DNA from: Micromonospora siamensis
GTDB lineage: Bacteria > Actinomycetota > Actinomycetes > Mycobacteriales > Micromonosporaceae
Reading direction: 5' to 3'
DNA: 64,000 nt
Assembly (NCBI RefSeq): GCF_900090305.1
Contig: NZ_LT607751.1
Span: 2,604,001 to 2,668,000 of the forward strand
Of the stretch, positions 1 to 64,000 are shown piece by piece. Position numbers and translations under genes: made by a program. Numbering within the stretch: position 1 is the stretch's first letter; the number at the start of each line of letters is the position of its first letter. The notes under the pieces are model-generated. The model was not told the origin of the DNA and searched no databases. It saw nothing but the letters and a program-made list of their open reading frames with translations.

Positions 1-1567
1 TCACGTCGCCCCACGCGTTGTTGGTCAGCACCACCGTGACGTCGGCCGCCCCGGCCGCGGCCACCACCTCGGCGATGGTCTTCGCGTCCGGTGACCCGGT
101 CCACATCGGGGTGGCGACCAGCCCCTTGCCGGACAGCTGGGTGGCCAGCCCGGGGACGGCGTTGACGCCCCAGCCGGTGACCAGCACGTGGCGGCCGGAG
201 TTGGCCTTCAGTGGCAGTACCCCGGCCTGGTTGCGGAGCAGGGTGATCGAGCGGCGGGCGGCCTCGGCCATCACCGCCTGGTCGGCCGCGGTGCCGACCC
301 GCGAGTCCACCGCCTCGCTGGTGGTGTACGGGTCCTCGAAGAGCCCCAGCCCGGCCTTCATCCGCAGGATCCGGTACACGGACTGGTCGATCCGCTGCCG
401 GCTCAGCGCGCCGGTGCGGACCGCGGTGAGCACCGTGGCGATGGCGGCGGGCGGGTCGGTGGGGAGCAGCAGCTCGTCGTTGCCGGCCCGGATGGCGCCG
501 AGGATCACCTGCTCCTGGGAGTAGCTGGCGAGCGCGTCGGCGCGCAGCGCGTCGGTGACCACCACGCCGTCGTACCCGAGGGTGTCGCGCAGCAGGCCGG
601 TGATGATCGGCTTGGACAGCACGGCGGGCGTCCGGGTGGGATCCAGGGCGGGGACGACCACCGCCGTCGGCATGATCGACTTCACTCCGGCGGCGATCGC
701 CGCCCGGAACGGCGGGATGTCCGTCCGCATGATCTGCTCGCGGGTCTCGTTGACCACCGCGATCCCGGTGTCGGGGTTGGCCTCCGCGCTGCCCAGGCCC
801 GGGAAGTGCTTGGCGGTGGCGGCGATCCGGGTGCTCTGGTAGCCGGTGACGGCCGCCACCCCGAACGTCGAGACGGTCGCGGTGCGGTCGCTGAACGCCC
901 GCGTCCCGTCCGCGGTGTTGCGGGGGTTGGTGTTGACGTCGACCACCGGCGCGTGGTCCATGTTGATGCCCATCGCGCGCAGCTGCCGCCCGGTGGACGC
1001 GGCCGTCGAGAAGGCCAGGGCGGGCTCGAACGTCGCGCCGAGGGCCATGTTGCCCGGCGACACCGCCGTGGGCGGCGGCACCCGGGTGACGAATCCGCCC
1101 TCCTGGTCGGTGCTGATCTGCAGCGGTACGCCGTGGTCGACCGCGGCCGCGCGTTGCAGGCCGTTGGACAGCTGCGCGACCTGGTGGGGGTTGTTCATGT
1201 TGTTGGTGTTGGTGAAGTAGATGATGCCGCCGGGGCGGAACTTCCGTACCACCTCCGCGCCGTTGTGCACGTCGCTGCCGTAGAGCGCCTGGTTGGCGGC
1301 CACATCGGTGGCCCGGGTGGTGGTGGCGGTCTCGCCGAAGACCTCGAGGACGAACATCTGGCCGACCTTCTCCGCCAGGCTCATCCGGGCCATCGCCGCC
1401 CTCACCCGCTGGTCGGTGCGCTGCCCGGCGCCCGGGCCGTCGCCGTGCGGGTCGCTCACCGGACCCCCGCCCGACCAGGCGGAGCCGCCGGAGGCCAGCA
1501 GCACACCGCACGCGGCGACGAGCACGGCGGGCAGGCGTAGGGCGGATCTGGCTTTCCGCAAAGACAT
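1..1567 (-). CDS. Glycoside hydrolase family 3 lipoprotein (beta-N-acetylhexosaminidase/beta-glucosidase type), partial at C-terminus
   Basis: The 522 visible codons begin at ATG 1565-1567 and run off the left edge. The N-terminus is a signal sequence with a lipobox-like VAAC, so the protein is probably a surface lipoprotein. The family 3 TIM-barrel follows: KHFPG starts near residue 253 and the VVTDAL stretch places the likely nucleophile Asp at residue 339. The last visible residues belong to the alpha/beta sandwich (GH3 C-terminal) domain. In this family the enzyme removes terminal beta-linked sugars such as GlcNAc from cell-wall fragments, or glucose. The motif layout resembles NagZ-like secreted enzymes, but the specificity is inferred. 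The true C-terminus cannot be seen. Confidence 0.9.
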   Translation of the reverse strand, partial: MSLRKARSALRLPAVLVAACGVLLASGGSAWSGGGPVSDPHGDGPGAGQRTDQRVRAAMARMSLAEKVGQMFVLEVFGETATTTRATDVAANQALYGSDVHNGAEVVRKFRPGGIIYFTNTNNMNNPHQVAQLSNGLQRAAAVDHGVPLQISTDQEGGFVTRVPPPTAVSPGNMALGATFEPALAFSTAASTGRQLRAMGINMDHAPVVDVNTNPRNTADGTRAFSDRTATVSTFGVAAVTGYQSTRIAATAKHFPGLGSAEANPDTGIAVVNETREQIMRTDIPPFRAAIAAGVKSIMPTAVVVPALDPTRTPAVLSKPIITGLLRDTLGYDGVVVTDALRADALASYSQEQVILGAIRAGNDELLLPTDPPAAIATVLTAVRTGALSRQRIDQSVYRILRMKAGLGLFEDPYTTSEAVDSRVGTAADQAVMAEAARRSITLLRNQAGVLPLKANSGRHVLVTGWGVNAVPGLATQLSGKGLVATPMWTGSPDAKTIAEVVAAAGAADVTVVLTNNAWGDV

Positions 1568-1759
1568 CGTGTCGTCCCCTCCAGCGATCGGTGACCCCCG
1601 TCTTCGGAGTCCGCTTCCTCCGCATCCTGCCCGGAGAGACACGAATGCAATTCTTTGTCGCTTTCGAATTCACCCGGCCGGGAACGTTCTGCCGTCGGCA
1701 GATCTGCCCAGCGCGTACCGGGCCGGCGTCGACCGGGTCGGCCCGGCAGGCTGGACGCC

Positions 1760-2749
1760 ATGAGACTTCTGGTGCTGGGCGGGACCGGTTTCGTCGGCGG
1801 GGCCACGGTCGTCGAGGCGGTCCGCCGTGGCTGGGACGTCACGGTCTTCAACCGGGGCCGGCACGGGTCGACACCCGAGGGCGTACGCCGGCTGCGCGGT
1901 GACCGCCTCGCGCCCGGCGGCCTCGACGCGCTGGCCGGCGGCACCTGGGACCTGGCGGTCGACACCTGGGACGGCGCGCCCCGGGCGGTGCGCGACGCGG
2001 CGAAGGCGCTGGCCGGCTCGGTCGGTCACTACGGCTACGTCTCCAGCGGCTCCGTCTACGCCCCGCCCGCGCCGCCGGGCGTGGGCGAGGAGGTGCCGGT
2101 GGTCGAGTCGTCCGCCGACGCCGAGGACGGGGACTACGCGACGAACAAGGCCGGCGGGGAACTCGCCGCCGTCGAGGTCTTCGGGGACCGGGCGCTACTG
2201 GCCCGGGCCGGGCTGATCCTCGGGCCGGGGGAGGACATCGGCCGGCTGCCCTGGTGGCTGAACCGGATTGCCCGCGGCGGCCCGGTGCTGGCGCCCGGCC
2301 CGGCCGACCTGCCGGTGCAGTACGTCGACGTCCGCGACCTGGCCGCGTTCCTGCTCGACCAGGGCGCTGCCGGGATCGGCGGGCCGGTGAACGTGGTGAG
2401 CCGACCCGGTCACGCCACCATGGGTGAGCTGCTGGCCGCCTGTGTGACGGCCACCGGCTCCGCCGCCGAGCTGCGCTGGGTCGCGCCGGAGCGCATCCTC
2501 GCCGCCGGGGTGGAACCCTGGAACGACCTGCCGATCTGGATCCCGCCGGGGCACGAGTACCGCTGGTTGCAGGAGCGCGACGTGACGAGGGCGTACACGG
2601 CGGGTCTGACCTGCCGCCCGATCGCCGACACCGTCGCCGACACCTGGACCTGGCTGCGCCGGGTCGGCGCGGTGCCCCCACGCGCCGGCCGCCCCGCCCG
2701 CGCCCCGGTCGGCCTGGCCCCGGGACGCGAGGCCGCCCTGCTCACCTGA
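1760..2749 (+). CDS. NAD-dependent epimerase/dehydratase family protein (extended SDR)
   Basis: A 329-aa protein starting at ATG 1760. It opens with the Rossmann signature LVLGGTGFVGG and a following acidic/basic dinucleotide-binding strand, as in atypical extended SDRs that act on nucleotide sugars or bind NAD(P) as sensors. Residues YVSSGSVYAP and DYATNKAGGE sit where the catalytic Ser and YxxxK would be; here the motif reads YATNK, so Tyr and Lys are kept. The C-terminal half (WNDLPIWIPP) matches the putative reductase subgroup common in actinobacteria. The substrate is unknown. The gene stands alone, divergent from the GH3 gene, and ends before a strong hairpin shared with the convergent nitroreductase gene. 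Confidence 0.85.
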   Translation: MRLLVLGGTGFVGGATVVEAVRRGWDVTVFNRGRHGSTPEGVRRLRGDRLAPGGLDALAGGTWDLAVDTWDGAPRAVRDAAKALAGSVGHYGYVSSGSVYAPPAPPGVGEEVPVVESSADAEDGDYATNKAGGELAAVEVFGDRALLARAGLILGPGEDIGRLPWWLNRIARGGPVLAPGPADLPVQYVDVRDLAAFLLDQGAAGIGGPVNVVSRPGHATMGELLAACVTATGSAAELRWVAPERILAAGVEPWNDLPIWIPPGHEYRWLQERDVTRAYTAGLTCRPIADTVADTWTWLRRVGAVPPRAGRPARAPVGLAPGREAALLT

Positions 2750-2771
2750 GCCTGCGCCCTCAGCGCTCGGA

Positions 2772-2829
2772 CAACTTCAGGGAAGCTGCTGCCTCGACCG
2801 GATTCCAGGCAGCAGCTTCGCTGAAGTTG
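2772..2829. terminator. Bidirectional hairpin terminator
   Basis: Two 23-nt arms (2772-2794 and 2807-2829) pair with one mismatch around a 12-nt loop, between the convergent epimerase-like and nitroreductase genes. There is no T-run, which is usual for actinobacterial terminators. The pairing is seen directly; the terminator role is inferred from position. Confidence 0.75.
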
Positions 2830-2857
2830 CGGCTCATGGCGGCGGCACGGGCGTGGA

Positions 2858-3832
2858 TCAGGCGGGGACCACGGGGAGGTCGAGGACCTCGTCGACGGTG
2901 CGGCGCGGGGTGGGGCGGCCGGGCTGGCCGTAGCCGATCCGCATCACCATCTGCGGCGTCCCGAACCGGCCCAGTGACAGCCGTAGCGCCTCCCGGGCAC
3001 CGGGCACCTCGATCGGCTGGGACATCATCGACACGCCCAGCCCCGCATCGGTGGCGGTGAGCAGCACCCGCTGCAACGCCTGCCCCGCCACGATCTGGTC
3101 GGTGGCGGTGTTGCCGGCCGACCCGAGCACCGCGACGAGGGGCTCCGGCTCGAAGTCCCGCCCCGGCGCCCGGTTGCGGCCACCGAAGCCCCGGGCCGGC
3201 AGCAGATCCTGCGGCTCGCTCTGCGGGCCGCCCGCCGCGGCCGGCACCCCGTCCGGCGCCGGCCCGGAGCGGACCCACTCGGCCAGCTCCGCCCGGTAAC
3301 CGGGGTCGCGTTCCAGCACCCGGTTCGCGCTGCGGGCGATCTCGGCGAAGGCGTTGACCGCGCTCACCCCGATCAGCAGCTCCAGCCAGCACTGCTCCGC
3401 CCGGGCCGCCTCGCCGAGGCGCCAGCGGGCGTCGGCGGGCACCGGGTCGGGCCAGAACGGCGCCCGGTTGCTGAACCGGCGGGGGATCGCCGCGTGCAGG
3501 CTCTGCTCGGCGGGCGTCGGCCGGCGCGGCAGGTCCGGCACCAGCCGGGCGATCACGTCCGGCTCCGTCGGGTACGGCCGCAGCCGCACCGAGGCCGGGG
3601 TGCCCGCCACCGCGAGGGCCAGCCGCAGGTTGAACAGCGCCGCCCCGCAGGCGATACGGGTGCCCCAGCCGCTCGGGTCGGTCGCCGGCAGCCGACGGGC
3701 CGGGTCCACGGAGAGCTCGATCCCCTCGTCGCGCAGCCGGAACCGCCACGGCTGGCTGTTGTGCAGCGACGGCGCGCGGACGGCGTCGGTCACGGCGGCC
3801 CGCAGCTGCGCGACGGTGAAGCCGGTGTCCAT
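2858..3832 (-). CDS. Acg-family nitroreductase-like protein (dormancy regulon type)
   Basis: About 324 aa. Three in-frame ATG codons sit at 3830-3838 behind AAGGAG; the last (3830-3832) has the best spacing. The sequence carries the Acg/nitroreductase signature SLHNSQPWRF near the N-terminus, a GTRIACGAAL stretch and a C-terminal region ending in a VMRIGYGQP-like strand. In Mycobacterium tuberculosis this family (Acg and its paralogues) is induced by DosR under hypoxia or NO and is thought to bind FMN without classical nitroreductase activity. The gene is divergent from the DevR-type regulator, and two DosR-like boxes lie in the shared promoter. A second paralogue lies at 6469-7479. Its biochemical role is unproven. 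Confidence 0.85.
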   Translation of the reverse strand: MDTGFTVAQLRAAVTDAVRAPSLHNSQPWRFRLRDEGIELSVDPARRLPATDPSGWGTRIACGAALFNLRLALAVAGTPASVRLRPYPTEPDVIARLVPDLPRRPTPAEQSLHAAIPRRFSNRAPFWPDPVPADARWRLGEAARAEQCWLELLIGVSAVNAFAEIARSANRVLERDPGYRAELAEWVRSGPAPDGVPAAAGGPQSEPQDLLPARGFGGRNRAPGRDFEPEPLVAVLGSAGNTATDQIVAGQALQRVLLTATDAGLGVSMMSQPIEVPGAREALRLSLGRFGTPQMVMRIGYGQPGRPTPRRTVDEVLDLPVVPA

Positions 3833-3869
3833 CATCATGCTCCTTCCGTGGCAGGTCGTGCCGCCCCCC

Positions 3870-3882
3870 GGTTGGTCCAACC
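3870..3882. promoter_or_regulatory. Short palindrome in the divergent promoter
   Basis: GGTTGGTCCAACC is a perfect inverted repeat (6-bp arms, 1-nt centre) 38 nt upstream of the nitroreductase start. It is seen directly; no binding protein is known. Confidence 0.35.
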
Positions 3883-3914
3883 CCACGGTGCGCCAGGGGA
3901 CGCGCCCCCGGGCA

Positions 3915-3928
3915 GGGCCGGACGTCCC
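3915..3928 (-). promoter_or_regulatory. DosR/OsdR-like box, nitroreductase-proximal
   Basis: The minus strand reads GGGACGTCCGGCCC, fitting GGGNCNNNNGNCCC, the core of the DosR/DevR palindrome. It lies about 83 nt upstream of the first nitroreductase start. Binding by the regulator at 4019-4660 is an inference. Confidence 0.55.
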
Positions 3929-3969
3929 GACCAGCCGGGCACCCCTTCCCGCCCCGGCGCGCCCCGGAC

Positions 3970-3983
3970 GGGACCTTCGGCCC
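3970..3983 (+). promoter_or_regulatory. DosR/OsdR-like box, regulator-proximal
   Basis: GGGACCTTCGGCCC lies 35 nt upstream of the response-regulator ATG and fits GGGNCNNNNGNCCC. Its half-sites recur at 7602-7615 and, inverted, at 14353-14366. Autoregulation of the response regulator is inferred. Confidence 0.6.
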
Positions 3984-4018
3984 GTGCACCGGCCGGCCCG
4001 ACCGGGTAGAAACGAGGG

Positions 4019-4660
4019 ATGATCCGGGTGTTCCTGCTCGACGACCACGAGGTCGTCCGTCGTGGCCTTGCCGACCTGCTCACCAGCAGCGGCGACATCG
4101 AGGTGGTCGGCGAGTCCGGCTCCGCGCAGGAGGCCGCCCGCCGGATCCCCGCGCTCCGCCCCGACGTGGCGATCCTGGACGCCCGGCTGCCCGACGGCAA
4201 CGGCATCGACGTCTGCCGGGACATCCGCGCCGTGGACTCCTCGATCAAGGGCCTCATCCTCACCTCGTACGAGGACGACGAGGCGCTCTTCGCGGCGATC
4301 ATGGCCGGCGCCGCCGGTTACGTGCTCAAACAGATCCGCGGCACCGACCTGGTCGACGCGGTCCGCCGGGTGGCGGCCGGGCAGTCCCTGCTCGACCCGG
4401 CGATCACCACCCGCGTCCTGGAACGCATCCGCAGCGGCGTCGAGCAGCCACGCGAGCTGAAGACCCTCACCGAGCAGGAACGACGGATCCTGGAGTACGT
4501 CGCCGAGGGGCTGACCAACCGGGAGATCGCCGGCAAGATGTTCCTCGCCGAGAAGACCGTGAAGAACTACGTCTCCAGTGTGCTGGCCAAGCTGGGCCTG
4601 GAACGGCGTACCCAGGCCGCGGTGCTGGCCACCCGACTGCTCGGCAAGTCCTCCCACTGA
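4019..4660 (+). CDS. DevR/DosR-type LuxR-family response regulator (OsdR-like)
   Basis: A 213-aa NarL/LuxR-type regulator starting at ATG 4019. The receiver has the acidic pair D8/D9, phospho-acceptor D54 in AILDARLPDG, a switch Ser/Thr near residue 82 and K104. The C-terminal HTH reads LTEQERRILEYVAEGLTNRE followed by KTVKNYVS and LAKLG-ERRTQAAV, almost the DNA-recognition helix of mycobacterial DosR (Lys and Asn contact DNA there). The cognate kinase is most likely the double-GAF protein at 4701-6428, convergent with it. The role inferred is control of a hypoxia, redox or NO dormancy-like regulon, with boxes upstream of this gene, both nitroreductases, the metal ATPase and phosphoketolase. 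Confidence 0.92.
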   Translation: MIRVFLLDDHEVVRRGLADLLTSSGDIEVVGESGSAQEAARRIPALRPDVAILDARLPDGNGIDVCRDIRAVDSSIKGLILTSYEDDEALFAAIMAGAAGYVLKQIRGTDLVDAVRRVAAGQSLLDPAITTRVLERIRSGVEQPRELKTLTEQERRILEYVAEGLTNREIAGKMFLAEKTVKNYVSSVLAKLGLERRTQAAVLATRLLGKSSH

Positions 4661-4700
4661 GGCTGGTCCGCCAACCGGGCGGGCCGAGCCGGCGGGCGGC

Positions 4701-6437
<1,737 letters not shown>

Positions 6438-6468
6438 CTAGCGCCGTAGCCCGGCCGGCACGAGCCCG

Positions 6469-7479
6469 CTACCGCTGCCGGCCGTCGACCGCCGAGGTGT
6501 CCACCACCTGCTCGGTGGGGAGCCGCGGGGTGTGCGCCGGGCCGGCGTGCGCCGGGTCGGCGATCCCCAGGCGGAGCACCAGGAACGGGTAGCCCATCCC
6601 GGCCAGCACGCCGCGCAGCGTCTGCCGGGTGCCCTCGACCTCCACGACGCCGCTGAGCGGCACCATCGACACCCCGAGCCGGGTGGCGGTCAGCCAGGCG
6701 GCGGAGAGCGCCTCACCGGCCCGCAGCCAGCTGTCGGGCTCGTCCTCGTCGCCGTAGAGCAGCGCGTACACGGCCGCCCGGTCGTGGCCGGGGCCGATCG
6801 GCAGGGTGCCGGGGCGGCCGAAGTCCCGACCCGGCACGGTGGTCTGCGGCGCCTGCTCGGGCAGCACCTCCGGCGGCAGTCCGGTGCCGGTGCCGGCGCG
6901 GCTGGTCCAGTACGCCAACTCCTCGCGCAGCTGCGGGTCCTCCGCCTCGACGCTGCCGGCGTGGGAGGCCGCGGCGGCCAGCTCCATCACCTGGTCGGAG
7001 TCGAGGATCTGCAACCGGGCGCCCTCGGCGGTGGCGGCGCGGGTGATCTCACCGATCGCGGCGGTGGGCACCTGCTCGTCGCTGACCGGCCGACGGTCGG
7101 TGTGCCGGACCTGCATGCACTGCACCAGGTGCATGGCCTGCGGGTCGGCGCCCGGGTGCCGCATGCTGGTCAGCCGGGCGAGCAGCTCCGGGTCGCCCGG
7201 GTCGGGCAGCCGCTCCACCACCGGCACCCAGCCCTCGGCGGCCAGCGCCACCCGGGCGTGGTGCAGCGCGGCTCCACAGCTGAGCGCCAGCAGCCGCCCC
7301 TGCGGGTCGGTGGCGCTCAGCTGCCGGGCCCGGGCCATCCGCAGCTCCAGCGCGTCGGGCAGCACCCGCCAGCTCCAGGGTTGCGTGTTGTGCACCGAGG
7401 GGGCGTGCCCGGCCATCGCCGCGGCCTCCGCGAGCGCGGTGGTCAGCGGGCGGTCCGTAGCCGGCGTCTCGTGGCTCAT
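6469..7479 (-). CDS. Second Acg-family nitroreductase-like protein
   Basis: A 336-aa paralogue of the protein at 2858-3832, starting at ATG 7477-7479 with GGAAAGG upstream. It has the matching SVHNTQPWSW motif, a LLALSCGAAL segment and C-terminal VLRLGIADP. The middle keeps the QVRHTDRRPV stretch typical of this family. Family knowledge: DosR/OsdR-controlled, possibly flavin-sequestering proteins made in hypoxia. It is transcribed away from the ATPase-hemerythrin gene, with a DosR-like box between them, so the two are probably co-induced. It ends 40 nt from the start of the sensor kinase gene on the same strand, so readthrough into the kinase is possible. Confidence 0.85.
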   Translation of the reverse strand: MSHETPATDRPLTTALAEAAAMAGHAPSVHNTQPWSWRVLPDALELRMARARQLSATDPQGRLLALSCGAALHHARVALAAEGWVPVVERLPDPGDPELLARLTSMRHPGADPQAMHLVQCMQVRHTDRRPVSDEQVPTAAIGEITRAATAEGARLQILDSDQVMELAAAASHAGSVEAEDPQLREELAYWTSRAGTGTGLPPEVLPEQAPQTTVPGRDFGRPGTLPIGPGHDRAAVYALLYGDEDEPDSWLRAGEALSAAWLTATRLGVSMVPLSGVVEVEGTRQTLRGVLAGMGYPFLVLRLGIADPAHAGPAHTPRLPTEQVVDTSAVDGRQR

Positions 7480-7601
7480 CGTCACGACCTTTCCGTGTTC
7501 GTCCCCATCGTGCCCCACCCGGATGCCGCCGCGGGCGGGGATGCCGCTCCATCCTCTGGCATGCCCCGTCCGGCCGCACGGTACGCACGCCCCGGCCCAC
7601 C

Positions 7602-7615
7602 GGGCCCTTCGGCCC
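7602..7615 (+). promoter_or_regulatory. DosR/OsdR-like box between nitroreductase and metal ATPase
   Basis: GGGCCCTTCGGCCC fits GGGNCNNNNGNCCC and lies 122 nt from the nitroreductase ATG and 56 nt before the proposed GTG of the ATPase. If the ATPase began at the in-frame ATG 7561 the box would fall inside the gene, an argument for the later start. Confidence 0.55.
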
Positions 7616-7671
7616 GCCGGAATACCCGGGTTGCCCTGTCCGACGCGCTCCAGCACTGGGACGATCCGCAG

Positions 7672-10215
7672 GTGGGAACCGAACCGCGGGAGTGCCTGCC
7701 GGAGCGGCCGGTCGGCCGTCGGCGGCTCAGCCGGCTTCGTCGCCGGTTCGGCGGGTCCGACGACGCGCGGCGGCCCGGCGCCGTCGAATGGGCGCCGCTG
7801 ATCCTGCTCACCGTGGCCGCGCTCGCCGGCGCGGCGCTGTGGCTGGCCGGGCTGCGCGGCGCCGCCGACCTGGTCTGGGCCGCGGTCACCCTGGTCGCCC
7901 TGCTCCCCGCCACCTGGGCGGTGCTCCGCCAGATGTGGCAGCGCCAGTTCGGGGTGGACGTGATCGCCGTGCTGGCGCTGGCCGGCGCGCTGGTCGTCCG
8001 GGAGTACCTGGCCGGCGCGGTGATCGCGGTGATGGTGGCGACCGGACGGTCGCTGGAGACGTACGCCCAGCGTCGGGCCACCCGTGACCTGCGGGCCCTG
8101 CTGGAGCGGGCACCGCGGCAGGCCCGCCGGCGTACCGCCGACGGCGGGATCGAGGTGGTGCCGCTGGACCGGGTCGCGGTCGGCGACCGCCTGGTGGTCG
8201 GCCCCGGTGACGTGGTGCCGGTCGACGGGACCGTGGAGGAGCCGGCCACCCTGGACGAGTCGGTGGTGACCGGCGAGTCGCAGCTGGTGAGCCGGGCGGC
8301 GGGGGAGCCGGTGGCCAGCGGCGTGGTCAACGCCGGCGCCGGCTTCGGACTGCGCGCGGTGCGTGGCGCGGCCGAGAGCACGTACGCCGGCATCGTCCGG
8401 CTGGCCGAGGAGGCGACGGCCCGCAAGGCCCCGATGGTCCGGATGGCCGACAAGTACGCCGCCGCGTTCGTGCCGTTCACCCTGGCGCTGGCCGGCCTGG
8501 CCTGGCTGCTGACCGGGCAGTTCGTCCGGGCGGTGGCGGTGCTGGTGGTGGCCACCCCCTGCCCGCTGCTGCTGGCCACGCCCATCGCGATCGTCTCCGG
8601 GCTGTCCCGGGTGGCCCGGCGTGGGGTGCTGGTACGCGACGGTGGCTCGCTGGAGCTGCTCGGCCGGGCCCGGACGCTGATGATGGACAAGACCGGCACC
8701 CTCACCGCTGGCCGGCCGCGCGCCGCGGAGACCGTGGTGCCTCCCGGCGGTGACCGGGACGAGGTGCTGCGGCTGGCCGCCTCGGTGGAGCAGCTCAGCC
8801 CGCACGTGCTCGCCGCCGCACTGGTCCGGCAGGCCCGCGAGCAGGGGCTGCGGCTGGGTGAGCCGACCGACGTGACCGAGGAGCCGGGCCGGGGCGTACG
8901 CGGGCGGGTGGACGGCCGGGTGGTCGAGGTCGGGCAGTTCTCCGGTGACCTGCCGGAGTGGGCCGACCGGGCCCGGCGCCGGGCCGAGACGGCCGGTCTG
9001 TCCACGGTCTGGGTCAGCGGCGAGCAGGGGCCGCTCGGTGCGATCCTGCTGGAGGACCCGGTCCGCCCGGACGCCCGCCGCACGGTGCGCCGGCTGCGCG
9101 AGGCGGGACTCGATCGCCTGGTCATGGTCACCGGGGACCGTCCCCGTACGGCCGAGCAGGTGGCCCAGGCGGTCGGCGTGGACGACGTGGTGGCGCAGTG
9201 CTCGCCGGAGCAGAAGGTGGCGCGGGTCCGGGACGAGTCGGGCCGGGCGGTGACCGTGATGGTCGGCGACGGGGTGAACGACGCGCCCGCGCTCGCCGAG
9301 GCGCACGTCGGGGTGGCGATGGGCGCCACCGGCGCGACCGCCTCGGCGGACGTGGCCGACGCGGTGCTCACCGTCGACCGGCTGGACCGGCTCGCCGACG
9401 CCGTGGAGATCGCCCGGTACGCCCGCCGCATCGCCGTCCAGTCCGCCACCGTCGGGATGGGCCTGGCGGTGGTGGCGATGGTGGTCGCGGCCGCCGGTGG
9501 GCTGCCCCCGGTGGCCGGCGCCTTCCTTCAGGAGGGCATCGACGTGCTGGTCATCCTCAACGCGCTGCGGGCGTTGGGCGGTGGCCTGAGCCGGCGTGAC
9601 GTGCCTCCGGCCACCCGGGACATGCTCGACCGGTACGCCGGCCAGCACGGCCCGGTGCGGGAGGTGCTGGCCCGGCTGCGGGACACCGCGGACCTGGTGG
9701 CCACCCGTCCGGACGACCCGGAGTGCCTGCCGGCGCTGCGCGAGGTGCACCATCGCCTCACCGAGCAGGTGCTGCCGCACGAGGCCGCCGAGGAACGTCA
9801 GCTCTATCCGGCGCTGGCCGAGCCGCTGGGCAGCGCGGAGGCCACCTCGACGATGAGCCGGGGTCACGTGGAGATCAGCCGCCTGGTCGACCGGATCGGT
9901 GGCCACCTGGCCGACCACCCTGGCGAGGCTGCTCCTTCGGGCGAGGCTGCTCCGTCGGGTGAGGTGGCGCGGGCGGGTGAGGCCGGCCGGCCCGGCGAGG
10001 CGGCGCGGCCTGGTGGGGCGGGCCGGTCGGGGGCGGTGGCGCGGCCGGGCGAGGCGGACCGGTCGGGTGCCGACGGCCGGCTGCGGCCGGAGGAGGTGCC
10101 TGACCTGCTGGCCGCCCTCTACGGGCTGGACGCGGTGCTGCGCCTGCACCTGGCGCAGGAGGAGGAAGACTACTTTTCGCTCAGCCCTTCCGACGGCGGC
10201 GACCCCGCCCGCTGA
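7672..10215 (+). CDS. P1B-like P-type cation ATPase fused to a C-terminal hemerythrin (HHE) domain
   Basis: About 847 aa from GTG 7672; an in-frame ATG at 7561 is the alternative. The ATPase part has the TGES actuator motif (about 200), intramembrane TPCPLLLATP (Cys297), phosphorylation site DKTGT (Asp339) and GDGVNDAPAL hinge, as in heavy-metal pumps. No N-terminal CxxC metal-binding domain is present. After the last membrane segments (about residue 645) comes a hemerythrin-like four-helix region with EVHHRL, LPHEAAEE, SRGHVEI and LRLHLAQEEE, the His/Glu set of a di-iron site. A low-complexity Gly/Glu/Ala/Pro insert (about 752-805) splits helices 3 and 4. Which metal is moved, and whether the di-iron domain senses oxygen or NO, is inference. 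In mycobacteria the DosR regulon also contains a P-type ATPase (CtpF). Confidence 0.88.
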   Translation: MGTEPRECLPERPVGRRRLSRLRRRFGGSDDARRPGAVEWAPLILLTVAALAGAALWLAGLRGAADLVWAAVTLVALLPATWAVLRQMWQRQFGVDVIAVLALAGALVVREYLAGAVIAVMVATGRSLETYAQRRATRDLRALLERAPRQARRRTADGGIEVVPLDRVAVGDRLVVGPGDVVPVDGTVEEPATLDESVVTGESQLVSRAAGEPVASGVVNAGAGFGLRAVRGAAESTYAGIVRLAEEATARKAPMVRMADKYAAAFVPFTLALAGLAWLLTGQFVRAVAVLVVATPCPLLLATPIAIVSGLSRVARRGVLVRDGGSLELLGRARTLMMDKTGTLTAGRPRAAETVVPPGGDRDEVLRLAASVEQLSPHVLAAALVRQAREQGLRLGEPTDVTEEPGRGVRGRVDGRVVEVGQFSGDLPEWADRARRRAETAGLSTVWVSGEQGPLGAILLEDPVRPDARRTVRRLREAGLDRLVMVTGDRPRTAEQVAQAVGVDDVVAQCSPEQKVARVRDESGRAVTVMVGDGVNDAPALAEAHVGVAMGATGATASADVADAVLTVDRLDRLADAVEIARYARRIAVQSATVGMGLAVVAMVVAAAGGLPPVAGAFLQEGIDVLVILNALRALGGGLSRRDVPPATRDMLDRYAGQHGPVREVLARLRDTADLVATRPDDPECLPALREVHHRLTEQVLPHEAAEERQLYPALAEPLGSAEATSTMSRGHVEISRLVDRIGGHLADHPGEAAPSGEAAPSGEVARAGEAGRPGEAARPGGAGRSGAVARPGEADRSGADGRLRPEEVPDLLAALYGLDAVLRLHLAQEEEDYFSLSPSDGGDPAR

Positions 10216-10275
10216 TCCCTCGCCGGTCGGCGTCGTGTCCGGCGATTGAGCCCTTCCCGGCCGGCGCCAGACGTG

Positions 10276-10357
10276 GTGTCGGACCTCGGTTCCGGGCCGG
10301 TGCCCGGCGCAGTGTCGGACCGTGACGTCGGGCTTGCGCCCGGCGCAGTGTCGGACC
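10276..10357. repeat. Imperfect 36-nt tandem repeat, three copies
   Basis: GTGTCGGACC recurs at 10276, 10312 and 10348, exactly 36 nt apart, with CCCGGCGCA or similar before it. The stretch 10216-11001 between the ATPase-hemerythrin and stress-protein genes has no convincing gene; it holds this array, a hairpin at 10559-10606 and short-period repeats at 10660-10860. Confidence 0.6.
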
Positions 10358-10558
10358 CCTGGGAGAGTCAGTGCCCTCCGAAGTCGCGGATCTTCACCGG
10401 GGCCACCACCTCGCCCGGCCACCGACGGGCAGGCGCCCGGCGCGACGCCCGGATCGTCACCAGCCCTTCGGCTCGATCGGAGGCGAGCAGCCGGGCCTGA
10501 TCAGGAATCGGTCGTGCCCATCCCGGGCGGGTCGCCGGATGGAGGCGGATCCGCAGAC

Positions 10559-10606
10559 GAGCGTGATGACTCTGAGGAATACTTATACCTGAGAGTCATC
10601 ACGCTC
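10559..10606. promoter_or_regulatory. Long perfect inverted repeat with AT-rich loop
   Basis: Arms GAGCGTGATGACTCT (10559-10573) and its exact complement (10592-10606) flank an 18-nt AT-rich centre containing AATACTTATACC, rare in this GC-rich window. It could be a repressor operator, a terminator for the stress-protein operon end or part of a small element; the sequence does not decide. Confidence 0.5.
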
Positions 10607-10659
10607 GAAACCTTAATGCCAGCTGGCGCGGCCAGCGGGCCTCGCGCGCCGATCCCATC

Positions 10660-10860
10660 GCCGTCCGCCGTCCGCCGTCCGCCGTCCGGGCCGCCCAGGC
10701 CGCCCAGGCCGCCCGGGCCGGCCGCTGGGCGGCGGGCTCGGCCGTGCCGGCCCGGCATGAGTCGCGGGGACCTGGCATGGGGTCGCGGGGACCTGGCACG
10801 AGAGGGCGCGGACCCCGCATGGGGCCCGGCATGAGTCGCCCGGACCCGGCACGAGCCGCG
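10660..10860. repeat. Short-period GC-rich tandem repeats
   Basis: Successive arrays of about 7 nt (CGCCGTC units), 9 nt (GCCGCCCAG units) and 21 nt (GGCATGAGTCGCGGGGACCTG-like units) lie downstream of the stress-protein gene. Nothing suggests translation. They look like slippage-expanded noncoding DNA. Confidence 0.55.
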
Positions 10861-11001
10861 CCGGGCGGTTCCAGCGTGTCCGGCGCGCTTGGATCGGCAT
10901 CGGCGCGTCCGGCCATGCAGAGCTGGCTCGACCGCGCGGACCGGGCTCACCCGCCCGGGCCGGTGGGCCGCGACGCGCGGTAGCGGCCCACCGGAGCGGT
11001 C

Positions 11002-11856
11002 TCAGCGTTCGCGGGCCACCGCGACCGGGCAGTACGCGTGCTGGATCAGCTGCTGGCTCACCGAACCGAGCAGCATCCCGCGCAGCCCGCCCCGGCCCCG
11101 GCTGCCCACGACCACCAACTGGGCGGCGCGGCTCGCCTCGACCAACTCGGCGGCGGGGCTGCCGGCGGTCACGTCGACCGAGACCGCCAGCTCGGGGAAG
11201 GTCTCCCGCCACTGGGCGACCGCCTCTTCGGTCGCCGTCCGGTCGTCCGCGAGAGTGGCCGCCGCCTCGTCGGCGGAGAGGCGGCCCGCTTGGGAGACCC
11301 GGAGCACCCGCAGCGGGCAGGCCCGCTGGGCCGCGCGTTCCACCGCGAAACCGAGCGCCAGGTGCGCCGACTCCGACCCGTCGAAGCCCACCACCACCGG
11401 GCCGTTCGGCTCCGGGTGGGATTCCCGGACCACCACCACCGGGCAGTGTGCGTGCGCGGTGACCGAGACGGCGGTCGAGCCGACCAGCAGGCCACCGAAG
11501 CCGCCGTGACCGCGGCTGCCGAGCACCAGCAGGTCGGCTTCGGCGGAGCGTTCCTGGAGCACCAGCGCGGGCGGGCCGTCGAAGACCTCGCCGTGCACCG
11601 TGAGCCCCGGGTGGCGGGCGGCGGCGTCCGCCGCGGCCCGGCGTACCAGTTCCTCGACCTCGCGGCGGGCGGTGTCGTCCGGCCAGACGCCGGGGGCGAT
11701 GCCCGGACCGACCCAACCGGCCACGGTCAGCCACTCGAAGACGTACGCCAGCCGGACCGGCCGGCCCGAGCGGCCCGCCTCGGCCAGCGCCCACTCCAGG
11801 GCCACCGTGGCGTCGGCGGAGCCGTCGTAGCCGACCAGGATCTCGTCGGAACTCAC
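11002..11856 (-). CDS. Tandem-domain universal stress protein (UspA family)
   Basis: A 284-aa protein with two Usp domains (about 1-145 and 150-284). It starts with GTG 11854-11856, which overlaps the phosphoketolase stop as GTGA, so the two form an operon. Both domains keep the ATP-binding glycine loop ([16 protein letters not shown] and [16 protein letters not shown]) and an N-terminal VGYDGSADA or VGFDGSESA with the Asp that contacts adenine nucleotides. Tandem Usps of this kind are prominent members of the DosR and OsdR regulons and are thought to link ATP binding to growth arrest. The exact partner is unknown. Confidence 0.9.
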
Positions 11857-14255
11857 TGGCCACTCCGCAGCGCCGGGTCGGTCTCCCGGATCCAGCGCCA
11901 CTCGGCCACCCGCGGGTCGTCCTCGCCGTAGCGGCGAGTGTGGTCGCGGCACGCCTGCCGGGCGTCCACCATCTCCTGGCGCAGGTGGGCGGCCCGCGCG
12001 GCCAGCCCCGGCACCCGGTCGATGACGTCGATGACCAGGTGGAACCGGTCCAGGTCGTTGAGCATCACCATGTCGAACGGGGTGGTGGTGGTGCCCTCCT
12101 CCTTGTAGCCGCGCACGTGCAGGTTGTCGTGGTTGGCCCGGCGGTAGGTGAGCCGGTGGATCAGCCACGGGTAGCCGTGGTACGCGAAGATGATCGGCTT
12201 GTCCCGGGTGAAGATGGTGTCGAACTCGTTGTCCGGCAGGCCGTGCGGGTGCTCCGACGGCGGTTGCAGCCGCATCAGGTCGACCACGTTGACCACCCGG
12301 ACCTTCAGCTCCGGCAGGTGCTGGCGGAGCAGGTCCGCGGCGGCGAGGGTCTCCAGGGTCGGCACGTCGCCGGCGCAGCCGAGCACCACGTCCGGTTCGC
12401 TGCCGTCGTCGGTGCTGGCCCAGTCCCAGATGCCCAGGCCGCGGCGGCAGTGCTGGACCGCCTCGTCCATGGTCAGCCAGTTCGGGGCGGGCTGCTTGCC
12501 GGCCACCACCACGTTGATGTAGTGCCGGCTGCGCAGGCAGTGGTCCATGGTGGACAACAGGGTGTTGCCGTCCGGCGGCAGGTAGACGCGTACCACCTCG
12601 GCCTTCTTGTTGACCACGTGGTCGATGAAGCCCGGGTCCTGGTGCGAGAAGCCGTTGTGGTCCTGCCGCCAGACGTGGCTGGACAGCAGGTAGTTCAGCG
12701 ACGCGATCGGCTCCCGCCAGGGAATGCGCCGGGTGACCTTCAGCCACTTCGCGTGCTGGTTCACCATCGAGTCGACGATGTGGATGAACGCCTCGTAGCT
12801 GGTGAAGATGCCGTGCCGGCCGGTCAGCAGGTAGCCCTCCAGCCAGCCCTCGCAGAGGTGCTCCGACAGCACCTCCATCACCCGGCCGTCGGGGGAGAGG
12901 TGGTCGTCGCCGGGCACCGTGCCGGCGACGAACGCCCGGTCGGTCACCTCGAAGGCGGCCCCGAGCCGGTTGGAGGCCACCTCGTCCGGGCCGAAGAGGC
13001 GGAACGTCTGCGGGTTGCGGACGATCACGTCGCGTACCCACTGACCGAGGACGCCGGTCGCGCCGACGGCCGGCTCGCCCGGCCGCTTGACGTCGACGGC
13101 GTACTCGTGGAAGTCGGGCAGGTCCAGGTCGCGCAGCAGCCGGCCGCCGTTGGCCACCGGGTTGGCGCTCATCCGCCGGTCCCCGGTGGGCGGCAGCGTG
13201 ACCAGCTCCTCGACCGGGGAGCCGGTGGCGTCGAAGAGCTCCTCCGGCCGGTAGCTGCGCAGCCAGCGCTCCAGCTCGGCCAGGTGCTCCGGGTTGTCGC
13301 GGACCTCGGCGATCGGCACCTGGTGGGCGCGGAAGGTGCCCTCCACCTGCTTGCCGTCGACGGTGCGCGGCCCGGTCCAGCCCTTCGGCGTACGCAGCAC
13401 GATCATCGGCCAGCGGGGGCGCTCGACGGTCTCACCGGTCCGGGCCCGGCGCTGGATCGCGGCGATCTCGTCGCAGGCCCGGTCCAGGGTCGCCGCGAGC
13501 AGCTGGTGCACCTTCTCCGGCTCGTCGCCCGCCACCACGTACGGCTGGTAGCCGAAGCCGCGCATCATCTCCAGCAGATCCTGCTCGGGGATCCGGTCCA
13601 GTACCGTCGGGTTGGCGATCTTGTAGCCGTTGAGGTGCAGGATGGGCAGCACCGCGCCGTCGCGGGCCGGGTTGAGGAAGACATTGGACAGCCAGCTGCC
13701 GGCGAGCGGCCCGGTCTCCGCCTCGCCGTCGCCGATGACGCAGGCGACCAGCAGGTCCGGGTTGTCGAAGGCGGCGCCGTAGGCGTGGCTCAGGGCGTAC
13801 CCGAGCTCGCCGCCCTCGTGGATCGAGCCCGGCACCTCCGGTGCGACGTGGCTGGGGATGCCGCCGGGGAAGGAGAACTGGCGGAACAGCCGCTGCATGC
13901 CGGTCTCGTCCCGGCTGATCGAGTGGTACAGCTCGCTGTAGGTGCCCTCCAACCAGGTGTTGGCCACCAGGGCGGGGCCGCCGTGGCCGGGGCCGGTGAC
14001 GAAGATGGCGGACAGGTCGCGGTCGACGATGACCCGGTTGAGGTGCGTGTAGAGCAGGTTGAGCCCGGGGCTGGTGCCCCAGTGGCCGAGCAGTCGGGGC
14101 TTGACGTGCTCGGGGCGCAGCGGCTCCCGCAGCAGCGGGTTGTCGAGCAGGTAGATCTGCCCGACGGTGAGGTAGTTCGCCGCGCGCCAGTAGGCGTCAA
14201 GCCGGCGCAGCTCGTCTTCGGTCAGGGGGCTGTGCAGGTCGAGAGCGGTGTCCAT
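11853..14255 (-). CDS. Xylulose-5-phosphate/fructose-6-phosphate phosphoketolase
   Basis: An 800-aa protein, the usual length for Xfp, starting at ATG 14253-14255. The N-terminal [29 protein letters not shown], the thiamine-diphosphate region [17 protein letters not shown] and the C-terminal [20 protein letters not shown] are all hallmarks of phosphoketolase. The enzyme cleaves xylulose-5-P or fructose-6-P with phosphate to acetyl-phosphate plus glyceraldehyde-3-P or erythrose-4-P, giving ATP through acetate kinase without oxygen, which fits a hypoxia island. It is co-transcribed with the universal stress protein gene downstream. A DosR-like box lies about 98 nt upstream of the start. Confidence 0.95.
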
Positions 14256-14352
14256 GCTGCATTAGCCTCTCGCGGGTCGGGGATTTGTGCACCCGGAAGC
14301 GCCAGTTCGGCCGGGCCGGTCCAGCTTCGCCGGTGGAGCCGGACGATGATCA

Positions 14353-14366
14353 GGGCCGTTGGTCCC
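14353..14366 (-). promoter_or_regulatory. DosR/OsdR-like box upstream of phosphoketolase
   Basis: The minus strand reads GGGACCAACGGCCC, matching the regulator-proximal box except for the two central bases. It lies about 98-111 nt upstream of the phosphoketolase ATG, in the gap after the second stress-protein gene. Confidence 0.55.
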
Positions 14367-14380
14367 GGCCCTCGAGGGCG

Positions 14381-15205
14381 TCATGCCCCGTCCGGCGGCG
14401 AGGAAACCGATCCACGCACGACGATGACGGGGCAGGGCGAGTGGTAGAGCAGCGACTGGCTCACCGCGCCGAGCATGCCGCGCCACGGCTCGTCGCCGCG
14501 CGCGCCCACGACGGCCAGTTGGGCGGAGCGGGACTGCTCCAGGAGCACGGTGCCCGGGTCACCCTCGATGGTGTGGCACTCGGCGGCCACCGCCGGGTGA
14601 CGTCGGGCGGCTCGGGCCACCGCCTGGACGAGCACCTGCTCGCCGTCGTGCCGGCCCGGTTCCAGCACCCGGATCGCGAGCACCCGCGCGGAGCGCCGGT
14701 CGGCGCAGTCGAAGGCGAAGGCCAGGGCGGTCTGCGAGCTGGCGGAGCCGTCCACCCCGACCAGAACCGGCCCCGCCGGTGGTGGCTGCGGGCGGACCAC
14801 CAGCACCGGGCAGTCGGCCCGGGCGGCCACCTGGACCGCCGGGGCGTCGGCGGGCACGCAGGCGCCGCAGCCGGCCATCCCGCCGTCGCCGAGGGCGACC
14901 AGGTACGCCGACTCGGAGCGGCGGATCAGCGCCTGCACCGGTGAGCCCTCGACGATCTCGCCGCTGACCGGCACCGCCGGTTCGGCGTCGTTGGCGGCCG
15001 CGGCGGCCCGCTCGATCAGCTCCTCCGCGTCGGTCCGGGTGACCGCGCCGGTGGAGTCGAACGCCGCCTCCCAGTTGAAGGCGTGCAGCAGGCTCAGCGA
15101 CCGCCCCTGCGCGGCGGCCTCCCGGGCGGCCAGCCGGACCACCTGCATCGACTCCTCGGAGGGGCCGACCGCGGCCACGACCGCCGCGTCGGCGGGTGTG
15201 GTCAT
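14381..15205 (-). CDS. Tandem universal stress protein with degenerate first nucleotide loop
   Basis: A 274-aa protein from ATG 15203-15205, preceded by GGGAGGTGAG. Two Usp-like halves are visible: the first begins VVAAVGPSEESM and the second VLVGVDGSASS. In the first half the usual glycine loop is replaced by GDGGMAGCGAC, losing the terminal G(S/T); the second reads GARGDEPWRGMLGAVSQ and is closer to consensus. Nucleotide binding by the first half is therefore doubtful. It lies upstream of the phosphoketolase/Usp operon in the same direction, with a 125-nt gap holding a DosR-like box, so it probably belongs to the same stress response. Confidence 0.85.
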   Translation of the reverse strand: MTTPADAAVVAAVGPSEESMQVVRLAAREAAAQGRSLSLLHAFNWEAAFDSTGAVTRTDAEELIERAAAAANDAEPAVPVSGEIVEGSPVQALIRRSESAYLVALGDGGMAGCGACVPADAPAVQVAARADCPVLVVRPQPPPAGPVLVGVDGSASSQTALAFAFDCADRRSARVLAIRVLEPGRHDGEQVLVQAVARAARRHPAVAAECHTIEGDPGTVLLEQSRSAQLAVVGARGDEPWRGMLGAVSQSLLYHSPCPVIVVRGSVSSPPDGA

Positions 15206-15295
15206 CCGCCCTCACCTCCCCGACGCCGGGCACGGCACGGCACGCTGTCGTGACCGAGCGTAGTGCCGGTGTCGGGGCGGTGGGGCGGGATCCGC

Positions 15296-16120
15296 TCAGC
15301 GGAACTGGAGGCGGTTCACCGCGTCGAAGGCCCGGGCGCCGAAGAGCCGGCGGCTGTGCACCATGATCCGGGCGGCGGCGGTGACCAGGTAGCGGGTCTT
15401 CGGCCGGCGGGCGGTGACGGCGTGCTCGATGACCCGGGCCACCGCGTCCGGGGTGGCGGCGAGCATCCGGTTGTCGTACGACTTCGCCATCGCGGTGTCG
15501 ACGGCGGTGACCATCTTGCGGTAGGGGCCGTCCGGGTCGGCCCCGGCGCCGAGCGAGGAGCTGGCGACCGCGCCGAAGCCGGTCCGGATCAGCCCGGGCT
15601 CGACGATGGCCACGTCGACGCCGAACGGCCGTACCTCCTGGCGCAGGGCGTCGGAGATCGCTTCGACCGCGTACTTGCTGGCGTGGTAGTAGCCGCCGCC
15701 GGGGAAGACCAGCCGGCCGCCCATCGAGCTGATGTTGACGATCCGGCCCCGGCCGGCGCGCCGCATCCCGGGCAGGACGAGCTGGGTGAGCCGGCTGAGC
15801 CCGAAGACGTTGGTCTCGAACTGGGCGCGGACCCGGTCCATCGGGGTCTCCTCGATCGGGCCGTACTCGCCGTAGCCGGCGTTGTTGACCAGCACGTCGA
15901 CCTGGCCGTGCTCGGCCTCGATGGCGGCGACGGCGGCGCGCATCGACTCCTCGTCGGTGACGTCCAGGGGGAGGATCCGGGCGCCGGTGTCGGCCAGGTC
16001 GGCGATGGCCGCGACCTTGCGGGCGGTGGCGTAGACGGTGAGGTCGGGGCGGCGGGCGAGCCGGGCGACGGTGGCCCGGCCGATGCCGGAGGAGGTGCCG
16101 GTGATCAGGACGGTGGTCAT
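15296..16120 (-). CDS. Short-chain dehydrogenase/reductase
   Basis: A 274-aa classical SDR starting at ATG 16118-16120, which overlaps the TetR stop (ATGA). It shows the cofactor motif TGTSSGIG, NNAG, the catalytic Ser in NISSMGG and YHASK (Tyr, Lys). The C-terminal extension (TARRPKTRYLVTAAARIM) is typical of actinobacterial oxidoreductases of the SDR family with unknown lipid or ketone substrates. It is the second gene of a TetR-SDR operon, so it is probably controlled by that repressor. Confidence 0.9.
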   Translation of the reverse strand: MTTVLITGTSSGIGRATVARLARRPDLTVYATARKVAAIADLADTGARILPLDVTDEESMRAAVAAIEAEHGQVDVLVNNAGYGEYGPIEETPMDRVRAQFETNVFGLSRLTQLVLPGMRRAGRGRIVNISSMGGRLVFPGGGYYHASKYAVEAISDALRQEVRPFGVDVAIVEPGLIRTGFGAVASSSLGAGADPDGPYRKMVTAVDTAMAKSYDNRMLAATPDAVARVIEHAVTARRPKTRYLVTAAARIMVHSRRLFGARAFDAVNRLQFR

Positions 16121-16677
16121 GACGGTTCTCCCGGTCGGGTGAGGCCGGCGACGACCAGCGCGACGCCGTCGCGCAGCCGCTGCCGGGGCAGGTCGGGGTC
16201 GGTGAGGTCGGCTTCCAGGCCGCGGGTGAGCGCGACCAGGACCTCGGCCACGGCGTGGGCCCGCGGCCCGGCGGCTTCGGCGAGGGCGGAGGCCACCACC
16301 TCGGTCAGCTCCCGGGTGTACGCCTCGGAGAGGTCGCCGGTGAGCTTGCCGCTGGCGTCGAGCAGTTCGGCCGCGTGCCGGCTGTCCCGGTGCAGGCCGA
16401 GGGTGAGTTCCAGCTTCGCGCCCAGCACGGCCTGGAGGCGCTGGGTGACGGTGTCGTCGGACGCCGCGGCGGCCCGGGCCTGGGTCAGCGAGGCGGCGAA
16501 GAGCCGCTCGGCGAGCCGCCGGTAGGCGTCGTCCTTGTTGCGGACGTACTGGTAGACCGCCGGGCGGGACATCCCGGCCGCGGCGGCGATGTCGTCCATC
16601 GTCGTGCGGCGGATGCCGTGCCGGGTGAAGCACTCGTACGCGGCGGTGAGGATGGCGTCCAACCGGTCCGTTGACAT
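16117..16677 (-). CDS. TetR-family transcriptional regulator
   Basis: A 186-aa protein from ATG 16675-16677. The N-terminal HTH reads AAYECFTRHGIRRTTMDDIA followed by GMSRPAVYQYVRNKDDAYR, a canonical TetR fold; the rest is the helical ligand domain. A longer start at 16728 is possible but would put the adjacent palindrome (16678-16705) inside the gene. It overlaps the downstream SDR by 4 nt, so it likely represses its own operon until a small hydrophobic ligand, perhaps the SDR substrate, binds. Confidence 0.9.
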   Translation of the reverse strand: MSTDRLDAILTAAYECFTRHGIRRTTMDDIAAAAGMSRPAVYQYVRNKDDAYRRLAERLFAASLTQARAAAASDDTVTQRLQAVLGAKLELTLGLHRDSRHAAELLDASGKLTGDLSEAYTRELTEVVASALAEAAGPRAHAVAEVLVALTRGLEADLTDPDLPRQRLRDGVALVVAGLTRPGEPS

Positions 16678-16705
16678 GCTGACGATTCTTGCACAGATTG
16701 TCAGC
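16678..16705. promoter_or_regulatory. Candidate TetR operator
   Basis: GCTGACGAT (16678-16686) and ATTGTCAGC (16697-16705) form an inverted repeat with one mismatch, abutting the TetR ATG. Position and symmetry suggest autoregulation. Confidence 0.5.
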
Positions 16706-16746
16706 ACGTCACGGGTGTTCTCTGTCACGACGGGGCGCGGGGGCTG

Positions 16747-17529
16747 CTAGCGGGGGTGGACGCGGATCGCGACGGCGGTGGCGTTGTCGGCGCCGCCGGC
16801 GTCGAGCGTGGCGAGCAGCAGGTCCCGGACCGCCTGGTCCGGCCGCGGGTCGCCCAGCAGGTCGCGCAGCAGGTGGTAGTCGACCTGGTCGGTGACCCCG
16901 TCGGTGCAGAGCAGCCAGGTGTCGCCCGGCCGCAGCGGGGTGGCGATCAGGTCGGCGTCGGGCGACTCGGGGTGCCCGACGTAGCGCAGCAACTGGTAGC
17001 GGGCCCGGGCGGCCTCGGGGGAGTCGGCCGCGTACCAACCGTGCAGCAGGCCCAGCCAGGCCGCGGTGTGGTCGACGGTGACCAGCTCCAGCAGTCCGTC
17101 GCGCAGCCGGTAGGCCCGCGAGTCGCCGAGCTGGGCGATCCAGGCCTGCTCGCCGTCCGGCTCGGCGACCAGAGTGGTGAGGGTGCAGCCGGTCAGCTCG
17201 TGCAGCGGGGCGCCGACGGCGCGTACCCGGGTCTGCGCCTCGGCGACGGCGGCCCGCAGCGTACGGGCGCCCACCTCGGGCCAGTCGGCGTGCAGCCGGC
17301 CGGTCAGCGCGGCGGCGGTGGTGGCGCCGGCCAGCCGGCTGCCCTCGCCGGACCCCATGCCGTCGATCACCGCGGCGAAGGGCAGCTCCGGGTCGACGTG
17401 CAGCACGTCGAAGTTGGCCGGGTAGCGGTCGCCCACCACGGTGGCGCCGGCGATCTCCAGCTCGAAGCGCCCGGCCACGTGCCGCCGGGTCTGCGGTTCG
17501 GGCCGGTCGGACCGGCGGCGCAGGCGCAC
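16747..17529 (-). CDS. PP2C-family (PPM) serine/threonine phosphatase-like protein
   Basis: A 260-aa protein starting with GTG 17527-17529. It carries PPM motifs: VIDGMGSGEGS (metal-binding Asp-Gly), GDSRAYRL, LLCTDGVTD and DNATAVAIRV. Such enzymes remove phosphate from Ser/Thr with Mn or Mg. There is no membrane segment, so it acts in the cytoplasm. It is divergent from the small HTH/Clp-N operon, and two perfect operators lie in the shared 84-nt promoter region, hinting at common control. The substrate is unknown. Confidence 0.87.
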   Translation of the reverse strand: MRLRRRSDRPEPQTRRHVAGRFELEIAGATVVGDRYPANFDVLHVDPELPFAAVIDGMGSGEGSRLAGATTAAALTGRLHADWPEVGARTLRAAVAEAQTRVRAVGAPLHELTGCTLTTLVAEPDGEQAWIAQLGDSRAYRLRDGLLELVTVDHTAAWLGLLHGWYAADSPEAARARYQLLRYVGHPESPDADLIATPLRPGDTWLLCTDGVTDQVDYHLLRDLLGDPRPDQAVRDLLLATLDAGGADNATAVAIRVHPR

Positions 17530-17564
17530 CGGCTGACGCTAGCACCGGGGGTGCCGCGATCGGG

Positions 17565-17582
17565 TGTCAACCGGGGTTGACA
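17565..17582. promoter_or_regulatory. Operator copy 1 (TGTCAAC-N4-GTTGACA)
   Basis: A perfect 7-bp inverted repeat with a 4-nt spacer. An identical-arm second copy is centred 28 nt away. It lies between the divergent phosphatase and HTH genes. Confidence 0.7.
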
Positions 17583-17592
17583 ACCGGCCGGC

Positions 17593-17610
17593 TGTCAACG
17601 TAAGTTGACA
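17593..17610. promoter_or_regulatory. Operator copy 2 (TGTCAAC-N4-GTTGACA)
   Basis: A second perfect copy that ends 3 nt before the HTH gene ATG, a place where bound protein would block transcription or ribosome loading. Autorepression by the small HTH protein is the simplest reading. Confidence 0.7.
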
Positions 17611-17613
17611 GGC

Positions 17614-17850
17614 ATGAGTCAGGCTACGCAACTGGCGGCGGACGCCGGCAGCACCGACCCCCGGGTCGGGCTCCGCGCGGTGCTCGCCCTGCGCCGGCTC
17701 CTCGAACGGCTGGAGGTGGTCCAGGTGGACAACGCCCGACGGCAGGGCTGGTCCTGGCAGGAGATCGCCGACGCGCTCGAGGTCAGCCGGCAGGCGGTCC
17801 ACAAGAAGCACGCCGGGCGACCGGCGGTGCCAGGCACCTGGGAGGCGTGA
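17614..17850 (+). CDS. Small helix-turn-helix DNA-binding protein
   Basis: A 78-aa protein from ATG 17614. The C-terminal half reads GWSWQEIADALEVSRQAVHKKHAGR, an HTH of the sigma-region-4 or MarR-like small type; the N-terminal half is a helix rich in Arg and Leu (LRAVLALRRLLERLEVVQVD) that could dimerise. Its stop TGA shares one base with the ATG of the Clp-N-domain gene, so they are translationally coupled. Two perfect palindromes upstream are probably its own operators. Confidence 0.85.
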   Translation: MSQATQLAADAGSTDPRVGLRAVLALRRLLERLEVVQVDNARRQGWSWQEIADALEVSRQAVHKKHAGRPAVPGTWEA

Positions 17851-18431
17851 TGTTCGAACGGTTCACCGACCGGGCCCGTACGGTCGTCCGGCTGGCGGTC
17901 GAGGAGGCCCGGGCCGACGGCGCCGCCCGGCCGGTCGGCACCGAGCACCTGCTGCTCGGCATCCTCGCCGACCGCGACGCGCTGGCCACCCGGCTGCTGG
18001 CCGACGCCGGAGCCGACGCGGACGACCTGCGCGGGCGCCTCCGCCGGCACACCGCCCGGGACGGGTCCGGCCTGGCCGAGGCGGACGCGGCCGCGCTCCG
18101 GGAGATCGGCATCGACCTGGCCGCCATCGTGGCCCGGATCGAGGAGTCCTTCGGCCCCGACGCGCTGCGCGAGGCACCCCCACCGCCCCGCCGCCGCTGG
18201 GGTCGGCGCCGGCCCGCCCGTGGCCCGTTCTCGGCGCGGGCGAAGAAGTCCCTGGAGCTGTCGCTGCGCGAGGCGCTCGCCCTGCGCCACCGCCACATCG
18301 GCACCGAGCACATCCTGCTCGGGCTGCTCCGCGAGGGCGGCGGCCTCGGCGCGCAGGTGCTCACCGAGGCCGGTGTGGATCTCGCCGACCTGCGCCGCCG
18401 GGTCGAGGTCGCCCTGCGTACGGCGGCCTGA
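17850..18431 (+). CDS. Clp N-terminal-domain protein (two Clp-N repeats, no ATPase)
   Basis: About 193 aa; ATG 17850 follows GGGAGG, with a GTG one codon earlier. The first half (MFERFTDRARTVVRLAVEEA, GTEHLLLGILAD) and second half (FSARAKKSLELSLREALALR, IGTEHILLGLL) are each a Clp_N repeat, the ClpC/ClpA N-domain that binds adaptors and substrates. The AAA+ modules are absent, and an Arg/Pro-rich linker separates the halves. It may act as a substrate-recruiting or competing adaptor for ClpC; that is inference. It is coupled to the HTH gene upstream. Confidence 0.87.
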   Translation: MFERFTDRARTVVRLAVEEARADGAARPVGTEHLLLGILADRDALATRLLADAGADADDLRGRLRRHTARDGSGLAEADAAALREIGIDLAAIVARIEESFGPDALREAPPPPRRRWGRRRPARGPFSARAKKSLELSLREALALRHRHIGTEHILLGLLREGGGLGAQVLTEAGVDLADLRRRVEVALRTAA

Positions 18432-18534
18432 CCGCCGCCGCCCAGCCGACCGCACCGGTAAACCTCTTTGCGGTCCACGCAACCTCCCGCGCGGTCGGCT
18501 CGCTGACCGGGCGGATCTGCTGCACACTTGCGCC

Positions 18535-19542
18535 GTGGATGGTGGAGATGACAAGCGTCCGGTGACCGCCGACAACCCCGCGCCGCGCTCCGCGGTGGTG
18601 GTCAACCCCTCGAAGGTGACCGATCTCGACGAGTTCCGCCGCACGGTGGACGACGCCCTCGCCGCGGCCGGCTGGCCCGCACCGACCTGGCACGAGACCA
18701 CCGTCGAGGACCCGGGCAGGGGCCAGACCGAGGAGGCCGTCAAGGCTGGCGCCGAGGTCGTCTTCGCCTGCGGTGGCGACGGCACCGTGATGGCCTGCGT
18801 GACCGCGCTCGCCGGCACCGACACGGCGCTCGCCGTCCTGCCGCAGGGCACCGGCAACCTGCTCGCCGCCAACCTCGGCCTCTCCAACGACCTGGCCGCC
18901 GGGCTGGCGGTCGCCGTGGAGCGGGGCATGCGACGGCTCGACGTGGGCGTCGTCGGCGACCAGTGCTTCGCCGTGATGGCGGGGATGGGCTTCGACGCCC
19001 AGATGCTCGACTCCACCTCCGAGACGACCAAGAAGCGGATCGGCTGGCCGGCGTACGTGGTGGGGGCGGCCAAGCACCTGCGAGACCGGCCGATGCGGGT
19101 TTCCATCAAGATCGACGATCAGCCGCCGGTGCGCCGCCGCGCCCGGTCGGTGCTGGTGGCCAACGTGGGCCGGCTCCAGGGCGGGGTGCGCCTGCTCACC
19201 GACGCCGAGCCCGACGACGGCTGGCTCGACGTCGCCGTGCTCACTCCGCGCACCATCCGGCAGTGGGTGGCGATGGGCTGGGCCCTGGTCCGCCGGCGCG
19301 GCAGTGTGCCCCGGCTGGAGGTGCTCCGGGCCCGCAAGGTCGAGATCACCAGCAACCGGGCCCAGCCCCGGCAGCTCGACGGCGACCTGATCGACCCGGG
19401 CCGCTCGCTGGCCGCCGAGATCAAGCCGCAGTCCCTCTGGCTCTGCGTGCCGCGCCCCGAGCAGCACCCGGACCTGGCGGTGGACGCCGACGCGGCGGCG
19501 GAGCGGGGCGAGCGGCTGATCGAGGAGGCCCAGCGTGAGTAG
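18535..19542 (+). CDS. Diacylglycerol kinase-type lipid kinase (DgkB/YegS family)
   Basis: A 335-aa protein from GTG 18535. It has the catalytic-domain signature AVVVNPSK, the glycine-rich CGGDGTVM loop and PQGTGNLLAANLG, followed by the beta-rich C-terminal domain with DGDLIDPG. Family members phosphorylate diacylglycerol or related lipids with ATP and recycle them into phospholipid or phosphatidylinositol-mannoside synthesis. The gene overlaps the BrkB-like membrane protein by 8 nt, so the two form an operon with a likely envelope role. A GTG at 18562 is an alternative start. Confidence 0.88.
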   Translation: MDGGDDKRPVTADNPAPRSAVVVNPSKVTDLDEFRRTVDDALAAAGWPAPTWHETTVEDPGRGQTEEAVKAGAEVVFACGGDGTVMACVTALAGTDTALAVLPQGTGNLLAANLGLSNDLAAGLAVAVERGMRRLDVGVVGDQCFAVMAGMGFDAQMLDSTSETTKKRIGWPAYVVGAAKHLRDRPMRVSIKIDDQPPVRRRARSVLVANVGRLQGGVRLLTDAEPDDGWLDVAVLTPRTIRQWVAMGWALVRRRGSVPRLEVLRARKVEITSNRAQPRQLDGDLIDPGRSLAAEIKPQSLWLCVPRPEQHPDLAVDADAAAERGERLIEEAQRE

Positions 19543-20536
19543 CACCAAGCTGGTCCCCGAGACCCGCCTGATGGCGCAGGAGGAACTCTCCGCCGACGAC
19601 GCCTGGCGGACGCTGCGCCGGCACGGCGGCTGGCACCTGATGCGCGACGCGTTCGTCCGGTTCCGCTACGGCGACGGGTTCAGCCACTCGCGGGCGTTCG
19701 GGTTGCAGCTCTGCCTTGCCGTGGTGCCGTTCATGATCGCGCTCACCGGCCTGATCACCAAGATCGGCGTGGCGGAGGGCGGTCAGGTCGTCGCCGACAC
19801 CGTGCTGGCGCTCACCCCCGGCCAGAGCGAGCGGGTGGTGCAGGAGTTGCTGGGCGACACCGAGCACATCGAACACGCCGGAGAGTTGGCGCTGACCCTC
19901 GGTCTGATCACCGGGCTGGTCGCGCTGACCACCACCATGGCCCAGATCGAACGGGGCGCGAACCGGATCTACGGTGTCGAGCGGGATCGGCCCGCCGTGG
20001 CCAAGTACATCCGGGCCGCCGTCCTCGCCGTCTCGGCCGGCCTGCCGGCGTTGATCGGCTTCCTGATCCTGGTCGGCGGGCACGCCATGGGCGAGTCGGT
20101 GCAGCGCCACTACGAGTGGGGATCGCTGGCCAAGGTCACCTGGGACGTGGTCCGCTGGCCGTTGAGCCTCGGGCTTACCGTCCTCGCCGTGGCGGTGCTG
20201 TTCCGGCACGCGCCCCGGCGCAACCAGCCCAGCCTGTCCTGGTTGTTCTTCGGGGCCGGCATCGCCACGGTGCTGTGGTGGCTGGCGAGCCTGCTGCTGG
20301 CCGCGTACGTCAAGTTCAGCGGCGGCTTCGGCCAGACCTACGGCGCGCTGACCGGGATGATGGCGCTGCTGCTCTGGGCCAACCTGACCGGCATGGCGCT
20401 CTTCGGCGGGCTGGCCTTCGCGGCCCAGTTGGAGGCCATGCGGATCGGCGTCAGGGAGCCGGCCCAGCCCGACCTGTGGGAGCCGGAGGCCCAGCAGGCC
20501 GAGGCCGTGGACACCGGTGAGATGACCGCGCTCTGA
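19535..20536 (+). CDS. YihY/BrkB family inner-membrane protein
   Basis: A 333-aa protein from GTG 19535, overlapping the lipid kinase. About six hydrophobic helices are visible between residues 55 and 300, with family segments FGLQLCLAVVPFMIALTGLI, MAQIERGANRIYGVERDR and YGALTGMMALLLWANLTG. Homologues were once called ribonuclease BN, but that assignment does not hold for this family; a transporter or envelope role is more likely. The acidic C-terminal tail is soluble. The function remains unknown. Confidence 0.87.
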   Translation: MSSTKLVPETRLMAQEELSADDAWRTLRRHGGWHLMRDAFVRFRYGDGFSHSRAFGLQLCLAVVPFMIALTGLITKIGVAEGGQVVADTVLALTPGQSERVVQELLGDTEHIEHAGELALTLGLITGLVALTTTMAQIERGANRIYGVERDRPAVAKYIRAAVLAVSAGLPALIGFLILVGGHAMGESVQRHYEWGSLAKVTWDVVRWPLSLGLTVLAVAVLFRHAPRRNQPSLSWLFFGAGIATVLWWLASLLLAAYVKFSGGFGQTYGALTGMMALLLWANLTGMALFGGLAFAAQLEAMRIGVREPAQPDLWEPEAQQAEAVDTGEMTAL

Positions 20537-20619
20537 CCCGGCGCGCCGTACCCCGGTGTACGCGCCGTCCGAATCGGGTACGACGCGGCTCGCCAGGGAC
20601 GGAAAACAGGAGGTGCGGG

Positions 20620-22110
20620 GTGACCGCGGTCAAGGAGTCGGGACGCAAGCCGCTCGAGCATTTCGCCGAGCGCAGCGTCGCCGGGCTGGTCGGCATCGCC
20701 GCCGTCGGGGTGGCCTTCGGGCTGCTGCTGATGCTGGTCAGATTCAAGTGGGGCCCGCTCTACGACGTGGACCACGGCATCGCCGAGTGGTTCAACGGCC
20801 TGGTGTCGCCGCACCACGCCCTGGTCACCGTGCTCCAGGCGATCACCGACCTGGGCGGCCGGCCGGTGCTGATCTGGCTGGTCACCATCGCGGTGGTCGG
20901 CCTGCTGATCCGCCGGCAGTCCCGGCTGGCGGTCTACCTGATCATCACCGGGGTCGGCGGGCTGATCCTCGACCCGTCGCTGAAGAGCCTGGTCGGCCGG
21001 CTGCGGCCGGTGGTCGACGTGCCGGTGGCCAGCGCCCCGGGCAACAGCTTCCCCAGTGGTCACGCGCTCGGCTCCTTCGTCGCGTACGGGGCGTTGCTGC
21101 TGGTGTTCCTGCCGGCGATGGCGCCCCGCTGGCGCAAGCCGGCGATCGCCATCGTGGCGGTGCTGGTGGCGCTGGTCGGGCTGACCCGGGTCGCGCTGGG
21201 CGTGCACTTCGTCTCGGACGTGCTGGCCGGCTGGCTGCTCGGCGCGCTCTGGCTCGCCCTCACCGCGTACGCGTTCCGGCTGTGGCGCCGGGAGCGGGGC
21301 CGGCCCGTGCCGCCGCTGACCGAGGGGCTGGAGCCGGAGGCCGGGCACGAGATCAGCCCTGCGCCGGACGAGGAGCGCGTGCTGGCCCGCCCGTGGACCT
21401 CGGCCGCCGAACTGGTGGTCGGTTGGGTGCTGGTCTTCGGCGCGCTGTACGGCTTCGGCATGTTCGTCAGCTACCACGCCGAGGGCACCTTCTTCGCCAC
21501 GCTCGACACCGAGGTGCCGCGCTGGTTCGCCGAGCGGCACACCGACTCGCTGACCGACCTGAGCTGGTGGTGGAGCAAGTTCGGCGACACCCACGCGATC
21601 CTGCTGGTGTCGTTGGTGTTCTGCCCGCTGGTGCTGGCGATCTGGCGGCGCTGGCGGCCGGTGCTCTTCGTGGTGCTGGCGATGTTCGGCGAGCTGAGCC
21701 TCTTCCTCGCCTCGGCTCGCGTGGTGGAGCGGCCGCGCCCGCCGGTGGAGAACCTGGACGGGCAGATGCCCACCTCGTCCTTCCCGTCCGGGCACATCGC
21801 GGCGACCATCTGCCTCTGGTCGGCGATGGCGATCATCGTCTTCGCCCGGACCGACCGGTGGTGGCGGTGGCTCTTCGTGGCCATGGCGGTGATCATGCCG
21901 GTCGGGGTGGCCACCTCCCGGATGTACCGGGGCATGCACCACCCGACGGACTTCATGGGCGCGATCCTGCTCGGCGCGCTCTGGCTGAGCATCCTCTACT
22001 GGGTGGTCAAGCCGAACGCCGACGTGCACGAGGGCAACCGGCCCAGCATCGAGTCCGAGGACGTGCACACCCTCGACGACGAGCTGGCCAGAGCCGCCCG
22101 GCCGGAGTGA
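20620..22110 (+). CDS. Duplicated PAP2-family membrane phosphatase
   Basis: A 496-aa protein starting with GTG 20620 behind a near-perfect AGGAGGTG. It contains two complete PAP2 (type 2 phosphatidic acid phosphatase) units: first KSLVGRLRP, FPSGHALGS, TRVALGVHFVSD; second ARVVERPRP, FPSGHIAAT, SRMYRGMHHPTD. Each has the catalytic His pair and Arg, so both could be active on phosphatidate, undecaprenyl-pyrophosphate or similar lipids outside the membrane. Each half has about five or six membrane helices, joined by an Arg/Glu-rich linker. Following the lipid kinase and BrkB-like gene, it suggests an envelope-lipid cluster. Confidence 0.9.
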   Translation: MTAVKESGRKPLEHFAERSVAGLVGIAAVGVAFGLLLMLVRFKWGPLYDVDHGIAEWFNGLVSPHHALVTVLQAITDLGGRPVLIWLVTIAVVGLLIRRQSRLAVYLIITGVGGLILDPSLKSLVGRLRPVVDVPVASAPGNSFPSGHALGSFVAYGALLLVFLPAMAPRWRKPAIAIVAVLVALVGLTRVALGVHFVSDVLAGWLLGALWLALTAYAFRLWRRERGRPVPPLTEGLEPEAGHEISPAPDEERVLARPWTSAAELVVGWVLVFGALYGFGMFVSYHAEGTFFATLDTEVPRWFAERHTDSLTDLSWWWSKFGDTHAILLVSLVFCPLVLAIWRRWRPVLFVVLAMFGELSLFLASARVVERPRPPVENLDGQMPTSSFPSGHIAATICLWSAMAIIVFARTDRWWRWLFVAMAVIMPVGVATSRMYRGMHHPTDFMGAILLGALWLSILYWVVKPNADVHEGNRPSIESEDVHTLDDELARAARPE

Positions 22111-22117
22111 CCCGCGC

Positions 22118-22924
22118 ATGCTGCGGGTGATGACCTGGAACATCCGGACCGGCGGGCGGGACGCCGGTGGCGTCGACCGGCTGGACCGGATCGCCCGGGT
22201 GGTGCAGGCCCAGCGCCCGGACGTGCTCTGCCTTCAGGAGCTGCGCGGCTTCGACCGGAACGGTCTGCTGGGGGACGTGGCGGGCCGGGTGGGGATGCGT
22301 CCCCACCTGGCCCGCTCCTGTTTCGGGCAGCCGGTCGCGGTGCTGGTCCGGCCGCCGCTGCGGGTGCTCTCCCGGGGTCGGGTGCTGCGCCCGTTCCACC
22401 ACGCCGCGGCGCGGGTGGCGGTGGCCACCGACGCCGGACCGCTGACCGTGGTGAGCACCCACCTCAACCCCTATCTCGGGGGCGCGCGGCGGGCCGAGGC
22501 GGACTGGCTGGCCGCCGCCGTACGCCGGTCCGGGTCACTGGTGCTGCTCGCCGGTGACCTCAACACGCTGGAGCCGGGCGTCGACCACGCCGACCGGTTG
22601 GCCGGCCTGCCGGAGCACTACCGGCGCCGGCACCTGCGCCGCGACGGCCGTACGGTCGATACCCGGGCGGTGTCCCGGCTGCTCGCCGCGGGCTTGGTCG
22701 ACCTGTGGACGTCCGGTCCGCCCGGTGCGCCGGACGCGGCCGGACTGACCGTGCCCACCCGGCACGGCGGCGCGGAGTTCTCCGGGATGCGGCTGGACTA
22801 CCTGCTCGGCACCCCGGCCGTGGCGGCCGCGGCCCGGGCCTGCCGGGTGGTACGCGACGAGGAGACCGACCACGCCTCGGACCACTACCCGGTGCTGCTG
22901 GAGTTGGCCCTCAGCGCGGCCTGA
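22118..22924 (+). CDS. Endonuclease/exonuclease/phosphatase family protein
   Basis: A 268-aa protein from ATG 22118, 7 nt after the PAP2 gene. The family motifs are MTWNIRTGG (metal-site Asn), LCLQELRG (metal-binding Glu), VVSTHLNPYLGG (catalytic His), LLAGDLNTLEPG (Asp/Asn pair) and a C-terminal DHASDHYPVLLEL (Asp-His). Such enzymes cut phosphodiester bonds in DNA, sugar phosphates or lipids. No signal peptide is seen. Substrate cannot be told from sequence; proximity to lipid phosphatase genes makes a phospholipid or polar headgroup target possible. Confidence 0.88.
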   Translation: MLRVMTWNIRTGGRDAGGVDRLDRIARVVQAQRPDVLCLQELRGFDRNGLLGDVAGRVGMRPHLARSCFGQPVAVLVRPPLRVLSRGRVLRPFHHAAARVAVATDAGPLTVVSTHLNPYLGGARRAEADWLAAAVRRSGSLVLLAGDLNTLEPGVDHADRLAGLPEHYRRRHLRRDGRTVDTRAVSRLLAAGLVDLWTSGPPGAPDAAGLTVPTRHGGAEFSGMRLDYLLGTPAVAAAARACRVVRDEETDHASDHYPVLLELALSAA

Positions 22925-22967
22925 CGGCGGTCCGCCGGTGCCGGCGCGCCGCCGGCCGGAGGGCCGG

Positions 22968-23603
22968 TCACTTCGCCAGGTCGGAGGCGACGATCGCGAT
23001 GAAGATCAGGATGACCAGCTCGCTGACCACCCAGGAGTGGGCGTTGGCCCAGTTCCGCACCTTCGGCAGCATGGTCGCCGCCCGCCGGCCGAGCAGCAGC
23101 AGGGCGATCAGCGGCAGGGCCAGCAGCAGCAGCGTCAGCAGCAGGAACGGCAGCAGGTGCCACCACGGCCGGTCGTGGCCGGCCAGGCTGCCCGCCACCG
23201 AGGCCATGGTGACCTCGTCGCTGGGCATGGCGAGGAAGAGCAGCACGCCGAGGCCGAGCGCGAAGCGCGGCCGGGCGTCCTCCAGCTTGCGCATCCAGGA
23301 CGGGGGCCGGCTCCGTTTCCGGCGGGCGAAGACCAGCACCATCAGGACCACCAGCAGGGCCAGCACGATCCAGTCGATCAGGTGGCGGGCGCCGGAGTCC
23401 TTGCTGCCACCCGCGGCGACCTTCACCGCGCGGAAGACCAGGTACCAGATGGCCAGCGGGACCACCACGCCCACGGTCGCGCCGATCAGGTAGGCAAGCG
23501 AGCTGCTCCGGGGCTGCCGGCTGGAGGCCAGGAAGATCGCGCTGATCAGCTGCGGCCCGGCGATCATGACGATCGCCAGCGGCAGCACGGTCACCAGGTT
23601 CAC
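22968..23603 (-). CDS. GAP/Sap family membrane protein
   Basis: A 211-aa protein from GTG 23601-23603 with about six hydrophobic segments (for example VTVLPLAIVMIAGPQLISAI, VVVPLAIWYLVF, LIDWIVLALLVVLMVLVFA, FLLLTLLLLALPLIALLLLG). The pattern matches the GAP (Sap) family, whose mycobacterial members assist export of glycolipids such as sulfolipid-1. The role here is unknown. It is convergent with the endonuclease-like gene, and a 39-aa membrane microprotein gene lies just upstream on the same strand. Confidence 0.8.
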   Translation of the reverse strand: MNLVTVLPLAIVMIAGPQLISAIFLASSRQPRSSSLAYLIGATVGVVVPLAIWYLVFRAVKVAAGGSKDSGARHLIDWIVLALLVVLMVLVFARRKRSRPPSWMRKLEDARPRFALGLGVLLFLAMPSDEVTMASVAGSLAGHDRPWWHLLPFLLLTLLLLALPLIALLLLGRRAATMLPKVRNWANAHSWVVSELVILIFIAIVASDLAK

Positions 23604-23662
23604 CTCGGCCCCCTTCCCGAGTGAAGTGTCGCCCGGGGGAGGGCCGTGCGGTGTCGGTTTCC

Positions 23663-23782
23663 TCAGAGCACCAGGTTGAGCAGGACGGTCAGCACCACCG
23701 AGGCGAGGATCGAGAAGAGGATCATCAGCAGGCAGCCGAGGCCGCCGCCGAGCGGGCGGATTTCGGTGTTGCCGAAGCGCAT
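23663..23782 (-). CDS. 39-aa single-pass membrane microprotein
   Basis: ATG 23780-23782 behind AAGGTGAA, ending at TGA 23663-23665. The peptide starts MRFGNTEIRPLGGGLG and continues as one hydrophobic helix (CLLMILFSILASVVLTVLL). The good ribosome site and the charged-then-hydrophobic layout support it being real; similar tiny hydrophobic proteins are common in Streptomyces and relatives. Function unknown. Confidence 0.65.
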   Translation of the reverse strand: MRFGNTEIRPLGGGLGCLLMILFSILASVVLTVLLNLVL

Positions 23783-23800
23783 GGGTTCACCTTGTCAGAG

Positions 23801-23938
23801 TCAGGCGTGCGTACGCACCCCGTCGACCAGCCGCCACTCGCTGGTCAGCCCGACCGCGGGCCGGGGGGCGGCGAGCGCCGGGCGCAGTTCCGCCGGGCCG
23901 AACCGCCCGGACCGGCTCAGCGGCACGGGGAGGTTCAC
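23801..23938 (-). pseudogene. Truncated alpha/beta hydrolase N-terminal fragment
   Basis: A 45-codon reading frame starts at GTG 23936-23938, overlapping the oxidoreductase stop as GTGA, and ends at TGA 23801. Its last residues (TSEWRLVDGVRTHA) look like the beginning of an alpha/beta hydrolase, where the oxyanion-hole HG motif should follow shortly; instead the frame stops and the membrane microprotein begins. It is best read as a remnant left by deletion, though a genuine 45-aa peptide cannot be excluded. Confidence 0.45.
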
Positions 23939-24897
23939 AGCTCCCGCAGCCGGGGCAGCAGCTGCTCCTGCGCCCAGTCCAGGAACATCGGCTGGGTGTC
24001 GCCGCCGACCTGCACGATCGACACGTGGGTGAAGCCGGCGTCGACGAACCTGGCGAACGCCTCGACGTGCCGGTCGACGTCCGGCCCGCAGGAGATGCCC
24101 TCGGCGACGTCCTCCTCGCGGACGAACCGGGTGGCGGCGGCGAAGCCGTCCGGGTCGGGCAGGTCGGCGTTGACCTTCCAGCCCAGGCCGAACCAGCGGA
24201 ACTGGTCGTGCACGAGCTTGCGGCACTCGGCCTCGTCGGGGCCGTAGCAGATGGCCACCTGGCCGTGGCGGGGCGCGCCGGCGCCACCGGCGTCGTCGTA
24301 GAGCTCGATGATGTGCGGGTCCGGCTCGGTGGCGACGATGCCGTCGCCGTACTCGGCGGCCAGCCGGGCCGACGACGGGCCGGAGGCGGCGATGGCCATC
24401 GGCACCGGCCGGGCCGGGCGGTCCCAGAGGTACGCGTCGGGCACGTCGAAGTGGTTGCCGGAGAAGGTCAGCGTCTCGCCGCCCAGCAGCGGCCGGATGA
24501 TCTGGAGCGCCTCTTCGAACATCTCGTGCCGCTGCTGCACGTGCGGCCAGCCGCCGACCACGTGCTCGTTGAGGTTCTCCCCGGCGCCGAGGCCGAGGGT
24601 GAACCGGCCGTCGGAGAGCACCCCGACGGTGCTGGCCTTCTGCGCCACGACGGCCGGGTGGTAGCGCCGGATCGGGCAGGTCACGAAGGACATCAGCTCG
24701 GCCCGGCTGGTGGCGTGGGCGACCGCGCCGAGCACCGACCAGGCGTACGGGGAGTGGCCCTGGGAGCCCAGCCACGGGTAGTAGTGGTCGGAGATCACCA
24801 GCTGGTCGAAGCCGGCGGCCTCGGCGCGTACGGCGTGGTCGACCAGTTGCTTGGGGCCGGCCTGCTCGCTCATCAGGGTGTATCCGACGCTGACCAT
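23935..24897 (-). CDS. F420-dependent LLM-class oxidoreductase
   Basis: A 320-aa protein from ATG 24895-24897. The TIM-barrel luciferase-like signatures are SDHYYPWLGSQGHSPYAWSV, RYHPAVVAQKASTVGVLSDG, LGLGAGENLNEHV and VPMAIAASGPSSARLA. This is the subgroup related to F420-dependent glucose-6-phosphate dehydrogenase (TIGR03557-like). It uses reduced or oxidised coenzyme F420, found in actinobacteria, to act on an unknown substrate. It is divergent from the mannanase gene; a coupled hydrolase-like gene downstream is truncated. Confidence 0.88.
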   Translation of the reverse strand: MVSVGYTLMSEQAGPKQLVDHAVRAEAAGFDQLVISDHYYPWLGSQGHSPYAWSVLGAVAHATSRAELMSFVTCPIRRYHPAVVAQKASTVGVLSDGRFTLGLGAGENLNEHVVGGWPHVQQRHEMFEEALQIIRPLLGGETLTFSGNHFDVPDAYLWDRPARPVPMAIAASGPSSARLAAEYGDGIVATEPDPHIIELYDDAGGAGAPRHGQVAICYGPDEAECRKLVHDQFRWFGLGWKVNADLPDPDGFAAATRFVREEDVAEGISCGPDVDRHVEAFARFVDAGFTHVSIVQVGGDTQPMFLDWAQEQLLPRLREL

Positions 24898-25020
24898 CGC
24901 GGTTCTCCTCCCGGGGCGGATCTTCCCGGGAAGTACCCCTGGGGGTCGGGATCAACCCTGCCGTCCGGTTCGCCGCGGACGGCCCTCTTGACGGGACGCC
25001 GCTGCCGGCCTAAGGTCCGG

Positions 25021-25034
25021 CTTAACCGGTTAAG
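25021..25034. promoter_or_regulatory. Palindromic operator CTTAACCGGTTAAG
   Basis: A perfect 14-nt palindrome, about 250 nt upstream of the mannanase. The central AACCGGTT with a CG core resembles LacI-family operators. A partial second copy lies at 25133-25143. Confidence 0.55.
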
Positions 25035-25072
25035 ACCGGGGTGGCGCACATCCTGTGGTGGGGATGACCGCC

Positions 25073-25108
25073 CCTGCGGTGGCCCGTGTCCACACGGGCC
25101 ACCGCAGG
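25073..25108. promoter_or_regulatory. 36-nt perfect palindrome in the mannanase upstream region
   Basis: Two 17-nt arms (25073-25089 and 25092-25108) are exact complements with only CC between. It sits between the two TTAACCGG sites, upstream of both divergent genes, so it terminates no known gene. It could form a leader hairpin or cruciform, or bind protein. Confidence 0.5.
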
Positions 25109-25132
25109 ACGTCCCCCGCCCGGCCTCCTTCA

Positions 25133-25153
25133 CTTAACCGGTTGCTTTAACCG
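25133..25153. promoter_or_regulatory. Second operator copy CTTAACCGGTT plus half-site TTTAACCG
   Basis: CTTAACCGGTT at 25133-25143 repeats most of the 25021 palindrome, and TTTAACCG at 25146-25153 adds a half-site. Two spaced copies suggest looping repression of the mannanase promoter; inferred. Confidence 0.5.
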
Positions 25154-25281
25154 CCCCGGCTGCCTACGCTGACCGTGCGCCGCCGGGAGCCGGGCGGCGG
25201 CTGTCGGGCTGCAGCCGCCTTCCCTTGTCACCACCACCGCACCCCCTTGGGCACGGGGGAGACACCCTCCTGAGGAATGCC

Positions 25282-26697
25282 ATGAGAAAGAAGCTCTCCG
25301 TCGCGGCCGCCGCGCTGCTGACGGCCCTCGCCGCCGTGTTCGCGTTCGGTCAGCCGGCGCACGCCGCCGCCGGCTTCTCGGTCGCGGGCGGCAAGCTCTA
25401 CGACGCCAACGGCAACGAGTTCGTGATGCGCGGCGTCAACCACGCGCACACCTGGTACCCGCAGTACACCAACTCGTTCGCCAACATCAAGGCCCTCGGC
25501 GCGAACACCGTCCGGGTGGTGCTGGCCACCGGCGACCGCTGGGCCAAGAACGACACCGCCGACGTCGCCAACGTCATCTCGCTGTGCAAGCAGAACAAGC
25601 TCATCTGCGTGCTGGAGGCGCACGACACCACCGGCTACGGCGAGGACGGCGCCGCCACCACCCTGGACCGGGCGGCCAACTACTGGCTGAGCATCGCCAG
25701 CGCCCTCCAGGGCCAGGAGAAGTACGTCATCGTCAACATCGGCAACGAGCCGTTCGGCAACCAGAACTACGGCGCCTGGACCAACGACACCGCCAACGCC
25801 ATCAAGAAGCTGCGGGCCGGCGGTATCGCCAACACGATCATGGTCGACGGCCCGAACTGGGGTCAGGACTGGTCGTTCACCATGCGTAACAACGCCTCGA
25901 CGGTGTTCAACGCCGACCCGCAGCGCAACACCGTCTTCTCCATCCACATGTACGGCGTCTTCGACACCGCCGCGGAGATCACCGACTACCTGGGCCGGTT
26001 CCGCAGCGCCGGGCTGCCCATCGTGGTCGGCGAGTTCGGCTTCAACCACTCCGACGGCAACCCGGACGAGGACACCATCATGTCGTACGCCCAGGCCAAC
26101 GGGATCGGCTACCTCGGCTGGTCGTGGAGCGGCAATGGCGGCGGCGTCGAATACCTCGACATGGCCACCTCCTTCGACCCGAACCGGCTGACCAGCTGGG
26201 GTCAGCGGATCTTCAACGGCGCCAACGGCATCAAGGCCACCGCGAAGGAGGCCTCGGTCTACTCCGGCGTCACCCCGCCGAGCCCGACCACCAGCCCCAG
26301 CCCGACGACCAGCCCGAGCCCGACCACCAGCCCCAGCCCGACCACCAGCCCGAGCCCGACCACCCCGCCGACCAGCACGCCGCCGCCGGCCGGTGGTGGC
26401 TGCACCGCCAGCTACACGATCATCAACAGCTGGCCGGACGGCTTCCAGGCGGAGATCAAGGTGACCGCCGGTTCGTCGGCGCTCAAGGGTTGGACGACCA
26501 GCTGGACCTTCGCCAACGGGCAGGCCGTCACCCAGTCGTGGAGCGCCACGATCAGCAACTCCGGCGCCACGTACACGGCCCGCAACGTCGACTACAACGC
26601 CACCGTCGGCGCCGGCGCCAGCACCACCTTCGGCTTCATCGCCAGCTGGAACAACTCCACCAACGCCAGGCCCGCGGTGAGCTGCACCGCGAGCTGA
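25282..26697 (+). CDS. Secreted GH5 endo-beta-1,4-mannanase-like enzyme with C-terminal CBM2
   Basis: A 471-aa protein from ATG 25282 behind GAGGAAT. A signal peptide (MRKKLSVAAAALLTALAAVF, cleavage near AHA, about residue 28) leads a GH5 barrel: FVMRGVNHAHTWYP, acid/base Glu156 in NIGNEPFGN and nucleophile Glu251 in VVGEFGFNH. The NHAHTWYP start is characteristic of actinobacterial GH5_8 mannanases rather than cellulases, so mannan or galactomannan is the likely substrate. A PTTSPS-repeat linker (about 334-370) joins a family 2 carbohydrate-binding module starting at GCTASYTI, with conserved Trp residues and terminal Cys pair. Two LacI-like palindromes lie upstream. Confidence 0.92.
   Translation: MRKKLSVAAAALLTALAAVFAFGQPAHAAAGFSVAGGKLYDANGNEFVMRGVNHAHTWYPQYTNSFANIKALGANTVRVVLATGDRWAKNDTADVANVISLCKQNKLICVLEAHDTTGYGEDGAATTLDRAANYWLSIASALQGQEKYVIVNIGNEPFGNQNYGAWTNDTANAIKKLRAGGIANTIMVDGPNWGQDWSFTMRNNASTVFNADPQRNTVFSIHMYGVFDTAAEITDYLGRFRSAGLPIVVGEFGFNHSDGNPDEDTIMSYAQANGIGYLGWSWSGNGGGVEYLDMATSFDPNRLTSWGQRIFNGANGIKATAKEASVYSGVTPPSPTTSPSPTTSPSPTTSPSPTTSPSPTTPPTSTPPPAGGGCTASYTIINSWPDGFQAEIKVTAGSSALKGWTTSWTFANGQAVTQSWSATISNSGATYTARNVDYNATVGAGASTTFGFIASWNNSTNARPAVSCTAS
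26280..26372 (+). repeat. Linker-coding tandem repeat
   Basis: Five tandem 18-nt units (AGCCCGACCACCAGCCCC-like) encode the PSPTTS linker of the mannanase. The unit number probably varies between strains; inferred from perfect periodicity. Confidence 0.6.
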
Positions 26698-26814
26698 CGT
26701 CCCAACCGGTGGCCGGGTCCGCGCGGACCCGGCCACCGGCTGCTCGCGTACGATCCGCAGGCCGCGTGCCGGACCGCAACCGGCTCGCGTGGCGGACCTG
26801 GGGAGGGCACCGAC

Positions 26815-27393
26815 ATGACGACGCCACAGACCGGACGACGGCCCAGCGGACTGCTGGTCGGCTCGCTGGTCGCGATCTCGTTCGGCACGGTCTTCGTGCT
26901 GGTGAACAGCGGTGGGCTGGCCGCGCCGTGGCCGTGGGTGATCCGGGTGGTCGGCCTGCTGGTCGCGGCGTTCCTCGTGGTCGCCCTGCTGCGGGTGGCC
27001 CGGCGGGAACCCGCCGCCACCGGCGGACCGGCGACCGGTTTCATGGACCGTCGGTACTGGATCGTGGTCGCCGTCGAGGCGGTCGCCCTGTTCGGCGGCC
27101 TCAACGTCATCAACCGGGTGCTGCACCGGCCGGAGATCTCCGTCGCCTGGGTGGCGCTGGTGGTGGGCGTGCACTTCTTCGGCCTCGGCTGGGTCTGGCG
27201 GATGCCCCGTTACCACTGGCTGGGCGCGGTGATGACCGCCCTGGGGCTGGCCGGTTTCGTCATCCACGCGCTCGGCGGCGGGGCGGCCACGGTCGCCCTG
27301 GTCGCCGGGGTCGGCTCGGGGTTGGCGCTCTATCTCACGGTGGCCCTGGCGCTGCGGGACGTGTCGCGCGACCGGACGCCGGTGGCCGGCTGA
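26815..27393 (+). CDS. Integral membrane protein of unknown function
   Basis: A 192-aa protein from ATG 26815, preceded by GGGGAGGG. About five hydrophobic segments are visible (SLVAISFGTVFVLVNSGG, VIRVVGLLVAAFLVVALL, YWIVVAVEAVALFGGLNVIN, VALVVGVHFFGLGWVW, VTALVAG-like end). A family name is not recognised with confidence; the layout is common in actinobacterial hypothetical membrane proteins. It stands between the mannanase and an alpha/beta hydrolase-like gene on the same strand, with gaps of about 100 nt each, so it need not share their transcripts. Confidence 0.75.
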   Translation: MTTPQTGRRPSGLLVGSLVAISFGTVFVLVNSGGLAAPWPWVIRVVGLLVAAFLVVALLRVARREPAATGGPATGFMDRRYWIVVAVEAVALFGGLNVINRVLHRPEISVAWVALVVGVHFFGLGWVWRMPRYHWLGAVMTALGLAGFVIHALGGGAATVALVAGVGSGLALYLTVALALRDVSRDRTPVAG

Positions 27394-27494
27394 AGGTCAC
27401 CGCCGCGCGACCGATGAGTCCGGTCGGCGGGTCGGGTCCACCCCGGCATGATCTCCATCATCGCTGACATCTGTGCCCGTCCCGGCGGCCTCCG

Positions 27495-28337
27495 ATGACC
27501 ACCGTCGACGTCAACGGGGTCACCCTGGGCGTCGAGTCCTTCGGTGCCGACGACGCGCCCCTCGTCCTGCTCGTGGGCGGGACGACGATGCTCTCCTGGC
27601 CCGACGCGCTGTGCGAGCACCTCGCCGCCGGTGGGCGCCGGGTGGTCCGCTACGACCTGCGCGACAGCGGGGAGTCGTCGACGACGGATCCGGAGGCGCC
27701 CGCGTACACCCTGCGCGATCTCGCCGCCGACGCGGCGGCCCTCGCCGACACGCTCGGCGGAGGGCCCGCCCACCTGGCGGGGATCGGCGTCGGCGGGATG
27801 GTCGCCCAGCTGGGCGTCCTCGACCATCCCGGCGCGTTCTCGGCGCTCACCCTGGTCGGCACCCGCCCGGTCGCGCCCGGCCCGCCCGACGAGGACCTGC
27901 CCGACCATGACCGGGCGACGATGAGCCGACTGTTCGCGCGACCGATGCCCGACTGGACCGACCGCGCCGCGGTCGCCGAGTTCGTCGCGACCGGCGCGGA
28001 GATCCGCGGCGACGACCCGGTCGCCGCGCGTGCGGTCGCCGCACGCATCTGGGACCGTACGCCCGGCACCGCACCGGCGGTCCAGCTGGCCAACCAGCTG
28101 GGCCTGGTGTTCTCCAGGCTCGACTGCACACCACGCTGGCGGGAGCGCCTGCCCGAGATCGAGGTGCCCACGCTCGTCGTCCACGGCCGCCACGACCGGT
28201 TCTTCCCCGTCGGCAACGGCGAGGCGATCGCGCGCGAGATCCCCGGGGCGCGGCTGCTCGTGCTCGAGGAGGCGGCCACCGCCCTCCCCGATGCGGCGGT
28301 CGGCGAGGTCGCCGAGGCGATGCTCAGGCTCGGGTAG
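27495..28337 (+). CDS. Alpha/beta hydrolase-fold protein lacking the catalytic Ser and His
   Basis: A 280-aa protein from ATG 27495. The fold is clear: VLLVGGTT oxyanion region, VVRYDLRDSGES, the nucleophile-elbow strand and a C-terminal VPTLVVHGRHDRFFP with Asp234. The elbow reads GIGVGGM, so Gly98 (GGC) replaces the nucleophile Ser (AGC would be one base away), and the catalytic His position near the C-terminus is Thr262 in EEAATALP. Two of three catalytic residues are therefore missing. The reading frame is intact, so it may be a binding or regulatory pseudoenzyme, or be early in decay. Its last 14 nt overlap the convergent alpha-galactosidase gene. Confidence 0.8.
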   Translation: MTTVDVNGVTLGVESFGADDAPLVLLVGGTTMLSWPDALCEHLAAGGRRVVRYDLRDSGESSTTDPEAPAYTLRDLAADAAALADTLGGGPAHLAGIGVGGMVAQLGVLDHPGAFSALTLVGTRPVAPGPPDEDLPDHDRATMSRLFARPMPDWTDRAAVAEFVATGAEIRGDDPVAARAVAARIWDRTPGTAPAVQLANQLGLVFSRLDCTPRWRERLPEIEVPTLVVHGRHDRFFPVGNGEAIAREIPGARLLVLEEAATALPDAAVGEVAEAMLRLG

Positions 28338-30552
28338 CCGACGGCGGAAGGTCGACCGCGGTGACCTCCAACAGCAGGGCCTGCTCGGGGTGCATCGCCG
28401 GCAGTTGCAGCCCGACGGTCCCGAGCACCGCGCCGGGCAGGGTCACCGCGGGCGACCAGCCCGGCTCGGTCAGCTGCAACAGCGCCGGCTCCGGCACCCC
28501 GTCCGGCACGCGCACCGTGTAGCGCCGGGCCGGGTCCAGCCCGGGCAGGCGCACCGGCCCGGGCGTCTGCGTGGCGCTGGTGGCAAGCCGGGAGACCGCG
28601 TACACGGCGTGGGAGCCGTCGTGGGCGACCACGCCGTGCGCGTGCACGGCCGGGTCCGGGTGGTCGGCCCGGACCACCCGGCCGGCGTGCAGCAGCGGGC
28701 GCAGCCGCTTGTGCAGCGCCACCCACGCGGTGAGTTCGGCCCGTTCGGCCGGGGAGATCGCGCCGATGTCCCACTCGATGCCGTGGTGGCCGAAGAGCGC
28801 GGTGACCGCCCGGAAACCCAGGTCGTGGACGCGTCCGGTGGTGTGCGAGCGGGTCGGCCCGATGTGGCTGCCGATCAGCTCCGGCGGGAGCAGCAGCTCG
28901 GTCCACCGCTGGATGGCGAGCCGTTCCAGGGCGTCGTTGCAGTCGCTGGCCCACACCCGGTCGGTGCGGCGCAGGATCTCCAGGTCAACCCGCGCCCCGC
29001 CGGAGGAGCAGCTCTCGATCTCCAGCCCCGGGTGCCGAGCTCGCAGCTCGTCGAGGAGCCGGTAGGCGGCCACGGTCTGCCCGTGCACCCCCGGCCGGCC
29101 GGCGTGACCGGCCTCGGTGAGGTCCCGGTTGTGGTCCCACTTCAGGTACGCGATGCCGTCGTGCTCGCGCAGCACCGCGTCCAACCGGGACAGCACGTGG
29201 TCGTACGCCGCCGGGTGGGCCAGGTCGAGCACCTGCTGGTGCCGCCACGGCAGCGGCAGCCGGTCGGCGGCCTGGAGCACCCAGTCCGGGTGGGCGCGGA
29301 ACAGCTCCGAGTCGGGGTTGACCATCTCCGGCTCGACCCAGAGCCCGAACTGCATGCCGTGGGCGCGGACGTGGTCGATCAGCGGCTGCAGCCCGTCCGG
29401 CCAGACGTCGGGGTCGACCCACCAGTCGCCCAGCCCGGCCCGGTCGTGCCGGCGGCCGGCGAACCAGCCGTCGTCGAGGACGAACCGTTCCACGCCCACC
29501 TCGGCGGCCCGGTCGGCCAGCGCGGTCAGCCGGTCCAGGTCGTGGTCGAAGTAGACCGCCTCCCATACGTTCAGGGTCACCGGCCGGGGGGAGCGCGGGT
29601 GCCCGGGCCGGGCCCGCACGGAGGTGTGCAGCACGTCGCTGAGCCCGTCCAGCCCGGTGGCCGAGTGGACCGCGTGGAGCAGGGGAGTGGCGTACTCCTC
29701 GCCGGCGGCGAGCACGATCTCGCCCGGGGCGAGCAGTTCGCCGCCGCCCAGCGTGGCGTCGCCGGTGGGGCGGCGCTCAGCGTACGTGACGTGGTCGCCG
29801 CTCCAGGCGGTGTGCACCGCCCAGACCTCGCCGTGCCCGAACCCGAAGCCGGGCGTGCCGGCGACCAGCAGCAGGGTGGCGTCGTGACCGGTGCGGCCGT
29901 GCCGGCCCTCCCGCAGCCAGGTGCCCATCGGCCACGGGTGCCGTTGCGGCGCCCGCTCGCGGCACCAGCGGCCGGTCAGGTCGAGCAGTTCGGTGGCGAC
30001 CGGCGGGACCGGCAGCACCGGGGTCAGCTCGCGTACCTCGTAGGGGCTGTCGCCGTCGTTGCGCACCCGGTGCCGCAGGGTGAGCAACCCCGCCGGGTCG
30101 AGGGTGATCTCGACGGTCAGGCTCAACCCGGCGCCCGGGTCCGTCGCCCGCACGGTCACCCGCGCGGCCCCGGCCCCGTCGCGGTCCCGCTCCCCGTCGG
30201 GTACGCGCAGAGTTGTCCCGCCCGGGGCCACGCGATCCGGGCCCGGCGCGTCGTCACGCACGTCGAGGTCGACCAGGCCGAAGGCCGTGGACCAGTCCCG
30301 GCCGGCGCGGTGCCCGGCGAGACCCGGTCGCCCGCTCCAGCCGGCGCTCGGCTCGGGCAGCAGGGACAGCACCGTCGGCGCGTCGAAGCTGCTCGGCACC
30401 ACCGGCGGGATCGTGGCGTCGACCAGCGCGGCCAGGTCGTCGTCGCCGATCGGCCCGAGGTCGGCGCCCCAGTGCACGATCCGGGGCAGGCCGGGGCCGC
30501 GCGCGTCGAGCACCAGGCTGGTCCGCGCGCGGCGCAGGTGGACGATGGTCAT
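28324..30552 (-). CDS. GH36 alpha-galactosidase
   Basis: A 742-aa protein from ATG 30550-30552, overlapping the permease stop (ATGA). It has the three-part GH36 layout: N-terminal beta-sandwich, central TIM-barrel with nucleophile Asp473 in YLKWDHNRD and acid/base Asp537 in WASDCNDALERL, and a C-terminal beta domain. Near 385 the FVLDDGWFAGRR segment is also typical. It releases terminal alpha-1,6-galactose from melibiose, raffinose or galactomannan oligosaccharides. No signal peptide is seen, so it works on sugars imported by the ABC system encoded just upstream in the same operon. Confidence 0.93.
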   Translation of the reverse strand: MTIVHLRRARTSLVLDARGPGLPRIVHWGADLGPIGDDDLAALVDATIPPVVPSSFDAPTVLSLLPEPSAGWSGRPGLAGHRAGRDWSTAFGLVDLDVRDDAPGPDRVAPGGTTLRVPDGERDRDGAGAARVTVRATDPGAGLSLTVEITLDPAGLLTLRHRVRNDGDSPYEVRELTPVLPVPPVATELLDLTGRWCRERAPQRHPWPMGTWLREGRHGRTGHDATLLLVAGTPGFGFGHGEVWAVHTAWSGDHVTYAERRPTGDATLGGGELLAPGEIVLAAGEEYATPLLHAVHSATGLDGLSDVLHTSVRARPGHPRSPRPVTLNVWEAVYFDHDLDRLTALADRAAEVGVERFVLDDGWFAGRRHDRAGLGDWWVDPDVWPDGLQPLIDHVRAHGMQFGLWVEPEMVNPDSELFRAHPDWVLQAADRLPLPWRHQQVLDLAHPAAYDHVLSRLDAVLREHDGIAYLKWDHNRDLTEAGHAGRPGVHGQTVAAYRLLDELRARHPGLEIESCSSGGARVDLEILRRTDRVWASDCNDALERLAIQRWTELLLPPELIGSHIGPTRSHTTGRVHDLGFRAVTALFGHHGIEWDIGAISPAERAELTAWVALHKRLRPLLHAGRVVRADHPDPAVHAHGVVAHDGSHAVYAVSRLATSATQTPGPVRLPGLDPARRYTVRVPDGVPEPALLQLTEPGWSPAVTLPGAVLGTVGLQLPAMHPEQALLLEVTAVDLPPSATRA

Positions 30553-31457
30553 CCCTTGCTGGCTCCCAGGGTCAGGCCCCGGACGAACTGCTTCTGCAAC
30601 AGGAAGAAGATCACCAGGGTGGGGATCGCGACCAGCACGGAGCCGGCCGAGACCAGGTTGTTGTCGGTGAAGAACTCGCCGCGCAGGTTGTTCAGCGAGC
30701 TGGTCACCGGGAACTTGTCCCCGGTACGCATCAGCACGGTCGCCCAGAAGAACTCGTTGTAGATCCAGGTGACCTCCAGGGTGGCCAGCGCGGCCAGCGC
30801 CGGCCGGCACAGCGGCATGGTCACCTGCCAGTACTGCCGCCACACGCTCGCCCCGTCGACCATCGCCGCCTCGTACAGCTCGTGCGGCAGGGCCTTCATG
30901 TAGTTGCTCAGCACGAAGACGCAGAAGCCGCACTGGAAGGCCACGTTGACCAGGATCAGCCCCCAGTAGCTGTCGTAGAGCAGCTCCGAGTCGCTCATCC
31001 AGGCCGGCAGCGGCACCTCGGTGAACATCCGGAACAGCGGGATCAGCAGCGCCTGCTGCGGCAGCAGGTTCGCCGCCGTGAAGAGCCCCAGCAGGACGAT
31101 GTTGAGCTTCCAACTGAACCGGGCGATCACGAAGGCCACGCAGGAGGCCAGGAAGAGGGTGAGCAGCACGGCCGGGACGGTGATGTAGACCGAGTTGAGG
31201 AAGTGCTTGCCGAACTCGGCGGTCTTCCACGCGGTGACGTAGTTGTCCAGCGTCCAGCCGCCGAGCGAGACGTAGCCGTTGCGGGCGGTGTACTCGTACG
31301 ACCGCAGCGAGGTCAGCACCGCCCAGAGGATGGGGAAGAGCCAGCCGACCGCCACCGCGGCGAGGAAGACGTGCAGCACCACCCGGGCCGGACGTACCTG
31401 CCGGCGGGCGGGCGCCGGGGTGTCGGCCGTCGCCGGTCGGGCCAGGGTCGCGGTCAT
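30549..31457 (-). CDS. Sugar ABC transporter permease (MalG/CUT1 type)
   Basis: A 302-aa protein from ATG 31455-31457. Six membrane helices and the EAA loop (EAAMVDGASVWRQYWQVTMP), which docks the ATPase, identify a CUT1 inner-membrane permease. It overlaps both neighbours by 4 nt (ATGA), so it sits in a binding protein-permease-permease-alpha-galactosidase operon. No ATPase gene lies in the cluster; in actinobacteria a shared MsiK-type ATPase encoded elsewhere usually serves such systems (family knowledge). Substrate inferred: alpha-galactosides. Confidence 0.93.
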   Translation of the reverse strand: MTATLARPATADTPAPARRQVRPARVVLHVFLAAVAVGWLFPILWAVLTSLRSYEYTARNGYVSLGGWTLDNYVTAWKTAEFGKHFLNSVYITVPAVLLTLFLASCVAFVIARFSWKLNIVLLGLFTAANLLPQQALLIPLFRMFTEVPLPAWMSDSELLYDSYWGLILVNVAFQCGFCVFVLSNYMKALPHELYEAAMVDGASVWRQYWQVTMPLCRPALAALATLEVTWIYNEFFWATVLMRTGDKFPVTSSLNNLRGEFFTDNNLVSAGSVLVAIPTLVIFFLLQKQFVRGLTLGASKG

Positions 31458-32410
31458 CGCCGGTCCTCCCGCATGACGGTGGTCAGGTAGACGGTGATGA
31501 AGACGAGGGAGACGACCAGCATGATGGTCGCCAGCGCGGAGCCGAAGCCGATCCGGCTGGCCTCACCCACCACGTTGGAGGTGACCAGCGCGGAGAGCAG
31601 TTCCAGGCCGTTGCGGCCCTTGTTGATCACCCACACCAGGTCGAAGGCGCGCAGCGACTCGATCACCGTCACCACCAGCACGATGATGTTGATCGGCCGC
31701 ATCACCGGGAAGACCACCCGGAAGAAGGTGGCGGGTTCCGAGGCGCCGTCCACCGCGGCGGCCTCCCGCAGCGACGGGTCGACGCCCTTCAGACCGGCCA
31801 GGTAGAGCAGCATGATGTAGCCGACGTGCCGCCAGCCGGCGGCGAAGAGCACCGCCCAGATGTTCACGTTCGGGTCGCCGTACCAGTCGGTGCTGGTGCC
31901 CAGCACGGCGTTGAGCAGGCCCTGGTCGCGGGAGTAGATCAGCTGCCAGACGAAGCCGATCAGCGCCAGCGACAGCACCACCGGCAGGTAGAGGGCGGTC
32001 TGGTAGAACCGGCTGCCGCGCAGCTCCTTGTCGAGCAGGACGGCGAGGAACATGCCGAACGGGGTGGCGACCACGAAGAGCGCCGCCAGCCAGAGCAGGT
32101 TGTTCTGCACCGCCGGCACGAACGGCGGGTAGATGTTCACCACGTCGTCGTAGTTCTTCAGCCCCACCCAGTCGATCTCGCCGACCGGGCCGATGCCGTC
32201 CCAGTCGGTGCCGGAGAGCAGCACGGTGGCGGCGGCCGGCAGCCAGACCAGGGCGACGACGAGCAGCAGGGGTACGAGCACCATCAGCGTGATCACCACG
32301 CGGTCGGTGCGGGACAGGAGCCGCAGCCGGCGACCCCGGCCACCGTTGGAGGTGGCCGCGGCCGGCGGCGGTACGGCGCGATCCGCTTGGATCAGGGGCA
32401 GGTCGGACAC
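31454..32410 (-). CDS. Sugar ABC transporter permease (MalF/CUT1 type)
   Basis: A 318-aa protein from GTG 32408-32410 behind GGGGAAGGA. A cytoplasmic N-terminus rich in Arg is followed by six membrane helices and the EAA loop (EAAAVDGASEPATFFRVVFP). It pairs with the next permease to form the importer channel. It follows the solute-binding protein by 20 nt and overlaps the second permease by 4 nt, confirming the operon. Confidence 0.93.
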   Translation of the reverse strand: MSDLPLIQADRAVPPPAAATSNGGRGRRLRLLSRTDRVVITLMVLVPLLLVVALVWLPAAATVLLSGTDWDGIGPVGEIDWVGLKNYDDVVNIYPPFVPAVQNNLLWLAALFVVATPFGMFLAVLLDKELRGSRFYQTALYLPVVLSLALIGFVWQLIYSRDQGLLNAVLGTSTDWYGDPNVNIWAVLFAAGWRHVGYIMLLYLAGLKGVDPSLREAAAVDGASEPATFFRVVFPVMRPINIIVLVVTVIESLRAFDLVWVINKGRNGLELLSALVTSNVVGEASRIGFGSALATIMLVVSLVFITVYLTTVMREDRR

Positions 32411-32430
32411 GGGTCCTTCCCCTCTCGCCG

Positions 32431-33762
32431 TCACTCGGTGAAGATCGACTTTTTTTGGTTCTCGATGCTGGTCAGCAGCCCGCTGATGTCCTTGGGGTTC
32501 TTGATGAACTGCTGGAGGGCCGGGATGATCACGGTCGAGGCGAAGTCCGGCCGGGTGTCCCGGTCGAGGAACTGGGCGATCTCGGTGGCCGAGCCGACCA
32601 GTTCGGCGGCCTTCTTCTGCAGCGCGGTGTAGCCGCCGGTGTCGGCGCCGGTGTTGGCGACCAGGGTGCTGGGGTCGTTCTTCACCGTGATGTTCGCGGC
32701 GTCCTTCGACCCGAGGTACTCCAGCAGCTTCTTCGCCGCGGCCTCGGACTTCGGCTTGCGGGCCATCATGTAGCCGTCGATCGGCGCGTCCAGGGCCTTC
32801 GCCCCGATCGCCGGGTCGATCTCCGGGAAGGTGAAGAAGTCCAGGTCGTCCTGCTCGTCGGCGTTGAACTGCTGGCCGACGAAGAGACCGAGCAGGTACA
32901 TCCCGCTCTTCTTCTGCTGCAGCGACTGGGCGGCCTCCTGCCAGGTCCGGCCCAGCGAGTCCGGCTGGTGGATCGGCAGCAGCCCGGCCCAGGTGTCGAA
33001 GACCTTCTTCACCTTGTCGGAGGTCCAGGCCTCCTTGCCGGCCATCAGGTCGACGTGGAACTGGTAGCCGTTGATCCGCAGGTTGAGGATGTCGAAGGTG
33101 CCCATCGCCGGCCAGCCGTCCTTGTCGGCGAAGGCGATCGGGACCAGGCCGTCCTTCTTCATCTGGGCGCCCAGCGTGTTGAGCTGGTCCAGGGTGGTGG
33201 GCACCTGGTAGCCGCGCTGCTGCCACACCGACTTGCGGTAGAAGACCGCCCACGGGTAGTACGACGCCGGCACGAAGTACTGCTTGCCGTCGTCACCGGT
33301 GGAGGCCTTCTTGAAGGCGTCGGAGTAGCCGCTGAGCTTGCCCCACACGTCGCTGACGTCCCCGGCCAGCCCCTTGCTGGCGAAGAAGCGCATCCGGTAG
33401 CCGGCGAACCAGCTGAAGACGTCGTCCGGCTTGCCCTGCAGGTAGTTGTTGATGTTCTCCTGGAACGTGTTGTGGTCGACGGTGTTGACGTTCGCGGTGA
33501 TGCCGGACGAGGTCTTGAAGCCGTCCATCACCTTGGCGACGACGTCCTTGGGCTTCGGATCCGACTGGTTCGAGCCGACCGAGACCGTCTTGGCGTCCGC
33601 GCCGGAGTCGGCGTCGGAGCCGCCGCAGCCGGCGAGCAGTCCCGTGCCGAGCAGCGCGCCGGTGCCGGCCGCTCCGGCGAGCAGGGAGCGCCGGTTCAGG
33701 CCGGCGACGGACGGGGGTACGAGTCGGGCCAGGTACTCGGCTTGGGTACGGGGACGGGACAT
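32431..33762 (-). CDS. Extracellular sugar-binding lipoprotein of the ABC importer (Tat-type)
   Basis: A 443-aa protein from ATG 33760-33762 behind GCAGGAGG. The N-terminus carries a twin-arginine pair (R24-R25 in LNRRSLLAG), a hydrophobic stretch and the lipobox LLAGC with Cys46, so it should be exported folded by Tat and lipid-anchored. The body is a family 1 solute-binding protein with typical segments DVFSWFAGYRMRFFASKGLA, YFVPASYYPWAVFYRKS and KSGMYLLGLFVGQQF. It heads the galactoside operon and gives it specificity; ligand inferred from the GH36 and GH42 neighbours. Confidence 0.92.
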   Translation of the reverse strand: MSRPRTQAEYLARLVPPSVAGLNRRSLLAGAAGTGALLGTGLLAGCGGSDADSGADAKTVSVGSNQSDPKPKDVVAKVMDGFKTSSGITANVNTVDHNTFQENINNYLQGKPDDVFSWFAGYRMRFFASKGLAGDVSDVWGKLSGYSDAFKKASTGDDGKQYFVPASYYPWAVFYRKSVWQQRGYQVPTTLDQLNTLGAQMKKDGLVPIAFADKDGWPAMGTFDILNLRINGYQFHVDLMAGKEAWTSDKVKKVFDTWAGLLPIHQPDSLGRTWQEAAQSLQQKKSGMYLLGLFVGQQFNADEQDDLDFFTFPEIDPAIGAKALDAPIDGYMMARKPKSEAAAKKLLEYLGSKDAANITVKNDPSTLVANTGADTGGYTALQKKAAELVGSATEIAQFLDRDTRPDFASTVIIPALQQFIKNPKDISGLLTSIENQKKSIFTE

Positions 33763-33796
33763 TGTGCCTCCTGCGGAAGAGGTGCCTTGCGCCCAA

Positions 33797-33830
33797 GGGC
33801 CGTGAGTGGTGGTGGGCCGTGAGTGGTGGT
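33797..33830. repeat. Exact 17-nt tandem repeat in the divergent sugar promoter
   Basis: GGGCCGTGAGTGGTGGT occurs twice back to back, 35-68 nt upstream of the binding-protein ATG. Nearby, TGTCCGAACACAAACA (33853-33868) resembles DeoR-type sites, and GTTGGAA is repeated 18 nt apart (33965, 33983) before the GH42 gene. Regulator binding is inferred. Confidence 0.5.
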
Positions 33831-34030
33831 TCGGATCCACCGAGATTCCACATGTCCGAACACAAACACCCGGTGGCTCGTCAAGCTACCCGTCCGTGGG
33901 GCGCTGTCAAGGGGGTCCGCCGGCATCGATAACCCAGTCGTGACAGGGCCGAGACAAGGTAAACGTTGGAATTCCGGTCGATGTTGGAAAGTGTTGACTT
34001 CGGTCCGGCTCGGGGGCACGCTCTGCTCTC

Positions 34031-36019
34031 ATGCGGAGCTGGCAGGGCGAGGGCATCTGGTTCGGCGCGGACTACAACCCGGAGCAGTGGCCCGAGTCGA
34101 CCTGGGTCGAGGACGTCGAGCTGATGCGCCGGGCCGGGGTCGACCTGGTCTCGGTCGGAATCTTCTCCTGGGCGCTGCTCGAACCGGCGCCGGGTCGCTT
34201 CGAGTTCGGCTGGCTCGACCGGTCGCTGGACCTGCTGCACGCCGGCGGGATCAGCGTCGACCTGGCCACCGCCACCGCCAGCCCGCCCCCGTGGCTGGCG
34301 CACCGGCACCCGGAGACGTTGCCCCGCCGGGCCGACGGGGCGATCCTCTGGCCCGGTGGCCGGCAGGCCTACTGCCCCAGTTCGCCGGTGTTCCGGGAGC
34401 GCTCGCTGGCCCTGGTCGAGGCCGTCGCCACCCGCTACGCCGACCACCCCGCCGTGGTGCTCTGGCACGTCTCCAACGAGCTGGGCTGCCACAACGTGCA
34501 CTGCTACTGCGACGTCAGCGCCGAGGCGTTCCGCCGCTGGCTGCGCGACCGGTACGGCGACCTGGACGCGCTCAACGCCGCCTGGGGCACCGCGTTCTGG
34601 AGCCAGCGCTACCACGACTGGGCCGAGGTCGTCCCGCCGCGTACCGCGCCGACCTTCGCCAATCCCACCCAGCAGCTGGACTTCCTGCGGTTCTCCTCCG
34701 ACGAGCAGCGCGCCCAGCTACGGGCGGAACGGGCCGTGCTGGAGCGGCTCACCCGGCAGCCGATCACGACGAACTTCATGATCGGCACCGGCATCAAGTA
34801 CCTGGACTACCACTCCTGGACCGCCGACGTGGACGTGGTCGCCAACGACCACTACCTCACCGCCGCCGATCCGCAGCCGCAGGTCAACCTGGCGCTCGCC
34901 GCCGACCACACCCGGGGGATCGCCGGCGGTGACCCGTGGCTGCTGATGGAGCACTCGACAAGCGCGGTCAACTGGCAGCCGCGCAACGTGGCCAAGACCC
35001 CGGGCCAGCTGCGCCGCAACAGTCTGGCCCACGTGGCCCGGGGCGCGGACGGGGTGCTCTTCTTCCAGTGGCGGGCCTCCCGGGCCGGCGCGGAGAAGTT
35101 CCACTCCGCGCTGCTCCCGCACGCCGGCCCGGAGACCAAGGTGTTCCGGGAGGTGTGCCGGCTGGGCGCCGACCTGAAGGCGATCGCCGAGGTACGCGGC
35201 AGCCGGGTCGACGCCGACGTGGCGATCCTGTTCGACTACGAGGCATGGTGGGGCGCGGAGCTGGACTCCCACCCCAGCGTCGACGTCACCTACACCGACC
35301 GGCTGGCCGCACTGCACGGCGCGCTCTGGCGGGCCGGCGTCACCGCCGACGTGGTGCACCCGTCGACGGAACTGTCCGCGTACAAGCTGGTCCTGGCGCC
35401 CACCCTCTACCTCGTGCGGGACGCCGACGCGGCGGCGCTGCGGGCGTACGTGGAGGCGGGCGGAACGGCGCTGGTGACGTACTTCAGCGGCATCGTCGAC
35501 GAGCACGACCACATCCGGCTCGGCGGCTACCCGGGCGCGTTCCGCGAGCTGCTCGGCATCCGCACCGAGGAGTTCTTCCCGCTGCGCTCGGGCGAGCGGG
35601 TACGCCTCGACGACGGCGCCACCGCCGACGTCTGGACCGAGTGGCTGCACCCGGAGGGCGCCGAGGTGCTCGCCGCGTACGCCGACGGCCCGCTGCCCGG
35701 CGTACCCGCGCTGACCCGGCACCGCGTCGGCGCCGGCACCGCCTGGTACGCCGGCACCCGCCTCGACGACGACGCCACCGACCGCCTGGTGGCCCGGCTG
35801 CTCGCGGAGTCCGGCGCCCGGCCGGCGGTGGCCGCCCCGACGGGCGTGGAGGTGGTCCGGCGCCGCCGCGACGACCGCGGCTGGCTCTTCGTCGTCAACC
35901 ACACCGACGCCGAGGTGCGGCTCCCGGTGACCGGGACCGAACTGCTCGGCGGCGGCCCGTGCGACGGCGAGCTGGTGGTGCCGCCGGGGGAGGTGGCGGT
36001 GGTGAGGGAGGAGGTCTGA
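34031..36019 (+). CDS. GH42 beta-galactosidase
   Basis: A 662-aa protein from ATG 34031. Signatures are IWFGADYNPEQWPE at the N-terminus, acid/base Glu150 in WHVSNELGCHN and nucleophile Glu307 in LLMEHSTSAVNW. Four cysteines in YCPSS and CHNVHCYC match the family's structural zinc cluster. Three domains are apparent: barrel (to about 390), Rossmann-like trimerisation domain and a short beta C-terminus. There is no signal peptide, so it hydrolyses beta-galactosides in the cytoplasm. It is divergent from the importer operon and co-transcribed with the DeoR regulator that overlaps its stop. Confidence 0.93.
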   Translation: MRSWQGEGIWFGADYNPEQWPESTWVEDVELMRRAGVDLVSVGIFSWALLEPAPGRFEFGWLDRSLDLLHAGGISVDLATATASPPPWLAHRHPETLPRRADGAILWPGGRQAYCPSSPVFRERSLALVEAVATRYADHPAVVLWHVSNELGCHNVHCYCDVSAEAFRRWLRDRYGDLDALNAAWGTAFWSQRYHDWAEVVPPRTAPTFANPTQQLDFLRFSSDEQRAQLRAERAVLERLTRQPITTNFMIGTGIKYLDYHSWTADVDVVANDHYLTAADPQPQVNLALAADHTRGIAGGDPWLLMEHSTSAVNWQPRNVAKTPGQLRRNSLAHVARGADGVLFFQWRASRAGAEKFHSALLPHAGPETKVFREVCRLGADLKAIAEVRGSRVDADVAILFDYEAWWGAELDSHPSVDVTYTDRLAALHGALWRAGVTADVVHPSTELSAYKLVLAPTLYLVRDADAAALRAYVEAGGTALVTYFSGIVDEHDHIRLGGYPGAFRELLGIRTEEFFPLRSGERVRLDDGATADVWTEWLHPEGAEVLAAYADGPLPGVPALTRHRVGAGTAWYAGTRLDDDATDRLVARLLAESGARPAVAAPTGVEVVRRRRDDRGWLFVVNHTDAEVRLPVTGTELLGGGPCDGELVVPPGEVAVVREEV

Positions 36020-36795
36020 TGCTCGCCCAGCAACGGCAGAGCGCCATCCTGGACCTGATCCGGCAGCGCGGCGGCGTGCGGGTCAGCCAGTTGGTGAGCC
36101 GGTTCGGGGTCTCCGATATGACGATCCGCCGCGACCTGGAGGCGCTCGCCGAGCGCGGCCTGGTCGACAAGGTGCACGGCGGCGCCACCCTGGCCGGCCC
36201 CGGCTCGGCCGAGGAGCCCGGCTTCGCGGCCAAGTCGATCCGCCAGCAGGCCGAGAAGCGGGCCATCGCCGAACGGGCCGCCGCCCTCGTGGAGCCGGGG
36301 ATGGCCGTGGCGCTCTCCGCCGGCACCACCACCGCCGCGCTGGCCACCCTGCTGGCCGACGTCCGTGGGCTGACCGTGGTGACCAACTCGATCCCGGTCG
36401 CCGACGCGCTCTACCAGAACCCGCGCCCCGATCAGACCGTGGTGCTGACCGGCGGGATCCGTACCCCGTCGGACGCCCTCACCGGGCCGGTGGCCGAGGC
36501 GGCGGTCAGCGCGCTCAACGTGGACCTGCTCTTCCTCGGCGTGCACGGGATGAGCCCGCGGACCGGCTTCACCACGCCCAACCTGCTGGAGGCCGGCATC
36601 AACCGGCGGCTGATCGACGCCGCCCGCGGACTGGTCGTGCTCGCCGACCACACCAAGTGGGAGACCATCGGCATCGCCACCATCGCCCCGCTGGAGGAGG
36701 CCGACCTGCTGGTCACCGACGCCGGCCTGCCGCCGGACGCCCGCGCCCAGATCGGCGACCAGGTCGGCGAACTTGTCGTCGTCGACCCGGCCTGA
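36019..36795 (+). CDS. DeoR/GlpR-family sugar-phosphate-responsive repressor
   Basis: A 258-aa protein from ATG 36019, which shares one base with the GH42 stop (TGATG) and follows GGGAGGAGG. The N-terminal wHTH has the DeoR signature RQGGVRVSQLVSRFGVSDMT-like IRRDL, then KVHGGA. The C-terminal sensor domain keeps LSAGTTT, VVLTGG and ADHTKW, which bind phosphorylated sugars. It probably represses the galactoside cluster, with candidate sites in the 33.8-34.0 kb promoter. The effector could be a galactose or tagatose phosphate; inferred. Confidence 0.92.
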   Translation: MLAQQRQSAILDLIRQRGGVRVSQLVSRFGVSDMTIRRDLEALAERGLVDKVHGGATLAGPGSAEEPGFAAKSIRQQAEKRAIAERAAALVEPGMAVALSAGTTTAALATLLADVRGLTVVTNSIPVADALYQNPRPDQTVVLTGGIRTPSDALTGPVAEAAVSALNVDLLFLGVHGMSPRTGFTTPNLLEAGINRRLIDAARGLVVLADHTKWETIGIATIAPLEEADLLVTDAGLPPDARAQIGDQVGELVVVDPA

Positions 36796-37007
36796 CTCCG
36801 GCCGGCCTTTCCCCGTCCCGTCCTCCCGTCCCCTGCCCGATCCTCCCGGCCGCCCTTGCCCCGTGCTCCTCTCGACCTGATGTCACCAACGACCCACCGG
36901 GCTGCCCCTCCGGCGTGGGTCGGCCGAACGCCCGTCCCGCTCGGTGAGCCACCGGTCGAGACGCCGCCACGGACGTTCGCCGCGTCCCTCCGGCACCCAG
37001 GCCTCGT

Positions 37008-37299
37008 CGGCGCCTACAGACTTGAGAGCGTCGACGACTCACCGGACCGCCGGCGGTCCGGCGTCACCGCCGGTCGGCTCGCCCCCTTCGCGGCACCTCG
37101 GCCCTGACCGGTCGCCCCGGGTGCCGGGGTCCCGCCGGGCGGGCTGGCTCCACTGCGGGGCGTGGTCGCCGGGCGGTCCGGGCATCGCCGGCCGATCCAG
37201 CGCTGCCGCCGCTGTGGCGTGGCGCTGTCGCCCGACCCGAGGGCCATCCCGGTGTCGGCCGGCCGTGAGTCATCCACGCTCTCAAGTCTGTAGGCACCG
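37008..37299. repeat. Small element bounded by 35-nt inverted repeats
   Basis: CCTACAGACTTGAGAGCGT heads the left arm (37008-37042) and its complement closes the right arm (37265-37299); 32 of 35 positions pair. A perfect 20-nt palindrome (37042-37061) abuts the left arm. The 222-nt interior has no convincing gene. It looks MITE-like, but no clear target duplication is seen at the ends. The rest of the 36796-37437 gap shows nothing recognisable. Confidence 0.6.
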
Positions 37300-37437
37300 G
37301 AGAGGCCCAGCTGGACAGGCCCGGCGATGCCCGGCCGGCCACCGCCGCCACCGGCCGTGCGGACAGGCGGGTTGTCCGGGCCGGGCGGGTCGGTCCCCGG
37401 GATGCCGGGTATCCGGTGGCGGGCTAGCGTCGCCCAG

Positions 37438-38711
37438 GTGACCAGGCCGCAGCAGATCGGGACCAGCCCGCCGCCGACCCAGCCGACCCGACCGGCGCGG
37501 CGGGACCGGCTGGCGCGGAGGCCTTCGCTCGCCGCGCTGGTGCTGCTCACCGGGATCGGGCCGTTCGCCACCGACACCTACATCGCCGCGCTGCCCGAGC
37601 TGCGCCGGTCGCTGCACACCAGCGCCACCGTGGCGCAGCTGACCATGACGGCGTTCATCGTCGGGGTGGCGGCCGGCCAGCTGCTGCTCGGGCCGGTCAG
37701 TGACAGCCAGGGCCGGCGCCGCATCGTCATCGCCAGCAGCGTCACCTTCGCCGTGCTCTCCGCCGTCTGCGCGGTCGCCCCAGCGGCGCGGTCCTGGTCG
37801 CCGCGCGGCTCGGGCAGGGCATCGCCGCCGGCAGTGGGGTGGCCGTCGGCCGGGCGATGGTGACCGACACCTGGCGCGGAACCGACGCCGCCGCCCGGTT
37901 CGGCAGCATCGCCTCGGTCACCTTCCTCGGCCCGGTCCTCGCGCCCGCGGCCGGTGGCCTGATCCTGGCCCTCGGCACGTGGCGCACCATCTTCGTCGCG
38001 CTGACCGTGCTGGGGGCCGCGATGGCGGTCGCCGTGCTGGTCGGGCTGCCGGAGACCCTGCCCCGGGAGCGCCGTCACCCGTCCGGCCCCGCCGACGCGG
38101 GCGCGCGCATGCTCGACCTGCTTCGGGACTGGGGATTCCTGCGGCACATCGTCGTGCAGTGCCTCGCCACCGCCGGCTTCTTCACCTACATCGGCGGCTC
38201 GTCCTTCGTGCTCCAGACGTCGCTGCGGATCAGCCCCGGGACGTACACGATCGTCTTCGCGACCAACGCCGCGGCGATGGCCGCCAGCGCGGTGCTGTTC
38301 CGGGTGTTCGTGCGCCGCCACGGCGCGGCCCGGCTGCGTACCGTCGGGGTGGTCGCCGCCACGGTCGCCGCCGCCGGCCTGCTCGTGCTGGCCCTGGCCG
38401 ACCCGGCGGGCCGGCTGCCGCTCGCCGCCCCCTGGGCGTTGCTCTGCCTGATGGTCGGCGGCATGGGGTTCGTCTACCCGGCGACCACGGCGCTGGCGCA
38501 GGAGGCGGGCCGGCGGGCCGCCGGCACCGCCGCCGCGCTGCAGGGCGGGCTGAGCTTCCTCACCGGCGCGCTGGTCACCCCGCTCACCGGCATCCTCGGG
38601 TACGACTCGCTGCTGCCCATGGCGCTCTGCATGACCGTCTTCTTCCTCGCCGCCTCGGCCGCGCTGCTGGCCGCCCGTCGCTCCCAGGCAGTTCACAGCG
38701 GTACGGGTTAG
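37438..38711 (+). pseudogene. MFS drug-efflux transporter (Bcr/CflA type) broken by a 1-nt frameshift
   Basis: From GTG 37438 the frame encodes LAALVLLTGIGPFATDTYIA and LGPVSDSQGRRRIVI, the start of a 12-helix Bcr/CflA multidrug transporter. After 37777 the frame is lost and the protein continues in another frame as GAVLVAARLGQGIAAGSGVA to the stop at 38711. Adding one C to the run at 37778-37781 restores VAPSGAVLVAARLGQG. The gene is therefore either a recent pseudogene or contains a sequencing error. Everything after the break (ETLPRERR, TYIGGSSFVLQ) is conserved-looking. It would be about 424 aa if intact. Confidence 0.8.
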
Positions 38712-38773
38712 GGTGCCCTAGGTAACTGCGCGTGCTCCACGGTGGAGCGTGCCGATGCGTCCCGGGAGTTCCG

Positions 38774-39763
38774 ATGGTCTTCAAGAAGATGTTGAGCGCG
38801 TTCGGCGTCGGGGGCCCCAGCGTCGACACCGTCCTGACCAACCCGAACACCCGTCCCGGCCTCGCCCTCGACGGTCGGGTCAACCTGATCGGCGGGGACT
38901 CCCCGGCGAACATCGAGCAGATCACCGTCGGACTGGTCACCCGGGTCGAGGTGGAGAGCGGCGACAGCGAGTACGCCGGCACCATGGAGTTCCACCGGAT
39001 GGCGGTCAGCGGCCCGCTCCAGCTCGCCCCGAAGCAGCAGCTGAGCATCCCGTTCCAGCTGCCGGTGCCGTGGGAGACCCCGATCACCGACGTGTACGGC
39101 CAGCGCCTGCACGGAATGACGATGGGCCTGCGTACCGAGCTGTCGATCGCGCGGGCCGTCGACAAGGGCGACCTGGACCACGTGGCGGTGCACCCGCTGC
39201 CGGTGCACGAGCGGATCCTCGAGGCGTTCCAGCGGCTCGGCTTCCGCTTCAAGCACGCCGACCTGGAGCGCGGCCACATCCGCGGCGTGCAGCAGACGCT
39301 GCCGTTCTACCAGGAGATCGAGTTCTTCGCCGCGCCGCAGTACGCCCGGTCGATCAACGAGGTGGAGCTGACCTTCGTCACCCACCAGCGCGGCGTCGAG
39401 GTGATCCTCGAGTGCGACAAGCGCGGTGGCTTCCTCAGCGCCGGCCACGACGCGTTCGGCCGCTACAGCGTCTCGCACGCCGACGCCGACCGGGTCGACT
39501 GGGCCCAGGTGGTCGACGGTTGGCTGCGCGAGACGACGTCCCGCTACGGCAACCTGCGGGCCCAGTTCGGCGGCTTCGGGCACGGCGCCCCGCACGGCTA
39601 CGGGCACGGGCCCGGGCGGGGCCACGGCCGGGGCGTCGGCATGGGTGGCGTGGTGGCCGGCGCGGCGCTCGGCGCGGTCGGCGGCATCGTGGCCGGTGAG
39701 ATGATCGAGGACGCCTTCGAGGGTGACTTCGGTGGCGACGACTTCGGCGGCTTCGACGAGTAA
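38774..39763 (+). CDS. Spo0M-family sporulation/cell-shape protein
   Basis: A 329-aa protein from ATG 38774 behind CGGGAG. The N-terminal arrestin-like Spo0M domain reads VFKKMLSAFGVGGPSVDTVL, GDSPANIEQITVGLVTRVE and FQLPVPWETPITDVYGQ. The C-terminal third becomes Gly/His-rich (FGHGAPHGYGHGPGRGHGRG) and ends in a GxxxG-type hydrophobic stretch (GGVVAGAALGAVGGIVAGEM) plus an acidic Phe/Asp tail. In Bacillus, Spo0M affects sporulation and interacts with cytoskeletal proteins; the role in actinomycetes is less clear. The gene stands alone and ends at a hairpin terminator. Confidence 0.88.
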   Translation: MVFKKMLSAFGVGGPSVDTVLTNPNTRPGLALDGRVNLIGGDSPANIEQITVGLVTRVEVESGDSEYAGTMEFHRMAVSGPLQLAPKQQLSIPFQLPVPWETPITDVYGQRLHGMTMGLRTELSIARAVDKGDLDHVAVHPLPVHERILEAFQRLGFRFKHADLERGHIRGVQQTLPFYQEIEFFAAPQYARSINEVELTFVTHQRGVEVILECDKRGGFLSAGHDAFGRYSVSHADADRVDWAQVVDGWLRETTSRYGNLRAQFGGFGHGAPHGYGHGPGRGHGRGVGMGGVVAGAALGAVGGIVAGEMIEDAFEGDFGGDDFGGFDE

Positions 39764-39780
39764 CCCCACGGGGAACGTGC

Positions 39781-39824
39781 GACGGCGGTGGTCTCCGGGA
39801 CGGATCCCGGGGACCACCGCCGTC
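39781..39824. terminator. Hairpin terminator between convergent genes
   Basis: Arms 39781-39800 and 39805-39824 pair over 20 bp with one mismatch and a 4-nt loop, between the Spo0M gene and the convergent membrane-protein gene. Confidence 0.8.
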
Positions 39825-39850
39825 TGTTCAACCGGCGTGCCGCTCAGGCG

Positions 39851-40240
39851 TCAGTGCGGGGCCTTGCGCTCCGCTCCGCTGCGGAAGTTGCTGCCGGCCT
39901 TGGCCAGCCCCCGGCTACCCAGGTAACCGATGGTCAGCAGCGTGATGAAGAACCAGGCCTGCGGGGCGCGGAAGATGTCCACCCCGACCGAGTTCTTGCC
40001 GACCAGGTACGACGCGGCCAGCACACCGATCACGGACGCGACGTAGACCCAGAACTCGGTGGTCGCGAACGAGGTCTTGGTCTCCGTGCCGGGCGCGGTC
40101 ACCGCGTCGCGGTGTCCGTCGTACATCGGCATCGGCTGGGTGGGCGTCTCCCGCATCGCGGCCCGGTTGGCCATGTCGACGTTGGACGTGCCCTGCATCG
40201 GCCGGTTCATCGGCCTGGTGGATGCAGCCTGCGTGCTCAT
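39851..40240 (-). CDS. Small two-helix membrane protein, function unknown
   Basis: A 129-aa protein from ATG 40238-40240 behind GAGGAGG; a TTG 33 nt upstream is less likely. The first 65 residues are polar and Met/Thr/Pro-rich; two membrane helices follow (FWVYVASVIGVLAASYLVG and APQAWFFITLLTIGYLGSRG), then a short basic tail. Similar proteins recur in actinobacteria without known function. It is divergent from the acidic protein at 40544 across about 300 nt in which no gene is visible. Confidence 0.78.
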   Translation of the reverse strand: MSTQAASTRPMNRPMQGTSNVDMANRAAMRETPTQPMPMYDGHRDAVTAPGTETKTSFATTEFWVYVASVIGVLAASYLVGKNSVGVDIFRAPQAWFFITLLTIGYLGSRGLAKAGSNFRSGAERKAPH

Positions 40241-40543
40241 CTGGTCCTCCTCGGATTTGATGAGTACCTGCAATCCCTCGCCCCGCTACCGCGTATCGGC
40301 CACGGCACGGTTCGCCTGCTGTGGCGGGGGCACCCTGGGTCTACCCGAGGCCACCGGGGAGGTAACACCGACCGGTGGCCGGGATTCTCCGCGCCGCGCC
40401 GCGCCGGGCCGCCCGACCGCCGCTGACGGTCGCGGCGCTCGTCCCGTCCGTGCCCCGGTGTCCGGTTCGGGGCGGGCCGTCGTTTGGTGCCGCCGCCAGC
40501 GGGCAGGCAGGGGGTCACCACCAGAAGCTGCGAGGTGATCATC

Positions 40544-40966
40544 ATGCGCGACGACGACAGGATGCGCCGCTCCGCCCGGCACGCCGAGGAGCGGCTGACC
40601 GCCGGGGTGTACGGCGAGGGCGCGCTGGACGAGGTGACCGTTCCCCAGACCGACGAGACCCGGATCCTCCAGGACGCGGACCCGGGCGACCCGGCCGACG
40701 TGCCGATCGACCCGGAGGTGCTGCGCGACGGTGGCCCGACCCGCGGGCAGGGCGCGGTCACCACGACCGGTGGCACCGCCGGCCCGGCCAGCGTGCGCCG
40801 GCTGGCCCGCCAGCCGGAACGGCACCGCGACACGGTCGCTCCGACGACCACCGGCGACGCCACCACCGGCGGCCTGAGCACTCCGGCCGGCGGCTCGACC
40901 AGCGACCAGTCCTCGTCGGCCAGCCAGGTCGGCAACTTCACCGACGACCGCCCGAACCCCGGCTGA
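40544..40966 (+). CDS. Hydrophilic, probably disordered protein of unknown function
   Basis: A 140-aa protein from ATG 40544 behind CGAGGTGATC. The N-terminal half is charged (MRDDDRMRRSARHAEERLTA); the second half is rich in Gly, Thr, Ser and Asp with no hydrophobic core, signal peptide or membrane segment. No family is recognised. Codon choice (G/C at third positions) and the strong terminator right after the stop support it as a real gene. Confidence 0.65.
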   Translation: MRDDDRMRRSARHAEERLTAGVYGEGALDEVTVPQTDETRILQDADPGDPADVPIDPEVLRDGGPTRGQGAVTTTGGTAGPASVRRLARQPERHRDTVAPTTTGDATTGGLSTPAGGSTSDQSSSASQVGNFTDDRPNPG

Positions 40967-40984
40967 CCCGCCGGAGGTTCGCCG

Positions 40985-41024
40985 GGGCCCCTTGTCGACG
41001 CGCGTGGGTGTCGACAAGGGGCCC
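40985..41024. terminator. Strong hairpin terminator
   Basis: GGGCCCCTTGTCGAC (40985-40999) and its exact complement (41010-41024) enclose a 10-nt loop between convergent genes, so it can serve both strands. Confidence 0.85.
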
Positions 41025-41030
41025 TTCCAC

Positions 41031-43325
41031 TCACGCGGGGCGGAGGATGCCGAGGCGTTGGGTGGCGCGGGTGAGGGCGACGTAGAGGTCGCTGCGGCCG
41101 CGCGGCGACTCGGCGACGATGCCGTCCGGGTCCGCCACCAGGACGGTGTCGAACTCCAGGCCCTTGGCCTGGGCGACGGTCAGCACGACCACCCGGTTCT
41201 CCAGCTCGGGCTGCTCGCCGACGGCCGCCTCGGGCAGGGCGGCGACGACCGCGGCGCCGAGCTCGTCGACCCGTCCGGCGGGGACGATCACACCGAGCCG
41301 CCCGTCGGCCAGGCCGGCCGCCTCCCGGCCGGCGGCCTCGACCAGCTCCGCGGCCAGCCGGCCGCCGTCGACCGTCCGGTCCCACGGGGGTACGCCGGCG
41401 GCGCGTACCGAGCGGGGTGGCCGCAGGTCGGGGTCGATCCCGGCCAGCACCTCGGCCGCCACCGCCATGATCTCGGCGGGGGTGCGGTAGCTGACGGTCA
41501 GCTCCTCCAGTCGCCAGCGCCGCGCCACGTACGGCTCCAGCGCCTCGCCCCAGGAGGGCGTGCCGCTGAGTGCCCCGGTCTGCGCGACGTCCCCGACGAT
41601 GGTCATCGACCGGCTCGGGCAGCGGCGCATCAGCAGCCGCCACGCCATCGGGGACAGCTCCTGCGCCTCGTCGACGATCACGTGGCCGAACGCCCAGCCC
41701 CGGTCGGCGGCGGCCCGCTGGGCGGTGGTCAGCCGGTCGGCCTCCTCCTGCCGTTCCAGCAGCCGGTCGGCGTCGATGAGGTCGGTGACGCCGAGGATCT
41801 CGCCGCCCTCGGCCTCGTCCTCCACGTCGATCGACCGGGAACCCCGGGCGATCTCCAGCACGCCCTCGGCGTACTCCCGTTGCAGGGACCGGATGCGTTC
41901 CCGGCGGGCCGCGGCGGCGCGGTCGTCCTCGCCGAGCAGCTCGGCGGCCTCGTCGAGCAGCGGTACGTCGGCCGGGGTCCAGCCGCCGGGCTCGCGGTGC
42001 AGCAGCTCCCGTTCGGCGTCGGTGAGCATGGGCGCGGCGGTGGCGATCCGCTCGGGGGAGGCGTACAGGTCGGCGAGCAGCCGTTGCGGGGTGAGCACCG
42101 GCCACAGCTCGTCGAGGGCGGCGCGGACCTCGGGCTCGTCGCGCAGCTCCCGGCGGATCTCGGCCAGGTCGGCCTCCTCCAGCAGGTTCTCCCCGCCCAG
42201 CGGGTCGGCGCCGATCCGCTCGGCGACCTGTCCGGCGAGGGCGTGCACGATCTCGACGTCGAACAGCGCCCGGGCCAGGTTGTGCGGTCGGCCGGAGCGG
42301 CGCACCCGGTCCCGGGCGGTCCGCACGGTCTCCGGGTGCAGGTGCAGGATCTCCCGCTGCGGCAGCTCGATCTCCAGCGGCTCGTCGGGGACCCGCTGGC
42401 GGTCCCGCACGGCCTCGGCCAGCACGTCGGCCAGCACCGCGCGGCCCTTGAGCGCCGCTGCCTCGGCGGACTCGACCCGCCGGGCGGCGACGCCGGGGAA
42501 GAGGTCGGCCTGGGTACGCAGCAGCACGCCCGTCTCGGCCAGCGTGGGCAGCACCTGGGAGATGTAGCGCAGGAAGGTGGCGTTCGGGCCGACCAGCAGC
42601 ACACCGCGGGTGGAGAGCTCGCGGCGGTGGGTGTAGAGCAGGTACGCCGCCCGGTGCAGCGCGACCGCCGTCTTGCCGGTGCCGGGACCGCCCTGCACCA
42701 CCATCACGCCGGGCAGCTCGGCCCGGATGATCCGGTCCTGCTCGGCCTGGATGGTCTCGACGATGTCCCGCATCCGCCCGGTACGCCCCGCGTTGAGCGC
42801 GGCGAGCAGCGACGCCTCGCCGGTCAGCTCCTCGTGGGCGGTGGGGGAGGCGGTGGCGATGTCCAGCACCTCGTCGTTGAGCCCGGTGACCTTCCGGTCC
42901 CGGGTGCGCAGGTGCCGGCGGCGGCGTACGCCCTGCGGGTTGGCGGCGGTGGCCAGGTAGAAGGCCCGGGCGGCGGGGGCCCGCCAGTCGATCAGCAGCG
43001 GGTCGTAGTCGCCGGAGGTGTCGAAGATGCCGATCCGACCGATGTAGTGCCGCGCGCCGTCGGAGCCGTCGAGCCGGCCGAAGCAGAGTCCGTTCTCCAC
43101 GGCGGAGAACTGCTCGATCTGTTCGGCGTACCAGCTGACGCTGGAGTCCCGCTGGGAGCGGGCCTGCTGGGTGCCGCCGGTGTTGCGCAGCTCGTCGGTG
43201 AGCCGGCGGGCCGCCTGCTCGCGCAGGCCGTCCAGCCGGTCGTAGAGCATCGAGACGTACTCCTGCTCGTGGCCGATCTCGTCGTGGTTCGCCGGGTCCC
43301 CGGCACCGCCGGACTGCCTTGACAA
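41031..43325 (-). CDS. helD: HelD-type RNA polymerase recycling ATPase (superfamily 1 helicase fold)
   Basis: A 764-aa protein from TTG 43323-43325, preceded by GAGGAG at good spacing. The N-terminal part has a charged coiled region (to about 70) and NGLCFGRLD, IGRIGIFDTSGDYDPLLIDW and RAFYLATAANP, typical of actinobacterial class II HelD. Walker A GGPGTGKT (about 212-219), VIVDEAQELSPMAW (motif II) and the late motifs TVAQAKGLEFDTVLV and YVALTRATQRLG follow. HelD binds RNA polymerase, pries it off DNA and recycles stalled complexes; some relatives give rifampicin tolerance. A hairpin with an A-run lies in the upstream leader region. Confidence 0.9.
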   Translation of the reverse strand: MSRQSGGAGDPANHDEIGHEQEYVSMLYDRLDGLREQAARRLTDELRNTGGTQQARSQRDSSVSWYAEQIEQFSAVENGLCFGRLDGSDGARHYIGRIGIFDTSGDYDPLLIDWRAPAARAFYLATAANPQGVRRRRHLRTRDRKVTGLNDEVLDIATASPTAHEELTGEASLLAALNAGRTGRMRDIVETIQAEQDRIIRAELPGVMVVQGGPGTGKTAVALHRAAYLLYTHRRELSTRGVLLVGPNATFLRYISQVLPTLAETGVLLRTQADLFPGVAARRVESAEAAALKGRAVLADVLAEAVRDRQRVPDEPLEIELPQREILHLHPETVRTARDRVRRSGRPHNLARALFDVEIVHALAGQVAERIGADPLGGENLLEEADLAEIRRELRDEPEVRAALDELWPVLTPQRLLADLYASPERIATAAPMLTDAERELLHREPGGWTPADVPLLDEAAELLGEDDRAAAARRERIRSLQREYAEGVLEIARGSRSIDVEDEAEGGEILGVTDLIDADRLLERQEEADRLTTAQRAAADRGWAFGHVIVDEAQELSPMAWRLLMRRCPSRSMTIVGDVAQTGALSGTPSWGEALEPYVARRWRLEELTVSYRTPAEIMAVAAEVLAGIDPDLRPPRSVRAAGVPPWDRTVDGGRLAAELVEAAGREAAGLADGRLGVIVPAGRVDELGAAVVAALPEAAVGEQPELENRVVVLTVAQAKGLEFDTVLVADPDGIVAESPRGRSDLYVALTRATQRLGILRPA

Positions 43326-43356
43326 GCCGTCTCCTCATTGGCTAGGATCACTGCGC

Positions 43357-43383
43357 AGAACGGCTTTCATGCCGTTCTTTTTT
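43357..43383 (+). terminator. Rho-independent-type hairpin with T-run, upstream of helD
   Basis: AGAACGGC-TTTCAT-GCCGTTCT is followed by a T-run to 43383 on the plus strand. Such T-runs are rare in this genome. No plus-strand gene ends here, so it may stop antisense transcripts, or on the minus strand form a hairpin before the helD start. Confidence 0.55.
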
Positions 43384-43490
43384 CGTTTCCGCGAACGGGC
43401 AAAGATACCTCGCCGGCCCGTCCCCGGACCACCGCACCGGACGCACGTCACCCTCCCCGCCCGCCGGTTCCCGGCCGGGACGCCGCCGGG

Positions 43491-45161
43491 TCAGCGGCGT
43501 CGGGTGCAGACCGGGGCGGCCTTCGCCACGGTGTCGGTCGACCAGACCACGGCGACCGTGAAGCAGTAGTCGTTGACCCGGTCCAGGCCGTACACGATGA
43601 AGCTGTCCGTCCCGGCGGGCAGTTGCTGGAAGACCCGCGGTTCCTGACCGGACCGGCCGGCCGAGATGACCACCGGGCCCTCGCCGCCCGCCGGGTACGT
43701 CCAGGCGAGCGCGATGTTGTCCCGCCGGTCACGCAGGCCCACGGCGGTGGGCGGGCTGCCGGGTCGGGCCGCGGCGCGGGGCGTCGCGGTGGGCCGCGCG
43801 GGGCCGGCCGCCCCGGACGTGGTCGGCGCCGTGGGCGCCGGGTCGGCGGGCGTGTCGAAGCGGGACACCCCGGCGATCACCGCGGCGGCCCCGAGCAGCA
43901 CCACGACCACCCCACCGACGACCAGTGGCAGCAGCCGGTTGCGCGGCGCTGGCGCGACCGGCTGCCGGGGGACCAGCACCGGCAGCAGGCGCGAGGACGG
44001 CTCCGGGTCGGCCGGCGGTCGCAGGCTCCGTACGCCCGGGGGGTCCTCCGCCGTGCCGGCCAGCGCCACCACGGCCGGTGGCAGGGGGTCGCGTCCGGGA
44101 TCGGGGAACGGGTCGTCGGCGACCTGGTCGGGCGGCCACCACCCGTCGTCGTCGAACGCGTGGAACCGCCCGGTGTCGGACGGCGGTCGGGGTGCGGGCA
44201 CCTGCCGGGCGTCCGGCGGCGAGTACGCCCATGCGGCGTCGGTGAAGGGATCGGCCTGCGGCTCCGGCCGGTCGAAGGGGTCCGGCTCGGCGGCCGGCGG
44301 GTCGGAGGCGTCGACGCCTGGATAAGCCAGCGGGTCGCTGTCGGTGTCCGACCGGTGGCCCAGCGGATCGACCGGTCCCTCCTCGGGGGTCGGGGTACGG
44401 GCGGCCGGGACGACCGGGACGTCCCACCGACCCGACGCGCCCGCCCCGCCGGTCGGGGTGGTGTCGGTGCAGAGGTGACCCGGGTCGGGTGCCGCCCGGG
44501 CCAGCGTCGCCACCTGGGCGGCCAGTGGGTCGTCGGGGGCCAGGTGCTGGCGGGTCAGCTCCTCGGCCAGCGCCAGGCTCTCCCGGGCCTCGGCGTACCG
44601 GCCGCAGTCGCGCTGCATCCGGCCGAGCCGGGCCAGCATCTTGATCCCGCTGGGGTGACCGTCGCCGTAGACCTCCCGGTGCAGCTCCCAGGCGTCGAGC
44701 AGCCGGTCCCGGGCCAGGGCGCACTGGCCGCGCGCGTGCTCGACGGTGGCCAGGTCGGCGTGCGCGGCCAGCACCCGGGGGGACTCCGGCCCGTCCCGGG
44801 CGGTCAGCTCCAGGATGACGTCGGAGTAGAGCCGGGCGGCCCGGGCGTCGCTGCCGACCTGGTGCAGGACGGCGGCCAGGGTCGCCGCGGCGGTGATGGC
44901 CCGCTCGTCGGAGCGGCCGTACAGCCGGGTGGTGGCGGCGTGCCCGAAGGCGGCCCAGCCGCGCGCGGCGTGCGGTTCGCCGAGGGCGATCAGGATCTTG
45001 GCCTGGAGGCCGGCCGCCTCGGTCAGCTCCGGTGTGGCGTTCGCCGGCCGCGGGTCGGCGTCGGTCAGCGCGTCGGAGAGCAGGCTCCGCGCGCCGGCCA
45101 GGTCGCCGGCTGCCACCAGCTGCTGGGCCTGGAGGGTCAGTTCACCGAGGCGGGAAGGCAC
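43491..45161 (-). CDS. TPR-domain, single-pass membrane protein with C-terminal extracellular domain
   Basis: A 556-aa protein from GTG 45159-45161. Residues 1-215 form helical tetratricopeptide-like repeats (for example AAGDLAGARSLLSDALTDAD and CGRYAEARESLALAEELTRQ). A long acidic Pro/Asp-rich linker follows, then one membrane helix (LLPLVVGGVVVVLLGAAAVI, about 425-445), a Pro/Thr/Ala stretch and a C-terminal beta-rich domain ending TVAKAAPVCTRRR, fibronectin III-like. It presumably links a cytoplasmic scaffold to an external domain. No partner is evident. Confidence 0.8.
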   Translation of the reverse strand: MPSRLGELTLQAQQLVAAGDLAGARSLLSDALTDADPRPANATPELTEAAGLQAKILIALGEPHAARGWAAFGHAATTRLYGRSDERAITAAATLAAVLHQVGSDARAARLYSDVILELTARDGPESPRVLAAHADLATVEHARGQCALARDRLLDAWELHREVYGDGHPSGIKMLARLGRMQRDCGRYAEARESLALAEELTRQHLAPDDPLAAQVATLARAAPDPGHLCTDTTPTGGAGASGRWDVPVVPAARTPTPEEGPVDPLGHRSDTDSDPLAYPGVDASDPPAAEPDPFDRPEPQADPFTDAAWAYSPPDARQVPAPRPPSDTGRFHAFDDDGWWPPDQVADDPFPDPGRDPLPPAVVALAGTAEDPPGVRSLRPPADPEPSSRLLPVLVPRQPVAPAPRNRLLPLVVGGVVVVLLGAAAVIAGVSRFDTPADPAPTAPTTSGAAGPARPTATPRAAARPGSPPTAVGLRDRRDNIALAWTYPAGGEGPVVISAGRSGQEPRVFQQLPAGTDSFIVYGLDRVNDYCFTVAVVWSTDTVAKAAPVCTRRR

Positions 45162-45218
45162 GCCCCATCGTGCTCAGCCGACAACGGTAAGTACAACCCC
45201 TCCGGCGGTGTGGATTGG

Positions 45219-45671
45219 TCAGGATCCGGTCAGGTGGGCGGCGAGCGTCTCGCTGATCCGGCGGAGCTGGTCGACCTGGGCGGGGCTGAGGGCGTCGAAC
45301 AGGTGCCGGCGTACGCCCTCGACGTGGCCGGGGGCGGCGGCGGCGAGGGCCGCGAAGCCGTCGTCGGTGAGCACGGCGAGCTGGCCGCGGCGGTCGCTCG
45401 GGCACTCCTCGCGGCGGACCCAGCCGGCCGCCTCCAGCCGACCCGCGGCGTGCGACAGCCGGCTGCGGGAGGAGCCGGTGGCGTCGGCCAGGTCGCTCAT
45501 CCGCATCGACCGGCCGGGCGCCTCGGAGAGCCGGACCAGGATCTCGTAGTACGCGTGCGGCATGCCGGCGTCCCGCTGGAGTTCCCGGTCCAGGGTCTCC
45601 ATGAGGGCGCGGGAGGAGGCGAGGAAGGCCCGCCAGGTCTGCTGTTCGTCGGCATCCAGCCACCGGGTCAT
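45219..45671 (-). CDS. MarR-family transcriptional regulator
   Basis: A 150-aa protein from ATG 45669-45671 (an in-frame ATG at 45683 is possible). The winged helix is clear: RSMRMSDLADATGSSRSRLS (recognition helix) and RREECPSDRRGQLAVLTDDG (wing). It is divergent from the VOC-family gene, with a palindrome (45694-45707) between them, so it probably represses that gene and itself and responds to a small phenolic, quinone or electrophile; inferred from the MarR-VOC pairing. Confidence 0.9.
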   Translation of the reverse strand: MTRWLDADEQQTWRAFLASSRALMETLDRELQRDAGMPHAYYEILVRLSEAPGRSMRMSDLADATGSSRSRLSHAAGRLEAAGWVRREECPSDRRGQLAVLTDDGFAALAAAAPGHVEGVRRHLFDALSPAQVDQLRRISETLAAHLTGS

Positions 45672-45693
45672 GACCTGGAGCATACCCGATTTG

Positions 45694-45707
45694 GTTGAAC
45701 GCTCAAC
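45694..45707. promoter_or_regulatory. Candidate MarR operator
   Basis: GTTGA-ACGC-TCAAC, a 5-bp inverted repeat in an AT-richer patch within the divergent MarR/VOC promoter. Confidence 0.5.
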
Positions 45708-45730
45708 TAAAACGAGCTAGCGTGGGTGGC

Positions 45731-46252
45731 ATGGGAATCCACCGCCTCAACCACGCCGTCCTCTACGTCAGCGACCTGGAGCGCAGTGTCGCCTTCTACC
45801 GCGACGTCCTCGGCTTCCGTCGGGTGCCGATGACGCCGGACGGTTTCCGGGGCGCCGCCTTCCTCCAGGCCCCCGGCTCCACCAACGACCACGACCTCGG
45901 CCTCTTCGAGGTCGGCGCCGGCGCCGGCCGCTCACCCGCCGGCCGGAGCACCGTGGGCCTCTACCACCTGGCCTGGGAGCTGGACACCCTCGACGAGCTG
46001 GGCGCCACCGCCGAGCGGCTCGCCGCGGCCGGCGCGCTGGTCGGCGCCTCCGACCACGGCACCACCAAGAGCCTGTACGGGCAGGACCCGGACGGCCTGG
46101 AGTTCGAGATCGTCTGGATCGTCCCGGCCGACCTGCTCGACGACGCCGCGCTGGCCGGCCGCAAGCGCATCGGCCGGCTCGACCTGGACGCGGAGAAGCG
46201 GCGCTACGGCGGCCAGACCCGCGGCGGGGTGGGGATCTCCGTCCCGGCCTGA
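45731..46252 (+). CDS. VOC-family protein (catechol 2,3-dioxygenase/glyoxalase fold)
   Basis: A 173-aa protein from ATG 45731. Paired beta-alpha-beta motifs begin IHRLNHAVLYVSDLERSVAF (metal-ligand His) and continue with GLYHLAWELDT (His) and LYGQDPDGLEFEIVW (Glu), the metal-binding set of extradiol dioxygenases and glyoxalase-like enzymes. It may cleave aromatic rings or detoxify electrophiles, but no pathway genes are near. The divergent MarR gene is the likely regulator. Confidence 0.88.
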   Translation: MGIHRLNHAVLYVSDLERSVAFYRDVLGFRRVPMTPDGFRGAAFLQAPGSTNDHDLGLFEVGAGAGRSPAGRSTVGLYHLAWELDTLDELGATAERLAAAGALVGASDHGTTKSLYGQDPDGLEFEIVWIVPADLLDDAALAGRKRIGRLDLDAEKRRYGGQTRGGVGISVPA

Positions 46253-46276
46253 TCGCCGGTGCGGTAGAACGGCAGG

Positions 46277-47176
46277 ATGCCGATCGACGCCGTCCTCACC
46301 GAGCTGCTCGTCCGACAGCTCGACGCCTGGTTGCCGGGGGCGCTGCGCCGCTCCCGGCGGGCCACCCTCGCCCTGGCGTACGCCGGGGGTGACGCCGCCG
46401 GCGCCGACGATGCGCTGCGGGTGGTGGGGGAGTTCGCCGACCGGCTGCGCGGGCGGCGGCTGACCGTGCTGGTGCTGGCCGGCGGTGACCAGGAGCTGCC
46501 GGCCCGGCTGGGCGCGGCGGAGGCCACCCTTCCCGGCGAGGTGACCGTGCACGTGGTGCCCGGCGACCCGGCCCGGCTGCCGGTGGCGTTGAAGGCCGCC
46601 GGCGCGGCCGGCGACCCGCTGCTGGCCGTGGTGCACGGCGCCGCCCCCGAGCCGGCGGTGCTCAAGGCGGTCACGACCGGCCGCCCGGCCGAGCTGCTCG
46701 CCGTGACGCCCGGGTCGGCCCCGCTGCGTCCGGCCCTGACCGCAGCCGGTTTCCCGCTGGTCGCCGAGGTGGAACTGGTGCCCGCCGACGGCTCACCGGC
46801 CTGGCTGCTCGGCTACGCCACCGGGCTGGACAAGAGCCTGGAGGCGTTCAAGGACGCCCTCTGGGCGGTCGACGAGTACGCCGGCGTCCGCTACCGCGAC
46901 CCCGCCGACCCGGCCGGGCGGCCGCTGGACGTCTCGCTGCACCCGGAGCCCGGCCCGCTGCGCCGCGAACTGGTCGCCGAGCTGGAGCGCGGCGGCCCGG
47001 CCACGGTGACCGAGCTGCGCCGGTTCACGCTGACCTCGACCGTCTACCGGGTGGAGGACACCACCCGGGCGCTGACCGCCCTGCTCGACGCAGGCGCCGT
47101 ACGCCGCGAACCGGAGCACGGCCGGCTGGGTGGGGACGTGCTGATCAGCCCCGGGGACGGCTCGTCAGCTGCTTGA
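46277..47176 (+). CDS. Unassigned protein with C-terminal winged-helix-like region
   Basis: A 299-aa protein from ATG 46277. The N-terminal 200 residues look like an alpha/beta fold with VLVLAGGDQELPARLG and LLAVVHGAAPEP. The C-terminal part (GLDKSLEAFKDALWAVDEYA, GVRYRDP, then a winged-helix-like VTELRRFTLTSTVYRVEDTT) recalls the wHTH end of three-Cys-motif partner (TcmP) proteins, though this match is from memory and uncertain. No metal-binding Cys are present. The last 32 nt overlap the convergent ion-channel gene. Confidence 0.6.
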   Translation: MPIDAVLTELLVRQLDAWLPGALRRSRRATLALAYAGGDAAGADDALRVVGEFADRLRGRRLTVLVLAGGDQELPARLGAAEATLPGEVTVHVVPGDPARLPVALKAAGAAGDPLLAVVHGAAPEPAVLKAVTTGRPAELLAVTPGSAPLRPALTAAGFPLVAEVELVPADGSPAWLLGYATGLDKSLEAFKDALWAVDEYAGVRYRDPADPAGRPLDVSLHPEPGPLRRELVAELERGGPATVTELRRFTLTSTVYRVEDTTRALTALLDAGAVRREPEHGRLGGDVLISPGDGSSAA

Positions 47177-47663
47177 CCACGATGGACGCGCCGGTGGTGA
47201 TGACACCGATGCTGAACAGCATCTGCACGCAGGCCAGGATCCGGGCGATCTGCCCCTGGGCGTGCACGTCGCCGTAGCCGACGGTGGTGAGCGTGGCCAG
47301 CGCGTAGTAGAGCGCGTCGACCCGGGTGTGCAGGCCGACGAACTCGCCGGGCCGGCTGTCGGCGACCACGAAGTCGGCCAGCGCGAAGGCGAGCAGGCCG
47401 GCGACCAGGGCGACGGCGAGCCGGATCAGTGAGTGCAGCTCCGCCGCCGTGCCCTGCCGGGTGGCGGCGATCTGCCGGCGTACCTGGCCGGTCACCACCA
47501 CCGCGACGATCAGCACCAGCAGCAGCGTGCCGACGGAACGCAGCGCCAGCCGCAGGCCGTTGGGGTCGGCCTCGACCGGCACGAGGAAGTACGCCAGCAG
47601 CAGCAGGACCACCGACAGCAACGCCCGCCGCCGCTGCCACTTCCAGGACACCGCCTGCGCCAT
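47145..47663 (-). CDS. Two-helix potassium channel-family protein
   Basis: A 172-aa membrane protein from ATG 47661-47663. About four hydrophobic segments are visible; the last two flank a pore helix and selectivity filter TLTTVGYGDV, the K-channel signature (TVGYG). No C-terminal RCK domain is present. It would conduct K+ passively; oligomerisation as a tetramer is family knowledge. Its 3' end overlaps the convergent gene. Confidence 0.87.
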   Translation of the reverse strand: MAQAVSWKWQRRRALLSVVLLLLAYFLVPVEADPNGLRLALRSVGTLLLVLIVAVVVTGQVRRQIAATRQGTAAELHSLIRLAVALVAGLLAFALADFVVADSRPGEFVGLHTRVDALYYALATLTTVGYGDVHAQGQIARILACVQMLFSIGVITTGASIVVKQLTSRPRG

Positions 47664-47721
47664 GCCGCCGATTCTGCGCCCGGGCGCCCCTCCCGCCGGC
47701 CCGAACGGCCCGGGACGAACC

Positions 47722-47756
47722 GAACGGGGTGCCGGTGAACCACCGGCACCCCGTTC
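47722..47756. terminator. Perfect 16-bp hairpin terminator
   Basis: GAACGGGGTGCCGGTG (47722-47737) pairs exactly with 47741-47756 around an AAC loop, just after the DUF4236-like gene on the minus strand. Confidence 0.85.
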
Positions 47757-47768
47757 AACCTCGGGACG

Positions 47769-47948
47769 TCACGCCCGGGACTTGTCCTGCTTCCAGGAGA
47801 GCGGCCCCGGCAGGTCCACGCGGTGCGCCTTGGCCCGGGAGTTCCAGGACCAGCGACCGATCTTGATGGTCCACGAGGACATGCCGTTCTCGGTGAAGTT
47901 GAGGATCAGCGGCCCGTACTTCTTCCGCTTGCGGAACATCAGACCCAT
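47769..47948 (-). CDS. DUF4236-like small protein
   Basis: A 59-aa basic protein from ATG 47946-47948 behind AAGGGAG. The sequence MGLMFRKRKKYGPLILNFTE with following WTIKIGRWSWNSRAK resembles the DUF4236 family (MGFRFRKSIKLGPGVRLN-type starts), small proteins of unknown function. It is followed by a perfect terminator hairpin and preceded by about 120 nt of leader. Confidence 0.75.
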   Translation of the reverse strand: MGLMFRKRKKYGPLILNFTENGMSSWTIKIGRWSWNSRAKAHRVDLPGPLSWKQDKSRA

Positions 47949-48066
47949 CGTGGGCTCCCTTCGCCGTACCCTGTGATGCCCTACCGTCTCGGCGCTGAAC
48001 ATGCCCGGAACGGCTTTTCGTGAAACCTGCTCCGTTCCGCACTGGACGGTCGGGTCCGCACCCGCC

Positions 48067-48585
48067 TCAGTCGGCGGTCGGGTGGCGGTGCCGGGCGAGG
48101 ACCCGGGTGGTGCTGCCGTCGTCCTCGGTGACGTCCCGCTCGTGCCGGAAGCCGAGCCGGTCGAGCAGGGCCAGCGAGGCGGTGTTGTCGGCCGCCACGG
48201 TGGCGTACACGGTGGACAGGCCGAGGGTGTCGAAGCCGTGGGCGACCACCGCCCGGGCGATCTCGCTGCCCAGCCCGGCGCCCCACGCCGAGGGCAGGAG
48301 CGCGTAGATGATCTCGTGGCCGTCGACGTCGTCGGTCCGTTTGATCTCGGCGTGCCCGACCAGTTCGCCGTCGCGGCGGACCGCCCAGACGGCGAACCGG
48401 TCCTGCGGATAGACCTGGCTGAACAGCCGGTCGAACACGCCGCGGGCCTGGGTCTCGCCCATCGGCCCGTTGCCCATGTAGCGGCCCACCTCAGGGTCGG
48501 TGAGCAGGGCGACCGCGACTTCGGCGTCGGCACGCCGGTAGGGCTCCAGCAGCAGCCGGGGCGTGCGCAGGACGGGGGTGGGCAT
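48067..48585 (-). CDS. GNAT-family N-acetyltransferase (RimJ/RimL-like)
   Basis: A 172-aa protein from ATG 48583-48585, which overlaps the Rrf2 gene stop (ATGA). Typical motifs are LRTPRLLLEPYRRADAEVAV, the acetyl-CoA site PSAWGAGLGSEIARAVVAHG and ATVAADNTASLALLDRLGFR. It transfers acetyl from acetyl-CoA to a protein N-terminus or small amine; the substrate is unknown. It is co-transcribed with the Rrf2-type regulator. Confidence 0.9.
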   Translation of the reverse strand: MPTPVLRTPRLLLEPYRRADAEVAVALLTDPEVGRYMGNGPMGETQARGVFDRLFSQVYPQDRFAVWAVRRDGELVGHAEIKRTDDVDGHEIIYALLPSAWGAGLGSEIARAVVAHGFDTLGLSTVYATVAADNTASLALLDRLGFRHERDVTEDDGSTTRVLARHRHPTAD

Positions 48586-49040
48586 CAGCGGGGCTCCCAG
48601 GCGTCGGGCTGAGCCGTCAACCTACGGACGTGGGCGGGGAGCCGGCCACTGGTTATCTCGGCGAGGCTCACCTCGTCGACGACCCGCCGGACGGCGGCCC
48701 GGACAGCCACCCAGAGCCCGGGCAGGTGCTGGGCGGAACCCTCGTAGCTGGTCTCCTCCGGGCGCAGCCCGCGTACCCCGGCCAGCGGGCCCTCCACGGC
48801 GCGCAGGATCGACCCGACGGTGACCTCGCGGGGCGGGCGGGTGAGGGTGTAGCCGCCCTCGGCGCCGCGCTGGGCCCGGACGATGCCGGCGCGGCGCAGG
48901 TCGGCCAGGACGGCCTCGAGGAACTTGCGCGGCATGTCCTGCTCGGCGGCGATGGCCTGGGTGGACATGAGTTTCGGGTACGCGGTGGCGAGGCTCAGCG
49001 AGGCCCGTACCGCGTAGTCACCCCGCGCGGAGATCTGCAC
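48585..49040 (-). CDS. Rrf2-family regulator without iron-sulfur cysteines
   Basis: A 151-aa protein from GTG 49038-49040. The start MQISARGDYAVRASLSLA, the HTH region MPRKFLEAVLADLRRAGIVR and QRGAEGGYTLTRPP are standard for Rrf2. There is no cysteine at all, so it cannot ligate an Fe-S cluster as IscR or NsrR do; it belongs to the cluster-free branch whose signal is unknown. It is followed by a GNAT gene with a 4-nt overlap and lies 7 nt after the AraC-type gene, so the three may share a transcript. Confidence 0.88.
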   Translation of the reverse strand: MQISARGDYAVRASLSLATAYPKLMSTQAIAAEQDMPRKFLEAVLADLRRAGIVRAQRGAEGGYTLTRPPREVTVGSILRAVEGPLAGVRGLRPEETSYEGSAQHLPGLWVAVRAAVRRVVDEVSLAEITSGRLPAHVRRLTAQPDAWEPR

Positions 49041-49047
49041 CCCGCCA

Positions 49048-49944
49048 TCATGCCTGGCCGGTGCCGCCGCTCGGGTCGGCGGGCGGTCGGGGGCGCACGA
49101 TGCGGGCGCCGGGGTTGGGCTGGTCGGCCCCGGCGCGGAAGGCGCCCGGGCTGACCCCGACCTCGCGGGTGAAGAAGCGGCCGAAGTTGGTCGGCTCGGG
49201 AAAGCCGAGCCGCCGGCCGATCCGGGCGATCGGCTCGTCGGTGGCGGCCAGCATGCGGGCGGCCTGCAACGCGACCCGCTCGTCGATGACCTGCTTGGCG
49301 CTGCGCCCGGTCACCGCCAGGCAGGCCCGGGTGAGGGTACGCACCGAGCAGCCCAGTCGGGCCGCGTAGTCCTCGACCCGCCGGCTGTGCTGGTAGCCGG
49401 CCTCCACCTCGCGGCAGAACCGGTGGAACGTGGTGGCCTCGGGCCGGTTCTCCGGCGCGGTGGCGTCGGCCAGGCCGAGCCGGTGCAGCAGCACCGCGAG
49501 CTGGTGGCGCAGCAACCCCCGCGCGGCCGGTACGTCCCGGTGCCGGCGGCAGTCCACGGCGAGCTGGCTGATCTCGTTGATCACCGCGTCCTCGTCCTCC
49601 CCGGTGAGCTGCCGCACGGTGGGCACCGCGTCCGGGTCGACGTCGAGGCCGCGCAGCGCGGCCGGCTCCCAGCGGACGACGGTGGCGTCCAGCTGTGCAC
49701 CGGTGCGGCGCAGCGCCTGGCCGGGCCGGGCGCGCAGCAGCGTGCCGGGGCGGGCCGGCAGCGAGCGGAAGTCCAGCTCGACGGTGCCGTGCCCGCCGGT
49801 GACCAGCACCAGCAGGTCGGCGTCGAGCAGGACCGGTCGACGCCAGCCGCGCTCGGCGGCGAGGTCGCCGAGCGCGAGCGTGTCGATCTCGGCGGGGGAG
49901 AGGTCGGTACGGGTGGCCGGGGAGAGCTGTCCGGAAGAGACCAT
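49048..49944 (-). CDS. AraC-family transcriptional regulator
   Basis: A 298-aa protein from ATG 49942-49944. A cupin-like N-terminal half (LLVLVTGGHGTVELDFRSLP) is followed by two AraC HTH units: VEDYAARLGCSVRTLTRACL and ARIGRRLGFPEPTNFGRFFT. It is divergent from the SDR gene at 50081, its most plausible target; TACCG-CT-CGGTA (50032-50043) in the gap is a possible binding site. The ligand is unknown. Confidence 0.9.
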   Translation of the reverse strand: MVSSGQLSPATRTDLSPAEIDTLALGDLAAERGWRRPVLLDADLLVLVTGGHGTVELDFRSLPARPGTLLRARPGQALRRTGAQLDATVVRWEPAALRGLDVDPDAVPTVRQLTGEDEDAVINEISQLAVDCRRHRDVPAARGLLRHQLAVLLHRLGLADATAPENRPEATTFHRFCREVEAGYQHSRRVEDYAARLGCSVRTLTRACLAVTGRSAKQVIDERVALQAARMLAATDEPIARIGRRLGFPEPTNFGRFFTREVGVSPGAFRAGADQPNPGARIVRPRPPADPSGGTGQA

Positions 49945-50080
49945 CGACTTCGACGTTAACCGCCGTTCCGGCAGGTTGCATCCCGAGCGGTGCCGTCGGG
50001 GCTTGTCCGGGCCGCGCCGGGCGGATTAGGTTACCGCTCGGTAGCGTCCGGTTGGCCGGCCGCGCGGCGATGGGATGGGC

Positions 50081-50857
50081 ATGACGGATCTGTTCTCGGT
50101 CGACGGCAAGACGGTCCTGGTCACCGGCGGCTCCCGGGGGATCGGCCGGATGATCGCCGAGGGGTTCGTCCGGGCCGGCACCCGGGTGATCATCTCCTCC
50201 CGCAAGGCGGAGGCCTGCGCGGCGGTGGCGGAGGAACTGTCCGCCTTCGGGCGCTGCGAGGCGATCCCGGCCGACCTGAGCACCGACGCCGGCGCCGAGG
50301 GGCTCGCCGCCGCGGTCCGCGAGCGGGTCGACCGGCTCGACGTGCTGGTCAACAACGCGGGCGCCACCTGGGGGGCGCCGCTGGAGGCGTACCCCGAGAG
50401 CGCCTTCGACAAGCTCTGGGCAGTCAACGTCAAGGCCGTCTTCCGGCTCACCACGGCGCTGCTGCCCGCGCTGCGCGCGGCAGCCAGCGCCGACGACCCG
50501 GCCCGGGTGATCACCATCGGCTCGGTCGACGGCATCCGGGTGCCGTTCATGGAGGTGTACGCCTACTCCGCCACCAAGGCCGCCGTGCACATGCTGACCC
50601 GCACCCTGGCCCACCAGTTGGCCGGGGAGCGGATCACCGTCAACGCCATCGCGCCCGGACCGTTCGAGAGCCGGATGATGGCCTTCGCCCTGGACGACCC
50701 GGGATCCCGGGCGGCCATCGAGGCGCAGGTGCCACTGGGCCGGATCGGCCGCCCCGAGGACATGGCCGGCACGGCGATCTTCCTGGCCAGCCGGGCCGGG
50801 GCGTACCTGACCGGCGCGGTGATCCCGGTCGACGGGGGGATGACGACACACGGGTGA
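50081..50857 (+). CDS. Short-chain dehydrogenase/reductase (RhlG/FabG-like)
   Basis: About 258 aa from ATG 50081 (ATG 50075 in frame is possible). Motifs are VLVTGGSRGIGR (NADP-binding), NNAGATWG, the Ser in TIGSVDG, YSATK and the C-terminal GAVIPVDGGMTTHG. The closest style is RhlG or 3-oxoacyl reductase, acting on acyl or ketone substrates with NADPH. It is divergent from the AraC-type regulator and ends at a strong hairpin. Confidence 0.9.
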   Translation: MTDLFSVDGKTVLVTGGSRGIGRMIAEGFVRAGTRVIISSRKAEACAAVAEELSAFGRCEAIPADLSTDAGAEGLAAAVRERVDRLDVLVNNAGATWGAPLEAYPESAFDKLWAVNVKAVFRLTTALLPALRAAASADDPARVITIGSVDGIRVPFMEVYAYSATKAAVHMLTRTLAHQLAGERITVNAIAPGPFESRMMAFALDDPGSRAAIEAQVPLGRIGRPEDMAGTAIFLASRAGAYLTGAVIPVDGGMTTHG

Positions 50858-50890
50858 GCGGGCTGCCCGCGTACCCGATGGTGGGTAGCC

Positions 50891-50925
50891 GCAGCCGCGC
50901 GGACCCGGCAGGTCCGCGCGGCTGC
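50891..50925. terminator. Perfect 15-bp hairpin terminator
   Basis: GCAGCCGCGCGGACC (50891-50905) and its exact complement (50911-50925) with a 5-nt loop, between the SDR gene and convergent ssgB. Confidence 0.85.
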
Positions 50926-50936
50926 GATGTGCGTGC

Positions 50937-51368
50937 TCAGCGACCGGCGAGCAGCCGGTTCACCGCCGTGTCGACGTCCAGGTGCTCGGCCTCGCGGCCC
51001 CGCGGGACGACGACGTAGGTCCGCCGCAGGAAGCGCACCAGGACGCTGCGCGGCACCTCGAAGAGGGCGTTGCCGTCGGGTGACGACAGCGCCAGCGCGA
51101 CGAAGTCGCCGCGCGGGGTGGCCCACGGCCAGACCCGGACGTCACCGATGCCGGCCGGCTCGTCCAGGCCGGTGACCAGCAGCTCGCGGGCGAACGACCA
51201 GCTCACCGCCTCGCCACCGGCACTTTCGGCATGGAACAGGACATGGACCGCATACGGGTCAGCAGGGTCGTAGCGCAGACTGGCGCGCACCGGCAAGGCC
51301 GTGGCGTCAGGTGCGACGAGCCTTAGCGACGTCTCGACCTCTACGGTCGTCGGTCGGATGACACTCAT
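50937..51368 (-). CDS. ssgB: SsgB, sporulation/cell-division regulator of the SsgA family
   Basis: A 143-aa protein from ATG 51366-51368. The sequence MSVIRPTTVEVETSLRLVAP, LRYDPADPYAVHVLF, VSWSFARELL, VWPWATPRGDFVALALSSPD and RTYVVVPRG is the SsgA-like protein fold, and the length and conservation fit SsgB, the most conserved member. In Streptomyces SsgB positions FtsZ rings for sporulation septation. It is monocistronic. The 364-nt gap to 51732 holds its AT-richer promoter (around 51500-51540) and nothing else recognisable. Confidence 0.92.
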   Translation of the reverse strand: MSVIRPTTVEVETSLRLVAPDATALPVRASLRYDPADPYAVHVLFHAESAGGEAVSWSFARELLVTGLDEPAGIGDVRVWPWATPRGDFVALALSSPDGNALFEVPRSVLVRFLRRTYVVVPRGREAEHLDVDTAVNRLLAGR

Positions 51369-51732
51369 GGACGTTCTCCCCCCGGCACCGCTGCGGAACG
51401 CGCGTGTCCCGCTTTTCCCATACTCAGGTGCTACCTCTGGCTACGCTCCGCCATACGCTGACTTCACCCAGTGGTGGGAAGGGGGTCGGAGCGTCCTCGC
51501 GAATGTGAAAATTCTTGTAGGATTTCCGGTCTTGCCCAGTGCGTGATCCCGCCCGGAAGTCGGGTGGTTCAGACGTCGACTTACTCCGGTAACGTCCAGT
51601 CGTCCGCCGGAGTGACGGTCCGGCGCAACACTCGCGGGCGAAATAGGGCAGAGACGCTCCATAACGGATACCGCGCCCACCGTGAGTCCACCGAACGGTG
51701 GGGTTTGAGCAGCCAAAAGTCGGGGGTAACGG

Positions 51733-52218
51733 GTGCCGATGGAGCAGGAGGACCGGAACGGTCGGGCAACGGGATCCGACCGTCCGCGGCGGGGCGGCAC
51801 CGCCGTCGCCGACCGGCCGCGCAGCGCCTGGCGCCAACGACTCCGCACCACCCTCGACCTGATCCGGTCCAACCCCACCGGCCGGGTCACCCTCAAGATC
51901 CTCATCGCGATCGCCGGCGCCCTCGTCGTCACCGTCGGCATCGCCCTGATCCCGCTGCCCGGCCCCGGCTGGCTCATCGTCATCGCCGGCCTCGCCATCT
52001 GGGCCGTCGAGTTCCACTGGGCCCGCCGGCTGCTCGGCTTCACCCGCCGGCACGTCCAGGCCTGGACCCGGTGGGTCACCACCCGGTCCCTCGGGGTGCG
52101 GTTCGTACTCGGGTCCGTCGGGCTGGTCTTCGTCGCCGTGGTGGTCTGGCTGTCGCTGAAGTACAGCTTCGGCATCGACCTCGTCGCCCGCATCGGGCAC
52201 TACCTCGCCACGCACTGA
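51733..52218 (+). CDS. PGPGW-motif membrane protein (TIGR02611 family)
   Basis: A 161-aa protein from GTG 51733; ATG 51739 is an alternative. A polar Arg-rich N-terminus leads two or three membrane helices; the diagnostic stretch GIALIPLPGPGWLIVIAGLA contains the PGPGW motif. The C-terminus has another helix (VLGSVGLVFVAVVVWLSLKY). Such proteins are widespread in actinobacteria, with no known function. The gene directly precedes the tRNA-Val gene. Confidence 0.87.
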   Translation: MPMEQEDRNGRATGSDRPRRGGTAVADRPRSAWRQRLRTTLDLIRSNPTGRVTLKILIAIAGALVVTVGIALIPLPGPGWLIVIAGLAIWAVEFHWARRLLGFTRRHVQAWTRWVTTRSLGVRFVLGSVGLVFVAVVVWLSLKYSFGIDLVARIGHYLATH

Positions 52219-52266
52219 CCCGGTTTTTGGTCCGGGTCCACGATCGGGTAGAGTCAACGGCGCTGA

Positions 52267-52338
52267 GGGCGATTAGCTCAGCGGGAGAGCGCTTCGTTCA
52301 CACCGAAGAGGTCACTGGTTCGATCCCAGTATCGCCCA
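52267..52338 (+). tRNA. tRNA-Val (CAC anticodon)
   Basis: The cloverleaf is complete: acceptor GGGCGAT/ATCGCCC, D-arm GCTC/GAGC, anticodon arm CTTCG-TTCACAC-CGAAG with CAC at the wobble-to-36 positions (reads GUG, Val) and T-arm ACTGG-TTCGATC-CCAGT. The CCA end is not fully encoded. Its 3' half serves as attachment site for the accessory region that follows. Confidence 0.96.
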
Positions 52339-52346
52339 CTCAGGTC
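52298..52346 (+). other. attL-like repeat (tRNA-Val 3' half)
   Basis: Begins TCACACCGAAGAGGTCAC in the anticodon loop and ends with CAGGTC after the tRNA. Paired with 57377-57425 (mismatches at 52332 and 52340). Confidence 0.8.
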
Positions 52347-52380
52347 AAAGGCCACTTCCCGGCTTCGGGAGGTGGCCTTT
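52347..52380 (+). terminator. Terminator after tRNA-Val
   Basis: AAAGGCCACTTCCCG (52347-52361) pairs with 52366-52380 with one wobble and a 4-nt loop, directly after the tRNA. A decayed echo (GGCTGGCCTTTCTG, about 54543-54556) follows the internal att-like copy. Confidence 0.8.
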
Positions 52381-53153
52381 CTGCTGCCGTACGGCAGGGC
52401 GGTCAGCGGATCATCAGCGGGCGTGTGGCAGAGAGCTTCAGGGCCGCTCTCGAGGAGATCGGCTTTGTAGCTCCAGGCCCTCGTTGCTTCCCCGCGGCGC
52501 CCTCGGGCGGCCGGGACGGCCCACCCGGCTCTACACGTCCGGCAGTCCTGGGTGGAGGCGCGCTGTCGCCTTGCCGTGCGCGGCTCTTGGGTCTTACAGG
52601 CCGATTGCCGAATTCGCCTGTAACTGGATCAAGCGCGTTCCGCGCGGCGCGGGTCGGGGCGCGGCAAACGGCTCCTGCGGAGCCGCCGCCCCGGCGCCCA
52701 CGGGCGCCGGGGCGGAAAGTCAGCCGGCCCGCAACCCACGCCCCGCCCCGCGCGTCACCCCTGGATCATTCAGCGGTCCGGTGCCCAGTCCCGGGGCAGA
52801 TAGGCCAAGCGGACACTCCATCACCCGGTTCTCAGCGCTCCCGAAGCACGGGAATGCTTGTGGGACGCTGCCGGGCGACCAAGTTGCCGAACGATCTATA
52901 CGAGGCCCTGGTGCCATCCCTGGGGCGCCGTTGGCGCTCTCCTCCGTCCCTGCTCTCCGGCTGAGTTCGCCGAGGACCGGACAGAGTGAGGTTGAGGAGG
53001 GGTGAAGGGTGGGGGAGGGGCCGGGGTTGGAGCTGCCTCCGGCGGGGGCCAGACGACTCCGAGATGGAGTTGCCGAACGGTTCCGGTCGTGGGTGGTTGA
53101 GGTGGGATGGCGAAAAGCTCGGCCTCCTGTCGGCTCTGTAATGGCTGGCAGGG
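52381..53153. other. Gene-free stretch with palindromes
   Basis: No convincing gene in either strand. A perfect 14-bp inverted repeat (52686-52699 with 52702-52715) and other GC-rich palindromes are present. It reads like decayed element DNA after the tRNA. Confidence 0.5.
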
Positions 53154-53693
53154 CTAGGGCGTACCTGTAGGCTCCGGTTTGGCGGCAGGAGCGTTGACGT
53201 CATCTGTAGATGAGAAGCTGAAGCTGCTCACCTTCCAGTGCCGTTCTCTGTTGGAAAGGGACACCCTCACCGTCCCCGCATCAGTGGGTACGTCGAACGT
53301 GTAGGCGGGAGTTCCCGTTGCGACCAAGCTCGGCGTTCCGGTGACCCGGCTTGCCGGTACGTCTAAATTGCTGACCGCTCCGAATAGGGTGGCGAGTTGC
53401 CGTGTGCACAACTGTTGAACGTCACGCCGCCATTGTTCGAAGGGAATGCCCGGGCGTGCCCAAGTAGTCGCAAACCGAAGCGCGACGTCTGAAAGCTCCT
53501 GGACGTCTGGTGAGGGTCCGGAAGGTGCCCAGGTTCCCGGGGCGCTTCCCACTACTACGGCGGAATCCCCGGCGGGCTCCACAACCGCACCTCCTTGGTT
53601 CCTAGTTCCGCACCCGCCCATCATGAGGGCAATGGTGGCGAAAAGCGCACCTACTTTAGCAAGCGAACGTTCCACTTTGCTGGCCCGCTTCAA
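53154..53693 (-). CDS. Putative lipoprotein of the accessory region
   Basis: About 179 aa if started at TTG 53691-53693 (AGGA six nt upstream); GTG 53675 is an alternative. A Lys/Arg start precedes a hydrophobic stretch (VGALFATIALMMGGC) ending in a lipobox-like MGGC, so it is probably surface-anchored. The mature part has a helix with LSDVALRFATTWARPGIPFE and a beta-rich end (AYTFDVPTDAGTVRVSLSNR, WKVSSFSFSS). Small lipoproteins of this style occur in actinobacterial conjugative elements, perhaps helping transfer; this is inference. Codon usage is less GC-biased than in the core genes. Confidence 0.65.
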   Translation of the reverse strand: MKRASKVERSLAKVGALFATIALMMGGCGTRNQGGAVVEPAGDSAVVVGSAPGTWAPSGPSPDVQELSDVALRFATTWARPGIPFEQWRRDVQQLCTRQLATLFGAVSNLDVPASRVTGTPSLVATGTPAYTFDVPTDAGTVRVSLSNRERHWKVSSFSFSSTDDVNAPAAKPEPTGTP

Positions 53694-53891
53694 GCGATTC
53701 CTGCCGGAGGCGAGAATCGATGGATGTGGCTCGCCTGCGTTCGGCACTACAGTTGAGCAGACGATGCCCTGACGGTAGACAGCCTGAGGCCATATCCGCA
53801 TCTGTCGTTTGTTTGTGCGATGAGCGACGATGCCGTGGGTGCCTGCCATGCGACCAAAAGGTACTCCTCCGAGGATGTGTAGTCAACGGAG

Positions 53892-54269
53892 TCAAAGCAT
53901 GCATCTCTGTTCCGTGCATGGCCCCTGATGCGATAACTTCCCGGACCCTTTGCTGCTCAAAAGTGGCAGAGGCGGTACGTCCTCTGCTTCCTCATACTCT
54001 AAAAGGTGAACTCGACGGTCGCCCTGGGTCGAAACGACGCTCACCTCGACAAGTTCTTCCCAAGGGTCAAGGTCAAGCTCCGGCGGTGCTTCTACAACAT
54101 CGACAGTGACATTCACAGATCATCGGTTAATCCCCGTATGGACTAATGCACCAGTTGGCGTAGTGCCGAAGAGGCCTGTTGGCCAGTCGACATTGCTAAA
54201 ATCTACCGCATTTCCCTCAAGAATTCCGAACAAGTGGTCGGATATCGACACTCGCGCCGATGGTGACAT
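53892..54269 (-). pseudogene. Hypothetical protein gene interrupted by an in-frame TGA
   Basis: From ATG 54267-54269 the frame reads SISDHLFGILEGNAVDFSNV and GALVHTGINR, meets TGA at 54120-54122, then continues in the same frame with NVTVDVVEAPPELDLDPWEE and VEVSVVSTQGDRRVHLLEYE to a stop at 53892. Both parts look like one protein with an EAPPELDLDPWEE-type middle seen in small actinobacterial proteins of unknown function. The last residues (SSKGSGKLSHQGPCTEQRCM) look out of place, suggesting a truncated or replaced end. Confidence 0.5.
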
Positions 54270-54473
54270 CCCCGCTCCCGCTCCTATCATCGACTTGGGT
54301 TACAACCGACCGCTGAGTTGCCGCTCTCTGGAGGTCAAAGGGCATGGCCGTGCGCCTCCGTCAGCAAGAGACACCGGGCCAACGATGGCCAGCCGACCTT
54401 AGACGGTAGCTGCCCCGAACCTGACGGCATCAGATGGCATCGGTTGGGGCACGTCGACTGACGGGGACCAGCA

Positions 54474-54492
54474 TTCACACCGAAGAGGTCAC
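54474..54492 (+). other. Internal decayed att-like copy
   Basis: TTCACACCGAAGAGGTCAC matches the tRNA-Val anticodon region exactly for 19 nt, then diverges. About 83 nt on, GGCCTTTCTG echoes the tRNA terminator (87 nt in the original), so a longer copy has probably decayed. Nothing else is recognised in 54404-54595. Confidence 0.6.
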
Positions 54493-54595
54493 CGCTGTGA
54501 GCCAGTTCGTGTGCTGAGGTCGAATGTTGCCGGGACTGCTGAGGCTGGCCTTTCTGATCGCATTCTTGCGCCGCGCCGACGCAGCTAGTTGGATC

Positions 54596-55174
54596 TCACT
54601 TGCGTTGCGGGGGAGCGAGCCAGGAGAGGGGCTGCCCGTCGAGGGCGGCGTCGGCGAGCCGGTGGGCGCTTGCGGTTTTGAGCGCTGCTCGTGAGCTGTC
54701 GATCCAACGCTGCACGTTGTCGACGCCCTGGTGGCGGTACTCGACCGCTTGGACGAGGCATTCGAGCTTGTCGGCGTCCCGGGCGACGACTGCTTCCAGC
54801 GTCTCGCCTGCTTCGTATTCGGCCACGGCCGCGGTGATGGCGTCTGCGACGGCGGGTGGGCAGTCGGCCACCTGGTCGGCGGTGACGGCGGTGTTGGGCA
54901 CGGCGGTCAGGTAGCGCTTGGCGATGTGGGGGATGTCGGTGATCCGAGTTTCCTGGGTGTCGTGCAGGACGCACAGCATCGACACTCGGGCCGGGTCGGC
55001 GCCCTCCATGGCGGCGAGCATCATTCCGATGAGCGCGGTCCGGAATGAGTGTTCGGCGATGGACTCGGGGTGCTTGACGCCGGCGAACCACCAGCCGGTG
55101 CGGGCGGCGCGTTTCAGGACGCCGGCTTCGAAGATGAAGGTCATCGCTCCGGCGGCTTCGTGGTCCTCGGTCAT
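54596..55174 (-). CDS. HD-domain phosphohydrolase-like protein
   Basis: A 192-aa protein from ATG 55172-55174, overlapping the XRE-type gene stop by 4 nt. The HD metal site is complete: H in SIAEHSFRTA, HD in VLHDTQETR and D in VARDADKLE, with the order of YfbR-type 5'-deoxynucleotidases and related small HD hydrolases. It also has the family ending VEYRHQGVDNVQRWIDSSRA. It probably dephosphorylates nucleotides or nucleotide signals with a divalent metal. Together with the regulator it forms the left-facing arm of the accessory module. Confidence 0.85.
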   Translation of the reverse strand: MTEDHEAAGAMTFIFEAGVLKRAARTGWWFAGVKHPESIAEHSFRTALIGMMLAAMEGADPARVSMLCVLHDTQETRITDIPHIAKRYLTAVPNTAVTADQVADCPPAVADAITAAVAEYEAGETLEAVVARDADKLECLVQAVEYRHQGVDNVQRWIDSSRAALKTASAHRLADAALDGQPLSWLAPPQRK

Positions 55175-56298
55175 CTGCCCGTCCCTGTGCCGGTGAGTCC
55201 GTCCGCCCGCAGGCTGTAGACGATAGACGTTAGTTCCTGCCGCGACTGCGCGGAGATCCGGTCGCTGTCGAGAAGTTCGATGGTGCGGTCGAGGAGTTCT
55301 CGACCCTGGTTGGGGTTGTCGAGAACGAGGCTGCGGCGTGCGGCCAGCAGAGCCCAGACGTTGTGGATGTTCAGATCGACGAACGGGTGTGCCGGGTCCA
55401 GCCGTCCGACGAGGTGTCGTAGGAGGACCGAGCCATGCCAGTCGATGAGCGGTCCGGGCATGAAGGAGTCGTCGCGCTGGCGGTATGGGATCTCGCCCAC
55501 CCAGTAGGCCGAGTAGTTGAGGGCTGCTCGTTCGCACGCGTCGTCGGGATGCGCGCGGGCGATGAAGTGGCGTAGTGGCTCCGGGTCGCCCTGGTTGGCG
55601 AGGGACGTGACGACCGAACGGGCGTCGGGCCAGAGCGGTGACCAGGTGTGGAAGGCGCTCCTCCGACGAGCGCGGGCAGTGGTGTGGGCGAGCCAGGCGG
55701 CCGCCGCCCTGGTTGGGTCCATGCCGGCGAGGAAGCAGGCTTGTCGGTGCAGCAGCACGTTCGGGTCGCGTCCGGTGGCGGCGCGTTCGGCGAGCACCTG
55801 AAGGTGAGCGAAGAACGTATGCCTCTGGTCCACGGGCAGGGTCGGCCCGGAAGCTACCGGACCGCGCCGCGGAGGGGTGAGGGGCAGCCCTCGGGCGAAG
55901 CTCGGTGTCTGCCCCAGGACGGCCCAGAGAATCAGGTCGGTCAGGCGATGGGTGAGGACGGACCAGCCGAGCGGCTGCTCGGCGATGTCGGACTGCGTCA
56001 CGTGCTGGTCGAGGACAGCGGCGAGGATGAGGTCGGCTTCGGCGGCGTCGTCGAGTGCGGCGAGCAGAGTGGGGTTCGCGCCGAGCCGTCCGAGCCTGTG
56101 CCGGACGGCGATCGCCTGTCCGAGCGGCACTGCTGTGAATGACCGGCGCCCGGATTCCCAGCTCTGCACGGTTGCCCGGTCGACGTCCAGGTCGACGGCG
56201 AGCTGCTCCTGAGTCAACGGGATGGACTCTCGGATGAGCTTGATCAGGTAGCCGGTCACCTCACCGCGTTGAGGTGCTGATCGTCCGCGACCTGCCAT
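55171..56298 (-). CDS. XRE-family helix-turn-helix regulator with large helical C-terminal domain
   Basis: About 375 aa from ATG 56296-56298 (a GTG at 56310 is in frame). The N-terminal HTH reads LTQEQLAVDLDVDRATVQSW followed by ESGRR, the XRE/Cro signature. The remaining 300 residues are helical with Trp-rich repeats (AAWLAHTTARARRRSAFHTW, WALLAARRSLVLDNPNQGRE), a TPR-like sensor of the kind found in Streptomyces XRE regulators paired with small proteins. A palindrome at 56310-56328 fits autoregulation. The HD hydrolase is translated from the overlapping ATGA. Confidence 0.85.
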   Translation of the reverse strand: MAGRGRSAPQRGEVTGYLIKLIRESIPLTQEQLAVDLDVDRATVQSWESGRRSFTAVPLGQAIAVRHRLGRLGANPTLLAALDDAAEADLILAAVLDQHVTQSDIAEQPLGWSVLTHRLTDLILWAVLGQTPSFARGLPLTPPRRGPVASGPTLPVDQRHTFFAHLQVLAERAATGRDPNVLLHRQACFLAGMDPTRAAAAWLAHTTARARRRSAFHTWSPLWPDARSVVTSLANQGDPEPLRHFIARAHPDDACERAALNYSAYWVGEIPYRQRDDSFMPGPLIDWHGSVLLRHLVGRLDPAHPFVDLNIHNVWALLAARRSLVLDNPNQGRELLDRTIELLDSDRISAQSRQELTSIVYSLRADGLTGTGTGR

Positions 56299-56309
56299 CC
56301 GAATCCCCA

Positions 56310-56328
56310 CGTTGACCGAAGGTCGACG
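56310..56328. promoter_or_regulatory. Candidate XRE operator
   Basis: CGTTGACC-GAA-GGTCGACG, 7 of 8 positions pairing, just upstream of the regulator start in the divergent promoter to the microprotein operon. Confidence 0.5.
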
Positions 56329-56498
56329 TTTCCGCCGTGGAACTCATGCTGCCGACGGTCCATGGCCTGTCCACCCGTACTGCGGGTGAGTCCAACCGTC
56401 GCCGCCGTGATCGTAGCGTCGCAGTTACCGAACGTTCCATCTCCGGTCCCGTGGATCGGGGTCGGTCGTTAGCTGCTGCCCGACGAAAGGAGCCGGTC

Positions 56499-56702
56499 AT
56501 GGGGGAGAGGATGCCAGCGTGGCGACGAGTGTCGTACGACCAGTATGTGATCGCCGTCGCGATGACTCTGGCGCGGCGGCACCGGCCGGTGTGGTCGTGG
56601 CGGCGGTGGCGCTGGGTATGCCGCTGCGGCGTCGACCTGCCGTGCCGCAACCGGCATCGCATTCCGATCAGCTCGGCGCACTGGCCGGAGCAGGAGCGGT
56701 GA
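56499..56702 (+). CDS. Basic Cys/Trp-containing microprotein 1 (67 aa)
   Basis: ATG 56499 with a strong AAAGGAG seven nt upstream. Sequence includes MGERMPAWRRVSYDQYVIAV and a Trp/Arg-rich WSWRRWRWVCRCGVDLPC with a CxC-x5-C motif, then a basic tail. It is the first of four genes linked by GTGA overlaps. No family is recognised; the Cys cluster could bind zinc. Confidence 0.7.
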   Translation: MGERMPAWRRVSYDQYVIAVAMTLARRHRPVWSWRRWRWVCRCGVDLPCRNRHRIPISSAHWPEQER

Positions 56703-56875
56703 CGGCTCACGAGTGGCGCATCCTGGGCGTACACCTGCGGGGCCTGGACGGCATATGCACCGGTTGCCGGGCCTGGTGGGGCCGGCTCACGCCGTACCCG
56801 TGCTGGCAGGTGGAGTGGGCGACCAGCCGGCAGGCCCGGCGGCTGACGGCCACCGTGCTCGGAGGCCCGCGGTGA
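56699..56875 (+). CDS. Microprotein 2 with CxxC...PC motif (58 aa)
   Basis: GTG 56699 overlaps the previous stop. The core ICTGCRAWWGRLTPYPCWQV has Cys-x2-Cys and a distal Pro-Cys, resembling one half of a zinc ribbon. The end is ARRLTATVLGGPR. The overlap implies coupled translation. Function unknown. Confidence 0.68.
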   Translation: MTAHEWRILGVHLRGLDGICTGCRAWWGRLTPYPCWQVEWATSRQARRLTATVLGGPR

Positions 56876-57090
56876 CCACGCACGGGCCGGTGCTGCCGGT
56901 GTGGAGCTGCGGTGGGTGCGGCGCGTCGTGGCCGTGCGGGACCCGGCGGCGTGAGTTGCGGGCGGAGTTCGTGGACGCGCGGGTGTCGCTTGCGTTGTAC
57001 ATGGGCGCGCAGCTGGTGCGGGCGTCGGCGGATCTGCACTGGGTGCCGGGTGGGGTGCTGCACCGGCGGTTCCTGGGCTGGCTGCGGTGA
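56872..57090 (+). CDS. Microprotein 3 with CxxCGxxWPC motif (72 aa)
   Basis: GTG 56872 overlaps the stop of microprotein 2 (GTGA). The N-terminal WSCGGCGASWPCGTRRRELR repeats the Cys-x2-Cys/Pro-Cys pattern of its neighbours, followed by a helix (EFVDARVSLALYMGAQLVRA). The three related motifs in adjacent genes suggest duplication. Function unknown. Confidence 0.68.
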   Translation: MTTHGPVLPVWSCGGCGASWPCGTRRRELRAEFVDARVSLALYMGAQLVRASADLHWVPGGVLHRRFLGWLR

Positions 57091-57260
57091 GCATCCTGCG
57101 CCTTGGTGACGAGAAGTTCCACTACAGCGATGGGTCCCACAAGTGGATCCCGCCGGACCCGGACTACGACCAGGAGGTCTGGGACGAGCAGGTTCGCCAG
57201 CACAAGCTAGGCCACCTCAGGAACGAGCGGCCCAAGGTCCGCATCCAGCGCCTCGTCTGA
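57087..57260 (+). CDS. Charged microprotein 4 (57 aa)
   Basis: GTG 57087 overlaps the stop of microprotein 3; TGA at 57258-57260. The peptide is acidic then basic (MSILRLGDEKFHYSDGSHKW, PPDPDYDQEVWDEQVRQHKL) with no Cys. It closes the four-gene chain; the att-like repeat starts about 115 nt later. Function unknown. Confidence 0.65.
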   Translation: MSILRLGDEKFHYSDGSHKWIPPDPDYDQEVWDEQVRQHKLGHLRNERPKVRIQRLV

Positions 57261-57376
57261 CGCCAGCAGTACAGCAGTGAAGTACAGCAACGGTGCCGGC
57301 CGAACCCGGGCCGAGAAGTGCGCTACCACGCCGTCTGACCTCGCATCAAACCCGACCCGACCGGCTCGCCGAGAGC

Positions 57377-57425
57377 TCACACCGAAGAGGTCACTGGTTC
57401 GATCCCAGTACCGCCCACGCAGGTC
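57377..57425 (+). other. attR-like repeat
   Basis: Near-identical copy (47/49) of 52298-52346, ending in CAGGTC. The 325 nt after it (57426-57750) contain no convincing gene. The approach (57270-57290) has GTACAGCA twice, as seen at arm sites of tyrosine integrases; weak evidence. Confidence 0.78.
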
Positions 57426-57750
57426 GGTAACCGCATCGGTGCCGGCCCGGCCGGCAGCAGGCCGTGTCCACCGGTCAGCCGCCAGCGGTATTCCGTCGAG
57501 CTTGGGTGCGCGGGATGGGAGCAGACGGGGCACTGAACGGTGTTGAACACCGCCCGACGGCCCTGAACGGCATCCAACTGCACCCCGGAGTGCTCCGCCA
57601 TTCTGTGCGGCAGTCGACGGCTCTCTATGTAGCCGAGCAAGACTCAGGGTCCTGACCCACGGTGATGCAGGCGAGCTGTTCGGCGTGACCTCCCAGAGGC
57701 CACCGAAGTGGTCAGCGTTGGTTTCCGCGACTCGAGCCTGCGGGCGCCGA

Positions 57751-58407
57751 TCAGGTGCCGACGCGGCGTGTCTCGTAGGCCCACATCACGATTTCGACCC
57801 GGTTGCGGGCGTTGAGCTTGCGCATCAGGGCGGCGATGTGGGTCTTGACGGTGCTGAGGCTGATGGACAGCTCATCCCCGATCTCGCTGTTGGTCCGCCC
57901 GCGAGCGGCGGCTCGCAGGACCTGTTCCTCGCGAGCGGTCAGCGGCTCGATCGGCTCAGGGGGCACCGGGCGTGAGCGGCTGTTCGCGAAGGAGGACAGG
58001 AGCCTCGCGGTGATGTTCGGTGCGATCAGGGCGTCGCCGCGGGCGGCGGCATGGACGGCCTGGGCGAGCATCTCGGCGCCGGCGTCCTTGAGGAGGAAGC
58101 CTCGGGCGCCTGCCTTGAGCGCGCCGTAGACGTACTCGTCGAGGTCGAAGGTGGTGATGACGACGACGGCCAGCGGATCGGCGACGTCGGCTCCGGCGAG
58201 CTGGCGGGTGGCTTCGATCCCGTCGACCTCGGGCATGCGGATGTCCAGCAGGCACACATCGGGACGCAGTGAACGGGCCATGGCGATCGCCCGGCGGCCG
58301 TCGGCGGCGTCGCCGACGACGGCGATGCCCGGTTGGGCGTCCAGGATCATGCAGAGGCCCGCCCTGACGATGTCCTGGTCGTCAGCGACCAGCACGCGGA
58401 TGGTCAT
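57751..58407 (-). CDS. NarL/LuxR-family response regulator
   Basis: A 218-aa protein from ATG 58405-58407, overlapping the kinase stop (ATGA). The receiver has D9/D10, phospho-acceptor D55 in CLLDIRMPEVDG, TT near 85 and K107. The LuxR HTH reads LTAREEQVLRAAARGRTNSE then STVKTHIAALMRKLNARNRV. It is the cognate regulator of the membrane kinase upstream. Targets are unknown; the divergent membrane-protein gene at 59724 is a candidate. Confidence 0.92.
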   Translation of the reverse strand: MTIRVLVADDQDIVRAGLCMILDAQPGIAVVGDAADGRRAIAMARSLRPDVCLLDIRMPEVDGIEATRQLAGADVADPLAVVVITTFDLDEYVYGALKAGARGFLLKDAGAEMLAQAVHAAARGDALIAPNITARLLSSFANSRSRPVPPEPIEPLTAREEQVLRAAARGRTNSEIGDELSISLSTVKTHIAALMRKLNARNRVEIVMWAYETRRVGT

Positions 58408-59537
58408 GACGCGCGCACTGTCCGAGGCAGCAAGGCGTCGACGATCCAGCCGCCGTCCGGATCAGGGCCCGCCCGGAGGGTGCCGCCGAGCAGGCTCGCC
58501 CGCTCGGCCATGCCGCGCAGCCCGTAGCCGGCCTGCGGGGAGCTGGTCGCGGTCACCTCGCCGTCGTCGTGCACCCGCAGGTGCACCTGGCCGCGGGACG
58601 CGGTGACGTCGACGGTGACATCGGTGGCGCCGCGGGCGTGGCGGGTCGCGTTGGTGACCGCCTCGGCGGCGATCAGGTAGAGGGCGGTGCCGACTGCTGG
58701 CTCAACAGCCTCGACGTCACCGCGGACCTGCACGCGGACGCCCAGCACCTCGCCGCCGGGACGAGCGAGTCGTTCGATGTCCACCACCCCTCGCCGAGGG
58801 GCGAGATCGGCGTCCGTACCGTCGCGCAGCACACCCACGAGGGCGCGCATCTCCCTGAGCGTCCGGGACGCCTCTTCCTCGATGGTGACCAGGGTGGCCA
58901 GCGCGCGCTTCGGATCCGCGGCGGCCAGCGCGCGACCGGCCTGTGCCTGGACGGCGATGGCCGAGACGCGGTGGCCGACCGTGTCGTGCAGCTCGCGGGC
59001 GAGTTCGTTGCGCTGGTGGAGCCGGACCTGCTCGACGTCGCGGTCGTGGCTTCTGGTGCGGTAGCGCACTGCCGCGCCGAGCGCGGCCGAGCACAGGAAG
59101 AAGCCGTAACCGGCGACCCTTTCCGCAGCCGAGGTCGGCTCCGCGACGAGGGTGACCGGTAGCCAGGTGAGGATGATGGCGAGTCCGAGGGCAACCTCGC
59201 GACCTGCCCCCCAGCGCAGCAGGGCGTAGGGCAGCACGAGCAGCCCTGCGATGCCCAGCAGGCCGGTGGCGTCGATGACCGCGATTCTCGCGATGTCGAA
59301 GGCGAGAACGGTTCCGAAGGCAACGGTGACCGCCGCCAGCGGCCGGGTACGTCGAAACAGCAGGCACGCCGCGACCACGACGCTGACGCCGACCAGCAGC
59401 GGCGCCCATGCCCTGTCGTCGCGCAGCAGCATCTCGACGACCGAGATCACGACGAGAGCCGAGGACAGCGCCCAGTCCCGCCACACCCGCACCGGCGGGC
59501 GTGCGGGGCGAGGCTCAGCCCAGATCCCAGCAAGCAT
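58404..59537 (-). CDS. NarL-type membrane sensor histidine kinase
   Basis: A 377-aa protein from ATG 59535-59537. About five N-terminal membrane helices with short loops (WALSSALVVISVVEMLL, APLLVGVSVVVAACLLF and others to about 160) lead a HisKA_3 helix with H184 in ELARELHDTVGHRVSA and an HATPase domain (NATRHARGATDVTV; YGLRGMAERASLLGG). The short sensor portion suggests intramembrane signal sensing, as in cell-envelope stress systems. It pairs with the overlapping response regulator. Confidence 0.92.
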   Translation of the reverse strand: MLAGIWAEPRPARPPVRVWRDWALSSALVVISVVEMLLRDDRAWAPLLVGVSVVVAACLLFRRTRPLAAVTVAFGTVLAFDIARIAVIDATGLLGIAGLLVLPYALLRWGAGREVALGLAIILTWLPVTLVAEPTSAAERVAGYGFFLCSAALGAAVRYRTRSHDRDVEQVRLHQRNELARELHDTVGHRVSAIAVQAQAGRALAAADPKRALATLVTIEEEASRTLREMRALVGVLRDGTDADLAPRRGVVDIERLARPGGEVLGVRVQVRGDVEAVEPAVGTALYLIAAEAVTNATRHARGATDVTVDVTASRGQVHLRVHDDGEVTATSSPQAGYGLRGMAERASLLGGTLRAGPDPDGGWIVDALLPRTVRAS

Positions 59538-59723
59538 GCTTCCCCCTCTCGCAGAACGTAAGGGGGCCGCCGCTCGGGCGGATCAGCCGAAAGTACGGCG
59601 AATGTGCCGTGCCTGGGGCCAGGACAGCCAGAGCCCGCAAGCGGATGTGGCGCCCGCCAACGCTGGTCATGGTTGAGACATCGAGTGAGCCGACCCGGCT
59701 GACGCCAGCAAATCGGAGACGTG

Positions 59724-60200
59724 ATGACCAGAACTGACAGACCAGCCGGTGCGCTCCAGGAGGCGCACATCCCGGTCCGGGCGAAGCTCGCCGCGGCCTG
59801 GGCCAGCTTCATGTTCCTCTACATCTACGTCGACTACCTCGCCCTGTACAAGCCCGGCTTCATCGATGACATCCGGGTCGGCGTCGTCCACGAGTTCGAC
59901 ACCGGCCCAACGTTCGTCGCCCTCGCGCTCACGCTCATGGCCATCCCGATCCTCATGATCCTGCTCTCCACGACACTTCCCGCCCGTGTCAACCGCGCCA
60001 CCAACCTCGTCGTGGCAACGCTCTACATCCCCGTCTCGGTCTACAACGCGGACGGCGAGTCCTGGACCTACCTCTACTTCTACGGCCTCTCGATCGGACT
60101 CGAGCTGCTGCTCCTGGCCTTCATCCTGCGCGCCGCATGGACCTGGCCCCGGGCCGTTCGAGCCGCGGCCGGCCGTGACCTCGCTCAGGCCGAGGTGTGA
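59724..60200 (+). CDS. DUF6326-like membrane protein
   Basis: A 158-aa protein from ATG 59724 (GTG 59721 directly before it), with GGAG upstream. Four membrane helices are visible: AAWASFMFLYIYVDYLALYK, FVALALTLMAIPILMILLST, ATNLVVATLYIPVSVYN and YFYGLSIGLELLLLAFILRA. The motif YIYVDYLALYKPGFIDDI is typical of this uncharacterised family. It is divergent from the NarL-type two-component genes, which may regulate it. Confidence 0.8.
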   Translation: MTRTDRPAGALQEAHIPVRAKLAAAWASFMFLYIYVDYLALYKPGFIDDIRVGVVHEFDTGPTFVALALTLMAIPILMILLSTTLPARVNRATNLVVATLYIPVSVYNADGESWTYLYFYGLSIGLELLLLAFILRAAWTWPRAVRAAAGRDLAQAEV

Positions 60201-60332
60201 CGCTGGAGGCAGGCCCGGTGTGCGGGGCCGGTGACAGCGGCTCCGGCAACAGCGACCGCGAGTAGCGCCAGGACCCAGCCGGCCGTGCAACAGATTTCCC
60301 CGCCCGGGCGTCCTGCGTTCGAGGAGGTGGCC

Positions 60333-60845
60333 ATGGATGGTGCCGAACCAGCGTTCGAGGAGTTCGTCCGGGCCCGGTGGACGTCGCTCGTGCGCTACGG
60401 GTACGTGCTCACCGGCAGCCCGCACGACGCGGCAGACCTGGCGCAGGAGGCGTTGGCGCGGCTGGGCTCGGCCTGGCCGCGGGTCGTTCGTCGGGACAAC
60501 CCTGACGCGTACGTCCGGACCACGATGGCGCGGCTGCACATCAGCCGGTGGCGCCGGCTGCGCCGGGAGCGGCTGATGGCCGACGTGCCGGACCGGCCGG
60601 CGGCGGACCCGGGGATCGACCGGGTCGACGCGGAGGCGCAGTTCTGGCCGCTGCTGGCGGGTCTGCCTGTGCGGCAGCGGGCGGTCCTGGTGCTGCGCTA
60701 CTACGAGCATCGGACCGACAACGAGATCGCGGAGCTGCTGGGCATCTCCCGCGGCACCGTCCGTAGCCAGGCCTTCCGTGCCCTGGAGAAGCTCCGGGCG
60801 CACAGCGACCAGCACCGGGAAACGACCTCTGGGAGGCGGGGATGA
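60333..60845 (+). CDS. SigE-family ECF-type RNA polymerase sigma factor
   Basis: A 170-aa protein from ATG 60333 behind GAGGAGGTG. Region 2 (FEEFVRARWTSLVRYGYVLT, AADLAQEALARLGSAWPRV) and region 4 (LPVRQRAVLVLRYYEHRTDN, ISRGTVRSQAFRALEKLR) match the actinobacterial SigE/ECF41-unlike subgroup annotated as SigE family. It overlaps the next gene by 4 nt (ATGA), the layout of a sigma factor and its membrane partner. Confidence 0.92.
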   Translation: MDGAEPAFEEFVRARWTSLVRYGYVLTGSPHDAADLAQEALARLGSAWPRVVRRDNPDAYVRTTMARLHISRWRRLRRERLMADVPDRPAADPGIDRVDAEAQFWPLLAGLPVRQRAVLVLRYYEHRTDNEIAELLGISRGTVRSQAFRALEKLRAHSDQHRETTSGRRG

Positions 60846-62098
60846 GCAATGACCTGGAAGAACACCTGACGCGGACCCTGGCCCGGGCGGCGGCGGAGGC
60901 CCCGGTGCCCGGCTACGACCCCGTCGACGCGGTCCGCGGCCGGCAGCGTCGCCGTCGGCGGCGACGTGCGGCCCTCGCCGCGGCCTGCGCCGTCGTGGTG
61001 GCGGCCGCCGGCGCGGTGACCGTGGTGCGGACGGCCGTGCCACCGCCCGACCTCGGACCTCAATATGGCTTCTCCCCGGACCGGATCCCCGACTTCACCA
61101 ACCTGCCCGAGCCGGAGAAGCTCTGGCCAGACGCCGTCCACCGGCTGCCCGCGACGCTCCCGGACGGCTCCGGCTACGCCGTCGCGGCCGTGCTGGGCGA
61201 CGACCGCTACCTGGTGGCCAGGGATGGCTCCTCGGGGGAAGCGGCCCCCTCGGTCTTCGACACCCGCGCCGGCACGGTGACTCTGCTCGGTACGTCCGCG
61301 GTGGGCGACGGTCTGGCGCGTTCCCGGGTCCTGATGGCCCGGGAAGTAAACGGGCAGGTCGTCTGGTTCGTGGAGGGCACCCGGAGCAACCGGCCTGTCC
61401 GGGAGGCATGGGCGGCTCCGCTCGACGGTGGCCCGGCGCGTAGGCTGACTGACCTGCCCAACGGGTCGTCGCCCCGGTTCAGCCCGGTCGGGGACGGCAT
61501 CATCTGGCAGCAGGAGGCGCAGGGGACCTGGAAGCTGCCGGCCGGCCCGACGGTGTCTGTCCGTACCGTTCCGCTGAGCGGCGGTCCGGCCGTCGAAGTG
61601 CCCGGCTCGCAAGGTTTCGACATCGCCAACGTGGCACCGTGGATCATCAACCAGCGGTACGGGACCGGCGTGGAGGCGAAGACCTCCGGCGAACTACGTA
61701 ACGTGGTGACCGGGGAACGCCGCCGGTGGCAGGCAGCCAGCGGCATCCGATTCGTGTGGTGCGGCCCGACCTGGTGCACCGGACGCGGCGCCGGCGACCG
61801 GGTCGCCCTGCAGTCACTCGATGGCACCGATGTCGTCCAACTGCCCTGGACCGGCGAACTGAAGCCCAGCATGGCCGGTCGCTTGGCGGTCGGTCAGTTC
61901 GAACTCCCGACGTCGACGCTGCACCTGGTCTGGGACCGCACCACCGGCAGCGCGGCCGGTGTCGCCGAGCCGCGACCGGCGGGCGCTTCGCCTGGATACG
62001 GCTGGAACTTGCAGCTCATGGACCTCGATCCCGAGGTGCTGACCTTCCGCTCGGATGACCGCGAACAGATGGTGCTCGACCTTCGGGCCGTCAGGTGA
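60842..62098 (+). CDS. Membrane-anchored beta-propeller-like partner of the sigma factor
   Basis: A 418-aa protein from ATG 60842. A short cytoplasmic N-terminus (SNDLEEHLTRTLARAAAEAP, basic RGRQRRRRRRR) precedes one membrane helix (ALAAACAVVVAAAGAVTVV) and a large extracellular region with repeated WD-like or propeller-type blades (VFDTRAGTVTLLG, PLDGGPARRLTDLPNGSSPR). No zinc-binding anti-sigma HxxxCxxC motif is seen. Position and topology suggest an anti-sigma or signal-receiving protein; this is inferred. Confidence 0.78.
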   Translation: MSNDLEEHLTRTLARAAAEAPVPGYDPVDAVRGRQRRRRRRRAALAAACAVVVAAAGAVTVVRTAVPPPDLGPQYGFSPDRIPDFTNLPEPEKLWPDAVHRLPATLPDGSGYAVAAVLGDDRYLVARDGSSGEAAPSVFDTRAGTVTLLGTSAVGDGLARSRVLMAREVNGQVVWFVEGTRSNRPVREAWAAPLDGGPARRLTDLPNGSSPRFSPVGDGIIWQQEAQGTWKLPAGPTVSVRTVPLSGGPAVEVPGSQGFDIANVAPWIINQRYGTGVEAKTSGELRNVVTGERRRWQAASGIRFVWCGPTWCTGRGAGDRVALQSLDGTDVVQLPWTGELKPSMAGRLAVGQFELPTSTLHLVWDRTTGSAAGVAEPRPAGASPGYGWNLQLMDLDPEVLTFRSDDREQMVLDLRAVR

Positions 62099-62102
62099 GG
62101 GG

Positions 62103-62130
62103 TTCCGCCTGACCACGCCGTCAGGCGGAA
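62103..62130. terminator. Hairpin terminator after the sigma operon
   Basis: TTCCGCCTGAC and its exact complement (62120-62130) with a 6-nt loop, 5 nt after the stop. Confidence 0.75.
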
Positions 62131-62144
62131 GCACGGCAAGCAGA

Positions 62145-62177
62145 AAGGCGAACATCCATCGACTGGATGTGCGCCTT
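62145..62177. terminator. Second hairpin, likely for the convergent K+ genes
   Basis: AAGGCGAACATCCA (62145-62158) pairs with 62164-62177 with one mismatch and a 5-nt loop, 26 nt from the end of the convergent TrkA-type gene. Confidence 0.7.
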
Positions 62178-62202
62178 CACCTCCCGTCGGTGACGAGTGG
62201 GC

Positions 62203-62880
62203 TTACTCGCTGGCGGCAAAGCGTTCGACGCTGTCGACCGGTCCGACGATGAGGATCAGGTCGCCGTAGGCGAGCACGGTGTCCGGGGTGGCGTGGGTGA
62301 ACTCGGAGCGTCGGCCCATCGGCGGAGCCTGGGGCTTGACCGCGACCACGGTGACGCCCCAGCGGCTGCGTACCCGGGAGTCGCGCAGTGGCATGCCGAC
62401 CACCTCGCGGGGCGGGGTGGTCTTGACCACGGCGAAGTCGGCGTCGACCTCGACGTAGTCGAGGATGCGGCCGGAGAGCAGGTGGGCGACCCGTTCGCCC
62501 ATGTCGTGTTCCGGGGCGACGACCTTGTGGGCGCCGACCCGGGTCAGGATGTGCCGGTGCTGGTCGCTGACGGCCTTGGCCCAGATGTCGGGGATGCCGA
62601 GCTCGGACAGCAGGCTGGTGGTGAGGATGCTGGCCTGGATGTCCGTGCCGATCGCCACGACCGCTCGCCGGAATTCCGACACCCCGAGTTGGCGTAGCGC
62701 CTCGATGTCGGTGGAGTCGGCCGTGATCACGTGCGGCAGGCGTCCGGACAGCGCCTGTACGACCTTCGGGCGGTGGTCGATGCCGAGCACCTCGGTGCCC
62801 CGGCCGGCCAGTTCCAGGGCCAGGGCGGCGCCGAAGCGGCCCAGGCCGATGACCACCACGGGTTCGGTCAGGTCAGCCAA
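62203..62880 (-). CDS. KtrA/TrkA-type potassium uptake regulatory subunit
   Basis: A 225-aa protein from ATG 62878-62880. The RCK N-domain has the NAD(H)/ATP-binding VVIGLGRFGAALALELAGRG with the acidic residue in GIDHRP, and D in ITADSTDIEALR; the C-terminal RCK_C domain ends DLILIVGPVDSVERF. It gates the TrkH/KtrB-type channel encoded just upstream, whose gene it overlaps by 8 nt. Nucleotide-controlled K+ uptake is family knowledge. Confidence 0.92.
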   Translation of the reverse strand: MADLTEPVVVIGLGRFGAALALELAGRGTEVLGIDHRPKVVQALSGRLPHVITADSTDIEALRQLGVSEFRRAVVAIGTDIQASILTTSLLSELGIPDIWAKAVSDQHRHILTRVGAHKVVAPEHDMGERVAHLLSGRILDYVEVDADFAVVKTTPPREVVGMPLRDSRVRSRWGVTVVAVKPQAPPMGRRSEFTHATPDTVLAYGDLILIVGPVDSVERFAASE

Positions 62881-64000
62881 CGATCGTCCTTTCCTCGGGC
62901 AGTTCGAAGCGTCGGGTTCGTTCCCGCAACGCCAGCGCGGACGCCAGGGTGAGTGGCCCGATGCGACCGGCGAACATGAGTACGACCAGCAGCAGGTCCG
63001 CCTGCGGTGGCAGGCTACCGGTGATGCCGGTGGACAGCCCCACTGTGGCGAATGCCGACACCGCCTCGAACAGTGCCCGTTCGAGTCCGTGGTTGGTCAT
63101 CACCACCAGGGCGAAGGTGGCGGCGATGACGGCTCCGACGCTCAGCAAGGCGACCGCGAGCGCCTGGCGCTGGTTGCTCGGCGGGACGCGTCGCCGCCCG
63201 ACGTTGACGTGGGTCTCGCCGCGCATCTCCGACCAGAGGACGAACGCCAGCAGCCCGAACGTGGTCACCTTGATACCGCCGGCGGTGCCGGCGCTGCCGC
63301 CGCCGATGAACATCAGCACGTCACTGGCGAGCAGGCTTTCCGGGCGCATCGCCCCGATGTCCAGGCTGTTGAACCCGGCGGTACGGGTCATCGTCGAGGC
63401 GAAGAACCCGGCGAGCAGCTTCTCGGGCCCGCTCAGTGGGCCCAGTGTTGCCGGGTTGGTTCGTTCCGTGAGGGTCAGCACAGCGGTGCCCAGCGTCAGC
63501 AGGGTGACCGTCAGGACGACCGTCAGGCGGGTCATGACCGACCACATCGCCGGCCGGCGCCAGCACCGGGCCAGCTCGAAGACCACCGGAAACCCGAGCC
63601 CGCCGAGGACCACCGCGCCCGCGACGACGAGGTTGACCCAGGGGTCGGTGACGTAGCCGACGAGGCTGTCCGCGTTGGTGGAGAATCCTGCGTTGTTGAA
63701 CGCCGATACGGCGTGGAACACCCCGTGGCAGATCGCCGGCCAGACCGGCTCACCGTGTCCTGCCGCGAATCGCAGAGCGAGCGCCACGGCGACGACGGCT
63801 TCGCTGACGAGGCTGAACACCACGATCCGTCGGACGACGCCGCGCACGTCACTCAGGTCCAGGCTCTTGGTCTCGGCCTGGGCGAGGAACCGGGCCCGCA
63901 ATCCGAGGCGGCGGGACACCAGCACGGTGAACAGGGTGGCCAGCGTCATGATGCCCAACCCGCCGGCCTGGATGAGCAGCAGGATGATCACCTGCCCGAA
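62873..64000 (-). CDS. KtrB/TrkH-type potassium transporter, partial (start beyond right edge)
   Basis: The 375 visible codons run in from the right edge (FGQVIILLLIQAGGLGIMTL) and end at 62873. Four pore-type repeats can be traced, with filter-region segments such as ICHGVFHAVSAFNNAGFS and GGSAGTAGGIKVTTFGLLAF, as in the Trk/Ktr family of K+ (or Na+-coupled K+) transporters. The missing N-terminus probably contains the first membrane helices. The downstream regulatory subunit overlaps its stop by 8 nt. Confidence 0.92.
   Translation of the reverse strand, partial: FGQVIILLLIQAGGLGIMTLATLFTVLVSRRLGLRARFLAQAETKSLDLSDVRGVVRRIVVFSLVSEAVVAVALALRFAAGHGEPVWPAICHGVFHAVSAFNNAGFSTNADSLVGYVTDPWVNLVVAGAVVLGGLGFPVVFELARCWRRPAMWSVMTRLTVVLTVTLLTLGTAVLTLTERTNPATLGPLSGPEKLLAGFFASTMTRTAGFNSLDIGAMRPESLLASDVLMFIGGGSAGTAGGIKVTTFGLLAFVLWSEMRGETHVNVGRRRVPPSNQRQALAVALLSVGAVIAATFALVVMTNHGLERALFEAVSAFATVGLSTGITGSLPPQADLLLVVLMFAGRIGPLTLASALALRERTRRFELPEERTIVG

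Follow-up and report, generated by a model that had tools for sequence, protein, structure and literature searches.

The island at positions 2858 to 15205 of the window (the whole stretch of 64,000 nucleotides of Micromonospora siamensis DNA that was analysed) is most probably, at roughly 0.82, the core of a Micromonospora regulon of the OsdRK/DevRS type that responds to oxygen or NO. This reading builds on the observed genes and boxes, the excess of these boxes, and the synteny and conservation of the block, from which we infer heme sensing, DNA binding, activation, operon structure and physiology. As far as sequence can tell, a regulon of this type that includes phosphoketolase is well supported, and the boxes suggest that stress proteins and fermentation enzymes are turned on together when oxygen runs out.

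Domain and structure matches confirm the gene identities of the original prediction, i.e., a DevR-type regulator, a DevS-type kinase, two Acg nitroreductases, a metal ATPase, phosphoketolase and two universal stress proteins (USPs) (Table 1). Acg nitroreductases belong to the DosR/DevR regulon of M. tuberculosis. Nitroreductase 2 lies upstream of the kinase gene and is probably co-transcribed with it, the gap being 40 bp given a kinase start at 6428; this start is uncertain, the gene finder having chosen a later one at 6389. The USP1 and phosphoketolase genes overlap by 4 bp and probably form one operon, and the phosphoketolase is the sole match in its own genome at E 1e-60. An ATPase start at 7561, which would place box C1 inside the gene, was rejected because the gene finder gives 7672 and the indels of relatives fall in this stretch.

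The regulator and kinase are related to the dormancy switch of the tuberculosis bacterium and strongly conserved; their structure matches support the predicted DevR/DosR-type and DevS-type pair. The top PDB match of the regulator is DevR (3c3w, E 1.4e-72), compared with E 1.5e-44 for VraR; it keeps D8, D9, D54, T82 and K104 as well as K179, K182 and N183, which we take to be phospho-acceptor and DNA-contact residues, respectively, and 53 of 60 genus relatives have it at 90-100% identity. The GAF-A domain of the kinase aligns with the GAF-A structures of mycobacterial kinases (2vzw, E 3.2e-55; DevS 2y8h, E 1.3e-50), and both alignments shown retain the His of the HPPM motif, presumably the heme ligand, while the HisKA_3 domain carries H393.

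Table 1. Genes and boxes of the island, with positions in the window.
Feature	Positions	Strand	Evidence or remarks
Acg-family FMN nitroreductase 1	2858..3838	-	NCBIfam NF047509, 319 bits (cut-off 199); PDB 2ymv Acg nitroreductase, E 2e-30
Box A, AGGGCCGGACGTCCCG	3914..3929		centre 83 bp from nitroreductase 1 start
Box B, CGGGACCTTCGGCCCG	3969..3984		centre 43 bp upstream of regulator start; matches published DosR consensus
DevR/OsdR-type response regulator	4019..4660	+	PDB 3c3w DevR, E 1.4e-72
DevS/DosT/OsdK-type sensor kinase	4701..6428	-	GAF-A, further GAF match, HisKA_3, HATPase (Pfam)
Acg-family FMN nitroreductase 2	6469..7479	-	NCBIfam NF047509, 285 bits (cut-off 199)
Box C2 (weaker), GGTACGCACGCCCC	7580..7593		tandem partner of C1 in alignment, 22 bp away
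Box C1, CGGGCCCTTCGGCCCG	7601..7616		centre 129 bp upstream of nitroreductase 2; matches DosR consensus
P1B-type metal ATPase, C-terminal hemerythrin domain	7672..10215	+	TIGR01525, 516 bits (cut-off 346); PF01814
Universal stress protein 1 (USP1)	11002..11856	-	PF00582, E 2.9e-57
Phosphoketolase (XFP)	11853..14255	-	PF09364, PF03894, PF09363; NF003619, 1479 bits (cut-off 962)
Box D, AGGGCCGTTGGTCCCG	14352..14367		centre 104-105 bp upstream of phosphoketolase start; matches DosR consensus
Universal stress protein 2 (USP2), upstream of phosphoketolase	14381..15205	-	PF00582

All four boxes that had been predicted, at 3915, 3970, 7602 and 14353, are present, and three of them share the half-sites GGGNCC/CGGCCC or their complement, as claimed. 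Across the whole window, the raw pattern is not enriched (6 found vs. 12.3 expected from shuffles), its fifth and sixth matches lying at 14067, inside the phosphoketolase gene, and at 43801; the genome (6.25 Mb) has 520 occurrences, a density of 5.3 per 64 kb. Since the raw count of the window shows no excess, the boxes were instead judged by literature-derived matrices, by their density in intergenic DNA and by conservation. In the island gaps (1,453 bp), the raw pattern occurs four times against 0.24 expected, a 16-fold excess (P 1.2e-4), and the published DosR consensus three times against 0.08 expected (P 8e-5), these being its only occurrences in the 64 kb; the expected counts derive from 53,977 bp of intergenic sequence sampled at random from this genome. 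The comparison with random intergenic regions proposed in the original prediction thus went in favour of the boxes, whose density in the island gaps is the higher one. With a matrix of published Streptomyces OsdR sites, three island boxes rank 1-3 in the window. The literature-derived motifs that pick out the boxes were built without this window.

Conservation among 37 relatives differs from box to box. Box A, which takes first place in the window with the matrix of Streptomyces OsdR sites (score 15.4) and has no match to the stricter DosR consensus, is the second best-conserved separate 14-mer of its gap (93%). Box B is the top-conserved 14-mer of its gap (96%), and in all 39 relatives compared it lies 43-45 bp from the regulator start, a count that leaves out L068 and comes from a search expression written after the relatives' boxes were seen; the gap itself varies from 153 to 460 bp. 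Box D is likewise the top-conserved 14-mer of its gap (95-96%) and scores at least 10 with the Streptomyces matrix in 30 of the 37. Box C1 is weakly conserved, its gap having a better-conserved stretch; 21/37 relatives vs. 163/1980 (8.2%) random windows have a box with no more than one mismatch in the position range of C1, and the partner C2 is a perfect GGGCCACAGGTCCC-type box in some relatives. That the boxes are of the DosR/OsdR type and under selection is supported by these patterns, in which they are better conserved than the non-coding DNA around them.

The block, including phosphoketolase, is syntenic in 37 of 40 Micromonospora relatives, which, together with the conservation of box D, speaks for phosphoketolase as a putative regulon member, as had been proposed. 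The metal ATPase is absent in eight of the 37 syntenic relatives and a fragment in two (neither holds for the other 27); of the eight lacking it, L037 and L065 retain a 7602-like box and L034, L039 and L063 have none. The upstream region of USP2 holds no box in this genome and has one in only 1/36 relatives. The originally predicted control by the pair is thus partly supported, by a DevR/OsdR-type pair, boxes under selection and a conserved, box-bearing phosphoketolase, and is weakly indicated for USP2 and for the metal ATPase, whose regulon membership is uncertain. The pair is missing in 7 of 61 genus genomes, where the phosphoketolase box is good in four, degraded in one and missing in two; this box can thus outlive the pair or serve another regulator. 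A kinase search in these seven genomes, which included no positive control, came back empty. Formate-lyase occurs in 0/7 of them vs. 19/54 others, a difference that is not significant (P 0.09). Outside the genus, 6 out of 30 phosphoketolase loci from the family have an upstream box (score at least 10) vs. about 1.3 expected; a DevR-type regulator has phosphoketolase within flanks of up to 10 kb in 8 of 71 loci, with a box in 3 of 7 evaluable ones, L256 not being counted among these.

A pattern built from the four boxes finds 49 sites in the genome, and no other island-sized stretch holds more than two. Of the 45 sites elsewhere, 41 were examined, 20 being intergenic and 21 in coding sequence, calls that are approximate because the gene finder missed nitroreductase 2; the intergenic share exceeds both the 13.4% of non-coding DNA (P 5e-8) and the 9/39 intergenic matches in a random sample of the raw pattern (P 3e-4). 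Boxes stand upstream of USP/HSP20, pyruvate formate-lyase, PPDK, nitroreductase, CBS-BON and flavohemoglobin genes, the nitroreductase being a third Acg-family member (292 bits; cut-off 199). Since further boxes thus lie at stress and anaerobic-metabolism genes elsewhere, the predicted condensation of the regulon in one island was not borne out. The USP/HSP20 box is identical to the reverse complement of box D over its 16 bp, and all four relatives carrying that HSP20 have a box there that scores 14.0-14.6. With a matrix trained solely on the island boxes, a formate-lyase box is found in 10 of 19 carriers vs. 0.013-0.027 expected each; the other nine genes have none at threshold. Several further intergenic boxes sit at genes that are not obviously connected with hypoxia (pyrimidine nucleoside phosphorylase, GH12 cellulase/FAD enzyme, LytR/MOSC, beta-lactamase, MraZ/MurT and DUF4397). 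The single acetate kinase match, at 5.815 Mb, lies 3.2 Mb from the phosphoketolase, and no box occurs in its 4.1-kb locus. The sites in coding sequence or at seemingly unrelated genes, the formate-lyase genes without a box and the box-free acetate kinase locus count against the regulon reading, as do the weak conservation of box C1, the phosphoketolase boxes of genomes without the pair and the low share of such boxes outside the genus.

Three other readings of the boxes have to be weighed. In a genome of 73% GC, with a raw pattern this common and a window count below that of the shuffles, they could be chance GC-rich palindromes; however, the excess over random intergenic DNA argues against this, and the 14-mer conservation contradicts it for boxes A, B and D, for which it was rejected on both grounds, so that chance is scarcely credible. 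The boxes could also be real operators used by a different LuxR-type regulator, at least at the phosphoketolase promoter, which is improbable: the survival of that box in four pair-less genomes and the presence in the genus of other NarL-type regulators (~37-48% identical) would fit, but it is lost or degraded in the other three, the boxes match DevR/OsdR motifs, and one, within the promoter of the regulator gene itself, keeps an almost fixed distance.

It is unlikely, too, that control by the pair is limited to its own genes and the nitroreductases, the boxes at phosphoketolase, formate-lyase and USP genes having little effect. The 104 bp between box D and the start codon, the just over half of formate-lyase carriers with a box, and the rarity of phosphoketolase boxes in the family's other genera are compatible with such a restriction. 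Against it stand the conservation of box D, which equals that of the autoregulatory box, the phosphoketolase loci near DevR-type regulators outside the genus, and a table for M. massiliense that lists USP, phosphoketolase, DevR and kinase in a row (PMC4263727).

Under the preferred OsdRK/DevRS-type reading, the departure of O2 from, or the binding of NO to, the GAF-A heme would lead the kinase to phosphorylate the regulator, which would then bind the GGG-C-4N-G-CCC boxes and activate transcription. Box B would serve the regulator's own gene, box A the divergent nitroreductase 1, the tandem boxes C1/C2 the putative nitroreductase 2-kinase operon, and box D the phosphoketolase-USP1 operon. The boxes elsewhere may recruit USP/HSP20, pyruvate formate-lyase and its activase, PPDK, the further Acg nitroreductase, the CBS-BON protein and flavohemoglobin. 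The predicted output is redox and stress protection together with oxygen-independent ATP, in which phosphoketolase would supply acetyl-phosphate and the acetate kinase encoded elsewhere would convert it to ATP.

We tentatively propose, with somewhat less than even confidence, that in Micromonospora and scattered other actinobacteria DevR/OsdR-type systems are fermentation switches, in which one regulator directly activates phosphoketolase and the glycyl-radical pyruvate formate-lyase; if true, supposed aerobes would be able to produce ATP in the absence of oxygen. A bolder extension, in which the regulator is phosphorylated by phosphoketolase-derived acetyl-phosphate so that the switch stays on, is a long shot. 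In the absence of oxygen, streptomycetes remain alive without growing, and their many anaerobic genes have been described as an 'anaerobic paradox' (PMC5069765). Conserved operators tying phosphoketolase and formate-lyase to a DevR-type regulator would offer a concrete and testable energy route by which antibiotic producers of a related group could survive anoxia, and would illustrate how the DosR-type regulon was rebuilt there. The new part is the predicted fermentation output, the USP-phosphoketolase-DevR-kinase row having already been printed for M. massiliense (PMC4263727).

Among known systems, OsdRK of Streptomyces coelicolor is a DevR/DevS-type pair with an autoregulatory box, as here; its 16-bp palindrome AGGGCCGATCGGCCCT is of the same kind as the present boxes, the site CGGGACCTTCGGCCCT of its Table 1 equals box B except for the final base, USPs and a nitroreductase lie close by, and PPDK is among the predicted targets (PMC5069765). 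The predicted targets in that table include the nitrate reductase Nar2 but neither phosphoketolase nor pyruvate formate-lyase, and the regulator and kinase form one operon, (PMC5069765); in the island, the kinase gene lies behind a nitroreductase and is convergent to the regulator. No nitrate reductase narGHJI, a feature of the OsdR regulon cluster, is found among the genes of the island. In Mycobacterium massiliense, the genes MMASJCM_2512-2515 encode a USP, phosphoketolase, DevR and a kinase in a row, so that, as here, phosphoketolase and a USP accompany a DevR-annotated regulator and a sensor kinase, there as immediate neighbours; the description of that locus includes a remark on anaerobic survival, but M. 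massiliense and M. abscessus showed no significant growth difference at ~6% O2 (PMC4263727), which speaks against the present reading. The gene order differs, and the passages on this row contain no boxes and no regulatory claim, in contrast to the conserved operators here (PMC4263727).

In the passages of the literature searched, neither phosphoketolase nor formate-lyase was met as a box-bearing DosR target. The phosphoketolase loci of the Bifidobacterium shunt encode the same enzyme family; in the present locus, however, acetate kinase is not adjacent, and USP genes and a hypoxia-type operator are found instead. The DosR/DevR regulon of Mycobacterium tuberculosis has a regulator and a heme-GAF kinase to which the present pair is homologous, its targets include hspX and a USP gene, and its consensus GGGHCNWWNGNCCC (quoted in PMC2947987) is matched by three boxes of the island. 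Two further features of such regulons are present in this genome, a box in the regulator's own promoter and boxes at Acg nitroreductase and USP/HSP20 genes.

The genes of the island and the four boxes assigned to it by the original prediction are all found in the window, which spans positions 2,604,001–2,668,000 of a genome in one contig. The bare box pattern is not rare, with 6 occurrences in the window versus 12.3 in shuffles and 520 matches in the 6.25-Mb genome; its density in promoter gaps is the proper test. As background, random stretches totalling 400 kb were taken from the same genome and their genes called by a small codon-usage finder; the 53,977 bp of intergenic DNA in them contain 9 of their 39 pattern matches. 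Against this random intergenic DNA, the 1,453 bp of island gaps are denser in boxes, holding 4 matches where 0.24 are expected (P 1.2e-4). The published DosR consensus, as quoted in PMC2947987, occurs three times in the gaps (0.08 expected, P 8e-5), and in the full 64 kb it matches just boxes B, C1, and D; box A has no match to it. A matrix based on 26 OsdR sites of S. coelicolor (Table 1 of PMC5069765) ranks box A first, D second, C1 third, and B ninth across the window.

Features of the island and of other box-bearing loci (window positions, or positions in fetched stretches of the same genome, L)
Feature	Position	Remarks
Island	2858..15205	
Regulator	4019..4660	DevR/OsdR-type
Kinase	4701..6428	alternative start 6389
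Box A	3914..3929	
Box B	3969..3984	
Box C2	7580..7593	
Box C1	7601..7616	
Box D	14352..14367	between USP2 and phosphoketolase
Inverted repeat	2772-2829	26 bp, 92% complementary, 6 nt between arms; between convergent gene 1772-2749 and nitroreductase 1
Inverted repeat	10558-10607	24 bp, 92% complementary, 2 nt between arms; between convergent ATPase and USP1 genes
Hemerythrin domain	9622-9921	C-terminal in metal ATPase
Repetitive stretch	~9930-10090	after hemerythrin domain; seen by eye
tRNA gene	52267-52338	sole Rfam hit when the window is scanned at gathering threshold
Second island	L151:8254-17797	3.148-3.158 Mb
Third nitroreductase box	L153:10759	
Flavohemoglobin/Rrf2 boxes	L156:7409-7461	pair of strong boxes, spaced by 37 bp

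The regulator is 90–100% identical in 54 of 61 genus genomes, own genome counted; nine named loci with 95–99% identical regulators belong to eight Micromonospora and one Micromonosporaceae bacterium, which places the source organism in Micromonospora or very close to it. Loci were fetched for 40 of the 53 relatives with a 90–100% identical regulator, and 37 keep the order nitroreductase 1–regulator–kinase–nitroreductase 2–(ATPase)–USP1–phosphoketolase–USP2, with the ATPase missing in 8 of these and a fragment in 2, and with several kb of extra DNA separating regulator and kinase in 2. At a Streptomyces matrix score of at least 10 (chance ~0.01–0.03 per gap), a box is present in the nitroreductase 1/regulator gap of 32/40 relatives and upstream of phosphoketolase in 30/37, nitroreductase 2 in 4/37, and USP2 in 1/36. 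In alignments of 37 relatives, boxes A, B, and D rank highest in conservation among the separate 14-mers of their own gaps (93–96% vs a mean of 65–67%); box C1 does not in its gap. Relatives carry two weaker boxes ~22 bp apart upstream of nitroreductase 2; with no more than one mismatch allowed, 21 of 37 have a box in the expected position range there, compared with 163 of 1980 random windows. Furthermore, box C1 scores 15.4 with a genus matrix trained solely on the boxes that relatives carry at the regulator, nitroreductase 1, and phosphoketolase genes, although it is outside the training set. The reading of the island as an OsdRK/DevRS-type core locus is well supported by these comparisons of sequence, and the proposed membership of phosphoketolase, conserved and box-bearing, is supported with it.

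In each of 39 loci, box B lies 43–45 bp from where the regulator starts, in gaps of 153–460 bp; a fortieth locus (L068), omitted from the count, has one at −43 in the matrix scan. The distance from box A to nitroreductase 1 is more variable (55–135 bp). Because a conserved TAGAAA-containing stretch immediately precedes the regulator ATG, the regulator transcript may be leaderless, which suggests that box B, at about −43, overlaps the −35 region. The kinase gene begins 40 bp after nitroreductase 2 (79 bp from the alternative start), and since it follows this box-preceded gene, box C would also govern the kinase, placing both kinase and regulator under box control. The phosphoketolase and USP1 genes overlap by 4 bp, and USP2 lacks a box of its own. 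The inverted repeat between the ATPase and USP1 genes is probably a bidirectional terminator, and that beside nitroreductase 1 probably a terminator.

A pattern derived from the four boxes yields 49 sites genome-wide; the island's four are present by construction, and no other island-length stretch holds more than two. The contexts of 41 of the 45 non-island sites were read, the four lowest-scoring having been dropped beforehand; 20 are intergenic, versus 13.4% non-coding DNA (P 5e-8) or, in a stricter comparison, versus 9/39 raw matches in the random sample (P 3e-4). A Pfam scan covered 20 adjoining proteins. Recognisable as hypoxia/NO types are USP and HSP20, whose divergent promoter carries the 16-mer of box D in reverse complement, and a CBS-BON protein. 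Also of these types are PPDK (TIGR01828, 1189 bits vs cut-off 843), a third Acg nitroreductase (292 bits vs 199), where the OsdR-matrix score of 19.8 is the highest of the 41, and the flavohemoglobin (385 bits, under the NCBIfam cut-off of 432) of a divergent flavohemoglobin/Rrf2 promoter with two boxes. Among the others, one box lies at a rhodanese/metallo-beta-lactamase gene, and those at pyrimidine nucleoside phosphorylase, GH12 cellulase/FAD enzyme, LytR/MOSC, beta-lactamase, MraZ/MurT, and DUF4397 genes have no evident hypoxia link. The idea of a regulon condensed in one island is not supported: the island is the core of the predicted regulon and not all of it, since boxes also stand at stress and anaerobic genes elsewhere.

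A second island comprises two USPs, HSP20, a cNMP-binding protein, pyruvate formate-lyase with its activase (TIGR02493, 290 bits vs 232), and PPDK; three of its promoter gaps contain boxes. The formate-lyase, next to HSP20, is a true family member (TIGR01255, 1102 bits vs 994), and its box lies 96–97 bp upstream. Formate-lyase was found in 19/61 genus genomes; with the genus matrix (score at least 8, within 200 bp upstream), 10 of these 19 related, hence not independent, carriers have the box, own genome included, and 9 do not, where 0.013 (genome density) or 0.027 (intergenic density) is expected per carrier. A search of 30 chosen genus genomes at E 1e-15 gave HSP20 in 4, each of which has the box. 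The own genome has one phosphoketolase and one acetate kinase match; two relatives, G029 and G039, carry a second, ~58–59% identical phosphoketolase 3.4 kb and 0.2 kb, respectively, from pyruvate formate-lyase.

Seven genus genomes have no near-identical regulator, and a kinase search of them, run without a positive control, gave no match. Regulator, kinase, and nitroreductase 1 were not found at their locus, while USP1–phosphoketolase–USP2 stays and one (L098) retains nitroreductase 2; in six, the contig runs past USP1 with neither regulator nor kinase in the fetched stretch, and in the seventh (L104) it ends. The phosphoketolase box is intact in 4, degraded in 1, and absent in 2. Its retention without the pair counts against control by the pair; it would fit recent loss of the pair and, equally, a second regulator that reads the box.

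Beyond the genus, the best 80 named loci of DevR-type regulators, among more that exist, were taken with flanks of up to 10 kb. Nine are Micromonospora-like, eight of them with phosphoketolase; among the other 71, eight have it (Actinoplanes 1, Dactylosporangium 2, Nocardioides 2, Aeromicrobium 2, Streptomyces 1), against a chance of ~0.3%, roughly estimated from one gene per 7-Mb genome. Of these eight, 3 of 7 evaluable loci have a box upstream of phosphoketolase, that of Streptomyces sp. SID3343 being very strong (21.7), and Sphaerisporangium melleum has formate-lyase and activase near a DevR-type regulator. Only 6 of 30 phosphoketolase loci from other family genera have an upstream box (~1.3 expected), which counts against wider conservation.

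A literature search combining phosphoketolase, universal stress protein, hypoxia, and Actinobacteria found nothing, and the available parts of PMC6456759, PMC4601167, and PMC5435760 contain no phosphoketolase–DosR/DevR or formate-lyase–DosR link. Xfp and DosR-regulon homologues of Rhodococcus equi are named, unconnected, in the available part of PMC2947987. For M. massiliense, PMC4263727 prints a USP–phosphoketolase–DevR–kinase gene row, for which its authors suggest anaerobic survival, although growth at about 6% O2 did not differ significantly; boxes and control are not mentioned in its available part. Because acetyl-phosphate phosphorylates OsdR in vitro (PMC5069765), feedback from phosphoketolase onto the regulator is conceivable, as speculation. 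According to the same source, OsdR of S. coelicolor and DevR have their motif in common and also a core set of genes (USP, nitrate reductase, and regulator); the new part here would be a fermentation output under shared boxes, as predicted from sequence.
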